Positions 1 through 64,000 of a stretch of DNA of 64,000 nt are shown piece by piece. Position 1 is the first letter of the stretch; each line of letters starts with the position of its first letter. The stretch comes from Chlorobiota bacterium (GTDB taxonomy: Bacteria > Bacteroidota > Bacteroidia > Bacteroidales > JAADGE01). The position numbers were made by a program, and so were the translations under genes. The DNA lies in the NCBI GenBank assembly GCA_013152535.1, contig JAADGE010000046.1, forward strand, positions 1-64,000, in the 5' to 3' direction. A model generated the notes under the pieces. That model was given only the letters and a program-made list of their open reading frames with translations, searched no databases and had not been told where the DNA came from.

Positions 1-134
1 CAAAATATGCTGAATTCGGAGAAATATTTCCTTAAAACATTCTATTAATATGCTGCAAATCAGCTATATTAGAATTTCCTGAAACTCCCTATTTAATAGC
101 TTCCTTATCTCACTGATTCACAGCAGATTTATAT

Positions 135-1673
135 TTATTTCTTTTTTGTTTTTTGAGTTTGCTTACTTGTTGTTTTTTTTGCTGAACTTGTTGTCTTTTT
201 AGTTGTCGGTTTTTTTTTCGCAGTTGTTTTTGTTGATGTTCCTGTTTTAGTTGTAGTTGATTTTTTTACTGTCGTTTTTTTAGCCGTTGTTTTTCTGACT
301 TTTATCGACTTTTTAGATGAAACGAGTACCTTCATTTCCTCTTTTGTTTTTTCTATAGCAGCAAATATCGGTTTTGCTTTTTCAATCATTATCGGTTTCT
401 TCAATTCTATATATAAATCTTGAATTTTCTTTTCATAAGCCCTGATTTTTTGCAAAATTTCTTCCGGTTCCGTCGGGATAATTTTTTCATAAGCTTCATT
501 AACCAAATCCGAAAAGTCACTCAAAACATTCATGTAATTTATGAAAGCATCGTAGGGTGACTGATAAGGATTAAAATAATCATGCACCAATCCGTCGGAT
601 AAAATTTTTGTACTCATATAATAAAAATGATCGCTGGATTGCAGATGTCTCCAAATTTTCTGTAAATAAGGTTGTTTGATAATCTTTATTTTTTCCGACA
701 GAGCATATAATTTATTAAAAGCCTCTTTTTGCATTTCATTTCCGAGCCATGCTGTTAAATCGCGTTCCTCGTCAGCCCACGATATTGCATAAGGAACATT
801 CATTGACGCAACAGGTTCATGTTGGTCGGCAATTTCCGAAAGTGTTGCAAATTTAAAATTTGTTTGTTTTAAAATTTCGTTCGGCAGTGCTTGTAAAAAT
901 TCAAAAATTCCGGTTTCTCTTTTTTGATGTTCTCCGAAGGTTTCATAATCCATAAATAAGTTTACAACTTCCTGTTTTTCATCTAAATCTGCAATCCATG
1001 ATGCATATTTTTCTGCTGTCAAAGGATATTCGTCCCATGATTGGTTTGAAAAACGAAAAGCAATATCGTCGCTTAATTTATAATTTTTCAGAATAAGTTT
1101 CAGCTCAGGTTTTAATACATTGTAATACAAGACATTAGGGCTTTTCCAACCCAAAATATGTTTTGCCCCTTCTGTTATCATTGCTTTAAATCCCATTTCG
1201 GCAACCGACTCTCCAATAAGGTTATCGTAAATTAATTCTGTATTTCTGAAAACTTCCGGATTTTGTCCGAAATGTTTTTTCATTAAGCTGATATGTTCTT
1301 TTATTTGAAGTTTGAAATCTTCTTTATTATACATTGATATTAAAGAATGGGAATATGTTTCGGCAAGAAATTCTACATTTCCGGTGGCTGCAAGTTCTTT
1401 AAAACTGTTTAAAACTTCCGGAGAATACATCTCCATTTGTTCGACGGCAGTTCCGGTAATCGAAAAACTGACTTTAAAGTTATTTTTATGTTTTTTTATT
1501 AAGTCCAACAGAATTTTGTTGGCTGCAAGGTAGCTGTCATATGCTATTCTTTGCATGTGTAACTTATTTTCAAAATCATCAAAATAATGATGGTCTTCAC
1601 CGATGTTAAAAAAACGGTACCTTTTTAAACGATAGGGTTGGTGAACTTGAAAATATAAGCAAATGTGTTGCAT
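135..1673 (-). CDS. Glycoside hydrolase family 57 (alpha-amylase/4-alpha-glucanotransferase-like) with Lys/Thr-rich C-terminal tail
   Basis: N-terminus MQHICLYFQVHQPYRLKRYRFFNIG and internal NTELIYDN / SWDEYPLTAEKYASWI / NLFMDYETFGEHQ typical of GH57; adjacent to glycogen synthase and debranching enzyme genes. Confidence 0.9.
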   Translation of the reverse strand: MQHICLYFQVHQPYRLKRYRFFNIGEDHHYFDDFENKLHMQRIAYDSYLAANKILLDLIKKHKNNFKVSFSITGTAVEQMEMYSPEVLNSFKELAATGNVEFLAETYSHSLISMYNKEDFKLQIKEHISLMKKHFGQNPEVFRNTELIYDNLIGESVAEMGFKAMITEGAKHILGWKSPNVLYYNVLKPELKLILKNYKLSDDIAFRFSNQSWDEYPLTAEKYASWIADLDEKQEVVNLFMDYETFGEHQKRETGIFEFLQALPNEILKQTNFKFATLSEIADQHEPVASMNVPYAISWADEERDLTAWLGNEMQKEAFNKLYALSEKIKIIKQPYLQKIWRHLQSSDHFYYMSTKILSDGLVHDYFNPYQSPYDAFINYMNVLSDFSDLVNEAYEKIIPTEPEEILQKIRAYEKKIQDLYIELKKPIMIEKAKPIFAAIEKTKEEMKVLVSSKKSIKVRKTTAKKTTVKKSTTTKTGTSTKTTAKKKPTTKKTTSSAKKTTSKQTQKTKKK

Positions 1674-1683
1674 AATATTGTTT

Positions 1684-3120
1684 TTAGTACTTTAATAATG
1701 ATTTATATATTTCTCTGACTTCTTTTGCCGGTTTATCCCATTTCATTTCATCAACTTCTTTTTTAGAATGTTTGATAAACATTTTAGATAATCCGTCATA
1801 TTTAATTATTCCGTATATGGCATCTGCCAAAGCATCTTCGTCCCAATAGTCAACTTTTACGGCATTTTTTAAAACTTCGGCAACTCCCGATTGTTTTGAA
1901 ATAATTACCGGAACATTAGAACGCATCGCTTCTAAAGGGGATATTCCGAACGGTTCCGAAACCGAAGGCATAACATATACATCACTGATTGAAAACATTT
2001 TAGTTACTTCATCTCCTTTTAAAAAGTCGGTAAAATAAAATTTATCAGTTATGCCGAGTTCTGCTGCATAGCGTATCATTTGTTGATACATATCTCCGTT
2101 GCCCGCCATTACAAAACGTACACCTTTTGTTGTTTGTAAGACTTTATAGGCAGCATCAATAAAATATGCAGGACCTTTTTGATACGTTATCCTTCCGAGG
2201 AAAGTTACTATTTTATCTTTAATGTTTTTAGTATAAACAATTTTTTCTGCTTTTTGCGGTTCTGCGGCATTATAAACAGTTTTTACTTTTTCGGGATTAA
2301 TGCCGTATTGTCGGATAACTGTATTTCGAGTTAAATTACTAACAGTTAGTATTTTATCTGCGGCTTCCATGCCGGCTTTTTCTAAAACATAAACACGGCT
2401 GTCGGTTCGGTCAAAACCGCCGCGGTCAAATTCGGTAGCATGCACATGAATGACTAAAGGTTTTCCTGAAACCTCTTTTGCAGCAATTCCCGCAGTATTT
2501 GTTAACCAATCGTGTGCATGTATAATATCAAAATCATTTTCGCGGGCAATTATTTTTGCAACTTGAGCATAGTAATAAACCTCTTCTAATAATGCGGGAC
2601 CGTATTTGCCGGTAAACTTATATCTTTTTTCTTCTTCCGAATACAACTCTTCGGTTTCGGAAAGTTTAATTTCTTTTATTATTCCGTTTTTTTCATAATA
2701 TAATTTACCTGTTTTGTCGATTTTAAGATTTGTCCCTTCTAAGTTTTTTTCTTTTAAAAATAAGTCAAATTCTTTTTGCGATAAATAGGGCTGAAGTTTA
2801 GATTTTACTTCAATGTATTCGATATTTTTTAAAAGTTTGTTTAATTTTTCGGTTTCATTTTTATAATGTGTTGATTTAAAATATGTTTCTTTGTTGTTTA
2901 AAAAATGCTTAAAACTGATTTTATGTTGTTTAACGGTAATATTCCCGGCGTTTATCAAGTCTGCAACTTTATTATCTTCATCGCCGTACAATTTGGGTAC
3001 AACAAAAAGTATTTCAATATCATCAAATTTTGATAAACTTTTTGTTAAACCGTAACAGGCTGTTCCTAAACCTCCTGATATATGCGGGGGAAATTCCCAT
3101 CCAAACATTAATACTCTCAT
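1684..3120 (-). CDS. Glycogen/starch synthase-like glycosyltransferase (GT4/GT5 fold)
   Basis: MRVLMFGWEFPPHISGGLGTACYGL N-terminus, HAHDWLT, and C-terminal VMPSVSEPFGISPLEAMRSNVPVI motif. Confidence 0.88.
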   Translation of the reverse strand: MRVLMFGWEFPPHISGGLGTACYGLTKSLSKFDDIEILFVVPKLYGDEDNKVADLINAGNITVKQHKISFKHFLNNKETYFKSTHYKNETEKLNKLLKNIEYIEVKSKLQPYLSQKEFDLFLKEKNLEGTNLKIDKTGKLYYEKNGIIKEIKLSETEELYSEEEKRYKFTGKYGPALLEEVYYYAQVAKIIARENDFDIIHAHDWLTNTAGIAAKEVSGKPLVIHVHATEFDRGGFDRTDSRVYVLEKAGMEAADKILTVSNLTRNTVIRQYGINPEKVKTVYNAAEPQKAEKIVYTKNIKDKIVTFLGRITYQKGPAYFIDAAYKVLQTTKGVRFVMAGNGDMYQQMIRYAAELGITDKFYFTDFLKGDEVTKMFSISDVYVMPSVSEPFGISPLEAMRSNVPVIISKQSGVAEVLKNAVKVDYWDEDALADAIYGIIKYDGLSKMFIKHSKKEVDEMKWDKPAKEVREIYKSLLKY

Positions 3121-3131
3121 ATTTTCAGTTT

Positions 3132-5045
3132 TTATTCAGTTTTTATATCAAGTAACATCTTTATTTTCAGAAGTGCTGCCACACTCGGAGCATAGGAAAC
3201 AGCTCCGTTTGGTTTATGAGGCGGATTACCGTCAAATAATTCTGAAATACTTCCTAAACCGTGTCTGTTTATTTCTTCTTCAAAATTATAGTATATTTTT
3301 TTCGTTTCCGATAAACTTTGTTCTTTATATAAATTAAATAAGGCACTGCAATATTCGGCAATCAACCACGGATGAACCGTTCCCTGGTGTCTGGCAATAT
3401 TTCGTTCTTCATGATTGCCGCAATATTTTCCTTTATATGCCGGATGCTGCGGACTTAAAGTTCGTAATCCTTTGTTCGTCAGCAGATGTGATTTAACGGT
3501 ATTAAGTACTTTCTTTTTATACCTGTCGGGAAGCGGTGAATACGCCAATGAAACAGCAAAAATCTGATTTGGTCTGATTGTGTTATTTTGCTCTGAATTA
3601 TTTACAAAATCATACAGTCGATCTTCATTTTCATTCAGAAATATGTCGTTAAAAAAGTGTTTAACTTTTGCGGAAAGATTATCAGATTCTTTTAATAAGG
3701 TTTTACTGTTATTGATTTCCGCTAAAGCAGAAAGATACATTAAGGCATTGTACCACAAGGCATTAATTTCAACTATGAAGCCTGTTCGCGGTGTTACCGG
3801 TTCTCCGTATGCATATTCGTTCATCCAAGTACAGGTCGGTTTTTCTTCCGGAATAAATAATAAACCGTTGTCGTGAACAAAGGCATTGTATTTGCCGTTT
3901 TTTATATTTCTGAAAAGTTTTAAAATTTTTGTTCTGTATTTTTTCCAAACTTCTTCACAATTATCGGCAAAAGCAGTATATTCCTGCAGTGTTCTGATTA
4001 TTAGTAACGGAATATCGGGAGCAATATTTTTTTCATCTTCTTCAAAAAATTGCTTTAATATTGTATCAAAAGCATTTTGAAACTGAGTGGTGTTATCGGG
4101 TAAACTTAAACCGCTTAATGATAAAAGCGACTCTCTTAACTGCGACTGATACCACGGAAAACCTGCAATAATTTTTAAATCTTTTTTTCTGTGATAAAAG
4201 AATTGTTCCGCTGAATTTTTTAAATTATGCTCAAAATTATCTCTCGGAATTCTCTTTTTTAATTCAGAATTGAAAAGTGCATTTAATCCGCTTGTTTTTA
4301 CTTCTTTTAAACCGGCTGAAAAAATGATTTTATCTCCTTTTTTAACTTCTGTTTCAAAATAACCGTAAGTAAATAAATCTTCGGTATAATCATACCCTCG
4401 TTTTTTTTCTTCTCGGTAAAAAATATTTTTATTCCAATCCGGAGCAGTAATAAATTTTGCTTTGCGAGAACATTGCATATATAAAGTCGGATAATTTTCG
4501 TACATTTTTATTTTTATTCCGTTTTGAACAAGCTCTTTTTTATTATTGACGAATAAATTTTCCTTACTTAAATTATGAATATTTCTGTATGCGGTTAAAG
4601 GTTGTAATCTTAAAACAGTTTTTGAGTGTGCATCAATAACGGTATATCTGATAAGAACTTGTTTTTCTTTTTCAGAAAGTAATATTTCTTTTTTTAGGAT
4701 TACACCCCCGACTCGATATATTTTTGCAGGAATAGGAACGGATTCAAATCCTGAAATGTATCTGTGTCCGTGCGGAAAAAAAACATCATCCTGATATTGA
4801 TGAACGGCTAATCGAAATTCTTTATTTTTTTGAATAACAGTTTCATCAACCGATGAGAGTAATAATATTTTTCCTTCATTTTCATTAATACACGGAATAA
4901 TTAACAATCCGTGATATTTTCTGGTATTACAGCCGCTTAATGTTGTGCTTGCATAGGAACCGCCTCTGTTTGAGCGAATTAACTCTTTTGTTAAAACGTA
5001 TTCCAAATTTACAAGTTTGTCTTTCTCAATTTTACTGTATGACAT
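3132..5045 (-). CDS. Amylo-alpha-1,6-glucosidase / glycogen debranching enzyme (GDE C-terminal domain)
   Basis: SNRGGSYASTTLSGCNTRKYHGLLI, TWMNEYAYGEPVTPRTGFIVEINALWYNAL and GTVHPWLIAEYCSAL motifs; ORF track begins at 5075 but MSYSKIEKDK at 5045 is a more plausible start. Confidence 0.88.
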   Translation of the reverse strand: MSYSKIEKDKLVNLEYVLTKELIRSNRGGSYASTTLSGCNTRKYHGLLIIPCINENEGKILLLSSVDETVIQKNKEFRLAVHQYQDDVFFPHGHRYISGFESVPIPAKIYRVGGVILKKEILLSEKEKQVLIRYTVIDAHSKTVLRLQPLTAYRNIHNLSKENLFVNNKKELVQNGIKIKMYENYPTLYMQCSRKAKFITAPDWNKNIFYREEKKRGYDYTEDLFTYGYFETEVKKGDKIIFSAGLKEVKTSGLNALFNSELKKRIPRDNFEHNLKNSAEQFFYHRKKDLKIIAGFPWYQSQLRESLLSLSGLSLPDNTTQFQNAFDTILKQFFEEDEKNIAPDIPLLIIRTLQEYTAFADNCEEVWKKYRTKILKLFRNIKNGKYNAFVHDNGLLFIPEEKPTCTWMNEYAYGEPVTPRTGFIVEINALWYNALMYLSALAEINNSKTLLKESDNLSAKVKHFFNDIFLNENEDRLYDFVNNSEQNNTIRPNQIFAVSLAYSPLPDRYKKKVLNTVKSHLLTNKGLRTLSPQHPAYKGKYCGNHEERNIARHQGTVHPWLIAEYCSALFNLYKEQSLSETKKIYYNFEEEINRHGLGSISELFDGNPPHKPNGAVSYAPSVAALLKIKMLLDIKTE

Positions 5046-5194
5046 TTTATTCTTTTTTTTACAAAGGAAAAACATTATTTATTATAATGTATAAAAAAGG
5101 TTGTTATTTTTATTATAAATCACTTTATATAATGTTATTAAGCATAATAAGGTAAATAATTATTATTTGCGAATTACAAATATGACAAAAATCA

Positions 5195-5202
5195 TACTTT
5201 TG
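5195..5202 (+). promoter_or_regulatory. Candidate Bacteroidetes -7 box (TACTTTTG, consensus TAnnTTTG)
   Basis: Motif match about 60 bp upstream of the nfnA-like start; -33 element not clearly spaced. Confidence 0.4.
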
Positions 5203-5259
5203 TGCAATTCATTTATTATAAAAATGAAAAAATAATTTTTAATATAAAAAGATACTATA

Positions 5260-6081
5260 ATGAATAAGATTGTTGAAAAAGAGCAATTTTCGGAAAATGT
5301 ATTTAAGCTGGTTGTTGAAGCACCCGATGTGGCTGTAAACAGAAAAGCCGGACATTTTGTAATTATTAAGTTAGGCGAAAAAGGCGAACGTATTCCGTTA
5401 ACAATTGCGGGTTCAGACCCTGAAAGAGGAACTATTGATTTGGTTATTCAAAGGGTGGGCGTAACATCTCATAAATTAACTGCTTTAAATGTCGGTGATA
5501 CTATCACCGATTTAGTCGGTCCGTTAGGACAAGCGACACATATTGAAAAAGTAGGAACTGTGCTTGCAGCATGCGGCGGAGTAGGGACTGCTCCGATGTT
5601 GCCTATTATTGAAGCATTGAAAAAGGCAGGAAACCGAATTATTACAGTTTTAGCTGCCAGAACTAAAGAACTTATTATTCTTGAAGATCAAATGCGTCAA
5701 TTCTCGGATGAAGTTATAGTAATGACAGATGACGGTTCTTACGGAACTAAAGGACTTGTTACCAAAGGTATGGAAGATGTTATTAACAGAGAAAAAGTGG
5801 ATAAATCATTTGTAATAGGACCTGCAATTATGATGAAATTTGCTGCATTGACAACAAAAAAATACAATATCCCGACTGAAGCAAGTTTAAACACAATTAT
5901 GGTTGACGGTACCGGTATGTGCGGTGCCTGCAGAATTACCGTAGGCGGAAAAACAAAATTTGTTTGTGTTGACGGTCCGGAATTCGATGCACATCAAGTT
6001 AATTTTGATGAAATGCTGATGCGTTTAGGAGCTTATAAAGATGAAGAGGTTCGTGCATTTGAAGCTTATTTGAATAATTAA
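5260..6081 (+). CDS. Sulfide/dihydroorotate dehydrogenase-like FAD/NAD-binding protein (NfnA / PyrK-like)
   Basis: FAD/NAD-binding reductase fold motifs (AGHFVIIKLGEKGERIPLTIAG; AACGGVGTAPMLPI) and C-terminal Cys cluster GTGMCGACRITVGGKTKFVCVDGP. Confidence 0.85.
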   Translation: MNKIVEKEQFSENVFKLVVEAPDVAVNRKAGHFVIIKLGEKGERIPLTIAGSDPERGTIDLVIQRVGVTSHKLTALNVGDTITDLVGPLGQATHIEKVGTVLAACGGVGTAPMLPIIEALKKAGNRIITVLAARTKELIILEDQMRQFSDEVIVMTDDGSYGTKGLVTKGMEDVINREKVDKSFVIGPAIMMKFAALTTKKYNIPTEASLNTIMVDGTGMCGACRITVGGKTKFVCVDGPEFDAHQVNFDEMLMRLGAYKDEEVRAFEAYLNN

Positions 6082-6114
6082 TTTTCAGAAATTTATATCG
6101 GAAAAATAACAAGA

Positions 6115-7596
6115 ATGGAAAATATTACAGATTATTATAAAAGTGAAAGGGCTCAGGATTGGCGAACTGAAATCCGAAAATCCGTAAAAGTTAAAGAAAG
6201 AACTTCTATGGAACGTACAAAAATGCCGGAACAAGAGCCGACTGTTCGAAATAAAAACAGTTTGGAAGTAAACTTAGGTTTAGTTGAAAAAATTGCATTA
6301 AAAGAAGCTCAACGGTGTATTGATTGTCCGGATCCGACATGTGTAAAAGGATGTCCGGTTAGTATTTATATTCCTAAATTTATTAAAAAAATTGAAATCG
6401 GTGATTTCTTGGGTGCAGCAACAGTATTAAAAGAAACTAATACTTTGCCTGCAGTTTGCGGAAGAGTTTGTCCTCAAGAAAAACAATGCGAAGCACAATG
6501 TTTTTATACAATTAAACTTAATCAACCTCCGGTGGCTATAGGATATTTGGAAAGATTTGCTGCCGATTATGAACGAAACAGCGGAAAAACAGCTATTCCT
6601 GAAGTTGCGAAACCTAACGGAATTAAAGTTGCTTCAATCGGTTCCGGACCGGCTTCATTAGCATGGTCTGCCGATATGGTTAAAATGGGATACGATGTTA
6701 CTGTATTTGAAGCATTGCATGAAATAGGCGGCGTTTTGAAATACGGTATTCCGGAATTTCGTTTGCCTAACAGCATTGTTGATTTTGAAATTGACAATCT
6801 GGAAAAAATGGGTGTTAAATTTGTTAAGAATTTTGTAGTCGGGAAAACTGCTACTATTGACGATTTAAGAGCCAAAGGTTTTAAAGCATTTTTTGTAGGA
6901 AGCGGAGCAGGATTACCTCGTTTTATGAATATTCCGGGTGAAAATTCAATAGGTATCTTCTCTTCAAACGAATATTTAACACGTGTTAATTTGATGGGAG
7001 CAGCAAAGGAAGACCATGATACACCGGTTATTATCGGTAAAAATGTTGCTGTAATAGGCGGTGGAAATACTGCAATGGATTCCGTGAGAACTGCAAAACG
7101 ATTAGGTGCTGAACGTGCTATGATTATTTACAGACGATCAAGAGAAGAAATGCCTGCCAGATTGGAAGAGGTTCATCATGCGATAGATGAAGAAATAGAA
7201 TTTTTGAATTTGAATAATCCTGTAAGTTATATTGCTGATGATAAAGGACGTGTTCAAAAGATGCTTGTTCAAAAGATGGAACTTGGTGAACCGGATGCTT
7301 CCGGAAGACGACGACCGATACCTATTGAAGGCTCCGAATATGAAATTGAAGTTGACGAAGTTGTTGTTGCTGTGGGTGTTTCTCCTAATCCTTTAATTCC
7401 TGCGACTGTTGCCGGTTTGGAAACAACAAAATGGGGAACAATTGTTGTAAATGACGATTTGCAATCTTCAGTTGAAGATATTTTTGCCGGCGGTGATATT
7501 GTAAGAGGCGGTGCTACTGTTATTCTTGCAATGGGTGACGGCAGAAAAGCTGCAGCTGCTATGGATAAATATATAACAGAAAAAATTAAAAAATAA
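6115..7596 (+). CDS. NADPH-dependent glutamate synthase small chain-like / NfnB-like oxidoreductase
   Basis: N-terminal Fer4_20-type Cys motifs (CIDCPDPTCVKGCPVSI, CGRVCPQEKQCEAQC), Rossmann motifs and VIGGGNTAMD; immediately downstream of the NfnA-like gene. Confidence 0.9.
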   Translation: MENITDYYKSERAQDWRTEIRKSVKVKERTSMERTKMPEQEPTVRNKNSLEVNLGLVEKIALKEAQRCIDCPDPTCVKGCPVSIYIPKFIKKIEIGDFLGAATVLKETNTLPAVCGRVCPQEKQCEAQCFYTIKLNQPPVAIGYLERFAADYERNSGKTAIPEVAKPNGIKVASIGSGPASLAWSADMVKMGYDVTVFEALHEIGGVLKYGIPEFRLPNSIVDFEIDNLEKMGVKFVKNFVVGKTATIDDLRAKGFKAFFVGSGAGLPRFMNIPGENSIGIFSSNEYLTRVNLMGAAKEDHDTPVIIGKNVAVIGGGNTAMDSVRTAKRLGAERAMIIYRRSREEMPARLEEVHHAIDEEIEFLNLNNPVSYIADDKGRVQKMLVQKMELGEPDASGRRRPIPIEGSEYEIEVDEVVVAVGVSPNPLIPATVAGLETTKWGTIVVNDDLQSSVEDIFAGGDIVRGGATVILAMGDGRKAAAAMDKYITEKIKK

Positions 7597-7603
7597 TAAA
7601 GCC

Positions 7604-8596
7604 ATGACTGATTTAACAACAAGATATCTCGGATTAACGTTAAAGAACCCTATAATTGCTGCAAGTTCAGGGCATACAGGTACGGTTCATTATGTTAAGG
7701 AATTAGAAGAAAACGGTGTAGGTGCCGTTGTTTTAAAATCCATTTTTGAAGAAGAAATTCTGAATGAATTTAATAAACATATGAATGCCGACGATGAATT
7801 TCAAAGTAATATTGAATTTTTGGATTATTTGGATTATGAATTAAAAGAGGACAGTGTAAATAAATATGTGGATTTAATAAAAGAAGTTAAAAAATCTGTG
7901 TCTGTTCCGGTAATTGCAAGCGTAAATTGTGTTTCGGCACATGAATGGACTGATTTTGCAAAAAAACTTGAAGAAGCCGGTGCAGATGCACTTGAACTGA
8001 ATATTTTTTTAATGCCTTCCGATACAAAAAAAACAGGACAGGAAATAGAAGAAACATACTTTACCATTATAAAAAAAGTATTGAATACAGTTAAAATTCC
8101 TGTTGCCGTAAAAATGAGTCAGTATTTTTCTAATCTCGGAAATATGATTCAACGATTATCGGAAACCGGAATTTCGGGTTTGGTATTATTTAACCGATCA
8201 TTCAGCCCCGATATTGATTTAAGTAAAATGGAAATTGTTTCTTCAAATGTTTTTAGCCGCCCCGAAGACTATACTTTACCTCTGAGATGGGTTGCAATGG
8301 CATCCGACCATGCAAAATGTTCTTTAGCTGCTTCAACAGGTATTCATGACGCAAAAGCTATGATTAAATTATTAATAGCCGGAGCATCTGCTGTACAAGT
8401 AGCGTCAACAATTTATATCAACGGACCGAAACAAATCAATAAAATGTTGACAGAATTAGAAGATTGGATGAGTAAAAATAATTACTTAAATATAAATCAG
8501 TTTAAAGGAAAGTTAAGTCAAAAAAACATTAATAATCCTGCTGAATTTGAACGAGTCCAATTTATGAAATATTTTAGCGACAGAGAAGTTAATTAA
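7604..8596 (+). CDS. Dihydroorotate dehydrogenase-like protein (DHOD family)
   Basis: MTDLTTRYLGLTLKNPIIAASSGHTG; VPVIASVNC; GADALELNIF; PVAVKMSQ; GASAVQVAS. Confidence 0.85.
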   Translation: MTDLTTRYLGLTLKNPIIAASSGHTGTVHYVKELEENGVGAVVLKSIFEEEILNEFNKHMNADDEFQSNIEFLDYLDYELKEDSVNKYVDLIKEVKKSVSVPVIASVNCVSAHEWTDFAKKLEEAGADALELNIFLMPSDTKKTGQEIEETYFTIIKKVLNTVKIPVAVKMSQYFSNLGNMIQRLSETGISGLVLFNRSFSPDIDLSKMEIVSSNVFSRPEDYTLPLRWVAMASDHAKCSLAASTGIHDAKAMIKLLIAGASAVQVASTIYINGPKQINKMLTELEDWMSKNNYLNINQFKGKLSQKNINNPAEFERVQFMKYFSDREVN

Positions 8597-8612
8597 TATC
8601 AAAAAGAACTGT

Positions 8613-8646
8613 AAAAAACCCGAGGTATTTATGCTTCGGGTTTTTT
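8613..8646. terminator. Rho-independent (bidirectional-looking) terminator
   Basis: AAAAAACCCGAG-gtatttatg-CTTCGGGTTTTTT hairpin between convergent genes. Confidence 0.8.
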
Positions 8647-8682
8647 ATAGTCCCTAAGTAGTTTTAAAAAACTGCTGAGATA

Positions 8683-9816
8683 TTAAGGTTTCATTAATTT
8701 TTCAATGACTTCCGAAATGTCCTCAAATATATCTTCAATTTTACCTTCTCCCATAATTTCATATAATCTTCCTTTTTTACGGAAATATTCACCTACAGGA
8801 GCAGTTTGGTCAATATAAGTTTTAATACGTTCTTCAATAATATCAGGAGTATCATCAATTCTGTTTCCTTGCTTTGCTCTTTCTAAAAGTCGTTTTACAA
8901 GCTCATTTTTTCTGACATTAAGGGCAAACATTGCAGAAACTTCATAATTTCGGTCTTTTAATATTTTTTCCAATCCTTTTGCTTGGTCAACAGTTCGCGG
9001 AAAACCGTCGAGAACAACTCCTTTTGTTCCTTTATTGGCATCAAGTTCTTTTGCGACCATTCCGAGAATAATGTCATCAGGAACCAAACCGCCTTTGTTC
9101 ATATAGTTTTTTGCCAGTTGACCGAGTTTAGAGTTTGTTTCGAGTTCTTTTCTAAGTAAATCTCCTGTAGATAAATGAACAAGATTATATTTCTCAATAA
9201 TTTTTTTAGACTGCGTTCCTTTTCCGGCACCGGGAGGTCCGTAAAGTAAGAAATATTTAACATTGGCAATTGCTTTGCTCGGTATTTTTCCGTGAGTATA
9301 AATTGCTGTTAAGTTTCTTCCGTAACCGTTATAATCCAAACCGTATCCGACAATAAAATCATTCGGAATTTCCATCCCGATGTAATCAATCATATAGTTT
9401 TTCATAAATGCATCCGGTTTTAAAAGTAGAGTTGCAATACGAATTTCAGCCGGATTCAAATCTTTAATTTGATCAACTATTTTCTCCATTGTGATACCGG
9501 AATCAACAATATCTTCTAATATTACAACAGTTTTACCTGTTAAATCTTCATTTAATCCGATTAATTTTTTAACGTTGCCGGTAGATGCTGTTCCTTCATA
9601 AGAAGCAAATTTTATAAAAGAAATAACAGCATCAAATTCAATACGTTTGAATAAATCTGCCGCAAACATAAAAGCACCGTTCAATATTGCAATAAAAACA
9701 ACATCTTTATGAAGTAATTGTGCATTAATTTCATCAGCAATGTTTTGTACGGCATCCTGAATTTTTTTTGTCGGAATAGTTAATTCGAATTCTTTATCAA
9801 GCAATTTTATCGTCAT
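8683..9816 (-). CDS. adk: Fused hypoxanthine phosphoribosyltransferase - adenylate kinase
   Basis: N-terminal PRTase motif VVILEDIVDSGITM; C-terminal P-loop LLYGPPGAGKGTQSKKI and STGDLLRKEL, DGFPRTVDQA. ORF track starts at 9846; ATG at 9816 (MTIKLLDKEF) preferred. Confidence 0.92.
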   Translation of the reverse strand: MTIKLLDKEFELTIPTKKIQDAVQNIADEINAQLLHKDVVFIAILNGAFMFAADLFKRIEFDAVISFIKFASYEGTASTGNVKKLIGLNEDLTGKTVVILEDIVDSGITMEKIVDQIKDLNPAEIRIATLLLKPDAFMKNYMIDYIGMEIPNDFIVGYGLDYNGYGRNLTAIYTHGKIPSKAIANVKYFLLYGPPGAGKGTQSKKIIEKYNLVHLSTGDLLRKELETNSKLGQLAKNYMNKGGLVPDDIILGMVAKELDANKGTKGVVLDGFPRTVDQAKGLEKILKDRNYEVSAMFALNVRKNELVKRLLERAKQGNRIDDTPDIIEERIKTYIDQTAPVGEYFRKKGRLYEIMGEGKIEDIFEDISEVIEKLMKP

Positions 9817-9986
9817 AATATTGAAGATTTCTGTAAAAAAATACAAATTTAATAAAAATACGGTTTAAATTATTCAAAAGATGCAAATTTTGTTTTAGTT
9901 TGTACGTTTAAAAAAATATTTAAAAATATTACAGAACATAGAAAGAAAATGTTTTTCTTTGTATAAATTGCATAAAATATTAGAAT

Positions 9987-10826
9987 ATGAAGAAGTTAAA
10001 TTTGATTTTTATAATTTTATTTTTTTATCATTGTTCAACAGCTCAATATCAGACTGAGGCGGGTGCACGGCAAGGCGGAATGTCCGGTTCGGGAATTGTA
10101 ATATCAGATATTTGGTCAAGTTACCATAATCAAGCCGGATTAGCTGATTTAAGCGGTTTATCTGCCGGCTTGTATTATTCAAATATTTTTAATATGTCCG
10201 ATTTAAAAGATATTGCTTTTGCCGTTTCAATGCCTGCGGAAAAATTCGGCAGTGCAGGTTTTAATTATTCATACAGCGGAAATGAGTTTTCAAATTTCAG
10301 TAAATTCGGATTGGCATACGCAAAAAGAGTAGGTAAAAGAATTACAGCCGGTATCCAAATTGATTATTTACGTTTTGCTCAATTGAATTACGGAAATACG
10401 GGTACGGCAGTCGGTGAAATCGGTTTTATTGCAGAACCGATTGAAAATTTTTATTTGGGAGCACATGTATTTAATCCTTGGCGTGCAAAATTCAGCGGAA
10501 CTGATGACTATTTAAGCTCAATATTAAGAATTGGTGCGGGATATTATTTTTCTGAGAAAGTACTTGTTACCGCGGAAACAGAAAAAGATATTGATAAACC
10601 GATTGTTTTTCGTGCAGGAACAGAATTTAATGTTATTTCGGGTTTGTATTTAAGAGCCGGAATTAATCTGAATCCGGTAAAATACAGCTTCGGATTAGGG
10701 TATAAATATAAAGGTGTTGCTTTGGATGTTGCATATATCAATCATAATATTTTGGGTTATTATATGCAATTCGGATTAGGATATACTTTATTATCGAAAA
10801 AAGTAATTAATAAAGATAAAGAATAA
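9987..10826 (+). CDS. Outer-membrane beta-barrel protein, PorV/UPF0164-like
   Basis: Signal peptide, then QTEAGARQGGMSGSGIVISDIWSSYHNQAGLADL (typical 'gara.g' start of this barrel group) and alternating beta-strand pattern to the C-terminus. Confidence 0.6.
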   Translation: MKKLNLIFIILFFYHCSTAQYQTEAGARQGGMSGSGIVISDIWSSYHNQAGLADLSGLSAGLYYSNIFNMSDLKDIAFAVSMPAEKFGSAGFNYSYSGNEFSNFSKFGLAYAKRVGKRITAGIQIDYLRFAQLNYGNTGTAVGEIGFIAEPIENFYLGAHVFNPWRAKFSGTDDYLSSILRIGAGYYFSEKVLVTAETEKDIDKPIVFRAGTEFNVISGLYLRAGINLNPVKYSFGLGYKYKGVALDVAYINHNILGYYMQFGLGYTLLSKKVINKDKE

Positions 10827-10953
10827 AAGTTATTTTTCTTTATTTATCTGTTTTCCGTATAATTATATTATAAGTTAATATCCGGATAATCAATTTGTTA
10901 TAGGTTTTTATAAAAATTATCAATTATCTGATACAATATATCGTATTTTAACG

Positions 10954-10961
10954 TATATTTG
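10954..10961 (+). promoter_or_regulatory. Candidate -7 box TATATTTG
   Basis: TAnnTTTG match about 28 bp upstream of the ATG at 10989; overlaps the ORF-track TTG start at 10959, arguing for the downstream ATG. Confidence 0.45.
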
Positions 10962-10988
10962 TATCTCTTAATCTATAAAGCAGTAAAA

Positions 10989-11225
10989 ATGGGAAAACTT
11001 AAAACAGCTCAAAAAATGCCTTATGTTCTGGATACAAAACCCGGAATATATTATTATTGTACTTGCGGAAAAAGCAGTAATCAGCCTTTTTGTGACGGCT
11101 CACATAAAGACAGTATATTTATACCTGAAAAAGTTGAAATAAAAGAAGAAAAGAAAATTGCATGGTGTGGGTGTAAACATTCTTCAAACGGAGCATTTTG
11201 CGACGGAACACATAATAAATTGTAA
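10989..11225 (+). CDS. Tandem CDGSH-type iron-sulfur domain protein
   Basis: Two motifs: CTCGKSSNQPFCDGSH and CGCKHSSNGAFCDGTH; start moved from 10959 to the ATG (MGKLKTAQKMPY). Confidence 0.9.
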   Translation: MGKLKTAQKMPYVLDTKPGIYYYCTCGKSSNQPFCDGSHKDSIFIPEKVEIKEEKKIAWCGCKHSSNGAFCDGTHNKL

Positions 11226-11246
11226 TTTACATCTTGGTAAAAGTAA

Positions 11247-11278
11247 GAAAAAGACATCTTTTTGGAGATGTCTTTTTT
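11247..11278. terminator. Rho-independent terminator
   Basis: AAAAGACATC-tttttgga-GATGTCTTTTTT hairpin plus T-tract between convergent genes. Confidence 0.8.
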
Positions 11279-11295
11279 ATTTCTTATAAAAAAAT

Positions 11296-11799
11296 TTAAT
11301 GATTATGTCCGTGTGTATGCACATGTCCGTGTTCTAATTCTTGTTTTGTGGCTTCTCTTACGGATACAATTTTTCCTGAAAAATATAAATTTTCATCAGC
11401 AAGCGGATGATTAAAATCTAATTTTACGCTTCCGTCATTAACGGAAATGATTTTTCCGTTGAAATGATTTCCGTCTTGATCCTGAAGCGGAATAATATTT
11501 CCTGCAGTTAATAAATTATCTTCAATTTTGCCGTTTTGTTCAAAAACATTCATCGGAACATCTGCAAGATTATTTTCATTGCGTTTTCCGTAACCTTCTT
11601 CCGCTGTCAACATAAATTTAAAAGTATCGCCTTTTTTTAACCCGGCTAAATTTTCTTCAAATTTCGGAAGCATCATACCGCTGCCGTATATAAAATCCAA
11701 AGGTTGTTCTTCAGAGGCTGCATCAATAATTTTACCGTCTTTTTCTGTAGTTTTTAATTCGTATGTTAAAGAAATTACATTGTTTTTTTCTGCTTTCAT
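11296..11799 (-). CDS. slyD: FKBP-type peptidyl-prolyl cis-trans isomerase, SlyD-like
   Basis: GSGMMLPKFEENLAGLKKGDTFKFMLTAEEGYGKRNE; insert-in-flap; FNHPLADENLYFSGKI; His-rich C-terminus HGHVHTHGHNH. Confidence 0.88.
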   Translation of the reverse strand: MKAEKNNVISLTYELKTTEKDGKIIDAASEEQPLDFIYGSGMMLPKFEENLAGLKKGDTFKFMLTAEEGYGKRNENNLADVPMNVFEQNGKIEDNLLTAGNIIPLQDQDGNHFNGKIISVNDGSVKLDFNHPLADENLYFSGKIVSVREATKQELEHGHVHTHGHNH

Positions 11800-11908
11800 T
11801 CTAATTTTTTAAAAAGTGAACGGCAAAGATAATTTTTTTATTTAAGTTATGTCTGCACTTGTTTATTGTTTAAAATAATATTAATATTGAGAGCTAAATA
11901 TCTGAAAT

Positions 11909-12265
11909 ATGAAAACATTAGTTGTGGGAGCAAGTCCGAATTCGGTACGATATTCATACAAAGCTGTTCGTTTGCTTAAACATTTTAATCACGAAGTTAT
12001 TCCTCTCGGAATAAGAGACGGAGAAATTGACGGATTAAATATAATTAAAGGAAAACCTGATTTCGCTGATATTCATACAATTACGATGTATATCGGACCT
12101 GCAAGGCAAAGCGAATATTACAGTTATTTATTAGGTTTGAATCCCGAAAGAATTATTTTTAATCCCGGGACAGAAAATCCTGAATTTATTAAAATGGCTG
12201 AAAATAAGGGTATTGAAACCGTTCAAAAGTGTACTTTGGTGATGTTGAATACCGGATATTTTTAA
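11909..12265 (+). CDS. CoA-binding domain protein (YccU-like)
   Basis: MKTLVVGASPNSVRYSYKAVRLLKHFNHEVIPLG; ERIIFNPGTENPEFIKMAENKGI. Confidence 0.75.
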   Translation: MKTLVVGASPNSVRYSYKAVRLLKHFNHEVIPLGIRDGEIDGLNIIKGKPDFADIHTITMYIGPARQSEYYSYLLGLNPERIIFNPGTENPEFIKMAENKGIETVQKCTLVMLNTGYF

Positions 12266-12315
12266 ATTACAGAAACTGTCCGTAAAAAATTTTGCCGAAG
12301 TTTTAATTAAAGGCT

Positions 12316-12930
12316 TTATTCTTTTCTTCCTCCTTTCAGAATATCTTGCAATTTTTTAAGCTCATCCCATTTGCCTTCTGCCGCAAATTCTGCTTGATTC
12401 GGCCAGGTTGTCGGGTCGAATCTGTTGTATGAATTACCGCCGGCTTTTACCAATATTTCTGAAATTTTTTTGGGTTTTGATTGAGATAATTTTTTAAAAT
12501 CTTTAATTCCGGCATCTTTTAAAATTGACGATATTTTAGGTCCTATACCCTCAATTTTTGTAAGATTATCAGCTTTTGTTTTAGATTTTGTTGCAGTCTT
12601 GTTACTTGTTGAGATTTTAGGAACTTCATGATTTGTATCTTTTTTTGCAGATTCAATTTCGGACAGAGTTAATTTCCCTTCGCAATCAATCAATAATTTT
12701 TCTATTTGTATTTTTTCTGATTCTGCTTTTCTTTTTTCGGTTTGACAATCAATTAATAATCGTTCATTTGTATTATAGTCCGCCTGTAAACGATTATTTT
12801 TATCTTCTAAAGCTGTTATATATGTTTGTAAATCAGATATTTTATCTTTTTTTAACAACCAACCGATAAAAAATCCGAGTATTGCTGAACCGAGCAGCAT
12901 TAAAACTATTTCTAAAATGTGTTGTTCCAT
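12316..12930 (-). CDS. Membrane-anchored coiled-coil protein with C-terminal helix-hairpin-helix domain
   Basis: N-terminal TM, coiled coil, then DNLTKIEGIGPKISSILKDAGIKDFKKLSQ HhH motif. Confidence 0.7.
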   Translation of the reverse strand: MEQHILEIVLMLLGSAILGFFIGWLLKKDKISDLQTYITALEDKNNRLQADYNTNERLLIDCQTEKRKAESEKIQIEKLLIDCEGKLTLSEIESAKKDTNHEVPKISTSNKTATKSKTKADNLTKIEGIGPKISSILKDAGIKDFKKLSQSKPKKISEILVKAGGNSYNRFDPTTWPNQAEFAAEGKWDELKKLQDILKGGRKE

Positions 12931-12933
12931 AGT

Positions 12934-13512
12934 TTATTGAGTTTTTTTATTAATAATTGTAATTACGGCACGTCTGTTTTTATTTCTGCCTTCTTCTGTA
13001 TTATTGTCGACAATAGGATTGCTTTGTCCTTTTGAAACAGTTTTTATTCTGTTTTTATCTATTCCGTGTTCAGAAAGTTTTGTTTTTAAGAATTCGGCTC
13101 GTTTTTTACCGATATATAAATTAGCTTCAGGAGTTCCGGTGTTATCGGTGTAACCTGTTATTAAAATTTCATCTTTTTTATTTTTTGAGAAATAAATTTT
13201 CAAATTACCGGCAAATTCATTGAAATCTTCATCAATATTATTATTAACAGCAGAGTTTTCGGGGAAATTATACAGTGTGTATCCGTCTTTTAATTTTTCT
13301 TTTAAATTATTAATTATTGAAATCGTATCTTTTACAGTAATGTTTTCCGGCTTTTTAATAATATTTTTTTTGTCTGAAGGTTTATTATTGATTACCGCTA
13401 TTTCGGTTTGTTGCTTATCGCAATCTTTGTTAATTTTACAAACATACCAATAAGTTGATGCTCCCGACCAAAGAATAAGAAGGACGGCAAATAATCCGGA
13501 TGATGCTTTCAT
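12934..13512 (-). CDS. OmpA-family protein (peptidoglycan-binding domain)
   Basis: ILITGYTDNTGTPEANLYIGKKRAEFLKTKLSEHGIDKNRIKTVSKGQSNPIVDNNTEEGRNKNRRAVITI; ATG at 13512 preferred over 13554. Confidence 0.85.
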   Translation of the reverse strand: MKASSGLFAVLLILWSGASTYWYVCKINKDCDKQQTEIAVINNKPSDKKNIIKKPENITVKDTISIINNLKEKLKDGYTLYNFPENSAVNNNIDEDFNEFAGNLKIYFSKNKKDEILITGYTDNTGTPEANLYIGKKRAEFLKTKLSEHGIDKNRIKTVSKGQSNPIVDNNTEEGRNKNRRAVITIINKKTQ

Positions 13513-13623
13513 AACAATAAATTTTTGTATATTAAAAGACTGACAATTATACATAAAAAAAATGATAATTCAAAATAATAATTGAATTATTTATACTTAT
13601 TATCAGCTGTTTAAAAGAAAATA

Positions 13624-13869
13624 CTATTTCAGTAAATCCTCTCTGAATTTAAAAATTTCATTTACGGTTAATTCTTTTCGCAGCAATTGATCTAAGGAAA
13701 GTTTATAATAATCGGCAATTTTTATCAGAGTTTCAATTTTTGGTTCTGCTCTGCCTTCTTCATACGAACCTACGGCAGTTCTCTTTAAATCAAAGAGTTC
13801 GGCAAATTCTGTTTGAGTTAACTTTTTGCTTATTCTTATTTTTCTGATATTTTTGCCGATATATGACAT
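13624..13869 (-). CDS. XRE-family helix-turn-helix transcriptional regulator
   Basis: IGKNIRKIRISKKLTQTEFAELFDLKRTAVGSYEEGRAEPKIETLIKIADYYKLSLDQLL. Confidence 0.9.
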   Translation of the reverse strand: MSYIGKNIRKIRISKKLTQTEFAELFDLKRTAVGSYEEGRAEPKIETLIKIADYYKLSLDQLLRKELTVNEIFKFREDLLK

Positions 13870-13939
13870 AATTTTAACTAATTATGCGTTTAATTTTTGA
13901 AGAATTTATTTTCAAAGATAAAATAAAATATTTGTCTGA

Positions 13940-15757
13940 ATGAAACATTTGTTTTTAATACTGTTTGTATTTTTCTTTTTTGAACCATGCAGCTTTTCTC
14001 AAAAAATTGCCGGAAGTGATATACGATTGGCGTATCAATATTATCAAAATAAAGATTATGATAAGGCAGAAATCCTTTTTAAAAAAATTTCCGAAAACAC
14101 AAATGCAAAAGTTTATTATTCTTATTACGTAAATTGTTTAATTGAACAAGGAAAATATGATATTGCAGAAAAATCAATAAAAAAACATATCAGAAAATAT
14201 AAAAATGATCCTTCATATTATGTCGATTTGGGTCGCTTGTTTAAAAAACAAAATCGCTTTGAAGAGAGTGATAAAAATTATGAAAAAGCGTTAAAAAAAC
14301 TTCATAATAATTCTCCTGCAGTTCGTTCTTTGGCATCTGCATTTATGCAGTGCAGAGAATATGATTATGCGGAAAAAACGTATCTTAAAGGCAGAAAAAT
14401 AACTAATGATGATTTTCGGCGTGAACTGGCAAATCTGTATGCGGTTCAGCGGAAATATGAAAAAATGATAAACGAATATTTGGATTGGCTGCAAGTATCC
14501 GGAAGAAATCTTTCAATTGTTGAAAATCGAATGCAATATTTTATTGATAAAGATATTGATGATGAATTTTCGGAAATTTTAAGAAAAGAATTATTAAAAC
14601 GTATTCAAAAAACACATTCTTCGATTGTTTTTAATCGAATGTTGGTATGGTATTTTATGCAGCGAAAGGAATTTTCGCAGGCACTTATTCAGGCAATTGC
14701 AATTGATAAGCGGATTAATTCTTCCGGCAAGCAAATAATTGATTTGGCTGAAACGGCAAAATCGAATAAAGATTATTCTTCTGCACTTGATGCTTATGAA
14801 TATGTTATTAAAAAAGGACGAAACCGACCGTTTTTTATTGAAGCCAATGTCGGAAAATTAAATGTTTCATATTTAAAAATAATAAACGGAAAAGTTATTT
14901 CGGAAGAAAAAATAAACAAACTTGAAAACGATTATATTATGACCTTAAACCATTTGGGAATAGGGTTTAATACCATACAAAGCGTAATTGATTTGGCACA
15001 TTTGAAAACATTCTATTTGAATAAACCTAAAGAAGCTGAAAGCCTGTTGAACAGTGCTTTAGCACTTCAGGGCTTAGATAAAAGATTAGCAGCACGATGT
15101 GAAATTGAATTGGGAGATGTTTTGGTTTATGAAAATGATTTAGACTATGCTGCATTGATTTATGCCAAAGTCGAAACTGAGAATAAAGGAAATTTACTTG
15201 GTGATTCAGCAAAGTTAAAAAAAGCAAAATTGGCTTATTACAGTCAAAATTTTCGCTGGGCAAAAGCACAATTTGATGCTTTGAAAGAAAGTACTTCAAA
15301 ACCGGTAGCTAACGATGCTTTGTATTATTCTTTATTGATTGACGATAACACCGAAGGGGATTCTCTGCAATCGGCATTAAAAATGTATGCACAAGCGGAT
15401 TTATATGTTTTCAGAAATATGAATGACTCTGCATTGATGCAAATTGATACTTTATTAAAAAAAATGCCCGGGCATCAAATTACTGATGAAGCATATTATT
15501 TAAAAGCAAAAATATATATGTCGGAAAAGAATTATTCTGAAGCAGAGAAATATTATAAAAAAATTATTACTGAATATGCTTATGATATTTTGGCAGACAG
15601 AGCTATGTTCGATTTAGGAGTTTTATATGAAGAAAAATTAAATGATAAAGAACAAGCAGCTGAATATTACAAGCGATTAATGCTTGAACACCCCGACAGT
15701 ATTTTTGTTACCGAAGCACGCCGACGATTCAGAAAAATTCGAGAGGAGAATTCCTAA
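13940..15757 (+). CDS. Secreted/periplasmic tetratricopeptide-repeat protein
   Basis: Signal peptide and multiple TPR-like repeats (e.g. YYVDLGRLFKKQNRFEESDKNYEKALK; ADRAMFDLGVLYEEKLNDKEQAAEYYKRLMLEHPDS). Confidence 0.8.
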   Translation: MKHLFLILFVFFFFEPCSFSQKIAGSDIRLAYQYYQNKDYDKAEILFKKISENTNAKVYYSYYVNCLIEQGKYDIAEKSIKKHIRKYKNDPSYYVDLGRLFKKQNRFEESDKNYEKALKKLHNNSPAVRSLASAFMQCREYDYAEKTYLKGRKITNDDFRRELANLYAVQRKYEKMINEYLDWLQVSGRNLSIVENRMQYFIDKDIDDEFSEILRKELLKRIQKTHSSIVFNRMLVWYFMQRKEFSQALIQAIAIDKRINSSGKQIIDLAETAKSNKDYSSALDAYEYVIKKGRNRPFFIEANVGKLNVSYLKIINGKVISEEKINKLENDYIMTLNHLGIGFNTIQSVIDLAHLKTFYLNKPKEAESLLNSALALQGLDKRLAARCEIELGDVLVYENDLDYAALIYAKVETENKGNLLGDSAKLKKAKLAYYSQNFRWAKAQFDALKESTSKPVANDALYYSLLIDDNTEGDSLQSALKMYAQADLYVFRNMNDSALMQIDTLLKKMPGHQITDEAYYLKAKIYMSEKNYSEAEKYYKKIITEYAYDILADRAMFDLGVLYEEKLNDKEQAAEYYKRLMLEHPDSIFVTEARRRFRKIREENS

Positions 15758-15860
15758 TTATCAGATGTTTAATTATTGAAAAATCAACACATTTATTTTT
15801 GAAACTTTTTCATAATTAAAATTAAATAGTGTTAAAAGTAAAATTAATTTCATAAAAAAG

Positions 15861-15885
15861 CTTTGCATATTATTAATATGCAAAG
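15861..15885. terminator. Intergenic hairpin/terminator between convergent genes
   Basis: CTTTGCATAT-tatta-ATATGCAAAG perfect 10-bp stem flanked by A- and T-runs. Confidence 0.7.
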
Positions 15886-15910
15886 TTTTAAGAATCAGCT
15901 TATTATACAT

Positions 15911-16807
15911 TTATTCCGTCAGTCCTTTCATCGTATCTTCAATATATCCCGGAGTGCTGACAATTTTCATAAATTGTCCCATTGACAGTTCGGGCCAAAG
16001 CAATGCTAAACGATATTTTCCGTGAAGCATCGTTACTTTATTTCCTATTACAATTAATTCATAAGGCATAGCGGCAATATGGTCTTCACCGATAACGGGA
16101 AGAAAATAGCTTTCTCCGTCTTCTTTGTCTTTAAGGGCTACTCCGTATATTGAAATTTGAGATTTGTTAAATTTTAAACGATAGACTCTTGCTGTTTTAC
16201 CTTTTCCTGCCTTAAGATTTTTTTCAATGGTTTCGCATGCTTTTTGAAAGCTCGGAAATTTTTTCAATTCAACAGGATCAGTAAAATAGGGCATTCCTAT
16301 CATATAGTGATATTTTTTAAGTTCACTTTTTGAAAGTTGTCCTCCGAAACCCCTAAAACTGCTCCCGACAGATTTTAATATTTCGTGAGTTTCATCGGAT
16401 ATTGCTTTTAGTTTATCGTAACTGCCTGTTGTGTTTCTGAAATACGCATAGAAAATATATTCGGGATTTAACAAACTGACTGTAACAACGCTTCCTTTTT
16501 TAATAATTCCGAATTTTAATACACTTGCCAGGGCTTTGTTTGTTTTGCCGTATATTGCTAAAGAATACAACTGCTTTTTTGTAAATGCAATAACATACAT
16601 ATTTGACTTTCCTTCCGGATGGTATCCGCCGAGATACATAAACTCATGAGTTTTTAATTGTGCTTTTAATTTTGCGGTAACATCGGCAACAGTTCCGCTT
16701 GTAGTAACTTTGTAGTAAGCATACAATTTGTCTTGTGATTTTGCATTTACGGATATTAATAATGCAATTACAATAATCAATGATTTCATTAAGGATTTCA
16801 TATTCAT
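15911..16807 (-). CDS. Hypothetical secreted protein
   Basis: Long ORF with signal peptide MNMKSLMKSLIIVIALLISVNAKSQ; no family recognised. Confidence 0.6.
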   Translation of the reverse strand: MNMKSLMKSLIIVIALLISVNAKSQDKLYAYYKVTTSGTVADVTAKLKAQLKTHEFMYLGGYHPEGKSNMYVIAFTKKQLYSLAIYGKTNKALASVLKFGIIKKGSVVTVSLLNPEYIFYAYFRNTTGSYDKLKAISDETHEILKSVGSSFRGFGGQLSKSELKKYHYMIGMPYFTDPVELKKFPSFQKACETIEKNLKAGKGKTARVYRLKFNKSQISIYGVALKDKEDGESYFLPVIGEDHIAAMPYELIVIGNKVTMLHGKYRLALLWPELSMGQFMKIVSTPGYIEDTMKGLTE

Positions 16808-16913
16808 CTTTTTAGTTTTAATTATTTACATAGGACAAAGTTTAGATAAGTTCATAAGTAAAACAATGATAAATATCATCTGTGTTATAAAACAGTTTGA
16901 CAGAAATATTGCA

Positions 16914-16965
16914 TAAAAAAAAGACCTGAAAAGTTAAATAAACTTCTCAGGTCTGATATTTTTTT
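16914..16965 (-). terminator. Terminator downstream of TonB-dependent receptor
   Basis: AGACCTGA-a-AAGTT-aaata-AACTT-c-TCAGGTCT stem flanked by A-run and T-run. Confidence 0.75.
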
Positions 16966-16994
16966 TTGAGTTTCTGAAATATAAATATTGAAAT

Positions 16995-19445
16995 TTACAT
17001 CATTCCGCCTTCGTCCATGTCATTCATATTTTCGCGATCTCCGCGTTTTTGTTTATAATTATTAATTTTATAGCTTAAACTTAGCATAAACACCGGAGCT
17101 TCACGTAACATTTCATTATGTGATGTAAAACCTAAACCTTCAGTGTCGGTAATATATTTTCCGGTTTTAAATATATCATTTACCCGTAATACAACAGATA
17201 ATTTTTTCTTGAGAAATTCCTGACGATATGCAGCTGAAATAATATAAAATCCTTTTCTGTTTCCTTGTGTCGTTACTGTAGGTGCATTATAAAATCCGTT
17301 AATTTGCAGACGACTGTTTTTGGTAAACATAAAAGTTGAATTTATTCTTCCGTCATAATTATAACTGTTATTTTTTGTTGTTTCTCCGGCAGTTTCTCCT
17401 TCTAAATTAAAGTTATACAGATTAATATTGGCATAAAGATTCCACCACTTGAAAAATTGTAAATTTCCCGAGAGTTCAGAGCCGTATGCATATTCTTTAT
17501 CAAGATTATCAAAAGTATAAAGAATCTTGCCGTCAGGCATTAAAGATTGAATTCTGTTTATGGAATTATTTGTTTGTCTGTAATAAATATCAATATTAAA
17601 GAAAGATTTTTTTATACGTTTGTTATAAGCTAATTCATAGGAATCGATAAATTCAGGTAATAATGCCGGATTTCCTTGTCGGACCGAATAGGCATCCGAA
17701 TAGCCCGGGAACGGATTTAAATACCAATGGCGCGGTCTGTTAACTCTTCTGCTGTAACTTAATTGCATTTGATCGGTTTTTGATAATTGTTTTGAAAAAT
17801 GCAAACTCGGGAAAAAATCTAAACGATTTATCGGATATTTTTCTCCGCTTGTTAACTGATGAATTAATCGATCGGTATATTCACCTCTTATTCCCGCCAT
17901 AAAAGTAATGCCTGCAAATTCGCCCGAATAACTTGTGTATAAGGAATGAATATTTCTTGTAAAAATCATATCATTACTAACTGATTTGTCTTCTGTATAA
18001 ATGCCTTCGATAAAATTTTCGTAAACATAATCTCCTCCGGAAGAGAGGATTCTGGATTGATAACCTGCTTCAATTTTGCTTTTCTCATTAATCGGATACA
18101 CATAATCTAATTTAATTCTTAATCGGTCGCGACTTCTGTCTTGAAATGTACGGTATTTTGATTCATTTAAATTATTTGTAAAAGTAGGATCCGATTCAGT
18201 TTCGATTACAGTATTTTCAATGCCTCCCGATCTGACAGAATAATCAGCCGAAAAATTTAATGTATGACCTTTTTTTGCAAAATTATGTGAATAATCTAAT
18301 GTCCCTGAATAAAATCCCCCGCCGATTTCAAATGTTCCGTCATTTATGGTATAATAATCGGATGTAACGGGTAAAGTATATTCATAAATATCAGATTTAC
18401 TTCCCATTGCAAATCCGAAGTATCCGTATTTCCCGGATAAAGAGAGCGTATTTTTATCATTTAAATAAAAATCAATACCTCCTTTTACGGAATAATATTT
18501 TCGTTGATGTGTTCTTTCCGATTCGGATTCTAAGTAATTTGTTGTGTCATTAAGGAGTGTTGTTCTCACGGAATTTCCGGTTCCTGTACTTGATCTGTTG
18601 CCGTAATTTGCTCCTATATAAAATCCGATTTTTTTTGTTTTATAATTTAATAAAAAATCTGTTGAATATTTGTTCCTCGTCCCTATTGAAGAATTAATTA
18701 CACCTGTTAATCCGCTTTTATGATTTTTTTTCATTACAATATTAATAATACCGGTGGTGCCGTCGGGGTCAAATTTTACGGAAGGATTTGTAATAATTTC
18801 AATATTTTCAACTGAAGAGGCAGGGATTTGTTGTAAAATGTCGTTGGCATCTAAAACAGAGGGTTTTCCGTCAATTAATACCTGAAAATTTGAACTTCCC
18901 CTCATTGTAACGTTTCCGTCAATGTCAACTTGTACGGAAGGTACATTTTCCAGTGCATCAACCAATGTTCCTCCTGAAGCGTTAATGTTTTTACCTATAT
19001 TTATAACCTTTCGGTCAATTTTATATTCAACTAAACTACGTTCACCGTTAACGACAACTTCATCCAGATTTTCAGCAGCCTCTTTCAAATATATCGTTCC
19101 GATATTTAAATTTTTATTATGCGGAAATAATTTAATATCGTATATCACTTTTTTATAAAATCCGATAAAATCAATCACCATATAATATTTTCCGTAGGGT
19201 AAACCGGTCATTACAAATTTTCCGTTCTCATCAGCTACGACACCGGCAACAACAGAAGAGTCTCTCATACTGAATAATGCTGCATTTGCAAATTGTACGG
19301 GCTTTTTAGTTTGTTCGCTTTTTACATTCCCTGTAACAACTGCATCTTTCGGCATATTTTCGCGGTTCATTCCGCCGGGATAATGTCTTTGAGCAAATAT
19401 TGTTAAACTCAAAAATAATATAGGAATAATAATATATTTTTTCAT
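16995..19445 (-). CDS. TonB-dependent receptor / outer membrane beta-barrel family protein with N-terminal carboxypeptidase-regulatory-like domain
   Basis: VTGNVKSEQTKKPVQFANAALFSMRDSSVVAGVVADENGKFVMTGLPYGKYYM; plug YKIDRKVINIGKNINASGGTLVDALENVPSVQVDIDGNVTMRGSSNFQVLIDGKPS. Confidence 0.88.
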   Translation of the reverse strand: MKKYIIIPILFLSLTIFAQRHYPGGMNRENMPKDAVVTGNVKSEQTKKPVQFANAALFSMRDSSVVAGVVADENGKFVMTGLPYGKYYMVIDFIGFYKKVIYDIKLFPHNKNLNIGTIYLKEAAENLDEVVVNGERSLVEYKIDRKVINIGKNINASGGTLVDALENVPSVQVDIDGNVTMRGSSNFQVLIDGKPSVLDANDILQQIPASSVENIEIITNPSVKFDPDGTTGIINIVMKKNHKSGLTGVINSSIGTRNKYSTDFLLNYKTKKIGFYIGANYGNRSSTGTGNSVRTTLLNDTTNYLESESERTHQRKYYSVKGGIDFYLNDKNTLSLSGKYGYFGFAMGSKSDIYEYTLPVTSDYYTINDGTFEIGGGFYSGTLDYSHNFAKKGHTLNFSADYSVRSGGIENTVIETESDPTFTNNLNESKYRTFQDRSRDRLRIKLDYVYPINEKSKIEAGYQSRILSSGGDYVYENFIEGIYTEDKSVSNDMIFTRNIHSLYTSYSGEFAGITFMAGIRGEYTDRLIHQLTSGEKYPINRLDFFPSLHFSKQLSKTDQMQLSYSRRVNRPRHWYLNPFPGYSDAYSVRQGNPALLPEFIDSYELAYNKRIKKSFFNIDIYYRQTNNSINRIQSLMPDGKILYTFDNLDKEYAYGSELSGNLQFFKWWNLYANINLYNFNLEGETAGETTKNNSYNYDGRINSTFMFTKNSRLQINGFYNAPTVTTQGNRKGFYIISAAYRQEFLKKKLSVVLRVNDIFKTGKYITDTEGLGFTSHNEMLREAPVFMLSLSYKINNYKQKRGDRENMNDMDEGGMM

Positions 19446-19659
19446 ACTTTATTTTTATAAATTCATACGGCATTTAGACTGTAATAAATGATAAGCGTTT
19501 AATTTTAATTTCCGTAAGATTTCCGAAAAAACAAAAATGATAACAAACCGACAAAAGAAATATACGAAATACCGGTAATAACTGACAAAAGTTTCAAATA
19601 ACAGCTTAAATTTTCTGACGATGCAACATTATTCATTTATGAAATGTCATATCTTTTTT

Positions 19660-19667
19660 TAAATTTG
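19660..19667 (+). promoter_or_regulatory. Candidate -7 box TAAATTTG
   Basis: TAnnTTTG match 17 bp upstream of the GT2 start codon at the head of the glycan cluster. Confidence 0.4.
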
Positions 19668-19683
19668 TAATAAAATTCGTAAA

Positions 19684-20622
19684 ATGCAAAAAAACCTGAA
19701 ATATTCGTTTGTTGTTCCGGCATATAATGAAGAAAAAAATATTCCTGCCTTATATGAACGGATTAATTCTTTAATGACAGCTTATTCGGAAACTTGGGAA
19801 TTAATATTCATAAATGACGGGAGTGAAGATAAAACAATTGATGTATTAAATGAATTAGCAGATAAAGATAAACGAGTAAAATATTTGAATTTAAGCAGAA
19901 ATTTCGGGCATCAGGCAGCTCTTTCAGCCGGTTTGAAATATGCAGAAGGCGAAGCTGTAATTTCTATGGATTGTGATTTGCAGGATCCCCCTGAAGTTAT
20001 TAAAAATATGATAACAAAATGGGAAGAAGGCAATCACATTGTTTATGCCAGAAGAGAGAATTTCAGAAAAGATAATTTTATTAAAAAATTGGGTTCGAAA
20101 TTATATTACCGGATAATGGGGAAATTTACTCGAATTGATATTCCTAAAAACGTGGGTGATTTTCGCTTAGTTGATAAAAAAGTTCTTGCCGAAATAAATC
20201 AAATGCCCGAGCATTCAAGATATTTGAGAGGAATGGTTGCCTGGACAGGATTTAAGCACGATTTTGTAGATTACCATCGCCCTGACAGGCAAAAAGGTGA
20301 ATCAAATTATACGTTCGGGAAACTTGCAAAACTCGGAATGGACGGAGTTTTTAATTTTTCAATGCTTCCGTTGAGAATCGGATTTTTACTCGGACTTATC
20401 AGTACTGTCAGCGGTTTCGGATTATTGCTTTATCAAATTTTTGATGTTATTATAAACGGAGTTTATTATCACCTTTATAAATGGCTTGTCGTTATTCTTT
20501 TCATTTTTATGGGTTTTATGTTTATGCTTTTTTGGATTATCGGTGAATATATCGGTAAAATTTATGATGATGTCAGAAGAAGACCTTTGTATGTAATCAG
20601 TGAAACCAAAAATTTCGAATGA
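19684..20622 (+). CDS. Family 2 glycosyltransferase, DPM1/CsbB/ArnC-like, with two C-terminal TM helices
   Basis: YSFVVPAYNEEKNIPALYERI, FINDGSEDKTIDVL, SMDCDLQDPPEVI; C-terminal hydrophobic helices and GEYIGKIYDDVRRRPLYVI. Confidence 0.9.
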   Translation: MQKNLKYSFVVPAYNEEKNIPALYERINSLMTAYSETWELIFINDGSEDKTIDVLNELADKDKRVKYLNLSRNFGHQAALSAGLKYAEGEAVISMDCDLQDPPEVIKNMITKWEEGNHIVYARRENFRKDNFIKKLGSKLYYRIMGKFTRIDIPKNVGDFRLVDKKVLAEINQMPEHSRYLRGMVAWTGFKHDFVDYHRPDRQKGESNYTFGKLAKLGMDGVFNFSMLPLRIGFLLGLISTVSGFGLLLYQIFDVIINGVYYHLYKWLVVILFIFMGFMFMLFWIIGEYIGKIYDDVRRRPLYVISETKNFE

Positions 20623-21755
20623 AAATTTTAATGTTCAATAATGAATTTCCTCCTTTGGGAGGAGGAACCGGAACAGTTAATTTTGAATTATTTAAAATAT
20701 TTCAAAATTTTTATAATTTGGAAGTTGATTTAATTACTTCTGCTTCAGGGAAGAAAAAAGAAACAGAAAACTTTTCCGAAAACATTAAAATATTTAAACT
20801 TCCCGTAGGAAAAAAAGAGATTCATCATGCATCGAATATTGAACTTTTAAGATATACCGTAAAAGCAAGTTTTGCAGCTTTTAAAATGTGTAAGCAAAAA
20901 AAATATGATTTAATTTTGGTGTGGTCAACAGTTCCTGCCGGTTTTCCTGCTTTTTTGCTTAATATTTTCAGAAATATTCCTTATATTATCAGAATAGGAG
21001 GTCCTGATATTCCCGGTTTTGAAGAACGTTATAAATTTATTTATAAAATTATTTCACCGGTAATCAAAGTCATATGGAAAAAAGCAAAATTGATTATTAC
21101 AAAATGCAAAACAGAAAAAGAAATGATTGAAGAAATAAATCCTCAACTTCAAATCAGAACAATTCATAACGGTATTGATGTTTTAAAATTTAAACCGGGA
21201 ATAAAAACTGTTTGTAATAATTTGAAAATTATTTGTTCTGCAAGATTAATAAAAAGAAAGGGGCAATACACATTAATTGATGCAATTTCAAATTTGAAGA
21301 AAAAAAGTATTTTCATTGATGTTGATTTTGTCGGCGAAGGTGATGAGAAAAATGCCTATATAAAATATGCAAAAGCAAAAAATGTGTTGGAACAAACTGT
21401 TTTTTCCGGTTATGTGCCGCATGAAAAAATGCCGGAGAAATATCAAAATGCAGACATTTTTGTTTTACCGTCTTACAACGAAGGTATGAGCAATGCTTTG
21501 CTTGAGGCAATGGCATGCGGATTGCCGGTAGTGGTTACAGATGTCGGCGGAACGGAAGAATTGATTGATGAAAGCAACGGTTTTATTTTTAAAGCAGGAA
21601 ACAGCAATGCTTTAACTGATATTTTACAATATATTTCAGAAAATAAAGAAAAGCTGCCTCGTTTGGGCCAAAATTCTGAAAAAAAAGCTGAAAATTTTAA
21701 TTGGAATACTGTTGCAAATGATTATTTGAAAATTTTTAAGGACTTAAAGTCTTGA
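20619..21755 (+). CDS. Glycosyltransferase family 4
   Basis: FNNEFPPLGGGTGTVNFEL; FVLPSYNEGMSNALLEAMACGLPVVVTDVGGTEELI; 4-bp overlap with upstream gene. Confidence 0.9.
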   Translation: MKILMFNNEFPPLGGGTGTVNFELFKIFQNFYNLEVDLITSASGKKKETENFSENIKIFKLPVGKKEIHHASNIELLRYTVKASFAAFKMCKQKKYDLILVWSTVPAGFPAFLLNIFRNIPYIIRIGGPDIPGFEERYKFIYKIISPVIKVIWKKAKLIITKCKTEKEMIEEINPQLQIRTIHNGIDVLKFKPGIKTVCNNLKIICSARLIKRKGQYTLIDAISNLKKKSIFIDVDFVGEGDEKNAYIKYAKAKNVLEQTVFSGYVPHEKMPEKYQNADIFVLPSYNEGMSNALLEAMACGLPVVVTDVGGTEELIDESNGFIFKAGNSNALTDILQYISENKEKLPRLGQNSEKKAENFNWNTVANDYLKIFKDLKS

Positions 21756-21787
21756 TTTTATGTATGAAAGTTGTAGTAAATTAATTA

Positions 21788-21795
21788 TATATTTG
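21788..21795 (+). promoter_or_regulatory. Candidate -7 box TATATTTG
   Basis: TAnnTTTG match about 26 bp upstream of the epimerase ATG. Confidence 0.4.
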
Positions 21796-21821
21796 TGTAT
21801 TTGAGGCATTAAAGAAAAAAT

Positions 21822-22877
21822 ATGAAAATATTAATAACAGGGACTGCGGGTTTTATCGGATTTCATACGGCAAAAAAGTTTATTGCTGCAGGATTTGATG
21901 TAACAGGACTTGACAGCATAAACGATTATTACGATAAAAATCTTAAATATGCACGTTTAGCCGAAACAGGTATTGAAAAGAGTGAAATAACTTATGCAAA
22001 ACTTGTTCAAAGTAAGAAACATAAAAACTATCATTTTATAAAACTTCAAATTGAAGATAAAGATGAAATTTTGAAACTTTTTGAAACAGAGAAATTTGAT
22101 TATGTATGTCATTTGGCGGCACAAGCCGGTGTTCGATACAGCATCGAAAATCCTTATGTTTATTTTCACAGCAATATCAACGGGTTCTTAAATATTATTG
22201 AAGCAAGTAAAAGAAATAATATTAGTCATCTTGTATATGCTAGTAGCTCAAGCGTTTACGGGCTTAACGAGGAAATGCCTTTTTCAACTTCTCATAATGT
22301 TGATCATCCGATAAGTTTGTATGCTGCCACCAAAAAGTCAGATGAATTAATTGCTCACGCATATAGCCATTTATTTCAAATTCCGACTACCGGACTTCGA
22401 TTTTTTACGGTTTACGGTCCTTGGGGAAGACCCGATATGGCATTATTTATTTTCACAAAAGCAATCCTCGCAAACGAACTGATTAATGTTTACAACAACG
22501 GTAATATGATGCGAGATTTTACTTATGTTGATGATATTGCGGAAGGTATTTTCAGGGTTGTTAAGAAACCTGCAAAAGCCGATCCGCATTGGTCGGGACA
22601 AAGTCCTGATCCGGCAAGTTCATCGGCACCGTATAAAATATATAACATAGGAAACGGAAATCCTGTTCAATTATTGGATTATATTGAAGCCGCAGAAAAA
22701 GCACTCGGCAAAACAGCAAAAAAGAATTATTTACCGATGCAGCCCGGCGATGTTAAAAAAACTTATGCTGACGTCAATTCTTTAGTGAAAGACTTTGATT
22801 ATAAGCCTGATACTTCAATAGAAGAAGGTGTGGCAAAATTTGTTGAGTGGTATAAGATGTATTACAATATTAATTGA
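21822..22877 (+). CDS. NAD-dependent epimerase/dehydratase, UDP-glucuronate 4-epimerase-like
   Basis: ILITGTAGFIGFHTAKKFIAAGFDVTGLDSINDYYDKNLKYARL; HLAAQAGVRYSIENPYVYFHSNINGFLNIIEA; YAATKKSDELIAHAYSHLF; TGLRFFTVYGPWGRPDMALF. Confidence 0.9.
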   Translation: MKILITGTAGFIGFHTAKKFIAAGFDVTGLDSINDYYDKNLKYARLAETGIEKSEITYAKLVQSKKHKNYHFIKLQIEDKDEILKLFETEKFDYVCHLAAQAGVRYSIENPYVYFHSNINGFLNIIEASKRNNISHLVYASSSSVYGLNEEMPFSTSHNVDHPISLYAATKKSDELIAHAYSHLFQIPTTGLRFFTVYGPWGRPDMALFIFTKAILANELINVYNNGNMMRDFTYVDDIAEGIFRVVKKPAKADPHWSGQSPDPASSSAPYKIYNIGNGNPVQLLDYIEAAEKALGKTAKKNYLPMQPGDVKKTYADVNSLVKDFDYKPDTSIEEGVAKFVEWYKMYYNIN

Positions 22878-22954
22878 CGCTCAAATGTTCTGCGGACGAT
22901 TTGAGGTTACATATTTAAAAGACCTTTGTTCGTCCGAAGGACAGCAAAGTGTCA
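22875..22954 (+). repeat. Structured direct repeat, copy 1 (80 bp), upstream of RAYT-like gene
   Basis: TGACGCTCAAATG...ATTTGAG...AGTGTCA; shares termini and CTCAAAT/ATTTGAG stem with the copy at 23670-23733. Confidence 0.8.
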
Positions 22955-22969
22955 TCAATAATAAAAAGG

Positions 22970-23635
22970 ATGATACCCATAGAATACGGAAAATATTTTC
23001 ATATTTATAACAAAGGTATTAACAGTATGAAAATATTTCTTGATAAAAATGATTATGAACATTTTCTCAATTTGCTTTCAATATATCTTGAGCCAATTTC
23101 GGAAATATATGCTTATGCAATAATGGGCAATCATTTTCATTTAGCCTTACGAATAAAAGATAAAAATGAAATAGGATATTTGCATCCGAAAAATGCAGAT
23201 ACAGAAGAGCTTGACGTAAAATGGAAAACTTTTTTTCCTGCAGATGAGGACGACAGATTAAAAAACGGATTTATTAAGAAACCCGTTCCCGAAAAAATGT
23301 TACAGCATTTATTTAATGCTTATGCTAAAGGATTTAATAAAAAGTATCACAGAACCGGAGCTTTATTCGAACATCCTTTCAGACGTATCTGTGTTGAGAA
23401 TGAAAATTATTTAAAACGTTTGATTGTGTATATTCATACTAATCCTGTAAAACATGGATTTTGCGAACATCCCGTTGAATATCCATGGACCTCGTATTTA
23501 AGTTTGCTAAGCATAAAACCGACAAAATTATCAAGGGAAACTGTTATCGGATGGTTTGATGACAAGATGAAATTTAAATTATTACATGATAAAACAGGTG
23601 ATTTTAAGGATGTTGAAAATATATTTTTGGAATAA
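22970..23635 (+). CDS. REP-associated tyrosine transposase (RAYT) / IS200-like HUH transposase
   Basis: YGKYFHIYNKGINSMKIF; YAYAIMGNHFHLALRIK (HUH motif); AYAKGFNKKYHRTGALFEHPFRRICVENENYLKRLIVYIHTNPVKHGF. ORF track start at 22949 is a GTG; ATG at 22970 preferred. Confidence 0.88.
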   Translation: MIPIEYGKYFHIYNKGINSMKIFLDKNDYEHFLNLLSIYLEPISEIYAYAIMGNHFHLALRIKDKNEIGYLHPKNADTEELDVKWKTFFPADEDDRLKNGFIKKPVPEKMLQHLFNAYAKGFNKKYHRTGALFEHPFRRICVENENYLKRLIVYIHTNPVKHGFCEHPVEYPWTSYLSLLSIKPTKLSRETVIGWFDDKMKFKLLHDKTGDFKDVENIFLE

Positions 23636-23669
23636 TTGTAAATTTAGTAAACTGAATTTAAAATGAAAA

Positions 23670-23733
23670 TGACGCTCAAATGTCTTTCAGACGATTTGAG
23701 GTCGAGAAAAAGACGAAAGACAGAAAAGTGTCA
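23670..23733 (+). repeat. Structured direct repeat, copy 2 (64 bp), downstream of RAYT-like gene
   Basis: TGACGCTCAAATGTCTTTCAGACGATTTGAGGTCGAG...GACGAAAGACAGAAAAGTGTCA; same orientation as copy 1. Confidence 0.8.
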
Positions 23734-23748
23734 AAAAATACAACAATA

Positions 23749-24864
23749 ATGAAAAAAATCTGCTTTGTAATACCGCGTGCATACTATCTTTTTAATCCCG
23801 ACATTCAGGATGCGAAAGATAAAGTCGGCGGAGCTCAAAAACAAAGTTTTTTGTTAAGTACAAGTTTAGCTGATGATAATAGTTTTGATGTACATTTTAT
23901 TGTGGCAGATTTCGGTCAACTCGAATTTGAAGAAATAAAAAATGTTAAATTGCATAAATCTTTTAATTTTTCTGCCAATATTTTTAAAAGGATAATTAAA
24001 CTTCTTAAAACACTGAAAAAAATTAATGCTGATATTTATATTTTTCGTTCTGCTGATATCGGTGTAGCTTTTGCCGTATTATACATAAAAATGTTTCTTC
24101 ATAAGAAGATTTTATACATGCTTGCTGCTGATGCTGAAGCAACAAAAAAACGGCAAAAACATCACAACGGTTATTTGACCTCATTGGCTATGCAAATAGT
24201 TTATAAAAAAGCTGATATAATTACGGCACAAACACAACAACAATCAGATATTTTTGAAAGAAACAGAAACCGAAAACCCAATGCAAAAATTAAAAATATT
24301 TATAATGTCGAAAATAATAAACAAATTATTTCTGACGAAAAAAATACGATTTTATGGGTAGGAAGATTGGCAAAAATTAAAAATCCGAAATTATTTATAA
24401 AACTTGCCGAAAGATACCCGAATGAAAGATTTGTAATGATTGCTCCGGTTGTGAGGGACCATATTGAATACGGAAATACTATACAGGAAAAAGCTAAAAA
24501 AATCAATAATCTGAAATTAATTAACTTTGTTAATCCCGAAAATATTAATGAATATTACGGAAAAGCAAAAATATATGTGTTAACATCTTATTTAGAAGGA
24601 TTTTCAAATACAATGGCAGAAGCAATGATTGCAGAATGTCCGATTTTATCATACAATGTGAATCCGGATAATATTTTGAATGATTATAAATGCGGCTTTT
24701 GTACAGATAAAAATATTGATAAATTTTATGTTGATTTTGAAAAATTAAATTCTGATTTTGAATTAAGAAAACAATTCGGAAAAAACGGCTTGAAATATAT
24801 AAGGGACAATCATCAAAAAGAGCAGATTATTAAAAAATTTATAAGTTTGCTTAATACCATATAA
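23749..24864 (+). CDS. Glycosyltransferase family 4
   Basis: KKICFVIPRAYYLFNPDIQDAKDKVGGAQKQSFLLS; ILWVGRLAKIKNPKLFIKLAERYP; YVLTSYLEGFSNTMAEAMIAECPILSYNVNPDNIL. ORF track start (23680) lies inside repeat copy 2; ATG at 23749 preferred. Confidence 0.88.
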   Translation: MKKICFVIPRAYYLFNPDIQDAKDKVGGAQKQSFLLSTSLADDNSFDVHFIVADFGQLEFEEIKNVKLHKSFNFSANIFKRIIKLLKTLKKINADIYIFRSADIGVAFAVLYIKMFLHKKILYMLAADAEATKKRQKHHNGYLTSLAMQIVYKKADIITAQTQQQSDIFERNRNRKPNAKIKNIYNVENNKQIISDEKNTILWVGRLAKIKNPKLFIKLAERYPNERFVMIAPVVRDHIEYGNTIQEKAKKINNLKLINFVNPENINEYYGKAKIYVLTSYLEGFSNTMAEAMIAECPILSYNVNPDNILNDYKCGFCTDKNIDKFYVDFEKLNSDFELRKQFGKNGLKYIRDNHQKEQIIKKFISLLNTI

Positions 24865-24879
24865 TTATTGTTATAAATA

Positions 24880-27213
24880 ATGAAACGAATAAGTAAAAAA
24901 AACACTCCCAATCAAAAGTCGGTAAACAAAAAACGACAAAAGGTAAGTGTAACAAGAAAACCAATGTATATTCGGAAGAATCTGAAATATCTGTTTCTTG
25001 TATTGATACTATTCTATATCGGGTCATATTTATATACAGAATATTCAGGAACTGAAGTGTTTAAAAATTTACAAAATCTGTTTTATATTCCGACAATTTT
25101 AATCGGAATTCTTACTCTTTATTTTGATAAAAATAAGCTCAATGAAATTGTAAATAAACAGTTCAATACAAACAACGAAAAACAAAACTTTATTCAAAAG
25201 ACAAAGGGTTTATTTTTTAAAAAAGAACTTCCTGCAACTTCTCTTTTTATCCTGATATTAGGAATTTCTGTGTTTACACTTTTTCATAAATTGGATAATT
25301 TCGATATTTTTTCTGATGAAGTTCAGGTAACCCAAGGTGCCGCCGGATATTATCACACCGGAGAATACAAACAGTGGGATTTCATTAAGAAAGAACTTGT
25401 CGGAAAACCTTATAACAGAGCTAAGCCCCATCAATGGATTATTGCACAATCATATAAACTGTTCGGTATTAATATTTTTGCTGCACGTTTTCCTTCGGCA
25501 TTTTTCGGAGTGTTGTGTATTTTTCTTTTTTATTTTATCGGTAAATATTTTATAAAGGATAAATATGCAGCTTTGATTGCTGTATTAACATTTGCGACTT
25601 ATTTTGAATTTTTATTTCTCGGACGTTGGGCAAGAATGTATGCCTTAGTTTATCCTATATTTTTAATTGCTTTTTATTGGACATTTAAATTTATTACGGA
25701 GAACAATTCCTATCCCTTATCTAATTCGGAAAAATATCCCTTTTTTACAAAATATTTGAATTTTAATTATACTTATTTACCGTTTTTATTCATATTACTT
25801 TATCTCGGTTTTAATATACATACCAATATTGCTGTTATTTTTCCGGTATTTCTTGTGTTTCTGTTTACAGCAATTTTTATTTTCCCGAAAGAAAAAAAAT
25901 ATATTTCGGCTTTTATGATTGCATCATTAATTCTTGTTCTGCAAATTTTATTTCCCTACAAAATTAATTTCAGCCAATTTACTTTTTTTGATATTAATAA
26001 TTCCGAGATTTACAATAAGGCATTATTCGGCTACCCTTTTAATATTTCAATTAACCTGATTTTTATTATAAGTTTCTTTCCCTCATTATTTTATACAAGA
26101 AACAGTACCTTTCGGAAAAAATATTTAATTCTTTATGTAACGGCTTTTGTCATTTGGTTGCTCTTTTCTTATGTAATAGAATATGCCCCGTCATACAGAT
26201 ACATTTCTTTCATCACGCCGTTTACCGTTTTGCTGATTGTCGGAAGTTTTATTCTTGCAATTAAAATATTATATAACAAAATATTACAAACCTTTCTGAT
26301 TGTATTGCTTTTAACTTCTGTAACAATTAGTTTTTCAAATCATTACAAAAATCTTTATATTGAAAATACGTATTCTCCGGCAAAGCCCTCAATTGCACAA
26401 AATAAAGTTGTGAGAAATTTTCATAAAGGCGATGTTATTTTCAAACACTGGGGACCGAAAAGATACCTGAACGGTATTCCTAAAGATACTAAATTTTTAA
26501 GTTTGGGAAGCTACCGAGGGAAAAAATTATCTGAGTTATTAAATCTGATGAAAGAAAATCCGCAAGGATGGTTAATTTGGCATAAATACAATGAAGCTCG
26601 TTTGAATCAAAATTTTGTATCGTATTGTAATTTATATTTTAAAAAATATGCCGGTTACGGAGTTGACGATTACGGAGAAGAAATTTATTATTATGATAAG
26701 AAAATGTTGCAGCCTTTGGAACTTTTTGCCTACCAACAGTATTTTCCTGCGGCTAATCTAAGTTTAAGAAACTCGTATTCTTTTGTTTTTGATTTAAAAA
26801 TTAACAAAAAAACAAACGGTTCAATATTCTATTTGCTAAAAGACAGCATTATTGATATTAATTGTTTTGTTCAAAATAAAAATTTGATAATAAAGACTTC
26901 TGAAAACGACAGTTTATTTATTTCTCTGCCGGAAAATCAAGATAGTCGGATTATTTGGTCGTTTAATCCCGAACAATCAATTCTCTTTTTAAACGGAAAA
27001 AAACTTACAGAAAAAAATATTATTTTGAAACCGGATTTGGTTAAATTTATGATAAATCCGCAATTTAACGGATATTTTAACAACATCAGATTGTATAATA
27101 TTATTCTGAATAACAGTCAAATAAATGTAATAACCAAGGACAATAAAATTTCGGAAGAATTAAAAACAGATAATAAAACATTCAGAACTTTATTTTTATG
27201 GAAGAAAAAGTAG
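24880..27213 (+). CDS. GT-C-type (PMT/ArnT/GT39-like) membrane glycosyltransferase with C-terminal extracytoplasmic LamG/concanavalin-like domain
   Basis: Multi-TM; SDEVQVTQGAAGYYHTGEY...AKPHQWIIAQSYKLFGINIFAARFPSAFFGVLCIFLFYFIGK; C-terminal IIWSFNPEQSILFLNGKKL...YFNNIRLYNIILNNSQI resembles LamG. Confidence 0.78.
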   Translation: MKRISKKNTPNQKSVNKKRQKVSVTRKPMYIRKNLKYLFLVLILFYIGSYLYTEYSGTEVFKNLQNLFYIPTILIGILTLYFDKNKLNEIVNKQFNTNNEKQNFIQKTKGLFFKKELPATSLFILILGISVFTLFHKLDNFDIFSDEVQVTQGAAGYYHTGEYKQWDFIKKELVGKPYNRAKPHQWIIAQSYKLFGINIFAARFPSAFFGVLCIFLFYFIGKYFIKDKYAALIAVLTFATYFEFLFLGRWARMYALVYPIFLIAFYWTFKFITENNSYPLSNSEKYPFFTKYLNFNYTYLPFLFILLYLGFNIHTNIAVIFPVFLVFLFTAIFIFPKEKKYISAFMIASLILVLQILFPYKINFSQFTFFDINNSEIYNKALFGYPFNISINLIFIISFFPSLFYTRNSTFRKKYLILYVTAFVIWLLFSYVIEYAPSYRYISFITPFTVLLIVGSFILAIKILYNKILQTFLIVLLLTSVTISFSNHYKNLYIENTYSPAKPSIAQNKVVRNFHKGDVIFKHWGPKRYLNGIPKDTKFLSLGSYRGKKLSELLNLMKENPQGWLIWHKYNEARLNQNFVSYCNLYFKKYAGYGVDDYGEEIYYYDKKMLQPLELFAYQQYFPAANLSLRNSYSFVFDLKINKKTNGSIFYLLKDSIIDINCFVQNKNLIIKTSENDSLFISLPENQDSRIIWSFNPEQSILFLNGKKLTEKNIILKPDLVKFMINPQFNGYFNNIRLYNIILNNSQINVITKDNKISEELKTDNKTFRTLFLWKKK

Positions 27214-28322
27214 GAAAAAAAATAAAAGTTTGTTTTTTCTCTCCGGCATCATATCCGTTTTTTGATACAGATTCAAAAGCCGCATATGGAGGAGCTGAAC
27301 TGCAAATGTTTTTGCTTGCAAAAGTTCTTTCCCTAAATTCTGATTCTGAAATCTGTTTTTTAATAGGAAATTATAAAGTAAAAGATGTTAAAAATAAATA
27401 TAATATTAAGTTAATCAGTTCAATAAATCTAAAACAAAAAGAAAGTATTTTTTTAAAAATATTCAAAAGCCTAAAATATTTTTTTTGTTTGACAAGATTA
27501 ACACCTGATTTATTAATCAGCACAAATGCAAATGCCGTTGCCGGTATCAGTGCTTTTTATTGTAAAGTTTTCAAAAAAAAGTTTATTTATCGGACATCAA
27601 GTTTAATAGACGTAAATCAAGAATATACGAAAAATAACGGATTATCCGGGAAATTGTATCAATATGGTTTACGCAAAGCGACAAAGGTTATTACTCAAAA
27701 TAAAGAACATCAATTTTTGCTGAAAAAAAATTATAATATTGATGCTGTTGTTTTGAAAAATATTTTTGAAGTAAAAGAACCTGAAAATACGAACAAAGAG
27801 TTTATTCTGTGGGTAAGTCGTTATCATAAATTAAAACGACCCGATTTGTTTTTGAAATTAGCTGAACATTTTACCGAAAAAAATTTTGTAATGATTTGCC
27901 CGTATAACGATTCAAACAAAGTCGATTGGCAAAAATTAAAAGAAGAAGCAAATAAAATTTCGAATCTTAAATTTATTGAAAAAATACCTTTTAGAGAAAT
28001 TCAAGAATATTTTAATAAAGCAAAGTTATTTATAAATACTTCGGATTTTGAAGGTTTTCCTAATACATTTTTGCAAGCCGCACAGGGCAAAACCCCCGTT
28101 GTTTCTCTGAACGTAAATCCCGACAATTTCATTACCGAATATAATTGCGGTATTTTTGCCGAAGGAAATCTTGAAAAATTACTTTCGGAAACAGAAAAAT
28201 TATTGCAAAATAAAGCAGATTTGAAAATAAAAGGAGATAATTTATTCCGATATTTACAAGAAAATCACGATATAAAAATAGTCGGAAAACAATTTAAACA
28301 ATTTATAGAAAGTGTATTATGA
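27198..28322 (+). CDS. Glycosyltransferase family 4
   Basis: AAYGGAELQMFLLAKVL; FILWVSRYHKLKRPDLFLKLAEHF; FINTSDFEGFPNTFLQAAQGKTPVVSLNVNPDN. Confidence 0.88.
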   Translation: MEEKVGKKIKVCFFSPASYPFFDTDSKAAYGGAELQMFLLAKVLSLNSDSEICFLIGNYKVKDVKNKYNIKLISSINLKQKESIFLKIFKSLKYFFCLTRLTPDLLISTNANAVAGISAFYCKVFKKKFIYRTSSLIDVNQEYTKNNGLSGKLYQYGLRKATKVITQNKEHQFLLKKNYNIDAVVLKNIFEVKEPENTNKEFILWVSRYHKLKRPDLFLKLAEHFTEKNFVMICPYNDSNKVDWQKLKEEANKISNLKFIEKIPFREIQEYFNKAKLFINTSDFEGFPNTFLQAAQGKTPVVSLNVNPDNFITEYNCGIFAEGNLEKLLSETEKLLQNKADLKIKGDNLFRYLQENHDIKIVGKQFKQFIESVL

Positions 28323-29179
28323 TAAAAATAGCATCAAAAAATATTCGCTTTCTCGAAAAAGTCTCAAAAATCCCGATTTTGAAGCACTTTTTTATCTTGA
28401 AGATTTCCCAACAGTTTCCCGAAATTACTTCTGAGCCTGTTTTGCAAAAGTTCTATACCGATATTTACGTAAGCAACAGAACATCAAAGAGAACAACAAA
28501 AAATCGATTTCCCGATTTGAATAAAGTTTCGCTTGAATATATAAAAAAACAGGAAAATCCGATTATACACGATGTTGCCGTTTCGAGCGGAATAAGTTCG
28601 GCGGAATTTTCCGATTTTTTGAAAAATAACAGCATTAATCCTGATTTTTACGCATCAGATAAATATGTCGAAATTTTCGTAAAAAAAGGTTTAATTACAA
28701 AAGCATTCACTTCTGAAAATAAACTGTTATTTGCTTATGTAGGTAACTTTTTTGCAGGCGATAAAAATATCTTTTTCCCGCTCACGGTTCTCTTGCACAG
28801 AATTTTAAAAAAGAGCAAAGTTTCTGAAAAGTTTGATTATAAACTCTTATTGTTGCATCCGGAACTGTTGCAGAAAATAAATAATAACGAAATTAAATTT
28901 ATAAATTACGATATATTCGACACCGAAATTAACGACAAATTTACTTTTGTTCGTGTAATGAATATTTTAAATCTTGGTTATTTTTATGAGGGAAAAATTA
29001 AAACAGCTTTGCAAAATATTTTAAAATCAATGAAAAAAGATGCAATTTTGCTTATCGGACGAACAAATTCCGACGGAATAAATAATGCTGGTTTTTACCT
29101 TAAGAAAAACGGGAAACTCATTCAATTAAGAGATGTGAATAAAGGAAGTGAAATAAAACAGCTAATTGAAAATTTATGA
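28319..29179 (+). CDS. Hypothetical protein, possibly SAM-methyltransferase-like
   Basis: Intact ORF with 4-bp overlaps on both sides inside the cluster; HDVAVSSGISSAEFSDFLKN and FTFVRVMNILNLGYF...GKIKTALQNILKSMKKDAILLIGRT loosely resemble a methyltransferase core. Confidence 0.5.
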   Translation: MIKIASKNIRFLEKVSKIPILKHFFILKISQQFPEITSEPVLQKFYTDIYVSNRTSKRTTKNRFPDLNKVSLEYIKKQENPIIHDVAVSSGISSAEFSDFLKNNSINPDFYASDKYVEIFVKKGLITKAFTSENKLLFAYVGNFFAGDKNIFFPLTVLLHRILKKSKVSEKFDYKLLLLHPELLQKINNNEIKFINYDIFDTEINDKFTFVRVMNILNLGYFYEGKIKTALQNILKSMKKDAILLIGRTNSDGINNAGFYLKKNGKLIQLRDVNKGSEIKQLIENL

Positions 29180-30291
29180 AATTTCTGATAGTTGCACCAC
29201 GTTTTCATACAAATTTATATTATCGGGTAAAAGCATTGCAAGATGCAGGACATTCGGTAAAAATCGTTGTGCTTTATAAAGGCAAATCAGAGTTTTATGA
29301 AGATATTGATTTTCAAAAAATCAGACTGTCTTTTTTTTCAAGAATATTAATGAACACAATATCATTTTTTAAAAAGAATAACCTTAAAACTGCTTTTGAA
29401 CTTCGCATACAATCACCGGGGAAAGAATTAAAACAAATTCTTAAATTCTATAAGCCGGATGTGATACTTCTCAAAGCGTATCAAAATATGCTTGCCGTTA
29501 AAACTTTGCTTACGGCAAAAATATGTAACACAAAAGTATTAATGTTGACACAAACAACTTATACACATATAAAAGGTTCACAACTTTTATTCAAATTCAA
29601 TATTAAATTATTCAAATTACTAAAAGTTTTTGCATACATCACGCCAATAAAATCTAACTTTAATAGTTTCATAAATTTCGGTATTGAAAATGTATATTAT
29701 TTACCTTTTGTTTTTCCTCAAAAAAAAATAATCCTTAACAAACAAAAAAAAAATATTAATATCTTATCTGTTGGCAAATTTCAAAATCGAAAAGAACAAC
29801 TTCTTCTTTTAAAGGTTTTTAGACAGCTGTCTGATGAAAATTATAAAATAAAACTTTGTTTAATAGGTGAACTTGCTGATAAAAAATATTTCGATATAAT
29901 AAGCAACTTTATTCAATCAAATTTGCTCTCGAATAATGTATGTATAAAAACAAATATAAGTTATTCGGAAATAATGAATGAATATCAAAAATATGATATT
30001 TTTATCTTGCCTGCATATAACGAGCCTGCGGCATATTCACCGGTTGAGGCTTTGGCAAACGGTTTGCCGGTTATATGTTCCGACGAAAACGGAACAAAAT
30101 GTTATATCGAAGAAGGTAAAAACGGCTATGTCTTTAAAGCAAAAAAATTCAATGATTTATATGAAAAAATAAAACTTTGTATTTCCGATAAGGAAAAATT
30201 AAAAGAGATGAAAAAAAATGCATTATTTTCGGCAAAAGAAAATCATAATCCGGAACTTTTTGTAAAAAGAATTCTTGAAATTGTTAAATGA
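29176..30291 (+). CDS. Glycosyltransferase family 4
   Basis: NILSVGKFQNRKEQLLLLKVFRQL; YDIFILPAYNEPAAYSPVEALANGLPVICSDENGTKCYI. Confidence 0.87.
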   Translation: MKFLIVAPRFHTNLYYRVKALQDAGHSVKIVVLYKGKSEFYEDIDFQKIRLSFFSRILMNTISFFKKNNLKTAFELRIQSPGKELKQILKFYKPDVILLKAYQNMLAVKTLLTAKICNTKVLMLTQTTYTHIKGSQLLFKFNIKLFKLLKVFAYITPIKSNFNSFINFGIENVYYLPFVFPQKKIILNKQKKNINILSVGKFQNRKEQLLLLKVFRQLSDENYKIKLCLIGELADKKYFDIISNFIQSNLLSNNVCIKTNISYSEIMNEYQKYDIFILPAYNEPAAYSPVEALANGLPVICSDENGTKCYIEEGKNGYVFKAKKFNDLYEKIKLCISDKEKLKEMKKNALFSAKENHNPELFVKRILEIVK

Positions 30292-31091
30292 AAAGATATT
30301 ACGACCAAAAAAACAAACGACTTGTTTATGTCGGAGAAGCATCAAATCCGACATACTGGGATAAGCATTGGGATAAAAATACAATTGAAAAACTTTACCC
30401 GAAAAAAATCTCACAATTTGATTATGTCGTAAACACAACGAAAAAATATTTACCGAAAAACAGTGTCATTTTCGAAGGCGGTTGCGGAACCGGACAACAA
30501 GTGTTTAAATTGCAAAATGCCGGATACAAAGTAACGGGAATTGATTATGCCGAGAAAACCGTTAAAACTGTAAAAAAAGCAAAACCCGAGCTTGATATTC
30601 GTCTCGGAAATGTTCGCAAACTTGATTTTCCCGATAATTATTTCAATGCTTATTGGTCATTCGGCGTTATTGAACATTTTTACGGCGGATATGATGAGAT
30701 TCTGAATGAAATGTTCCGAATATTAAACCCGAGCGGATATTTATTTATAACTTTCCCGCACATGAGCTGCTTAAGAAAAATTAAAGCACGAAAAGGCAAA
30801 TATCCGGTTTGGAAAAATTCCGAACAAGAAATTGAAAAATTTTATCAATTTGCTCTCGACGAAAAAAAAGTTATTTCGAATTTACGAAATATCGGATTTC
30901 AATTAATTCGAAAGCAACATTTAAGCGGAATAAAAGGTCTGAAAGATGAAGTGAAATTTTTGAAAAAACCTTTGCAGAAAATTTATGACAGCAGAACATT
31001 TTTCGGTTTGGCAGTATCGAAAATAATTTCTGTTTTATTTGCACCGTTTGCTTCGCATTCAATTTTGCTTATTTTACGTAAAAAGAATTAG
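30288..31091 (+). CDS. Class I SAM-dependent methyltransferase
   Basis: SVIFEGGCGTGQQVFKLQNAGYKVTGIDYAEKTV; LDFPDNYFNAYWSFGVIEHF. Confidence 0.88.
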   Translation: MKRYYDQKNKRLVYVGEASNPTYWDKHWDKNTIEKLYPKKISQFDYVVNTTKKYLPKNSVIFEGGCGTGQQVFKLQNAGYKVTGIDYAEKTVKTVKKAKPELDIRLGNVRKLDFPDNYFNAYWSFGVIEHFYGGYDEILNEMFRILNPSGYLFITFPHMSCLRKIKARKGKYPVWKNSEQEIEKFYQFALDEKKVISNLRNIGFQLIRKQHLSGIKGLKDEVKFLKKPLQKIYDSRTFFGLAVSKIISVLFAPFASHSILLILRKKN

Positions 31092-31093
31092 TT

Positions 31094-32134
31094 ATGAATA
31101 TATATTTTAACGGAAAAGACGGAAAAGGTTGGGCAATTGATACAATGAGAACGGATTTTGAAAATGCTCTTGTTCGCTTGAATATAGCTCGAACGAAGAA
31201 TTTTATTAAAGCGGATATTATTCATAATATTTGGTGGAATTATTTTTTAACTAAAACAAGTTTTCCGCTTCGATTTAAAAAAAACATCATACTCTCTGCC
31301 GTAAATTTTATTGATTTAGAAAATGAAAATTATTTTTTGAGAAAAGAATTTGAGAAAGCAAACAGTTATGCAACAGTCTGGATTTCACCTTCCGAAAAAC
31401 AAAAACAAATTTTGGAAAAATATTCCGAAAACATTTTTGTATTGCCTTATTATATTGATTTTAAATTATTTAATGATGAAAACTTTGAAAAATACAGGAT
31501 TTTAAAAAAATATAATATTCCTGCTGCATTGGTTGATAATAAAGTAATCATAGGATCATTTCAAAGAGATTCTCTCGGCAGCGATTTATCAAAACCTAAA
31601 TGGCAAAAAGGACCCGAATTATTAATTGATTTATTGAAAGATTTACCGAAAGATAAATTCATCTTACTTTTATCGGGACCGAGAAGACATTTTGTAATAA
31701 AAGAGTGCAAAAAACACAACATTCCGTATGTTTATATCGGAAAAGAAATGTCGGAAGACGACATTCAAATAAACAGTCTGCCATTTCATAAAATGCCTGA
31801 TTTATATAGGATTACGGATTTATACCTCGTAACGTCAAAATCGGAAGGCGGACCTAAAGCCGTGCTTGAAGCCGTTGCCTTAAAAACAAATATTTTCAGT
31901 ACGGATGTGGGTTTGGCAAGTGATTTTCTGGAGCCGGAAAATATTTTTACGGATACCGTAAAATACAAAAAAGCCGTTTTCGACTTTGTCGAGAATTTTA
32001 AAAAAAACAAACAAAAACGAAAAATAAATACGGAAAAACAATATAAAACTTGTATTGATTTGTGCAACTACAAAACTTTGGACAAAAAACTGGAAGAAGT
32101 GTATAACTTTGTTCTTGACATTAAAAAACGATGA
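31094..32134 (+). CDS. Glycosyltransferase (GT4-like)
   Basis: QKGPELLIDLLKDLPKDKFILLLSGPRRHFVI; MPDLYRITDLYLVTSKSEGGPKAVLEAVALKTNIFSTDVGLA. Confidence 0.8.
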   Translation: MNIYFNGKDGKGWAIDTMRTDFENALVRLNIARTKNFIKADIIHNIWWNYFLTKTSFPLRFKKNIILSAVNFIDLENENYFLRKEFEKANSYATVWISPSEKQKQILEKYSENIFVLPYYIDFKLFNDENFEKYRILKKYNIPAALVDNKVIIGSFQRDSLGSDLSKPKWQKGPELLIDLLKDLPKDKFILLLSGPRRHFVIKECKKHNIPYVYIGKEMSEDDIQINSLPFHKMPDLYRITDLYLVTSKSEGGPKAVLEAVALKTNIFSTDVGLASDFLEPENIFTDTVKYKKAVFDFVENFKKNKQKRKINTEKQYKTCIDLCNYKTLDKKLEEVYNFVLDIKKR

Positions 32135-33141
32135 AGATAAACATATATTTTCCTTTTACGGACGGGCCTTTCGGCGGAGGCAATCAATTTCTGAAAGCCC
32201 TGCGCAGTTATTTCAGAAAACTATCCGTATATGAGGAAAATCCGGTAAATGCCGACATAATACTTTTTAACAGTCACCATAATATCGGCAAACTTGTTAA
32301 ACTCAAAAAAAAATATCCCGAAAAAATATTTATTCACCGCATAGACGGTCCCGTTTTTTTTATTCGCAAGGACAATGTTTTTTTGGATAAACTTATTTAC
32401 ACTTTTAACGATAAAATAGCTGATGCTTCTGTATTTCAGTCAAATTGGTCAAAGCAAAAAAATCTGGAACTCGGCATTAAAAATAAACAATTTGAGACAA
32501 TAATTCTTAATTCCCCCAATCCCGATATTTTTAACACAAAAGGCAAAATCCGGTTCGACAAAAACCGTAAACCCAAAATAATAGCCTCAAGCTGGGCGGC
32601 AAATATGAACAAAGGCTTTAATACTTATCAGTTTTTAGATGAAAATCTTAATTTTTCGAAATATGAAATGACTTTTTGCGGCAACAGTCCGGTAAAATTC
32701 CAAAACATAAAACACATTAAGCCTTTGCAAAGCAAAAAATTGGCTGAAATATTGAAAGAACATGACATTTACATCACGGCATCAAAAAGCGACCCTTGTT
32801 CGAATGCACTAATCGAAGCAATGCACTGTGGTTTGCCCGCAATAGGATTGAATGACGGCGGACATCCGGAAATTATCGGAAAGGGCGGGCTTATTTTCAA
32901 CAACAAAAACGAAATTCCCGGCATAATCAATAAAATAAAAATTGATTATAAAAAGTACACTGAAAATATAAATTTACCGAATATGAATGAAACAGGAAAT
33001 AATTATTTCAATTTTATAAATACTGTTTTTCAACAAAAAAAAGAAACTGACAAACTTAATGTTTTAGATATTTTTAAAATTGATTTACAAATATTACGCT
33101 ATAAAATATTACGCAAAATTCAAAAGAAAAAACAAATTTAA
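32131..33141 (+). CDS. Glycosyltransferase family 4
   Basis: FPFTDGPFGGGNQFLKALRSYF; HDIYITASKSDPCSNALIEAMHCGLPAIGLNDGGHPEIIGKGGL. Confidence 0.88.
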   Translation: MKINIYFPFTDGPFGGGNQFLKALRSYFRKLSVYEENPVNADIILFNSHHNIGKLVKLKKKYPEKIFIHRIDGPVFFIRKDNVFLDKLIYTFNDKIADASVFQSNWSKQKNLELGIKNKQFETIILNSPNPDIFNTKGKIRFDKNRKPKIIASSWAANMNKGFNTYQFLDENLNFSKYEMTFCGNSPVKFQNIKHIKPLQSKKLAEILKEHDIYITASKSDPCSNALIEAMHCGLPAIGLNDGGHPEIIGKGGLIFNNKNEIPGIINKIKIDYKKYTENINLPNMNETGNNYFNFINTVFQQKKETDKLNVLDIFKIDLQILRYKILRKIQKKKQI

Positions 33142-33254
33142 AGAGCCTTAAATATTCGACAAAACTCACAGTCGATAATTTATAAAAACCTTTTATTTGA
33201 ACTTTTTGTAAGTTTAACTTATTACTTTTACAAAACACACCGATTTCTGTTAAG

Positions 33255-33920
33255 ATGAACTTTAAAAACCTAAAATACTACCTGCGAAGTACATACAGAA
33301 GGCAAATACTTGACAAATATTTGAAAGAATACTATTATATTTACAAAGGAACAGTTTTGGATATAGGAGGAAGAGACAGAGGTTTTACAAAAAAACCAAA
33401 AGGGAAAGTAGAAAAATGGATTTTTGCCGATATCGAAGCAAAACATAATCCGGACATAATTCTCGATGTGACAAATATGCAAAGTGTTGACACAGAGAGT
33501 ATTGATATTGTTAATGCTATTGAGCTTTTTGAACACGTTGAAAAAATTGAAGACGGAATTGCAGAATGCCGGCGAGTTTTAAAAAAAGGCGGAAAGATAA
33601 TTTTATCCGTGCCGTTTCTTTATCCGGTACATGCCGATCCTTACGATTTTCAAAGATGGACACTCACAAAATGGAAAAAAGAGTTAAAAAATAACAAGTT
33701 TACTATAGAAACAGCTGAAATAAACGGCAGATTTTTTACCGTCAGAAATTCGATGCGAAAAGATTTTATTTTGTCTTTACCGTCAATTTTCAGATTTTTA
33801 GGATATTTACTTTTGCCCGTTTTTGATTTAACAAATAAACTTGATAATTTTCATTGGGTTAAAAAACATAAAAAACTCGGGAATTATCACGGCGGATACT
33901 TTATAATTGCAAGAAAATAA
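33255..33920 (+). CDS. Class I SAM-dependent methyltransferase
   Basis: GTVLDIGGRDRGFTKKPKGKVEKWIFADIE; IDIVNAIELFEHVEKIEDGIAECRRVLKKGGKIILSVPFLYPVHADPYDFQRWT. Confidence 0.85.
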   Translation: MNFKNLKYYLRSTYRRQILDKYLKEYYYIYKGTVLDIGGRDRGFTKKPKGKVEKWIFADIEAKHNPDIILDVTNMQSVDTESIDIVNAIELFEHVEKIEDGIAECRRVLKKGGKIILSVPFLYPVHADPYDFQRWTLTKWKKELKNNKFTIETAEINGRFFTVRNSMRKDFILSLPSIFRFLGYLLLPVFDLTNKLDNFHWVKKHKKLGNYHGGYFIIARK

Positions 33921-33923
33921 GAT

Positions 33924-34694
33924 ATGTCAAACGAAATAATTTTTAATAAATACGAAACAAGAGGCAAAGATTATCATTATAAACAAATTAAATTGTTTAA
34001 TCCGTTTACATTTAATGCTTTTGTCTATGCTCGCTACAAAAAACACATTTCATTGCTTAAAACAGCATTAAAAAAATCTAATTTCGACACAAAAAATATA
34101 TATAATTTGTTGGATATGGGATGCGGAGATGCTGTTTTAATTTTTATGCTGAGAAAACACTTGCCCGAATATAAATTTAATATCTACGGAATAGATTTAT
34201 CGGACAGTGCTTTGCAAACTGCAAAACATAAAAACCCTAACTGTTCATTTTCAACTGCAAGCGTTTATAAAACAGACCTTAACGATAACTTCTTTGATGT
34301 AATTTTATCTTCGGATGTTATAGAACATGTTAATTATCCTGATAAGATGTTAACAGAAGTTCAACGTATCGCAAAACAAAATGCCGTAATAATATTCGGT
34401 ACTCCAATTAGATATACCGAGTTTCCGTTAGATAAAATGCACGTTAAAGAATTTTTTCCGGAAGAATTCAAATACCTTTATTCTGAATATTTCAACAAAA
34501 CCGAAATTATCTTGACTCATAAACTTATTCATTTATTAAAATACAGAAAAACCTTAAAGATATTTAATCAAAAAATAGGGTTTAATAAATATTTATATTG
34601 GCTGATATCAATGTTGAACCTGAACCCTTTTTTAAAAAAACCTGTTTCCGATAATGATTTGTGTACATATATGTTTGCAACAGCAACAAAATAA
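33924..34694 (+). CDS. Class I SAM-dependent methyltransferase
   Basis: YNLLDMGCGDAVLIFMLRKHLPEYKFNIYGIDLSDSAL; FFDVILSSDVIEHVNYPDKMLTEVQRIAK. Confidence 0.87.
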   Translation: MSNEIIFNKYETRGKDYHYKQIKLFNPFTFNAFVYARYKKHISLLKTALKKSNFDTKNIYNLLDMGCGDAVLIFMLRKHLPEYKFNIYGIDLSDSALQTAKHKNPNCSFSTASVYKTDLNDNFFDVILSSDVIEHVNYPDKMLTEVQRIAKQNAVIIFGTPIRYTEFPLDKMHVKEFFPEEFKYLYSEYFNKTEIILTHKLIHLLKYRKTLKIFNQKIGFNKYLYWLISMLNLNPFLKKPVSDNDLCTYMFATATK

Positions 34695-34702
34695 CACTTG
34701 AA

Positions 34703-35515
34703 ATGAAAAAAATATACGACAATAATCCTTATCTTATACTCGGCGTACATCGTTCCGGAACAAGCTTAATGTCAAGAATATTTGAGAAAGCAGGAGTATT
34801 TACCGGAAAAAATCAAAATATCAATAACGAAGCTAAATTCTTTTTTGATTTAAATAATCAAACCTTAAAAAAAAATAACTCAACAGCTTATAATTTTGGA
34901 ACTTTTCTGTCAAAATTGCAAAACGAAAAATTTATAAACGAGCAAGCCGAACAACTGAAAAAAACAGTTGAAAAAAAAATAAATTCAAATTTTTTCGGAA
35001 TCAAAAAACTTATAAAATATCAATTTGCCGAAGAAAAAATAAAATGGGGATTTAAAGATCCGCGTACGGTTTTACTGCTGCCTGTTTGGGAAAAAATATT
35101 TGCCGAAGCTAAATTGCTTATAATTTTCCGAAACCCTGTTGATGTTTGCATGAGCATTTATTATTTCGAGCAAAAACGATATCTTAATAAATTGAAAAAA
35201 AGACCCGATTTAAAATTCGAAATGCAGCTTGAAAATGCTTTTGAAGTTTGGGAAAACTTTACGAAGATTCTTTTGGCAACATCAAAATCCGATAATCATA
35301 ATTCGCTGACAGTCAAATATGAAGACCTGTCTAAAAACGAAGTTATACAAAATATAATCGAATTTACTGAAAGCAAAACAGACACAAAGGAAATAGCAAA
35401 AATGATAAAAAGAAAAACAACAGCTTACAAAAAACCGGAAGGTTACGAAAGATTCCTCAAGCTTGTGAAAAATGACGAACTTGTAAATAAAGTATATCCC
35501 GATTCAGAATTTTAA
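34703..35515 (+). CDS. Sulfotransferase-family protein
   Basis: PYLILGVHRSGTSLMSRIFEKAGVFTG (PAPS 5'-PSB-like P-loop); GFKDPRTVLLLPVWEKIFAEAKLLIIFRNPVDVCMSI (3'-PB-like). ATG at 34703 preferred over 34661. Confidence 0.85.
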   Translation: MKKIYDNNPYLILGVHRSGTSLMSRIFEKAGVFTGKNQNINNEAKFFFDLNNQTLKKNNSTAYNFGTFLSKLQNEKFINEQAEQLKKTVEKKINSNFFGIKKLIKYQFAEEKIKWGFKDPRTVLLLPVWEKIFAEAKLLIIFRNPVDVCMSIYYFEQKRYLNKLKKRPDLKFEMQLENAFEVWENFTKILLATSKSDNHNSLTVKYEDLSKNEVIQNIIEFTESKTDTKEIAKMIKRKTTAYKKPEGYERFLKLVKNDELVNKVYPDSEF

Positions 35516-35516
35516 T

Positions 35517-36563
35517 ATGCAAAAAGAAATAATTAATATAAATAAATTATTTAAAACCGATGCGGCATTAAATACTCTGCCTGAAACAATAGTTGTGCAT
35601 CACGATTTGAGATTAAACAAAAAAGCAAAAATTGACATTATCATCAACGGTTACAATAAACCCGAATTAAGTAATGCAACAGCACAGAATTATTTATTGC
35701 TCGAAGATAAAATTCCTGTAAATATAATCATTGTAGAATCTTCCGGAAGCCAAGAAGTGTTTAATAAATTGATTAATCTTGAAAAAGTAAGTAAAATTTT
35801 AATTGAAGACCATAAAGCAAGTCATCCGAAATACGGGGCAGGCTCGTACGGTATGTCAATTTCTTCGGCAGTTGGTTTTTTCTTCTCAAAATCGCCTTAT
35901 GTGTTTTTTAGCCATAATGATATGATTGCGTTGAAAAAAGATTTTCTCGGACACCTTTTAAAGCAGTTAAATAATACGACACGAATTGCCTCTTTTACCC
36001 AAAGACACGTTGTCCCGTTTACCGGATGTATGCTGATTGACCGAAACGTAATAACTAATTCCGAAACCGACTGGTTGCTTTATGATGATAATCCGTATAT
36101 CGAAAAATCTGTATTTTTGCAAAATTTATGTTCCCTTAAAGAAAATATACCAATGTTGAAATGCGACTGGATTGATTCCGGTGAAGCATTTATTTATGAG
36201 GAAATTGTAAACGGTAAAGATGTTTTCGTTGCTGCTTCATTTGGCGGAACAAAAGGTTTATGGAAAACAACTTTTGATTTAATCGGCTTAACAAAACAAG
36301 ATATTGAAAAAGCAGGAAATGCAATTATTTATGAGAACTTGACTATTAATAAAAAAGACTTTAAAAAACGGTATAAATTTGTGCTGAAAGCCGGAAAAAA
36401 ATGGGAAAATATACGATGGTTTTTGAGTAAACGTAAAAATTATTGGAGGTATTCATTAGACGATGAAGGCGATTTGGTATTTATTCATCACGGCAGAGGA
36501 ACACGCAGAACTATTAATCGTTGGATGAAGTTTGTTGAATTGTTGAATAAAGATTTAGCTTAA
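35517..36563 (+). CDS. Hypothetical, glycosyltransferase-family-2-like
   Basis: IDIIINGYNKPELSNATAQNYLLLEDKIPVNIIIVESSGS; SPYVFFSHNDMIAL; FTGCMLIDRNVI. Confidence 0.55.
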   Translation: MQKEIININKLFKTDAALNTLPETIVVHHDLRLNKKAKIDIIINGYNKPELSNATAQNYLLLEDKIPVNIIIVESSGSQEVFNKLINLEKVSKILIEDHKASHPKYGAGSYGMSISSAVGFFFSKSPYVFFSHNDMIALKKDFLGHLLKQLNNTTRIASFTQRHVVPFTGCMLIDRNVITNSETDWLLYDDNPYIEKSVFLQNLCSLKENIPMLKCDWIDSGEAFIYEEIVNGKDVFVAASFGGTKGLWKTTFDLIGLTKQDIEKAGNAIIYENLTINKKDFKKRYKFVLKAGKKWENIRWFLSKRKNYWRYSLDDEGDLVFIHHGRGTRRTINRWMKFVELLNKDLA

Positions 36564-37837
36564 ACTGTATGTTTCTTTTTTACCGAAAAAGACAACAAAA
36601 GAAAGTTTAATATATTAAAAACAAAGAATTTTGTAAAAATAAAATAGTCTATATTCTTCGAAACAATATAAACCGTAACAGAAGATAATAAGGTTATTAT
36701 CGGAATGGTAATTTTAAGATGAATTAATTTGCTCTTATTTTTATTTGCCAAAACTTTTTTTGATAAAACGGAACTTATCATAAATAAAGGCGTAATAAAT
36801 ACAAATAATTTAAAATAGTGTGCCGAAGGCAAATACTTATCGGTATAGAGCAGCAGAATTAAATTATCAGCAATAAAATAAAAAATTGTTGCAATAACAA
36901 TGCCCGTAAAAAATATCAGCATTTTTTGTTTAAAACTAACAGTAATGTTGTATTTGGCAAATTTAGGAAAGGTAATCGCACTTATGCTTTTAATAAAACT
37001 TTTTATGATATTTATTAATCCCAATGCAATGGAATAAACTGCAAGTGCTTTAATATCAAGAATACCTATCAGTAATTTATCAAAATTGTTAACAAGTGTA
37101 TTTAAAATTCCTAATTTTGTTATAAATCCGGCATAAGAAAAAGTGTCTTTTCCTTTTTTGTTATTTTTCGGCAATTTTGAGCTTTTAACATACCATAAAA
37201 TATGAAAAAAGGCAGTCCCGAACAAATAAGCAATAACAACAACCAAAAGATTATCAGGAAATAATAAAATTGCAGACAAAATTAAAATCGTTTTGCCTGC
37301 AGTTTGTATGATGAGATTTCTTGTTAAAAAAGCGAATTTTTCCTGTCCTTTTAAAAAAGCCTGCCATTTGTCAAATGAGAACAATAACGGAAAAAATACG
37401 GAAGCTGACATTAATGCAAGAGCAATAGTTGTTTTTTGAAGGTAAAAATAATAGTAGAATGCCGTAATCAGAACAAAAATACTTCCTATTAAAGAATATT
37501 TAAACGAAAACTTAACTGCCGGTTTATAATCGCCTTGATTGTCATTAGCAATGCTTCGTATTAATGCCGGATTTAATCCGGGTACGGAAAAAAATGAAAA
37601 AAAAGCAATGATTGATAAAACAAATTGATATTGCCCGTAAACATCTTTGCTGAAATACCGTGCAAAAAGTATTGAAGTTGCCAATCCTCCCAGTAAAATT
37701 ACTCCCTGGTTCAAGAGCATCCAAAAACCGTTTTCCACAAAATAGGGTAAGTCAAAACCAAACTTATCACCGGTTTTTTTTGAAATATCATATATTTTAC
37801 GTCTGATTTTTTTCACAAAAAAGCTTATCCGATACAA
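36560..37837 (-). CDS. Wzx-type oligosaccharide flippase / polysaccharide biosynthesis membrane protein
   Basis: Multi-TM; FWMLLNQGVILLGGLATSILFARYFSKDVYGQYQFVLSIIAFFSFFSVPGLNPALIRSIA. Confidence 0.88.
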   Translation of the reverse strand: MYRISFFVKKIRRKIYDISKKTGDKFGFDLPYFVENGFWMLLNQGVILLGGLATSILFARYFSKDVYGQYQFVLSIIAFFSFFSVPGLNPALIRSIANDNQGDYKPAVKFSFKYSLIGSIFVLITAFYYYFYLQKTTIALALMSASVFFPLLFSFDKWQAFLKGQEKFAFLTRNLIIQTAGKTILILSAILLFPDNLLVVVIAYLFGTAFFHILWYVKSSKLPKNNKKGKDTFSYAGFITKLGILNTLVNNFDKLLIGILDIKALAVYSIALGLINIIKSFIKSISAITFPKFAKYNITVSFKQKMLIFFTGIVIATIFYFIADNLILLLYTDKYLPSAHYFKLFVFITPLFMISSVLSKKVLANKNKSKLIHLKITIPIITLLSSVTVYIVSKNIDYFIFTKFFVFNILNFLLLSFSVKKKHTV

Positions 37838-37884
37838 ATATAAAACATATCAACAACATTTTTTCGTTTTAAAAATAAATATCC

Positions 37885-37892
37885 TATTTTTG
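37885..37892 (+). promoter_or_regulatory. Candidate -7 box TATTTTTG
   Basis: TAnnTTTG match about 100 bp upstream of the corA-like gene. Confidence 0.3.
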
Positions 37893-37993
37893 AAAGGTTA
37901 AGGTTAAAAAAATCAGTAACAAAGAACAGATAAAGAATGATTGTAAATTAAAAAATTAAGAGAGGAAATTGATAATAAAATAATATTTTTTCG

Positions 37994-38878
37994 ATGAAAA
38001 ATAATGAAACAGTTAAACAATTTAATGAATTTAAGTGGATTGATTTGCTTAATCCCGATAAAAAACAATTAAATGAAATTAGCCTGAGTTCGAATATCGA
38101 AGTGCATTTTATTAAAGATATTTTGAAATATGATCACTTACCGAAAATTGAAAAAGTAAATGACTATACTTTTGTTATTATGAGAGCATATTCTGCTGAT
38201 GAAAATAAAAATGTAACGACCATAGGTGAGCTTTCAAATAAAATAGCATTTCTTTATAATGATACTGAATTACTTACTGTTCATCATGTTGATTTTAGTT
38301 TTCTTCACTCAAAAAAAATTCAGGTTCAGGACAGCGAATCTTTAGTGCTTGAATTTATAATGCAAATGTTGACAACTTATGAAACACCTGTTCAAATACA
38401 GAGCGATAACATGGATAAAATTGAATATAAAATGTTCTTAAAAGGCGGAAATTCTGTTTCTGTAGAAAGTTTGTATTTTCATAAATCAAAAGCAAGAATA
38501 TCCAAAAAAGTGTTGATACTTACACAAAATGTGTTAAATCAATTTTCCGTTAAGAAAGAAAATAAATCCAAACTTCAAGATATAAAAGATACAGTACTTC
38601 AACTTATTCTGATGTATGATGAAATTTTAGAAGATGCAAACTCTCTGTTTAATACTTATTTAGCTCTTAAGGCACAAAAAACTAATGATGTGATGAAATT
38701 GCTTACTGTTTTTTCTGCTTTTTTCTTGCCGCTGACTTTTATTGCAGGAGTTTACGGTATGAACTTTTATAACATGCCTGAACTCAGATGGAATTACGGA
38801 TATTTTTTGATTATCGGAATAATGAGTGTTATCGTTATAATTGTTTATTTTTGGTTTAAACGTAAAAAAATTATTTAG
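37994..38878 (+). CDS. corA: CorA-family divalent cation transporter
   Basis: C-terminal PLTFIAGVYGMNFYNMPELRWNYGYFLIIGIMSVIVIIVYFWFKRKKII with the GMN signature. Confidence 0.9.
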   Translation: MKNNETVKQFNEFKWIDLLNPDKKQLNEISLSSNIEVHFIKDILKYDHLPKIEKVNDYTFVIMRAYSADENKNVTTIGELSNKIAFLYNDTELLTVHHVDFSFLHSKKIQVQDSESLVLEFIMQMLTTYETPVQIQSDNMDKIEYKMFLKGGNSVSVESLYFHKSKARISKKVLILTQNVLNQFSVKKENKSKLQDIKDTVLQLILMYDEILEDANSLFNTYLALKAQKTNDVMKLLTVFSAFFLPLTFIAGVYGMNFYNMPELRWNYGYFLIIGIMSVIVIIVYFWFKRKKII

Positions 38879-38943
38879 ACTGACAGAAAATAAATGATTC
38901 TTATTCTTTAATTCCAATTACTGAAATATTTAAATATTAATAA

Positions 38944-41727
38944 ATGAAAAGAGAAAAACGAAAGCCGTCAAATATCAAATATAAGGAGTTAAATAAAATC
39001 CGGAAACCGACTGAAAAAAAAATAACCGAACAAAAAACCGATACAAAAATTTTCCCTTTTAATGTTTGGATATTAAGCGGAATTATAATTCTTATCGGAT
39101 TTTTTGCCTTCTCAAAATACCTCACCGGCGAATATTTATTCTTTTTTAAAGATATCGGCAGCGACAGTATCAACCAAAATTATCCGGCAATTATTCATAA
39201 AATAAACCTGCTGAAAGATGGTTTTTTCTCAAAATGGTCTTTTTATAAAGGGGTCGGAGACAGTTATGTCTCCGGAATTCCGGTTGAGCCATATGGTTTA
39301 TTCCGCTCGGGCATTGACTATGCAGGTGCGTCTTTTGTCGGAGCAAATTTCTTTATATTCGGCAGATTTTTGCGCATCTTTATTTTTTATTTTCTCTTTA
39401 CCGGGATAATTGCTTATTTTTATTTCAGAACATTATCCGTAAAGAAATTTGCTGCCGTAATCGGAGCTTTGCTTTTAACTTTTTCCGGTTATATGGTTGT
39501 CGGAGCCGGCTGGGGATTTTCTTCGCATATTTTTAAAGCAATATTTTTGCTGCTTGCTTTTGAACAGCTTTATTTGAAAAAAAGATGGTTCTTTTTCCCG
39601 TTTGCGATAATTTGGCTGTCGTCAAATCCTTTCGTATTATTTATTTACACCATATTTTTACTTTTATATTCTCTGTTCAGATATTTTTCTGAACAAGAAA
39701 ACGGATTTACCGGCTATTTAAAGCTGACAGGCAAAATGATATTGCTTGGTTTTATCGGTGTAATGATGAATTTTGCCAATCTGTTTAAAGCTTTTTTAAA
39801 AATGTATTACAGTCCTCGCGTTGTCGGCGATGCTTCATACAGTAATTTGTTAAGTTCAGGACAAGACATTACCGAACACGGAAACCTCGGAGCAACTACT
39901 ATCCTGCGATTTTTTTCAAGCGATATGCTCGGCTGCGGAAGCAATTTTCACGGTTGGTTTAACTACCTCGAAGCTCCGCTTTTTTATATCGGTTTGTTAA
40001 CTCTGTTACTCTTTCCGCAAATATTCATTCATTTGAACAAGCGTAAAAAAATTATATTCGGAAGTTTTCTCGGTTTCTGGGCTTTAACTTTATTTTTTCC
40101 GTATTTACGCTATACACTTTTGGCTTTTACCGGCGATTATTTTCGTTACGGATTTGACTTTTTTATTCCGTTTACGCTTTTGCTTTTTGCCGTTTTGTCA
40201 TTAAACGAAATTGATAAAACATTTAAGATAAATATCCCTTTGCTTACCGGAACTTTTGTCGTGCTTATGTTTGCATTGTTTTTTCCTTATACTTCCCTTT
40301 CGGGGAATGCCGTTCAAGGTAACTTGCAAACAATATCAGCAATTTTGCTTGCTGTATATACGATTTTGCTGCTCGCTTTTTCAAAATTGAAATATAAAAT
40401 CCCTATAAAATCCCTGCACAATATGCAATTTTGTTGCTTGTTGTTTTTGAGCTCAGTTATTTTTCATATAAATCTTATGCCGGTAGAGTGCCTGTTACCA
40501 AAACCGAATTTAACAAAGACAAAGCCGGCTATGCCGACGGCTCAATAAAAGCTGTAAAATACATAAAATCAATCGACAGAATTCCTTTTTATCGTATCGA
40601 AAAAGACTATCAATCAGGCAATTCAATACACGGAAGTCTGAATGATGCTTTGGCACAAGGCTATTACGGAACAACAAGTTATTCATCTTTTAATCAACTG
40701 AATTATGTTCGTTTTTTGGAAGAAACAGGCTTAATCGTAAAAGGTGATGAAACGGCAACACGTTGGATTACCGGTTTCAGAGGCTATCCTTTGCTGCAAA
40801 CTTTCGGAAACGTAAAATACCATCTGTCAAAATCCGAAAATCCGGAATTTGAAAAGTTCGGTTTTGAAAAAATAGCCCGAAAAAACGGAATTACAATTCT
40901 GAAAAACAAATTTTATCTGCCTTTCGGTTACACTTACGATAAATATATTGACTTTAACATATATTGACTTTAACGATTTTAAAAAACTGATAAATTATCA
41001 AATTTCAGTTCAGTCTTTAAACTCTGTTTATCAGGATTTGTCAAGAACGGTTGATGTTCAAAAACTTAACGTCATTATTGAAAAGCTGAAACCTTTACTC
41101 GGAAAAAAATACATTGATTATCAGACCTTTAAGAAAGATTTAAGTTTGCAGCTCGGTGAGGATGCTAAAAAATATCGTGTGCAAATTACAAAATATTCAA
41201 CAGTAAACTTTAAAAATCAAATAGCTCTGTTAAACGGTTTTGTTTACGAAAAAGAATTTAATAAAAGCATTAATCTCAGCGAATTTAAAAAAATAATACC
41301 CGAAGATACTTCTGTTATTGTTTCTCCCGAACAATTTAACTTTGATATTTATAAACGCATTATCGACAGTTTAAAACAAGATACTTTGCAAATTACGAGT
41401 TTCAAACAGTCCGAAATATCCGGAAAAATCAGCTTGCAGAAAACAAAAATGTTATTTTTTACAATACCTTTTGATAAAGGATGGCATATAAAAGTTGACG
41501 GCAAAAACGAAACCTTACAACGTATAAATATCGGTTTTACGGGAATTGTTTTACCGAAAGGAAATCATAAAATTAAATTATATTATATTCCTCAATATGA
41601 CAAACTTACAAATGGTATCAGTTTATTTGCCGTATTAATATTTTGGTTATATTCGGGATTTTATTTCTATAAAAAAAGAAAAGCAAAAACTCTTACCGGT
41701 CACGACAACAATAAACTTAAAGAGTAA
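38944..41727 (+). pseudogene. YfhO-like multi-TM membrane protein (GT-C fold), split into three ORFs by two frameshifts
   Basis: ORFs 38944-40548, 40431-40967 and 40948-41727 read as consecutive parts of one protein; 16-bp tandem duplication at 40943-40974 causes the second shift. Confidence 0.8.
40943..40974 (+). repeat. Perfect 16-bp tandem duplication (ATATATTGACTTTAAC x2)
   Basis: Read directly; removing one copy joins ...YDKYIDFN to DFKKLINYQ... in frame. Confidence 0.95.
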
Positions 41728-41731
41728 TTTT

Positions 41732-42289
41732 ATGCAAAATTATCAAAACCTGCCTGAAGAATGGATAAATAATTATACCGATGAACTTTTATCTCGTGCT
41801 GTATATAAGCTTTCGAATGTAGAAAATGCAAAAGATATGGTACAAGATACTTTTTTAGCTGCTGCAAAAAATATTCATTCTTTTAAACAAAAAAGCAATC
41901 CGAAAACTTGGTTGTTTTCAATTTTAAATAACAAAATTTCCGATTTTTACAGGAAAAAATATCGTGAAGATAAAAAAATAAATACTGATATTTCTTCATT
42001 TTTTACTGTAAAAGGTGATTGGAAGCCCGATAAACAACCGCAAAATTGGGAACAAAACGAAAAAAATATTTTAGATAATATGGCTTTCATTGAAATTTTA
42101 GATTATTGTTTGGAGCATTTGCCGGGAAAATATAATTCAGTTATTAAAATGAAATATTATTCCGAAAAAACGCCGGAAGAAATATGTCAGGAACTGGAAA
42201 TAAGCTCGACCAATATGTGGCAAATAATGCACAGAGCAAAATTAAAATTACGTGATTGTATTGAAAACGGTTGGTTTAAAAATAATTAG
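41732..42289 (+). CDS. ECF-type RNA polymerase sigma factor (sigma-70 family)
   Basis: LSRAVYKLSNVENAKDMVQDTFLAAAKNIHSF; NPKTWLFSILNNKISDFYRKK; C-terminal region-4-like ISSTNMWQIMHRAKLKLRDCIE. Confidence 0.9.
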   Translation: MQNYQNLPEEWINNYTDELLSRAVYKLSNVENAKDMVQDTFLAAAKNIHSFKQKSNPKTWLFSILNNKISDFYRKKYREDKKINTDISSFFTVKGDWKPDKQPQNWEQNEKNILDNMAFIEILDYCLEHLPGKYNSVIKMKYYSEKTPEEICQELEISSTNMWQIMHRAKLKLRDCIENGWFKNN

Positions 42290-42293
42290 AAAA

Positions 42294-42551
42294 ATGAAAA
42301 AATTAATACACATATTATTTCTGTCGTGTCTTAAAGCAACCGAACTTATTGAAAAAAAACTGCACGTTCAATTAAGTTTTAAGGAAAAACTGCAATTAAA
42401 ACTACACAAATCTATGTGCAGTGCTTGTCGGTTATACGATAAACAAAGCTATATTATCCACAAAAAATTATCCGATCACTATATTCAAAACTCACCTATT
42501 AACTCGGAAGAACTAAAAAAAATGATTAAGAAGAAACTTGCCGAGCACTGA
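42294..42551 (+). CDS. Small putative anti-sigma factor (zinc-finger-like)
   Basis: SCLKATELIEKKLHVQLSFKEKLQLKLHKSMCSACRLYDKQ; immediately downstream of the ECF sigma gene. Confidence 0.65.
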   Translation: MKKLIHILFLSCLKATELIEKKLHVQLSFKEKLQLKLHKSMCSACRLYDKQSYIIHKKLSDHYIQNSPINSEELKKMIKKKLAEH

Positions 42552-42743
42552 TTTTATATTTCTTTTTCGAGCAACTCAGTTTTATTTATACATAATATTC
42601 TTATTGATTTGTGTTCCCCGGCAATCTTTTTTGTTGTAAATTTATCACCGTTTCCGGGACGAAAAAGATAAATTTATTGTCAGGATATTAATTTCTTGCC
42701 GACTTAATAATCGGAATATTTCAACAAACAGATTTAAAGAATT

Positions 42744-44087
42744 ATGAGAATAGACATTCCGAAAAGTAAGCTAAAAAGAATTGTGATTGTAGGCGGTGGT
42801 TTTGCCGGTTTAACTTTGGCAAGAAAAATAAATAACAAACTTTTTCAAGTAGTTCTGATTGATAAAAATAATTATCACTCATTTCCGCCTCTGCTTTATC
42901 AGGTGGCTACCGCCGATTTGCCGGAAACATCTATTGCATTTCCGTTCCGACAAATATTTAAAAACAGGAAAAACTTCTTTTTTCGTCTTGCGGAAGTTAA
43001 AAAAGTTATTTCTGAAAAAAATACCGTTGAAACAACAATCGGAAAACTGAAATACGATTATTTGATTCTTGCTTCGGGTTCAAAAACAAATTTTTACGGC
43101 ATCGAAGGATTGACAATTCGCTCAATGCCTATGAAAACAATAATTGAGGCATTGAATATCAGAAGTATGATTCTGCAAAATTTTGAAACGGCTTTGAGTA
43201 TAAAGAATAAAAGAAAAAAGCAAAGTCTGATGAATTATGTTATTGCAGGGGGCGGACCGACGGGTGTCGAATTAGCCGGTGCACTTGGCGAAATAAAACA
43301 AAATGTTTTACCTAACGAATATCCGGAATTAAAAAGTGAAATGATGCAAATTACTTTAATTCAGGGTGATAAACGCATTTTACCGACTTTTTCAGAGAAA
43401 GCTTCTGCAAAAGCTGCTACATATCTTCAAAAATTGGGTGTTAACATTCAACTTAATTCATTTGTAACTGACTATTTCGGCGATTATATTCAAACTCACG
43501 ATAATAAAGATTTGGTTGCACACACTCTTATTTGGACTGCCGGAGTTGTGGGAAATCCCGTTAACGGAATGGAAAGTGCTTTACAAAAAAACAGTCAGCG
43601 ATTTTTAACAGATGAATTCAATCGTGTGGAAAAAAACGATAATATTTTTGCCGTCGGCGATATTGCGTTAATGATTAATGATAAATTTCCGCATGGTCAT
43701 CCGATGGTCGCGCAAGTTGCTATTCAGCAGGCAGTTAATTTGTCTGGAAATCTTACAAAATTAATATCGGGGAAAGCTCTGAGAAAATTTCATTATAAAG
43801 ATAAAGGTTCAATGGCAACCATAGGAAAGAACAAAGCAGTTGCAGAAGCCGGGAAATTTAAATTTTACGGAAGAACTGCTTGGTATGTTTGGATGTTTGT
43901 CCATCTTTTGGCTCTGGTCGGTTTCAATCGAAAATTACAAGTTTTTATTGAGTGGCTTCGTAATTATTTCAGTAAAAGCAGAGGCGTTGAATTAATTCTT
44001 CATCCGTTTGATTTTGTTAAAGAAAAGAAAGAACGAAAAAAAGAAATAGAGATTAAAAACAGAACAAACCACGATAAAAATTTATAA
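42744..44087 (+). CDS. ndh: Type II NADH dehydrogenase (NDH-2)
   Basis: RIVIVGGGFAGLTLARKINNKLFQVVLIDKNNYHSFPPLLYQVATADLPETSIAFPFRQIF; VIAGGGPTGVELAGAL; HTLIWTAGV; C-terminal membrane-anchor-like region. Confidence 0.92.
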   Translation: MRIDIPKSKLKRIVIVGGGFAGLTLARKINNKLFQVVLIDKNNYHSFPPLLYQVATADLPETSIAFPFRQIFKNRKNFFFRLAEVKKVISEKNTVETTIGKLKYDYLILASGSKTNFYGIEGLTIRSMPMKTIIEALNIRSMILQNFETALSIKNKRKKQSLMNYVIAGGGPTGVELAGALGEIKQNVLPNEYPELKSEMMQITLIQGDKRILPTFSEKASAKAATYLQKLGVNIQLNSFVTDYFGDYIQTHDNKDLVAHTLIWTAGVVGNPVNGMESALQKNSQRFLTDEFNRVEKNDNIFAVGDIALMINDKFPHGHPMVAQVAIQQAVNLSGNLTKLISGKALRKFHYKDKGSMATIGKNKAVAEAGKFKFYGRTAWYVWMFVHLLALVGFNRKLQVFIEWLRNYFSKSRGVELILHPFDFVKEKKERKKEIEIKNRTNHDKNL

Positions 44088-44088
44088 T

Positions 44089-44349
44089 ATGTCAATCAAA
44101 AAAGTTTTTGCGGCAATTATTAAAAAATCAACGGTCAAAGATGCTTTGGAGGTTTCTTTTATTGTCGGAATCATATTAAATATTGTAAATCAGGGAGATG
44201 TGCTGTTTAGATTAGAGTTTGAAAATTTGTCAATTCTGAAATTAATTCTGACATTTATCGTTCCGTATCTTGTTTCCGCGTATTCATCGGTAAGAACTCG
44301 GCTTTCTTTAAATTTGGAAGAAGAATGTGAGAACTTTAGTTCAGCTTAA
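44089..44349 (+). CDS. NrtS-like nitrate/nitrite transporter subunit (small membrane protein)
   Basis: STVKDALEVSFIVGIILNIVNQGDVLFRL...LKLILTFIVPYLVSAYSSVRTRL resembles NrtS. Confidence 0.6.
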   Translation: MSIKKVFAAIIKKSTVKDALEVSFIVGIILNIVNQGDVLFRLEFENLSILKLILTFIVPYLVSAYSSVRTRLSLNLEEECENFSSA

Positions 44350-44477
44350 GAATAATCGTGCACCTCGTTTGCTTTTTGTAATTTATTTGTTATATCGAAT
44401 TCTGCTTATTAATTTTACACACAAAAGAAACTGCAACAACTTGTTTAAAATAAATAAATTCATTAAAATTTAAAAAT

Positions 44478-45863
44478 ATGCTTAAGGTAAAGTCTCCGTT
44501 TGACAATAGTCTGATTAAAGAAATTCCTCTTGCAAATGAGCAAGATATTGAAAAAGCACTTACTGTTGCTGATAATTTATTTCAAAATCAATCATTGTGG
44601 CTGCCTGCTCATGAACGAATAGCCATTTTAGAGCGAACTGCAGAAATAATGAAATCCCGAATTGAAGAATTGACCAAAACGGCTGCACAAGAAGGAGGAA
44701 AGCCATACAACGACAGTAAAGTTGAAGTTCTTCGAGCAATTAACGGTGTGAAATTGGCAGCAGAACACATCGGGCAAATAAAAGGCGAGCAAATTCCGAT
44801 GGGCTTAACAAAAGCATCCGAAAACAGAATTGCATTTACAACAAGAGAGCCTGTCGGAGTTGTTGTATCAGTAAGTGCTTTTAATCACCCTTTGAATTTG
44901 ACTGTTCACCAAACAGTTACGGCAATAGCGGCAGGGTGTCCCGTAATTATAAAACCGGCATCAACAACACCTCTGTCCGCTCTTAATTTTGCAAAAATTT
45001 TATACGAAGCCGGTTTGCCGGAAGGGTGGTGTCAGGTAACGGTATGTAAAAATGATGTTGCGGAGAAATTAGTAACCGATAAAAGAGTAAATTATTTTTC
45101 ATTTATCGGCTCTTCAAAAGTCGGTTGGTATTTACGCTCAAAATTATCTCCGGGAACACGTTGTGCATTGGAACACGGCGGCTCTGCTCCGGTAATTGTT
45201 GAAAAAGATGCAGATTTTAACGAAATGTTGCCTTCACTTTTAAAAGGCGGTTTTTATCATGCCGGGCAGGTTTGTGTTTCAGTTCAACGGGTATTTGTGC
45301 ATGAAAGCATTGTTGATAATTTCTCCGAACAATTTGCAGAACCGGCAAGTAAACTTATTGTCGGAAACCAAACGGATAAAAAAACAGAAGTCGGTCCGCT
45401 TATTTCTCCGCACGAAGTTAATCGGGTAGAAGAGTGGGTAAATGAAGCCGTTGAAGGCGGAGCAAAATTATTGTGCGGCGGTAAACGGATTTCCGATACT
45501 TGCTATGAACCCACGGTTTTACTTAATCCGCCGGAAGATGCAAAGGTTTCAACATCAGAGATTTTCGGACCTGTTGTTTGTATTTATTCTTATTCCGACA
45601 GAGAAGATGCTATAAAAAAGGCAAATAGTTTAGACCTTCATTTTCAGGCATCTGTATTTACGAAAAATTTAGATATTGCATTAGATACCGTTAAAAAACT
45701 AAATGCAACAGCAGTAATGGTAAACGATCATACAGCTTTCAGAGTTGACTGGATGCCTTTCGGCGGAAGAGACAGCTCCGGTATTGGTATGGGCGGCATA
45801 CCGTACACTATTCACGAAATGACAAGAGAAAAATTGATGGTAATTAAAAGTGATGTTTTATGA
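44478..45863 (+). CDS. Aldehyde dehydrogenase family protein
   Basis: VVVSVSAFNHPLNLTVHQTVTAIAAGCPVIIKPASTTPLSAL; ALEHGGSAPVIVEKDADF; GQVCVSVQRVFVHESI; EIFGPVVCIY. Confidence 0.92.
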   Translation: MLKVKSPFDNSLIKEIPLANEQDIEKALTVADNLFQNQSLWLPAHERIAILERTAEIMKSRIEELTKTAAQEGGKPYNDSKVEVLRAINGVKLAAEHIGQIKGEQIPMGLTKASENRIAFTTREPVGVVVSVSAFNHPLNLTVHQTVTAIAAGCPVIIKPASTTPLSALNFAKILYEAGLPEGWCQVTVCKNDVAEKLVTDKRVNYFSFIGSSKVGWYLRSKLSPGTRCALEHGGSAPVIVEKDADFNEMLPSLLKGGFYHAGQVCVSVQRVFVHESIVDNFSEQFAEPASKLIVGNQTDKKTEVGPLISPHEVNRVEEWVNEAVEGGAKLLCGGKRISDTCYEPTVLLNPPEDAKVSTSEIFGPVVCIYSYSDREDAIKKANSLDLHFQASVFTKNLDIALDTVKKLNATAVMVNDHTAFRVDWMPFGGRDSSGIGMGGIPYTIHEMTREKLMVIKSDVL

Positions 45864-45931
45864 TAGTAAATAAAAAATATTAGTCTGAAAAGTTTTTATT
45901 CCGGAATTTCGTATTTTCCGTTGCTTTTCAT

Positions 45932-46624
45932 TTAAAAAGAGATTTTTTTGATTCTTTTTCTTTTTTTAATAATAAAATGTTTTTTTCCTGTTTCAACGGT
46001 TACTTTATAAAGATTACTGAACTTTGGATTCCGACTTTTATATGATTTGAAGTTATTAATATAGAAGGTTACAATATAATAATTATCTTTTTTCTCAGAT
46101 TTTGGGTCTTTAATCATATTTAATGTCCTTTTGGATAATTTATTAACAGATTCTTTATTTAGATATTGAATGTGAGATTCATAATTTGCGAATAATAAGC
46201 CGCCTTTTTTGAGTATATGATCATCTCTGTTCATACAATAAATAATTAAAGAAGAATATTCTATTGCTTCTTCTTCAGTTTTAGGAAACAGTGCTGATTT
46301 TTTTAAAATATCCAATATTTCAGATGTATGATATATGCTGCCGTCAGGTAAAAGAATAAAAAGTATTGGTTCCGGAATCGGATCTTTTGCCAAAGTATGA
46401 TATATGCCGTATATCTTAAATCCGTTTATCCGCAAAGGTTTTGGCGGAGTTATTTGGATTATTCGAGAATCCGTATTGTCTTTGTCTTTCAGATTGTCTT
46501 TCAGAAATTACTTTTCTTTCAAATAAATTTTTTCATTGTTTTGGGCAAATGAGATATTGTTGTTGCTGATCATAAATAAAATGCCTAAGATTATTGATAA
46601 TATTTTTGTTGTTTCATTTTTCAT
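45932..46624 (-). pseudogene. Secreted hypothetical protein interrupted by a single in-frame TAA
   Basis: Minus-strand ATG at 46624 encodes MKNETTKILSIILGILFMISNNNISFAQNNEKIYLKEK; TAA at 46510-46508; reading continues in the same frame into FLKDNLKDKDNTDSRIIQITPPKP then the 45932-46435 ORF. Confidence 0.7.
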
Positions 46625-46647
46625 TTTAGGAAGTAAAAAATTCTTCG

Positions 46648-46854
46648 TTATAAATTATGTATTTTTTGAAACTCGGATTTATCAGATAATATTTTGTGAT
46701 TTGCAACTTGCCGGTGACCGCCGAACGGATTTTGCCAAGGCGGATAACCAAAATAGATGACTCCGTCTTCCTCCGATAATGATTTTAATTTTTTAATCAG
46801 TTGTTCCTGTCCGCGGACGTATTCAATTACATTTTTAAGAAATTGAAAAATCAT
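46648..46854 (-). pseudogene. Truncated fragment of a class I SAM-dependent methyltransferase
   Basis: NVIEYVRGQEQLIKKLKSLSEEDGVIYFGYPPWQNPFGGHRQVANHKILS resembles the conserved core of methyltransferases with a PPW..PFGGHQQ-type motif; no N-terminal SAM-binding region present. Confidence 0.55.
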
Positions 46855-46890
46855 ATTTTTTTCAGGTACTGAAATGTGTTCATAGTTTTA

Positions 46891-49035
46891 TTATTGCTTA
46901 ATAAACTTAATAAATGAACAATCTCCTTTATTATCAGTTATTTTAAGAAAATACAGACCTTTTTTTAATTCTGAAATTTTTACGGAAGTATGATTTCCGA
47001 AAACAAGGTTTTGTTTAATTATTTGACCGGCAATATTATAAACTTCAAGTTTTTTTATTTCTCCTGTTGTTTCCAAATATAAAATATTACGAGCCGGATT
47101 CGGATACAATTTGAATTGAGTTTTTATATCGTTAATTCCGACTGTTCCGAAAATATGATAACCCAGATATTCAGAAGTACCCTCAACAGCATCGTCAGCT
47201 TGTGTAATTGTTATTTCAACCCATTCGCCTGTTCCGTCCAGCACACTCATGTTTCTGTTTCCGGCAAGAACATCCGGTTTACGATAAAATCCTTTATCTA
47301 ATCCCCAAGTTGTAGTTTTGCCGTTTATAGATGCATAAATACAATCAACTCTGTCATCCCAAGTGTCACCGAATCTTGTTAAAGCAACGGGATCGTCTCC
47401 GTTATAATATGTTGCAACTGTATTAGCATATGCAGCAGAAACAGCATAAGCAGGTGCTGCAGCATTTGCATTTTTATAAATCAAAGTTTGCCCGGCATTT
47501 ATTGTTCCGTTTAAGGCATCCCCATATTTAAATTTTCCGAACGGGGAATCAGTAGTTCCCCAAACTCCTAAATAATAATCACTTAAATCAACATCTGTAT
47601 TTCCGACATTAGTTATTTCAATATATTTATTATTACTTGTTCCTTCATAATATTGAGAAATGATTAAATAATTTAAAACAGAAACATTTATAATAAATTC
47701 TTGTTGAATTGTTTTCTTAGTATCATCAGTAAGTGTTAAAATAACTGTGTCTGCACCAAGATCGGCAATATCAGGAATTCCGGATAAAGTTGCTGCATCT
47801 CCGGTATTATCGGTTAAAGATAACCACCCGGGGAGTTTTGTTCCGGTAAGAGTAAAATTTGCTCCGGCATCTCCTGTTGCTGTTATATTATAAGTATATT
47901 GTTCGCCGACATATACTGAAGTAATCGGAGTTGAAGTAAAAGTTATCGGATTTCCGTCACTTACCGTGATTTCAAAAACCTGCATTATTGTGTCCGTCGG
48001 AGAATGTAAATTTAAGTAAATCTTGTAAATACCGGTATCGCTAAGTGTCGGAGAACCGGTTAATGTTGCTGTTGCTGCATCAATTCCGTTTGTTACTGAA
48101 TTAAATGTTAACCATGCAGGTAAAATTGAATCACAATCAATTGTTAAATCAATGCCGTTTGAACTGCTTGCGGTAATATCATATGAATAAGGAATTCTGT
48201 CAGTAACACTTGTCACCGGATAAGAAGTAAACCAATATCCGGTTCCTTCATTTTTCCAGATAAGATTTGCCCATTCAGGATGATCAATAAAAGGGTTTCT
48301 GTTGTGCTGATAATCATTATAAATAATATTATTTCTGTTTCTTTCCCAATCACTTACAGGATCTTGTTCATTCCAAAGCAATAAATCAGATAATTTAGCA
48401 TGTAAAGGTAAGGGAGAGTTATTATCAGTCGGAATATAGTCAATAAGCTCTAAATCGGGTTCACCGTTTTCACCTTCGTAGCGAGCAGCCATGTAAAACA
48501 TCATTCTTGCAACATCTCCTTTCACTTCGTCACGAGGTTTCCAAAGCCATTCCGTAGAACTTTCGTAACTTCCCGTAGGTCCGTCGGGATCAATATATTC
48601 TTCTGAACATTCAGCAAACCACCGATTGTTTCGTTCGGTATTAACCGAGTTATCAGCCGGTCGTAAATGATGAACATCTGTTCCGGGTCCCATAGAAGTT
48701 CCGAAATCTCCGTGTGATTTTGCCCAAACATGTTCTCGAGTCCATCCGTTTCCGTCGTTATATTCAGCGGCAGCATTTCGTGTAAAGCCGGAGTACAAAC
48801 AGATCACATTATCCGGGTTTATTGTATCTCTGTCGGTTTCTTTTAAAATATCCCAAACATCGGTTGTATCTGCCGTATATTCATATTCTTTATGACCTTT
48901 AATAATGTTATATAAAGCTGTTTTAAGACCGTTACCGCCATAACCGGCAGCAGCATCATAATATCCGGGAGGAATTTGACTTTCAGCAATTAAATTGCTT
49001 AAAATTAAGAAAGTAAACAAGACTATTCGTTTCAT
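46891..49035 (-). CDS. Secreted endonuclease I family nuclease with Ig-like repeats, lamin-tail-like domain and T9SS C-terminal sorting domain
   Basis: GWTREHVWAKSHGDFGTSMGPGTDVHHLRPADNSVNTERNNRWF; two FTSTPITSVYVGEQYTYNITATG-type repeats; YLIISQYYEGTSNNKYIEITNVGNTDVDLSDYYLGVW; FKLYPNPARNILYLET...GLYFLKITDNKGDCSFIKFIKQ. Confidence 0.9.
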   Translation of the reverse strand: MKRIVLFTFLILSNLIAESQIPPGYYDAAAGYGGNGLKTALYNIIKGHKEYEYTADTTDVWDILKETDRDTINPDNVICLYSGFTRNAAAEYNDGNGWTREHVWAKSHGDFGTSMGPGTDVHHLRPADNSVNTERNNRWFAECSEEYIDPDGPTGSYESSTEWLWKPRDEVKGDVARMMFYMAARYEGENGEPDLELIDYIPTDNNSPLPLHAKLSDLLLWNEQDPVSDWERNRNNIIYNDYQHNRNPFIDHPEWANLIWKNEGTGYWFTSYPVTSVTDRIPYSYDITASSSNGIDLTIDCDSILPAWLTFNSVTNGIDAATATLTGSPTLSDTGIYKIYLNLHSPTDTIMQVFEITVSDGNPITFTSTPITSVYVGEQYTYNITATGDAGANFTLTGTKLPGWLSLTDNTGDAATLSGIPDIADLGADTVILTLTDDTKKTIQQEFIINVSVLNYLIISQYYEGTSNNKYIEITNVGNTDVDLSDYYLGVWGTTDSPFGKFKYGDALNGTINAGQTLIYKNANAAAPAYAVSAAYANTVATYYNGDDPVALTRFGDTWDDRVDCIYASINGKTTTWGLDKGFYRKPDVLAGNRNMSVLDGTGEWVEITITQADDAVEGTSEYLGYHIFGTVGINDIKTQFKLYPNPARNILYLETTGEIKKLEVYNIAGQIIKQNLVFGNHTSVKISELKKGLYFLKITDNKGDCSFIKFIKQ

Positions 49036-49340
49036 AATAATAGATTTATAGTTTAAACTTAATACGAATAAATCGTATTAAGCCTGTAATTTCTGAATTA
49101 CTCAGAGAAAAGTCAACAAACTTACTTAAATTATATTATTTTAAAAATAGTTATTTGTATTTATCCGATTCTAAATTAATAAATGCTTCTTATTGATTTT
49201 AAATATAAGATTTATTAACTCGTTTATACGTTTTAGTTTCTTCACGGTTTTTCCCGTAAAATTCAATAATTTATTTATTTCTTAAAGAATTAGATTCTTG
49301 CAAAAAAAATATTAATTTAGTTTGAAATTTTGATAAGAGT

Positions 49341-52010
49341 ATGGATAAAGGACATGCTGAAAAAATATATAATTTTACATTACGAGGTAATTATCCCAAT
49401 TATTATAATATTATGTTTTTTGTTCAAAACAGACATAATAATATAAAAGCCGGAGCGGGATATATTCCGCCTGAAGTTGAATATCAAAAAACAAAACAGT
49501 CTGTTCCGGAAAAAATAAATGTTGAATTTGCAGATATTCCGTATTTATGTCGGGAAGATACCGAACAAGCAAAAAATTATTTGTCGTATTTGGCAGCTTC
49601 TTTAAAAGGTGATACAGCAGCAAAAAAGAAAGTTGAATTTTATCGAGAACAATATTTAAACGATAAAGAATGGTATTATAAAGACATTCATCTTGTTGAA
49701 AATAAATATATTGTCCATTCCGGAACCGACAAAGATTATAATGTTAATCACATAAGTCATAAAGGAGCAAATCTTTTAAAATTAATTAAAGAAAGTTATC
49801 CTGTACCGGATTTTTCAATTTTAACTGTCGATTGGTATTCATTAAACGAAACTGAAAAAGAAAAACATTTAAGAACGGCAATCAGCAATTTGGAACAAAT
49901 GACCGGTGAAAAATTAAAAGATACGGAAGACCCTTTAGTAATTGCTCTGCGATGTGCTATGCCGCAATATATTCCCGGTTTAATGCCGACTTATTTAAAT
50001 GCCGGTGTCGTTTCCGAAACTGTTGAAAAATTAAAACGTCTTTACGGAATAAAAGTTGCCGGAAAAATATATTTGAATAATCTGCTGACATTATATTCGC
50101 TGCTGTATCACAAAAAAGAAATTCCGCATTTGAAGGAAACTTTATATTTAGCTTCTGTCGCCGAGATTTATAAGAATATTCAAATTTACTTTGACCTTAT
50201 TGACGAAATTGATTCAAAATTGTTAACCGATCCTTATTATCAAATCAGTTTTTTGCTTAAAAAAGCAGTTGATTTTTTTGAAGATAATAAAGAATTGCCC
50301 TATACTTTGATAAAACGAAAAACTTTTCCGTCATTTATTTTGCAAAAAATGGTTTGGACTGTTCGCGATGAAAATTCTTATCCCGGAATTTTATACAGCA
50401 GACATTCGCGAACCGGTTTAGGTTATCAAATTGAAAGTTCTAAAAATATTTTCGGCGAAGATATTATGTCCGGCAATGTACAAACCACCGATAAAGAGTA
50501 TTTTAATCGTGAAGAAATTAAAAAAACTTATCCGGAAGTATATCATTTTACGCCTTTGTTGCACGAATTGGAAAAAAGCAATAAATCACCTGTTACAATT
50601 GAATTTGCTGCCGAATCTTATGTAAATACTCATCTTTTTGCTGTTTTACAACTCAATAAATCTGAACTGACGGGCAGAGCAGCCCTGCTTTCGACAATTG
50701 ATTTATATAACAAAAAAATTATTGGTAAAGATGAGGTAATTAAATTGGTTCAACCGTATCATTTGCGGCAAATATTTTCGGAAACTATTGATGTTAAGAG
50801 TCTTTCGGAATTGATATGCTTTTCGGAAGGTATTTCGGTATTGCCGCGTTCTGCTATTTCAACGAAAATATATTTCTCTGCAGAAAAAGTTACACAAGCG
50901 AAAAAAAGAGGCGAAAAAGTTTGCTATTGTAAAGATCGTTTTCTGCCTTCCGATACGGTTATTATGAAAGAAGTTGATGCTATTATCAGTATGAATCCGG
51001 CTGCAGTTCATGTAGTTACGGCTTGCAGAGGGTACGGAATTCCGGCGTTTTTAAATTTGGAAAATTTTAAAGTCCGATTAGAGAATAATTCATTAATAAA
51101 TTCTCAAGGAATAAAAATAACGGAAGGGAATTGGATAACAATCAGCAGCAAGCGAAAAACCATTTATCTCGGAAAGGCAAATTATTCTCCGGCTCGATTT
51201 CAAAAATATTTGGATAAAGAAGAAATAGAATTAGATTCCAAAGAAGAAACTGTTTTTAAAAATATGGCAGGGGCATTCGAGACCTATAAAAAAATTGTAA
51301 ATTCAATGAACTCTGATGATATTACGAGCATTGATGATTTGATTAAGTTTATTCGTACAGATTTAGACAACGAACCTGAAAAAGCAAATCAGTTTGTGAA
51401 TAATTGGTTTGATACACACGAAGATTATTATGTTAAGCAAATTTTAGACAGTGAACTCGGAACACACCAAGACAGATATAAAATTTATCAGTTTCTTTCC
51501 GTTGAAAGACGAATTTTATTTCATAAAAAAGCAATTTTAATATGCCGAAAACACAATTTGAAAGGTTTTACTGCCGGAGCTTTTATGCTCGGACGATTTA
51601 TTTGTATAACGCATCCTGCTGTGTTTTGGAAGACTTTGAGTTCCGAAGAAATTTGTTTTTTGCTTAACGAATATATCTTGTTTGAAAAATATATGTTTGC
51701 CCTTTATGATGTCGGCGAACGAAAAATTAACAGAGCAAAAACTGCTGTTCTTACGAAAGGATTACAAGGCATTAATATTAATAAAGCAAATGCTGCTGTT
51801 TTTATTACACTGAAATTGGTTTGTGAAAATTGGAATAAAATTACACAAATTTTAAATTCGGAATATGAACGCGAAACTTATGAATTAACAGAACTGTTGC
51901 AAAAACCTTATGGCTTTTTATTCGATTATTCGGCTCCTTGGTCAGTCAATAAACTTAAAAAACTTTGCATACAGGAAAATATTGAATTCCCCGGTAAAGA
52001 TGATTGTTAA
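49341..52010 (+). CDS. Divergent PPDK/PEP-utilizing-enzyme-like protein (N-terminal and swivelling-His-like regions) with unrecognised C-terminus
   Basis: HKGANLLKLIKESYPVPDFSILT and DPLVIALRCAMPQYIPGLMPTYLNAGV resemble PPDK N-terminal motifs; DAIISMNPAAVHVVTACRGYGIPAFL resembles the PPDK swivel (TSHAAVVARGMGKP). Confidence 0.6.
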   Translation: MDKGHAEKIYNFTLRGNYPNYYNIMFFVQNRHNNIKAGAGYIPPEVEYQKTKQSVPEKINVEFADIPYLCREDTEQAKNYLSYLAASLKGDTAAKKKVEFYREQYLNDKEWYYKDIHLVENKYIVHSGTDKDYNVNHISHKGANLLKLIKESYPVPDFSILTVDWYSLNETEKEKHLRTAISNLEQMTGEKLKDTEDPLVIALRCAMPQYIPGLMPTYLNAGVVSETVEKLKRLYGIKVAGKIYLNNLLTLYSLLYHKKEIPHLKETLYLASVAEIYKNIQIYFDLIDEIDSKLLTDPYYQISFLLKKAVDFFEDNKELPYTLIKRKTFPSFILQKMVWTVRDENSYPGILYSRHSRTGLGYQIESSKNIFGEDIMSGNVQTTDKEYFNREEIKKTYPEVYHFTPLLHELEKSNKSPVTIEFAAESYVNTHLFAVLQLNKSELTGRAALLSTIDLYNKKIIGKDEVIKLVQPYHLRQIFSETIDVKSLSELICFSEGISVLPRSAISTKIYFSAEKVTQAKKRGEKVCYCKDRFLPSDTVIMKEVDAIISMNPAAVHVVTACRGYGIPAFLNLENFKVRLENNSLINSQGIKITEGNWITISSKRKTIYLGKANYSPARFQKYLDKEEIELDSKEETVFKNMAGAFETYKKIVNSMNSDDITSIDDLIKFIRTDLDNEPEKANQFVNNWFDTHEDYYVKQILDSELGTHQDRYKIYQFLSVERRILFHKKAILICRKHNLKGFTAGAFMLGRFICITHPAVFWKTLSSEEICFLLNEYILFEKYMFALYDVGERKINRAKTAVLTKGLQGININKANAAVFITLKLVCENWNKITQILNSEYERETYELTELLQKPYGFLFDYSAPWSVNKLKKLCIQENIEFPGKDDC

Positions 52011-52027
52011 TTTCTTTTAATAAAGTG

Positions 52028-52858
52028 TTAAATCAGTTTTATTCCGTCGTTTTTAAACTCAATTAAATGCTTTTTATATAAAGAGCCGATTGCTTTTTTA
52101 AAAGATTTTTTACTGATATTAAACAATGCTTTTATCATTTCGGGGGAACTTTTGTCATTTGCAGCAATAAAACCTTTGTTTTCTTTAAGTAATTGTATAA
52201 TTTTCTCTGAAATACCGTCAATTTGTTCATATCCTGCTTTTTGCAAAGTAAGATCAATTTTCTCATCGTCTCTTATCTTTTTAATAAATGCCGATATTTT
52301 GTCTCCTTTTCTCAAATCTTTAAAGACTTCGTTTTCATAAAGTAAACCGCTGAATTTATTGTCAATAATTGCTTTGTAGCCAATATCTGTTTTGCTTTGA
52401 ATAAGAATGTCAACTTCGTCATTAACTTGATACGGCGGAATTTCGGAGCTTAAAAATTTATTGATTTTTGCAGATGCTGCCAATCGCCGAGTTTTTTCAT
52501 CAACATAAATATATACGATATGGTACTGACCCTCAATCATATCTGATTTTTGTTCTCTGAAAGGTACTAATAAATCTTTCAAAATACCCCAATCTAAAAA
52601 TGCCCCGAATTTATTTACGGCTTTTACTTTAAGGCAGGCAAATTCATTAACTTTTGCAAGAGGAGTTTCCGTTGTGGCAATTAATCTGTCTTCCGAATCA
52701 GAATAAATAAATGCTTCAATTTCATCTTCCGGTTTTGTGCCTTCGGGAACATATTTTGTCGGCATCAAAATTTCGCCGTCTTCATCGCCGTCCAGATAAA
52801 TCCCGAAATCAACTTCTTTTACAACGCGCAAAGTATTATAATCGCCTAATTTTATCAT
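52028..52858 (-). CDS. S1-domain RNA-binding protein, CvfB-like
   Basis: MIKLGDYNTLRVVKEVDFGIYLDGDEDGEILMPTKYVPEG; AFLDWGILKDLLVPFREQ; C-terminal winged-helix-like SPEMIKALFNISKKSFKKAIGSLYKKHLI. Confidence 0.87.
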   Translation of the reverse strand: MIKLGDYNTLRVVKEVDFGIYLDGDEDGEILMPTKYVPEGTKPEDEIEAFIYSDSEDRLIATTETPLAKVNEFACLKVKAVNKFGAFLDWGILKDLLVPFREQKSDMIEGQYHIVYIYVDEKTRRLAASAKINKFLSSEIPPYQVNDEVDILIQSKTDIGYKAIIDNKFSGLLYENEVFKDLRKGDKISAFIKKIRDDEKIDLTLQKAGYEQIDGISEKIIQLLKENKGFIAANDKSSPEMIKALFNISKKSFKKAIGSLYKKHLIEFKNDGIKLI

Positions 52859-52870
52859 ATTAATTTTTTG

Positions 52871-52878
52871 CAAAGATA
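52871..52878 (-). promoter_or_regulatory. Candidate -7 box TATCTTTG (minus strand)
   Basis: CAAAGATA on + strand immediately upstream of the cvfB-like ATG at 52858; overlaps the ORF-track TTG start. Confidence 0.4.
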
Positions 52879-53069
52879 AGCGAGATTTGTTGTAAATTTG
52901 TATAAGTTAAAAAAAAGATATAATTGTTTCATTTGAAATAATTTGACTTAACTTTGTGTTTGATAACTTGATGTTATATGATTGTTAATGTGCTGTATAT
53001 TAGTATTCTAATATCAATGTAACCATTTTTAGGGCGAATAAAAAAATGCTTCTGTTTGTTTTGTGTTTT

Positions 53070-55169
53070 TCAATAATCCAACGTCATCCGGATACCGGCT
53101 TTAACCCAACGACCCGGCATAAGAATATTGCCGAATTCGTGATATTTAACATTAAAAAGATTAGAAGCATCGGCAAAAACTTCAATTTTTTTGCTTTTCC
53201 ATAAAACTCTGACATCTGTTAAAATATAAGGTTTGTATTCTTCTTCTCCGGTATAAGTTCTTGTTTTTAAATCATATACAGAATAACTACCGTTACGATC
53301 TTCATAACGAAGATTCCAGTTTGCCGAAAATCTTTTATATAATTTATGATTTAAGGATAAAACGGCTTTATGATTTAAATAATCCAAAGCATATTTTGAA
53401 ATATACTTCCTGCTTTGTTTCGTAATATTTGTGTAAGCATACGAGAACCTTATATTTTTAAAGACCGAATTGGGCAAAAATGTATAATTAACAGACAGTT
53501 CCGCTCCTGTAACTTGAAGTTCGGTAATGTTTTGAGCTTGCCAATCAACAGTGTCGGAAAGTCGAACCCAATCAATGGTGTTTTTTCCGTTTCTTCTGAA
53601 AACAGAAATATTTGAATGCAGTCCTTTAGTGAAATATTTTATACCGACTTCATAATTCAAAGCAGTTTCCGGTTGTAAATCAGGGTTTCCTTTATTGGTA
53701 GGTCCGTCGTAATATAAATCGGTAAAAGTAGGCAAACGAACTGATTGATTGAATGATGCAAATGTTCTGAAATTCTTTGTCAAAGCATAACTTAAATCAA
53801 TACCTCCCGAAAAATTTCTCTTAAACATTTCGTCAAAATTTAAGGATGCACCGCCGGAAATGATAAATTTATTGAATTTTACAAGATGTTCAGCGTACAG
53901 GTTAATGTTCTTTCGTGATTTTGATTTAGTAAATAATCCGTCCGGTTCACCGGGTACGTTCTCAGGGTTTTCAAGCGGTTCCCCTAAAACATTGCTTTTT
54001 ATTTCGGCATAAGAATATTCTGCTCCTATAGCGGATTTTCCCGCTTTTGTGTCTAAATTTAATTTCAGTTCTGTACCGAAATCGTAGGTTAAATGATAAT
54101 TATGTCCGCTGTAATAGTTCCAATCTTCGTAAATTCCGGGAACGTATTTCGCTGTATCTGTGTCGTCAATAAAATACTTGCCTGTGTGTTTGTATTTATC
54201 TTCTCTGAAAAGTTCAAATCGGTCTTGGTGCCTTCTTAATGAAATGCGATGAGTAATTTTATAATGTGTCCCTTGTTTTTCTGATTTTAAAGCGGCAAAA
54301 CTTGTTTTAGTTTCTTCGTATTGCCAAGGGAATTTCGGTGTGTAGAAACTGTTTGCCCCAAAAGATTTATCGGTATATCCGGCTTGTAATGAGATATTTG
54401 CAAATTTGCTGTGTAGTTGGTTTTGATAAAATATGTTTAATATTTTGAAATCGGTATCGTTAATACTGTCCGTTAAATAACCGTCGCTTTTTTTATATGA
54501 TGCCGAAAGATAATTGCTGAATTTTTTATAAGTGTGAGAAATGCTGATATTGCCGCCGAAATAGTTGTGTTGTCCGGCAAAAATACCGGTCTTCAATTTT
54601 TTGGCTGTTTGGCTGTCGGTAATGAAGTTAATAGCTCCGCTGTAGGCGTTAATGCCGAAAATTCTATTGCCGGGACCTTCAAGAATTTCAATTTTTTCAA
54701 TGTTTTCAATTTCAACCGGAAGGTCCATATTATGATGCCCTGTTTGCACATCATTCATTTTAAATCCGTTCAGCAGAATTAAAGTTTGGTCGAAATTACC
54801 GCCTCTTATATTTATATCTGCCTGAACACCTTCGCTGCCTCTTTGCCGAACATCAACATTTGCAACATATTCTAATAAATCCTGTAAACTGTGAACGGGC
54901 ATAGCTTCAATTTCTTTTTTATCAATGGTGTAAATTATTCGTGCCGTTTCGGAATACACTGTCGGGATGCGCGATGAATTTATCTGAACCTCTTGCATTT
55001 GAAGAGTATCTGTTTGAGCTTTTGAAGTAAATGCCGATGCCGTGAAATAGGCGAGGGGTAATGCCGATATGATGATGTGTTTTCCGATGCTGCTGAATGT
55101 ACTCCAAGCATTATTTTTCCAATGTTTAAAAACTTCTGTCTTTTTAAAGATTAATAATTTTTTGTTCAT
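53070..55169 (-). CDS. TonB-dependent receptor (BtuB/CirA-like)
   Basis: Plug EAMPVHSLQDLLEYVANVDVRQRGSEGVQADINIRGGNFDQTLILLNGFKMNDVQTGHHNMDLPVEIENIEKIEILEGPG; C-terminal barrel strands. Confidence 0.9.
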   Translation of the reverse strand: MNKKLLIFKKTEVFKHWKNNAWSTFSSIGKHIIISALPLAYFTASAFTSKAQTDTLQMQEVQINSSRIPTVYSETARIIYTIDKKEIEAMPVHSLQDLLEYVANVDVRQRGSEGVQADINIRGGNFDQTLILLNGFKMNDVQTGHHNMDLPVEIENIEKIEILEGPGNRIFGINAYSGAINFITDSQTAKKLKTGIFAGQHNYFGGNISISHTYKKFSNYLSASYKKSDGYLTDSINDTDFKILNIFYQNQLHSKFANISLQAGYTDKSFGANSFYTPKFPWQYEETKTSFAALKSEKQGTHYKITHRISLRRHQDRFELFREDKYKHTGKYFIDDTDTAKYVPGIYEDWNYYSGHNYHLTYDFGTELKLNLDTKAGKSAIGAEYSYAEIKSNVLGEPLENPENVPGEPDGLFTKSKSRKNINLYAEHLVKFNKFIISGGASLNFDEMFKRNFSGGIDLSYALTKNFRTFASFNQSVRLPTFTDLYYDGPTNKGNPDLQPETALNYEVGIKYFTKGLHSNISVFRRNGKNTIDWVRLSDTVDWQAQNITELQVTGAELSVNYTFLPNSVFKNIRFSYAYTNITKQSRKYISKYALDYLNHKAVLSLNHKLYKRFSANWNLRYEDRNGSYSVYDLKTRTYTGEEEYKPYILTDVRVLWKSKKIEVFADASNLFNVKYHEFGNILMPGRWVKAGIRMTLDY

Positions 55170-55287
55170 TTTAATTTTTTTAAGTTTGAAAATAATTTTG
55201 CAAAAATAAGTTTATTCCGGTAAGGAAAGATGAAGAATGTCACTTTTTAACTTTTCTCTTTAAACTTTAACTTTTATCTTTTTTTTA

Positions 55288-55929
55288 ATGAAGTACAAAC
55301 ATATCATCTGGGATTATAACGGGACACTTTTAAATGATGTTGAACTTTGTGTCGATATTATTAATGAATTATTAGAAGCAAGATATATGAAAAAGATATC
55401 TGTTGCCGAATACAAACAATTATTTGATTTTCCGGTGAAAGCTTATTACGAAAAAATCGGGTTTGATTTTAAAAAAGAAAGTTTTGAAAAAGTAGGAACG
55501 GAATTTATTATTCAATATGACAAACGAAGCAATAAAACCAAATTACAAGCCGGAGCATATGAATTAATACAATCAATTTCCGATGCAAACATCAAGCAAT
55601 CAATTTTATCGGCCAGAAAAAAAGAACAATTAGATGAAGAATTAACAAAGTTCGAAATTTTTAATTTTTTTGATTACGTTTTCGGGCTGGATAATCATTA
55701 TGCCGGCGGAAAAACTGAAATCGGGAAACAATTGATTAAAAAAGTCGGATTGCCGCCTGAACAAATTTTGTTAATAGGTGATACGACTCATGATTGCGAA
55801 GTGGCAAGTATGCTCGGCATTAATGCACTTGCTGTGTCCTACGGGCATCATCCGAAAGAAAAATTTAAGCAATACGAAGTTGAAATTGCAGAATCTGTTA
55901 AAGAGCTTAAAGATTATATTTTTAAATAA
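55288..55929 (+). CDS. HAD-family hydrolase (phosphoglycolate phosphatase-like)
   Basis: HIIWDYNGTLLNDVELCVDIINELL; SILSARKKEQL; LLIGDTTHDCEVASMLGINALAVSYGHH. Confidence 0.88.
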   Translation: MKYKHIIWDYNGTLLNDVELCVDIINELLEARYMKKISVAEYKQLFDFPVKAYYEKIGFDFKKESFEKVGTEFIIQYDKRSNKTKLQAGAYELIQSISDANIKQSILSARKKEQLDEELTKFEIFNFFDYVFGLDNHYAGGKTEIGKQLIKKVGLPPEQILLIGDTTHDCEVASMLGINALAVSYGHHPKEKFKQYEVEIAESVKELKDYIFK

Positions 55930-56106
55930 AAAACTTCAAAAAAAATGATATGATTTTTAAATTGAATTTATATTAAAAACTTTCCGGAGGATCACTATTG
56001 TCCGAATATAATTTTGCAAATAGTAAATATGATTTTATATAAGGTTTCAGAAATCAGATAATTTAAAGCAATAATATTTCTGTCTGGTATAAAATGATAA
56101 AATTAT

Positions 56107-56114
56107 TATCTTTG
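56107..56114 (+). promoter_or_regulatory. Candidate -7 box TATCTTTG
   Basis: TAnnTTTG match about 100 bp upstream of ubiE. Confidence 0.35.
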
Positions 56115-56214
56115 AACTCCCAAAAAAGGACAAATAATATTAAGAATATGATAACAAGATATTATACATCTGTATCAGTCTTTTTAGATTTTAAATACAT
56201 AATAAACTAAGACT

Positions 56215-56952
56215 TTGAATAAAGCAGAAAAAATCGTTCCGTATAAAAATTCCGATATCGGAAAAAAAGAACAAGTTGCCGAAATGTTCGATAATATTGC
56301 CGGGAAATATGATTTTTTAAATCATTTTTTGTCTTTGAATATCGATAAAATTTGGCGAAGAAAATCTATCCGATTATTAGCAAAATCACAACCGAAGATG
56401 GTTTTGGATGTTGCAACCGGAACCGGTGATTTTGCTGCGGAAATATTTCGAAGAATAAAACCCGAAAAAATTATCGGGATTGATATTTCCGAAGGAATGC
56501 TGAAAGTGGGAGAGGACAAAATTCAAAAAAAAGAACTTTCGCAATTTATTGAATTTCGAAAAGGCGATTCCGAAAATTTGGAATTTCCCGACAGTTATTT
56601 TGATGCGGTTACGGCTGCATTCGGTGTCAGAAATTTTGAAAGTTTGGAAAAGGGATTAACAGAAATGTATCGGGTTTTAAAACCTTCGGGACAACTTATT
56701 ATATTAGAATTTTCGCAACCTGAGAAATTTCCCGTTAAACAAATTTTCAGCTTGTATTCAAAATATATTTTGCCGCTTTTCGGTAAATTATTTTCCAAAG
56801 ATAAATCTGCATATACCTATTTGCCCGAATCGGTTAATGCTTTTCCCTACGGAAAAGAACTCTGTGCCGTTCTTAAGAAAATCGGTTTCTCTTCCGTAAA
56901 TTATAAAATTTTTTCTTTCGGTATTTCGAGTGTTTATTATGCATCAAAGTAA
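56215..56952 (+). CDS. ubiE: Demethylmenaquinone/ubiquinone methyltransferase UbiE/MenG
   Basis: VAEMFDNIAGKYDFLNHFLSLNIDKIWRRKSIRLL; VLDVATGTGDFAAEI; AFGVRNFESLEKGLTEMYRVLKPSGQLIILEFSQP; TTG start. Confidence 0.93.
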   Translation: MNKAEKIVPYKNSDIGKKEQVAEMFDNIAGKYDFLNHFLSLNIDKIWRRKSIRLLAKSQPKMVLDVATGTGDFAAEIFRRIKPEKIIGIDISEGMLKVGEDKIQKKELSQFIEFRKGDSENLEFPDSYFDAVTAAFGVRNFESLEKGLTEMYRVLKPSGQLIILEFSQPEKFPVKQIFSLYSKYILPLFGKLFSKDKSAYTYLPESVNAFPYGKELCAVLKKIGFSSVNYKIFSFGISSVYYASK

Positions 56953-57009
56953 AATTCATTAACTTTGTACATAACTTTGATTTAAAACTTATAATAAATT
57001 GTTCTTATT

Positions 57010-57450
57010 ATGAAAGATATTGTAAAACAATTATTTATTGATGTTGTTGAACAAAAAATTCCGATGGCAAAATTTATCGGAGTTAAAGTGTTAGAAATTG
57101 AGGAAGGATATGTAAAGCTTCTTTTTCCTTATCGTGAAGAATTTATAGGAGATCCTCGCTCGAAAAGATTACATGGCGGTTATACCGCAACAGCAGTTGA
57201 TTTGGCAGGCGGAGTTGCGGCAATGACTTATATGACATCGCAAGATGACGATGTAGCAACCATTGATATGCGTATTGATTATGTCAGACCGGGAAAAGCA
57301 AAAGCAATTATTGCCGAAGGACAGGTGCTGAGTAAAAGACGTCGGTCAGTTGTAACTGAAATGAAAATTTTTCATCCCGATGAAGAAGACAAAATTATTG
57401 TTTTCGGCAGAGGTGTTTTCAGCATTAAACGGAAAGAAGACGAATGTTAA
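57010..57450 (+). CDS. PaaI-family hotdog thioesterase
   Basis: KRLHGGYTATAVDLAGGVAAMTYMTSQDDDVATIDMRIDYVRPGKAKAIIAEGQVLSKRRRSVVTEMKIF. Confidence 0.85.
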   Translation: MKDIVKQLFIDVVEQKIPMAKFIGVKVLEIEEGYVKLLFPYREEFIGDPRSKRLHGGYTATAVDLAGGVAAMTYMTSQDDDVATIDMRIDYVRPGKAKAIIAEGQVLSKRRRSVVTEMKIFHPDEEDKIIVFGRGVFSIKRKEDEC

Positions 57451-57479
57451 TACAAACAGAAAAATTATATCTGAGTTTT

Positions 57480-57509
57480 AAATGCCAATTATTTTGGCAT
57501 TTGTTTTTT
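57480..57509 (+). terminator. Rho-independent terminator
   Basis: AAATGCCAA-ttatt-TTGGCATTT followed by GTTTTTT. Confidence 0.82.
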
Positions 57510-57557
57510 ATTTAATATCTTTACGGAAATTAATTATAAACTAAAAATATTACAGAG

Positions 57558-58277
57558 ATGGGATTTTTCAAAAGATTATTTAAAATCGGACAAGCCGAAG
57601 CAAATGCAGCAGTTAATATGCTCGAAGATCCGGTAAAAATGACCGAACAAGGTATTCGCGATATGAAAGGCAAACTTGATGAAAGTATTAAAGCTTTGGC
57701 TGAAGTTAAAGCGTTGGCTATCAGATCAAAAAATGATGCAAATAAGTATCGTAATAAAATGAGTGAATATGAAAATAAAGCAATTGCTTTAATTAAAGGA
57801 GCTGAAAAAGGTACTGTTGATAAGGCTGATGCCGATCGTTTGGCAACTTCAGCTTTAGATGAAAAAGAACAAGCAGCTCAAAATTTACAAACAGCACTTC
57901 AAACTCAAAAAACTTATGATGCTCAAGTGGCGAAATTAGACCATACTATAGATCGTTTGAGAGCACATATTTCTAAATGGGAAAATGAAGCCAAAACACT
58001 TAAAGCAAGGGCAAAAGTAAGTAAAGCAACCAAAACGGTTAATAAACAATTGGCAAATATTGATGCTGACGGAACAGTTGCTATGCTCGAACGTATGAAA
58101 GAGAAAGTGGAACAAGATGAAGCTTTGGCAGAATCCTATGCAGATATTGCTTTTGAGAATCAAAGTATTGACGAAGAAATTGACAGTGTTTTAGAAAAAT
58201 CTGCAGGAAGCGGCTCTGAAGCATTGGCTGCTCTAAAAGCAAAACTTTCAGGCGGAGATAAAGCTATTGAACAATAA
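57558..58277 (+). CDS. pspA: PspA/IM30 family protein
   Basis: MGFFKRLFKIGQAEANAAVNMLEDPVKMTEQGIRDMKGKLDESIKALAEVKA and long coiled coil. Confidence 0.88.
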   Translation: MGFFKRLFKIGQAEANAAVNMLEDPVKMTEQGIRDMKGKLDESIKALAEVKALAIRSKNDANKYRNKMSEYENKAIALIKGAEKGTVDKADADRLATSALDEKEQAAQNLQTALQTQKTYDAQVAKLDHTIDRLRAHISKWENEAKTLKARAKVSKATKTVNKQLANIDADGTVAMLERMKEKVEQDEALAESYADIAFENQSIDEEIDSVLEKSAGSGSEALAALKAKLSGGDKAIEQ

Positions 58278-58295
58278 AGTTAAATTTTATATTTG

Positions 58296-58328
58296 ATACC
58301 GTATTCAAACAGAATACGGTATTTTTTA
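58296..58328 (+). terminator. Rho-independent terminator of the pspA-like gene
   Basis: ATACCGTATTC-aaaca-GAATACGGTAT perfect 11-bp stem followed by TTTTTT. Confidence 0.88.
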
Positions 58329-58350
58329 TCTCAATTTTTGACAATAAATC

Positions 58351-58389
58351 GAAAAAAAAAACGGCTTTATTGTACAATAAAGCCGTTTT
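58351..58389 (-). terminator. Terminator of the exb operon (perfect 32-bp palindrome)
   Basis: AAAACGGCTTTATTGT|ACAATAAAGCCGTTTT (58358-58389) with an adjoining A-run that is a T-tract on the minus strand. Confidence 0.85.
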
Positions 58390-58408
58390 CTGTATTTAAA
58401 GTTATTTG

Positions 58409-58894
58409 TTATTTCAAAAAGAAATCTTTTTTAGATATTTTATCAGCAATATATGTAATTTTTAATGCTTTAGCTTTTCTTAGTTCTTGTTTCACATCCG
58501 TAACAATACCCATTCTGGCATTTTTGTCAATTCTTAATGCGGTTGTCATTTTACTTCTGTTTTCTGCATCCATATCACCTCTTACAGCATCAACCCAAGG
58601 TCCGATATCGCTTACATTGGCGAATGCATCATTCAATTGAATAATTGGTTCTTTACCGAATTTTGATTGATATTTTGCTATCGGAACGCCGATATTTATG
58701 TATTTTACCAAAGATTTATTTTGCAGTTTTTTGACTTCTGTTGCATGTGGTTTTTTTATAATAACCTTTAAATCAACTTCTTTCATAGTTGTTACTGTCA
58801 TAAAGAAGAACAACAACATAAAAACAATATCGGGTAAAGATGCTGTGGAAATTGCAGGTGTACCGCCTTTTCCTTTTCTTGCAAATTTTGCCAT
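58409..58894 (-). CDS. exbD: ExbD/TolR-family biopolymer transport protein
   Basis: TPAISTASLPDIVFMLLFFFMTVTTMKEVDL typical N-terminal TM. Confidence 0.88.
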   Translation of the reverse strand: MAKFARKGKGGTPAISTASLPDIVFMLLFFFMTVTTMKEVDLKVIIKKPHATEVKKLQNKSLVKYINIGVPIAKYQSKFGKEPIIQLNDAFANVSDIGPWVDAVRGDMDAENRSKMTTALRIDKNARMGIVTDVKQELRKAKALKITYIADKISKKDFFLK

Positions 58895-58926
58895 TTATTT
58901 TAGATTTTATTAATTTAAAAAATTAA

Positions 58927-59523
58927 TTATTTACCGGCTCCCGCCGTAATTCTTCTTGGTTCTGCTTCCGAAATATTTAAAGGATAAATTTGGCTTACAG
59001 CTTTTTGTTCATCTTTATTAACTTTGCCCAATTCATCAAATTTCATGCCGAATTTTTGCATTGCTTTTGTATCTCTCAACTCATCAATAGCACGAACCAA
59101 TTCATTATTTACTTTCAAATATTTTCCGTAATTTGTAGCCCTGTCCGTTTGTAAGGAAATAATACCTTTTGAAACCGGATACTTACCGAAAAACGGAATA
59201 TCTTTTATTTTTTTCTCGGGTAAATTTTTATCATTATTAGGATTTGTAAAAAAGAGTTTTGTTTTAGCACAAATATCTTTTAATTGAATCGGCTTGCCTT
59301 TAATAGCGATGTTATTATCTTTATTAATCAATACAACCATAACATTTCTTTCTTTTACCTTAGCTTCATCATTTTTTATTTTCGGATCCGGCGGCGGCGG
59401 TAATTTTCGTTGCATACCGGTATTCGTACTCATAGTTGTTGTTACCAAAAAGAATATAAGCAATAAGAAAGCAATATCAGCCATTGAACCTGCATTTATT
59501 TCTTGTAAGGGTCTTCTTGCCAT
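58927..59523 (-). CDS. exbD: ExbD/TolR-family biopolymer transport protein
   Basis: MARRPLQEINAGSMADIAFLLLIFFLVTTTMSTNTGMQRKLPPPP. Confidence 0.9.
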   Translation of the reverse strand: MARRPLQEINAGSMADIAFLLLIFFLVTTTMSTNTGMQRKLPPPPDPKIKNDEAKVKERNVMVVLINKDNNIAIKGKPIQLKDICAKTKLFFTNPNNDKNLPEKKIKDIPFFGKYPVSKGIISLQTDRATNYGKYLKVNNELVRAIDELRDTKAMQKFGMKFDELGKVNKDEQKAVSQIYPLNISEAEPRRITAGAGK

Positions 59524-59589
59524 GGGTATTTATTTTTAAATTAGAGAAAGTATGCAAGAAAATTCCTGCATGCATTCTCTTATTAATAG

Positions 59590-60036
59590 TTATTTAAAAA
59601 GTTTTGCAATTTCTGCATATAAAATAGAAAGTATTGCAAGACCAAAGAATATATATGCGGTAATTAAACCTGCACCCGACCATTTTAAAATTCCGGGAAC
59701 ATTATCAGTTCCTTCGTAGGTCGGCATATACAATACTTTATCTGAGGCATATGAATATGCAATTAAAAATACAACTCCTAAAATTACTATCGGGATTAAT
59801 GAAAGCAATGCTTTTTTCGGTCGAGCTATCAAATTTAGAATAAAATTAAACAGAGAGAATAAAACGACCGCACCGACAGCAATATAGAGTAATACTTCAG
59901 TATATGTTAATGAGTTTACAATCCATTTCGGATTATCTGCTGATGCGTTGACGAACAACATAATAGCATAGAAAAGCGATAATGCAATTAAAACCCAAAG
60001 TAATATCTTCGTAATTTTGGCTATATTATCAGTCAT
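59590..60036 (-). CDS. Hypothetical multi-TM protein within the exb operon
   Basis: Several hydrophobic helices; located between exbB and exbD genes, same strand. Confidence 0.7.
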   Translation of the reverse strand: MTDNIAKITKILLWVLIALSLFYAIMLFVNASADNPKWIVNSLTYTEVLLYIAVGAVVLFSLFNFILNLIARPKKALLSLIPIVILGVVFLIAYSYASDKVLYMPTYEGTDNVPGILKWSGAGLITAYIFFGLAILSILYAEIAKLFK

Positions 60037-60066
60037 AGCTGCGTAATTTATAAATTAAAATAATAT

Positions 60067-60879
60067 TTATTTATTTTGATATTTTACTAAAATATCAATT
60101 AATGAGATAGATGCATCTTCCATATTACTGACTAATGCGTCAATTTTTGAAGCAATATAGTTATAGAAAATTTGAAGTATCATTGCAACAATCAAACCTG
60201 ATACAGTTGTAATCAAAGCAATTTTAATACCGCCTGCAACCAATCCTGCGTTTACGTCGCCTGCTGCTTGGATTTTATCAAATGCATCAATCATTCCGAT
60301 TACTGTACCCATAAAACCTAACATCGGAGCAAGTGCAATAAATAAAGATATCCAGGTAAATCCTCTTTCGAGTAAACTCATTTGAACACTTCCGTATGAT
60401 TCAACAGATTTTTCAACAACATCAATGCCTTGGTCAGCTCTGCTGAGACCTTGGTAGAAAATACTTGCAACCGGACCTCTTGTATTTCTGCAAACTTCCA
60501 TAGCTGCTTCAACGCCTCCTGTTTCAAGGGCTTCATCAACATTGGTCAGAAGTTTTTCTGTATTTGTTGTAGCCAAATTCAGGTAAATTATTCTTTCAAT
60601 AGAAAGAGCTAAGCCCAAAATAAAAGCAATTAAAATAAAACTCATAAAAAACGGACCGCCTTCAATAAATTTTTCTTTAATTTTTTTGTGAAACTCTCCT
60701 TCCTTCTGTGCATCATTTGTTGTTGCAACTTTAGTGTCAGCGGTATTATCCGTAACGGTTGCATCATCGGTTTGAACAGTTGAGGCAGAATCACCCTCTG
60801 CTTTTTGAGCATAAGTTTGTTGCTGAACACCAAACATAAACATTCCCAAAATTGCTGCCAATGCAAATAACTTTTTCAT
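60067..60879 (-). CDS. exbB: MotA/TolQ/ExbB proton channel family protein
   Basis: FIALAPMLGFMGTVIGMIDAFDKIQAAGDVNAGLVAGGIKIALITTVSGLIVAMILQIFYNYI. Confidence 0.92.
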   Translation of the reverse strand: MKKLFALAAILGMFMFGVQQQTYAQKAEGDSASTVQTDDATVTDNTADTKVATTNDAQKEGEFHKKIKEKFIEGGPFFMSFILIAFILGLALSIERIIYLNLATTNTEKLLTNVDEALETGGVEAAMEVCRNTRGPVASIFYQGLSRADQGIDVVEKSVESYGSVQMSLLERGFTWISLFIALAPMLGFMGTVIGMIDAFDKIQAAGDVNAGLVAGGIKIALITTVSGLIVAMILQIFYNYIASKIDALVSNMEDASISLIDILVKYQNK

Positions 60880-60930
60880 GTCTTTTAAATTTATTTTTTT
60901 AAATAGTTATACAATTTACCGTCTGCAAGC

Positions 60931-61018
60931 GGAGAGAGAGGGATTCGAACCCTCGATACACGTTAATGTGTATACACGCTTTCCAAGCGTGCTCCTTAAG
61001 CCGCTCGGACACCTCTCC
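60931..61018 (-). tRNA. tRNA-Ser (anticodon GGA)
   Basis: Minus-strand 5' GGAGAGGTGTCCGAGCGGCTTAAGGAGCACGCTTGGAAAGCGTGTATACACATTAACGTGTATCGAGGGTTCGAATCCCTCTCTCTCC; anticodon loop TTGGAAA, long variable arm, GGTTCGAATCC T-arm. Confidence 0.96.
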
Positions 61019-61152
61019 TTAGAAGTTAGCCGGAAACGGTTTTTTCAGTTGACGAAGTTAAACATTTTTTTTTTATCAAAAAAAAATAATTAAAAACAGT
61101 ATTTATTTTATAAACTGAAATTTAATGTAGTTATAACGTATTCGGTTATATA

Positions 61153-62187
61153 TTATTTTGTTAATTCTCCTGCAATTGAAACTTGCAAATAATTTTTAAC
61201 TTCTTTAATGCTCATTTTTAAGCCGAGAAGATACATTAATTTTGTTACGGCAGCCTCTGTTGTCATATCGTAACCGCTTATTACTCCTGCTTCGATTAAT
61301 TGCCTGCTCGTTTCATATTTTCCCATATCTACAGTGCCTCCGACACATTGTGAAATATTTAAAATTATAATGCCTTTTTTATCAGCTTCAGTAAGTAAGT
61401 TTACAAACCATTCGTCAGTCAGGGCATTTCCCGACCCGTAGGATTCAATAATTACACCTTTTATATTCTCAGTTGAAAAAATGCTTTTTAAATAAGGTTC
61501 CGAAATGCCCGGGAATAATTTTATAAGGGCAATATTTGTGTCCATCTTTTTATGAACAGCAGGCACTTTATTGTATTCCGGATACTTTATATATTTAGTA
61601 TCATAATTAATGGTTATTCCGGCTTCTGCTAAATAAGGATAATTTGGTGAATTAAAAGCATCAAAATATTCGGCATTTATTTTTGTTGTGCGGTTTCCTC
61701 TGAAAAGTTTATTATCAAAATAGATACAAACTTCCGGAACAATAGGCAAACCGTTTTTTTTTGCAGCAGCTATTTCTACTGCAGTAATGAGATTCTCTTT
61801 GCCGTCGGTTCTGAGCATTTCAACCGGTAACTGGGAACCGGTGATAATTACCGGTTTATGAAAATCTTGCAGCATAAAGCTTAAAGCTGAAGCTGTGTAT
61901 GCCATAGTATCAGTACCGTGTAAAATTACAAATCCGTCAAATTCGGAATGGTGTTTTTTCAGTATTTCTACTAATTTTACCCAAGTATCCGGTTTAAGGT
62001 CTGCAGAATCAATCGGTTTTTCAAAAGATATTGTCTCAAGGTGATAACCGAAACTTTTTAAAGCCGGAATTTGTTTTGAAATACTGTTGAAGTCAAACGG
62101 TTTGAATGAACCTGTTTCCGGATTAACAATCATACCGATGGTACCGCCGGTGTAAATTATTAATATTGAAGAGGAATTTTCGAGCAT
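61153..62187 (-). CDS. ansA: Type I (cytoplasmic) asparaginase
   Basis: ILIIYTGGTIGMIVNPETGSFKPF; GFVILHGTDTMAYTASALSFML; KPVIITGSQLP; GVIIESYGSGNAL. Confidence 0.92.
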   Translation of the reverse strand: MLENSSSILIIYTGGTIGMIVNPETGSFKPFDFNSISKQIPALKSFGYHLETISFEKPIDSADLKPDTWVKLVEILKKHHSEFDGFVILHGTDTMAYTASALSFMLQDFHKPVIITGSQLPVEMLRTDGKENLITAVEIAAAKKNGLPIVPEVCIYFDNKLFRGNRTTKINAEYFDAFNSPNYPYLAEAGITINYDTKYIKYPEYNKVPAVHKKMDTNIALIKLFPGISEPYLKSIFSTENIKGVIIESYGSGNALTDEWFVNLLTEADKKGIIILNISQCVGGTVDMGKYETSRQLIEAGVISGYDMTTEAAVTKLMYLLGLKMSIKEVKNYLQVSIAGELTK

Positions 62188-62267
62188 AAGGGTAAAATTA
62201 GTTGGTTGAAATATTTCTCAAATTTATAATTTCTTTTGTTTTTTATCAGTAAAAAAGAGAAATAAAG

Positions 62268-62780
62268 CTACGTGTTATTCTCAATTTTCAGTAAAAATTT
62301 CTTTTTATCTAGACCGGCGGCATAACCTGTTAAACTTCCGTCGGAACCTATTACTCTGTGGCAGGGGATAATAATTGCAATTTTATTTGCTGCATTGGCA
62401 TTTGCTACGGCACGAACTGCTTTCGGATTTTTAATTTTCTTTGCAATATCCGAATATGAAGCAGTTTTTCCGTAAGGAATTTTCAATAATTCTTTCCAAA
62501 CATTTTTTTGGAATTCGGTGCCTGAAAATTTAAGAAGTATAGTAAATTCTTTTCGTTTTCCTTGAAAATATTCGTTTATTTGGGTTTGAACTTCTGCAAG
62601 AAGCGGATGGTTTCCTTTGGTTATTTCCGAATTGAAATATTTTTTTAAACTGTTTATTTGCCTGTCATATTTTTTCCTGTCGTTAAATTCCAAAAGATAC
62701 AATCCTTCATCAGAAACACAAGCAAGCATTTCTCCGAGCGGTGTTTCTATTTTTCCGTAAATAATCTTTAGGTTCATCAT
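62268..62780 (-). CDS. ogt: Methylated-DNA--protein-cysteine methyltransferase
   Basis: FQKNVWKELLKIPYGKTASYSDIAKKIKNPKAVRAVANANAANKIAIIIPCHRVIGSDGSLTGYAAGLDKKKFLL (PCHRV active site). Confidence 0.95.
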   Translation of the reverse strand: MMNLKIIYGKIETPLGEMLACVSDEGLYLLEFNDRKKYDRQINSLKKYFNSEITKGNHPLLAEVQTQINEYFQGKRKEFTILLKFSGTEFQKNVWKELLKIPYGKTASYSDIAKKIKNPKAVRAVANANAANKIAIIIPCHRVIGSDGSLTGYAAGLDKKKFLLKIENNT

Positions 62781-62879
62781 TTTACGTTTTTACTTCGTAA
62801 AAGTAATCATTCGTAAAGTTTTTCCGTCAAATTACCGAATATATTTTATTTTTACCTTGAAATTTAAAAAACACAAAAA

Positions 62880-63656
62880 ATGAAACAACTTTTTTTAATA
62901 ATCGTATCGATTTTTCTTTTCACAAATTCAAATGCACAAACACTCGAACAAAACATTCAGGAAATAAGAACACAATTTAACCGGGTAAACAGTCAAAAAG
63001 ACTTCAAAAAAGTTTACCTTGAAAATGAAGAATTTACCGACCTAATTCCGAGTGAAGGCTGCGGATTGGACGCTTATTATAAGAACGGACAAATTTATAA
63101 GATTGTTGAAAGTGATGCTGTTTCACAAGCTGTGTATGTGAACGAATATTATCTGAAAAATAATGAGCTTATTTTTGTTTACAGAACAGAAACATCATAT
63201 GAGCCTCCTGCAGAAGAAGGCGGCAATTTGAAAAAAAATACATTTTATCAGGAACGCGTATATTATAAAAACGGAAGAATTATTCGACATCTCGAAAAAG
63301 GAACTTCGGTCTTAAATACAAATCTTGATTTTCAAAAAATGTTTAAAGAGTATATGCCGTATCTGAATACAAAAATAAAATTTGAAAAACAATATGATTC
63401 GTTGCAAGGCAATTGGTTGAATATAAATGATAAAAAAGATTTCTTTGAAATAAAAGGTCTTATTTATCAAAAATATGATGAAGACTTTATTCCGGTTATT
63501 TCGCGTTTTAGTTTTGACGGAACATATTTGCAGGTTCATAATACTGAAACTAATGCAGATTATAAATACAAAATATTGAAATTTACCGATGATAAACTGG
63601 AAATGAAAAATACGGCAAGCGGAAAAATTATTATTTATGAAAGAATGGGAGAATAA
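62880..63656 (+). CDS. Hypothetical secreted protein
   Basis: Signal peptide MKQLFLIIVSIFLFTNSNAQ; intact ORF; no family recognised. Confidence 0.65.
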   Translation: MKQLFLIIVSIFLFTNSNAQTLEQNIQEIRTQFNRVNSQKDFKKVYLENEEFTDLIPSEGCGLDAYYKNGQIYKIVESDAVSQAVYVNEYYLKNNELIFVYRTETSYEPPAEEGGNLKKNTFYQERVYYKNGRIIRHLEKGTSVLNTNLDFQKMFKEYMPYLNTKIKFEKQYDSLQGNWLNINDKKDFFEIKGLIYQKYDEDFIPVISRFSFDGTYLQVHNTETNADYKYKILKFTDDKLEMKNTASGKIIIYERMGE

Positions 63657-63680
63657 GTAACTTTATCTTAAAATAAAAAG

Positions 63681-63716
63681 TAAAACTCGGAAAGTTTAAT
63701 ACTTTACCGAGTTTTA
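63681..63716. terminator. Intergenic terminator-like hairpin
   Basis: TAAAACTCGGAAAGT-ttaat-ACTTT-a-CCGAGTTTTA between convergent genes. Confidence 0.75.
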
Positions 63717-63754
63717 TTCACTAAAAAAATATTTATTATTTAAGAAAAGCTTAT

Positions 63755-64000
63755 TTACCCGCAAGAATGTTCTTTTGAAGCACAATTCTTAGCTTCACCG
63801 GTTGATTTGGAACAACAGACTCCTTCATTGGCTGATTCCATTGCTTTTGCCAGTTCTTCATCAGATTTTGCAATACTGATTTTACTGATTAAAACTTTCG
63901 TTTTTGCATTAAAAAAATACACCATTCCTGTTCCTTTAAATTCAGACATTTCATCACTTAATCCGAGTTCTTTTAATTTTGCTGACGATTTTAATTTGGT
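63755..64000 (-). CDS. Partial hypothetical protein with Cys-rich C-terminus (runs off window edge)
   Basis: Frame stays open upstream of the listed ATG (TKLKSSAKLKELGLSDEMSEFKGTG...), so the gene likely begins outside the window; C-terminus VCCSKSTGEAKNCASKEHSCG. Confidence 0.6.
   Translation of the reverse strand, partial: TKLKSSAKLKELGLSDEMSEFKGTGMVYFFNAKTKVLISKISIAKSDEELAKAMESANEGVCCSKSTGEAKNCASKEHSCG

Follow-up and report, generated by a model that had tools for sequence, protein, structure and literature searches.

A single-copy RAYT gene between two REPINs in a Bacteroidota sugar-transfer gene cluster: a likely REPtron with a variable hairpin stem

The locus described here is very likely a REPtron, in which a Bacteroidota-type RAYT gene, present in one copy, is enclosed by its cognate REPINs; the RAYT protein would move REPINs and, at least occasionally, the unit as a whole. 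Most of what is known about REP/RAYT systems so far comes from Proteobacteria, where the hairpins are of the GTAG type. The evidence for the present assignment comes from the protein, from the covariation of the hairpins, from the dispersal of the repeats among related genomes and from the existence of empty sites, and the steps of cleavage and transfer are proposed from these comparisons.

The window (the whole stretch of 64 kb that was analysed) contains a run of sugar-transfer genes, in which the unit is preceded by a NAD-epimerase gene and followed by a group-1 glycosyltransferase gene. By direct reading, the two elements around the RAYT gene share the start TGACGCTCAAATG, a CTCAAAT...ATTTGAG core and the end AGTGTCA, and in both of them the termini GACGCT and AGTGTC are complementary with one G-T wobble. 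An earlier note on this DNA had described the pair in this way, and its description, positions included (Table 1), is correct in every detail. Apart from these two elements there is no further copy of the exact TGACGCTCAAATG in the 64-kb window, and an exact search of the window genome with the stem pattern gave two matches, both at the RAYT locus. The RAYT frame is more likely to start at the ATG at 22970 than at the in-frame GTG at 22949, which falls within REPIN 1. The upstream epimerase owes its TGA stop codon to the TGACG start of the same REPIN. RNA-energy folding yielded z-scores of -6.4 and -3.1 for the two elements. In a whole-genome search with the covariance model, the training set of which included some of the locus copies, the locus hairpins were recovered with E-values of 4e-10 to 3e-8. 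Searches of Rfam with E up to 10 gave chance-level matches only, so that the repeats correspond to no Rfam family; PADLOC found nothing, and PHROGs gave a single weak match of unknown function (E 0.089).

Table 1. Features of the RAYT locus and strong REPs elsewhere in the window genome
Feature	Position	Strand	Description and basis
REPIN 1	22875..22954	+	80 bp, two inverted REPs; sequence, ORFs, model matches, empty sites
REP A1	22876..22908	+	GACG-CTCAAAT-GTTC-TGC-GGAC-G-ATTTGAG-GTT; 42.5 bits, E 3e-8
REP B1	22921..22953	-	GACA-CTTTGCT-GTCC-TTC-GGAC-G-AACAAAG-GTC; 43.0 bits, E 2e-8
RAYT (TnpA-REP) gene	22970..23635	+	221 aa; HUH motif NHFH; catalytic-type tyrosine in YIHTNP
REPIN 2	23670..23733	+	64 bp, oriented like REPIN 1; sequence, model match
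REP A2	23671..23703	+	GACG-CTCAAAT-GTCT-TTC-AGAC-G-ATTTGAG-GTC; 48.8 bits, E 4e-10
REP B2	23704..23732	-	decayed; foot GACA and 5' stem kept, 3' half gone
Strong REPs outside the locus	C5:43992, C15:29318, C58:27164, C2:28575	n/a	covariance model; stems differ from the locus

On the basis of its motifs and its modelled structure, the gene product is a Bacteroidota RAYT/TnpA-REP with an IS200-like HUH/Y1 fold. In an alignment of 23 homologs, N58, H59, H61 and Y158 are invariant (the numbering of Tyr158 is based on window:22958-23632), and the HUH residues and the tyrosine of YIHxNP as a whole are invariant or nearly so. When a profile of these 23 homologs was compared with the PDB, the sole match was the TnpA-REP 4er8 (E 4e-7). 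The AlphaFold model (pLDDT 90) leads to the same protein: with E 1.6e-7, the best Foldseek match is 4er8, a REP associated tyrosine transposase in complex with a REP hairpin, and the next ones are the TnpA proteins of ISDra2 and IS608. The NCBIfam model REP_Tyr_transpos scores 45.9 bits, which is under its curated cut-off of 80, an annotation threshold and no biological definition, and a Pfam library search with the protein gave no match. The dN/dS ratio relative to the sister genome G003 is 0.16, similar to that of the neighbouring genes, which indicates that the RAYT has been maintained under purifying selection since the lineages of G003 and of the window genome (G000) split. The synonymous divergence of the RAYT from G003 amounts to 0.23 and is higher for its neighbours (0.57 and 0.41); later exchange or codon effects are possible reasons. 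The gene occurs as a single copy per genome and the other RAYT homologs in the window genome are at most 47% identical to it, which argues against a proliferating insertion sequence. Different hairpins flank L064 and L067, which are further RAYT-like genes in the window genome, and each of the two has its own repeat type (CCCTGTCAGGG...; GACGCAAAGC.../ATGCAAAGC...). Some homologous RAYT genes have REP hairpins in frame between the HUH and tyrosine motifs (L043 1720-1803, L048 1855-1944, L050 1191-1279 and L262 1708-1799).

Each of the flanking elements is a REPIN, a head-to-head pair of inverted REP hairpins, rather than a single REP; the flanks of homologous genes were the source for recognising these inverted pairs. 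The earlier note had presented the elements as same-orientation repeats of unusual design. Their common orientation stands, while the design is better described as that of two REPINs, in a layout that recurs around homologous RAYTs. A forward-reverse REPIN 5' and another 3' of the RAYT are present in L035, L037, L039 and, from Gracilimonas amylolytica, L287, and the window has the same layout save for the decayed final REP. This REP, B2, has no covariance-model match in the window, and its counterpart in the sister species is intact (compared with L035 1392-1424). The inner stem of A2 differs from that of A1 by a compensatory change, GTCT/AGAC versus GTTC/GGAC. A rule according to which partner REPs carry complementary stems (S and S') was rejected, as it holds for L036, L037, L039 and L048 and fails for L046 and L069.

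Written from the foot, the REPs follow a common blueprint, NAC-[G]-seven-base stem-GTCY-loop-RGAC-[G]-stem'-GTN'. This blueprint is two-fold symmetric: the variable stem is bordered at each end by an unpaired G, one per strand. The stem comprises 7+4 bp, the loop mostly 3-4 nt and the tail GTC or GTT; there is no GTAG foot but a foot NACG, the NAC of which pairs with the tail. In a set of 25 REPs, 96.8% of the cells are paired and the cells with a double change number 86, versus 24 in shuffles; a slide of the partners by one base abolishes the signal. As the copies were collected by means of their seven-base stem, the seven stem pairs are biased to pairing, while neither the inner four pairs nor the outermost one of this set entered the selection. 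A less strict scan, in which two or more of the three inner pairs had to be present and the outermost pair was not imposed, comprises 166 copies with 48 different stem sequences. Here, 102 copies have G-C as their outermost pair, 53 have A-T and 1 has C-G, and the second (inner) unpaired base is a G in 142. This covariation of the outermost pair indicates that foot and tail do pair, unlike in classical GTAG REPs. Over many loci and families, the hairpin is kept by compensatory change.

With E-values up to 1, the covariance model finds 10 matches in the window genome, three of which are at the locus and four, all strong, elsewhere, the rest being weak. A fixed stem pattern had suggested that there is no family at all (17 matches versus 12-15 in reversed controls), a view overturned by the covariance model. 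Nevertheless, neither pattern nor covariance-model searches detected dispersed copies of the locus stem type elsewhere in the window genome, and the activity of the system may thus be low or lost there. The suggestion of the earlier note that the pair could have founded a genome-wide family is not borne out in this genome, since its four strong REPs off the locus all have other stems. Such families do exist in relatives: the model has at least 97 matches in G018 and at least 121 in G067, lower bounds from 150 scored candidates, and many of the G067 copies are identical across unrelated contigs. Across 99 genomes, RAYT and REPs are found together in 30, RAYT only in 12, REPs only in 12 and neither in 45 (Fisher p=5e-7, kinship ignored). 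In the clade of closest RAYTs, all 13 of 13 genomes have REPs, and strong matches are also located beside the RAYTs of Gracilimonas amylolytica and Membranihabitans maritimus. Motifs, fold, flanking repeats and this co-occurrence all agree with the RAYT identity and the REP association that had been proposed for the gene.

The surroundings of the dispersed copies vary. Most REPINs of G067 (L180-L198) lie in the middle of a more extensive palindrome, cgggataaatttccgca...tgcggaaatttatcccg, and may be hitch-hiking inside this larger repeat; a few lie in unrelated DNA. In G018, REPs are present in frame in several different genes (L201 358-390, L209 442-474, L210 426-458 and L213 448-480), at the same spot in a region that resembles a C-terminal sorting domain, for example as NLQASARPCSV before SIIDITGK, and with different stems. 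Another REP is in frame within an open frame of 978 aa and occupies identical positions of it in the window genome (L135 1501-1533, G000:C5:43992-44024) and in G003 (L098 1501-1533).

Comparison of gene order within the genus reveals how the locus was probably formed. The epimerase and glycosyltransferase genes overlap or lie a few bases apart in six congeners (G001, G002, G005, G007, G008 and G012), and at this junction both the RAYT and the repeats are absent from all six. Only in the window genome and in its closest relative G003 is the junction occupied. The unit at this position is a recent insertion. G001 has a second, different RAYT unit between two subunit genes of an oxidoreductase, where it directly follows the stop codon of the first; the corresponding junction measures 10 bp in G011, while in G009 it has about 190 bp and no RAYT. 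Moreover, in the RAYT tree the window protein groups with those of G036 and G067, from other families, and of G018, from another genus of the same family as the window genome, before it joins that of the congener G001. Together, the empty sites, the second unit and the tree suggest that REP-RAYT-REP segments arrived horizontally in one piece, and as the second unit likewise has its empty sites, such units seem to enter tight operons whole. The RAYT itself may have driven this arrival. The outer flanks have diverged too far for the exact target joints to be read. The earlier note had considered a mobile unit and proposed to look for empty sites in related clusters; the six empty junctions and the independent second unit with empty sites of its own speak for its mobility.

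On this basis, it is possible to propose a mechanism. When the DNA becomes single-stranded, for example as lagging-strand template, each REP would fold. The RAYT would then recognise what is constant in the hairpin (the foot NAC, both unpaired Gs and, as upper stem, GTCY...RGAC), and would tolerate any seven-base stem. TnpA-REP biochemistry has demonstrated that the protein reads stem irregularities, loops and the foot (PMC8266576), and accordingly the features most likely to be recognised at the present locus are the NAC foot and the pair of unpaired Gs. At the REPIN borders, Tyr158 would cleave the strand and join it again, by which REPINs could be relocated around the genome. At least occasionally, the whole REPIN-RAYT-REPIN segment would be carried along, because two hairpins of the same orientation flank the gene, like the left and right ends of IS200/IS605 elements. 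In this manner the unit could have landed between the epimerase and glycosyltransferase genes, which abut or nearly so in relatives, with the repeat giving the epimerase its stop codon. A more general form of the proposal, put forward only tentatively, is that the REP-RAYT-REP units of this clade transpose whole, between co-operonic genes, and that any seven-base stem is read by means of the two symmetric unpaired Gs. If true, REP families would be free to change their stem sequence and yet remain mobile.

Other explanations for the locus have to be weighed. Direct-orientation hairpin ends on both sides, an HUH/Y1 fold akin to the IS608 and ISDra2 TnpA proteins, two different units each with clean empty sites and a RAYT tree that does not follow the genus would all be expected of a classical insertion sequence of the IS200/IS605 type, moving mainly as a whole element. 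Such an element is nevertheless improbable, given the single copy per genome, a nearest solved relative that is a RAYT and no IS transposase, and the tens to hundreds of hairpins that occur without the gene. That the hairpins serve the operon as RNA elements, such as terminators, attenuators or mRNA stabilisers, next to which the RAYT lies incidentally, is highly improbable: no Rfam family corresponds to them, the repeats and the RAYT are jointly missing from the same operon in six relatives, the same hairpin stands beside RAYTs in unrelated neighbourhoods, and it is found even in frame within genes, although the position between co-directional genes and the stable RNA folding would suit such a role.

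It could also be imagined that the RAYT has been domesticated and serves the host in a housekeeping function on single-strand DNA, and that the REPINs are its immobile fossils. The low dN/dS of 0.16 between the sister species is compatible with this, as are the absence of own-type dispersal from the window genome and the decay of one REP half. This explanation is unlikely, as the presence of the gene within the genus is patchy, the insertion at the epimerase/glycosyltransferase site is recent, and the large families of near-identical REPINs in relatives imply recent activity of homologs. The REPtron, with a RAYT that acts on its own REPINs, therefore remains the preferred explanation.

The closest known group is TnpA-REP subclass 2.6, equivalent to Bertels group 5, which is described from Bacteroidetes with genes flanked by 'atypical secondary structures' that lack GT[AG]G and have copies elsewhere in the genome, and with proteins in which additional residues separate the HUH motif from the Tyr motif (PMC6006769). 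The present locus shares these characteristics: a Bacteroidota protein with extra HUH-Tyr residues, flanking structures that lack GT[AG]G, and further copies, which in the window genome have other stems. NHFH and YIHTNP in the window protein differ slightly from the motifs given for the subclass, NH[LIV]H and YIH[QN]NP (PMC6006769), several homologs having YIHNNP or YIHQNP. Very probably the locus belongs to this subclass, and its kind is then already known. The main text of that study gives no consensus for the structures, of which it notes just the atypical character (PMC6006769), whereas the blueprint and the REPIN layout are explicit here. Relative to that main text, the additions are the REP blueprint, its covariance, the freely changing stem and the empty sites of whole units. 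An explicit blueprint with a covariance model makes the repeats of Bacteroidota searchable, the defined empty sites make the movement of REPtrons as units directly testable, and a free stem in a fixed frame predicts which bases are read by the protein.

As in the REPtron of E. coli (4er8; REP y/z, BIMEs/REPINs), a single-copy RAYT of the same fold is accompanied by adjacent inverted REPs with an irregular stem. Unlike there, the GTAG foot is lacking, foot and tail pair, unpaired Gs replace the AA-GC bulge, and there are empty sites for the whole unit. The GACG/CGTC ends suggested a classification as CGTC-tagged REPs, which have stems of 8-9 bp beginning with AT, loops of 4-5 nt and a tail CCA, and none of which lies beside a transposase gene (PMC3733652). 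The CGTC/GACG tag and the head-to-head pairs are indeed common to both, but this candidate was rejected since strand, stem, loop and tail all mismatch (PMC3733652); in the present repeats, GACG precedes the hairpin on its 5' side, the identity of the tag base follows that of its partner, and a RAYT gene lies alongside. With the IS200/IS605 elements IS608 and ISDra2, finally, the locus has in common the Y1 HUH fold, hairpins of the same orientation on both sides and empty sites, while it differs from them in that its ends are REPINs, which are also dispersed alone, and in that the unit has no multiple whole copies.
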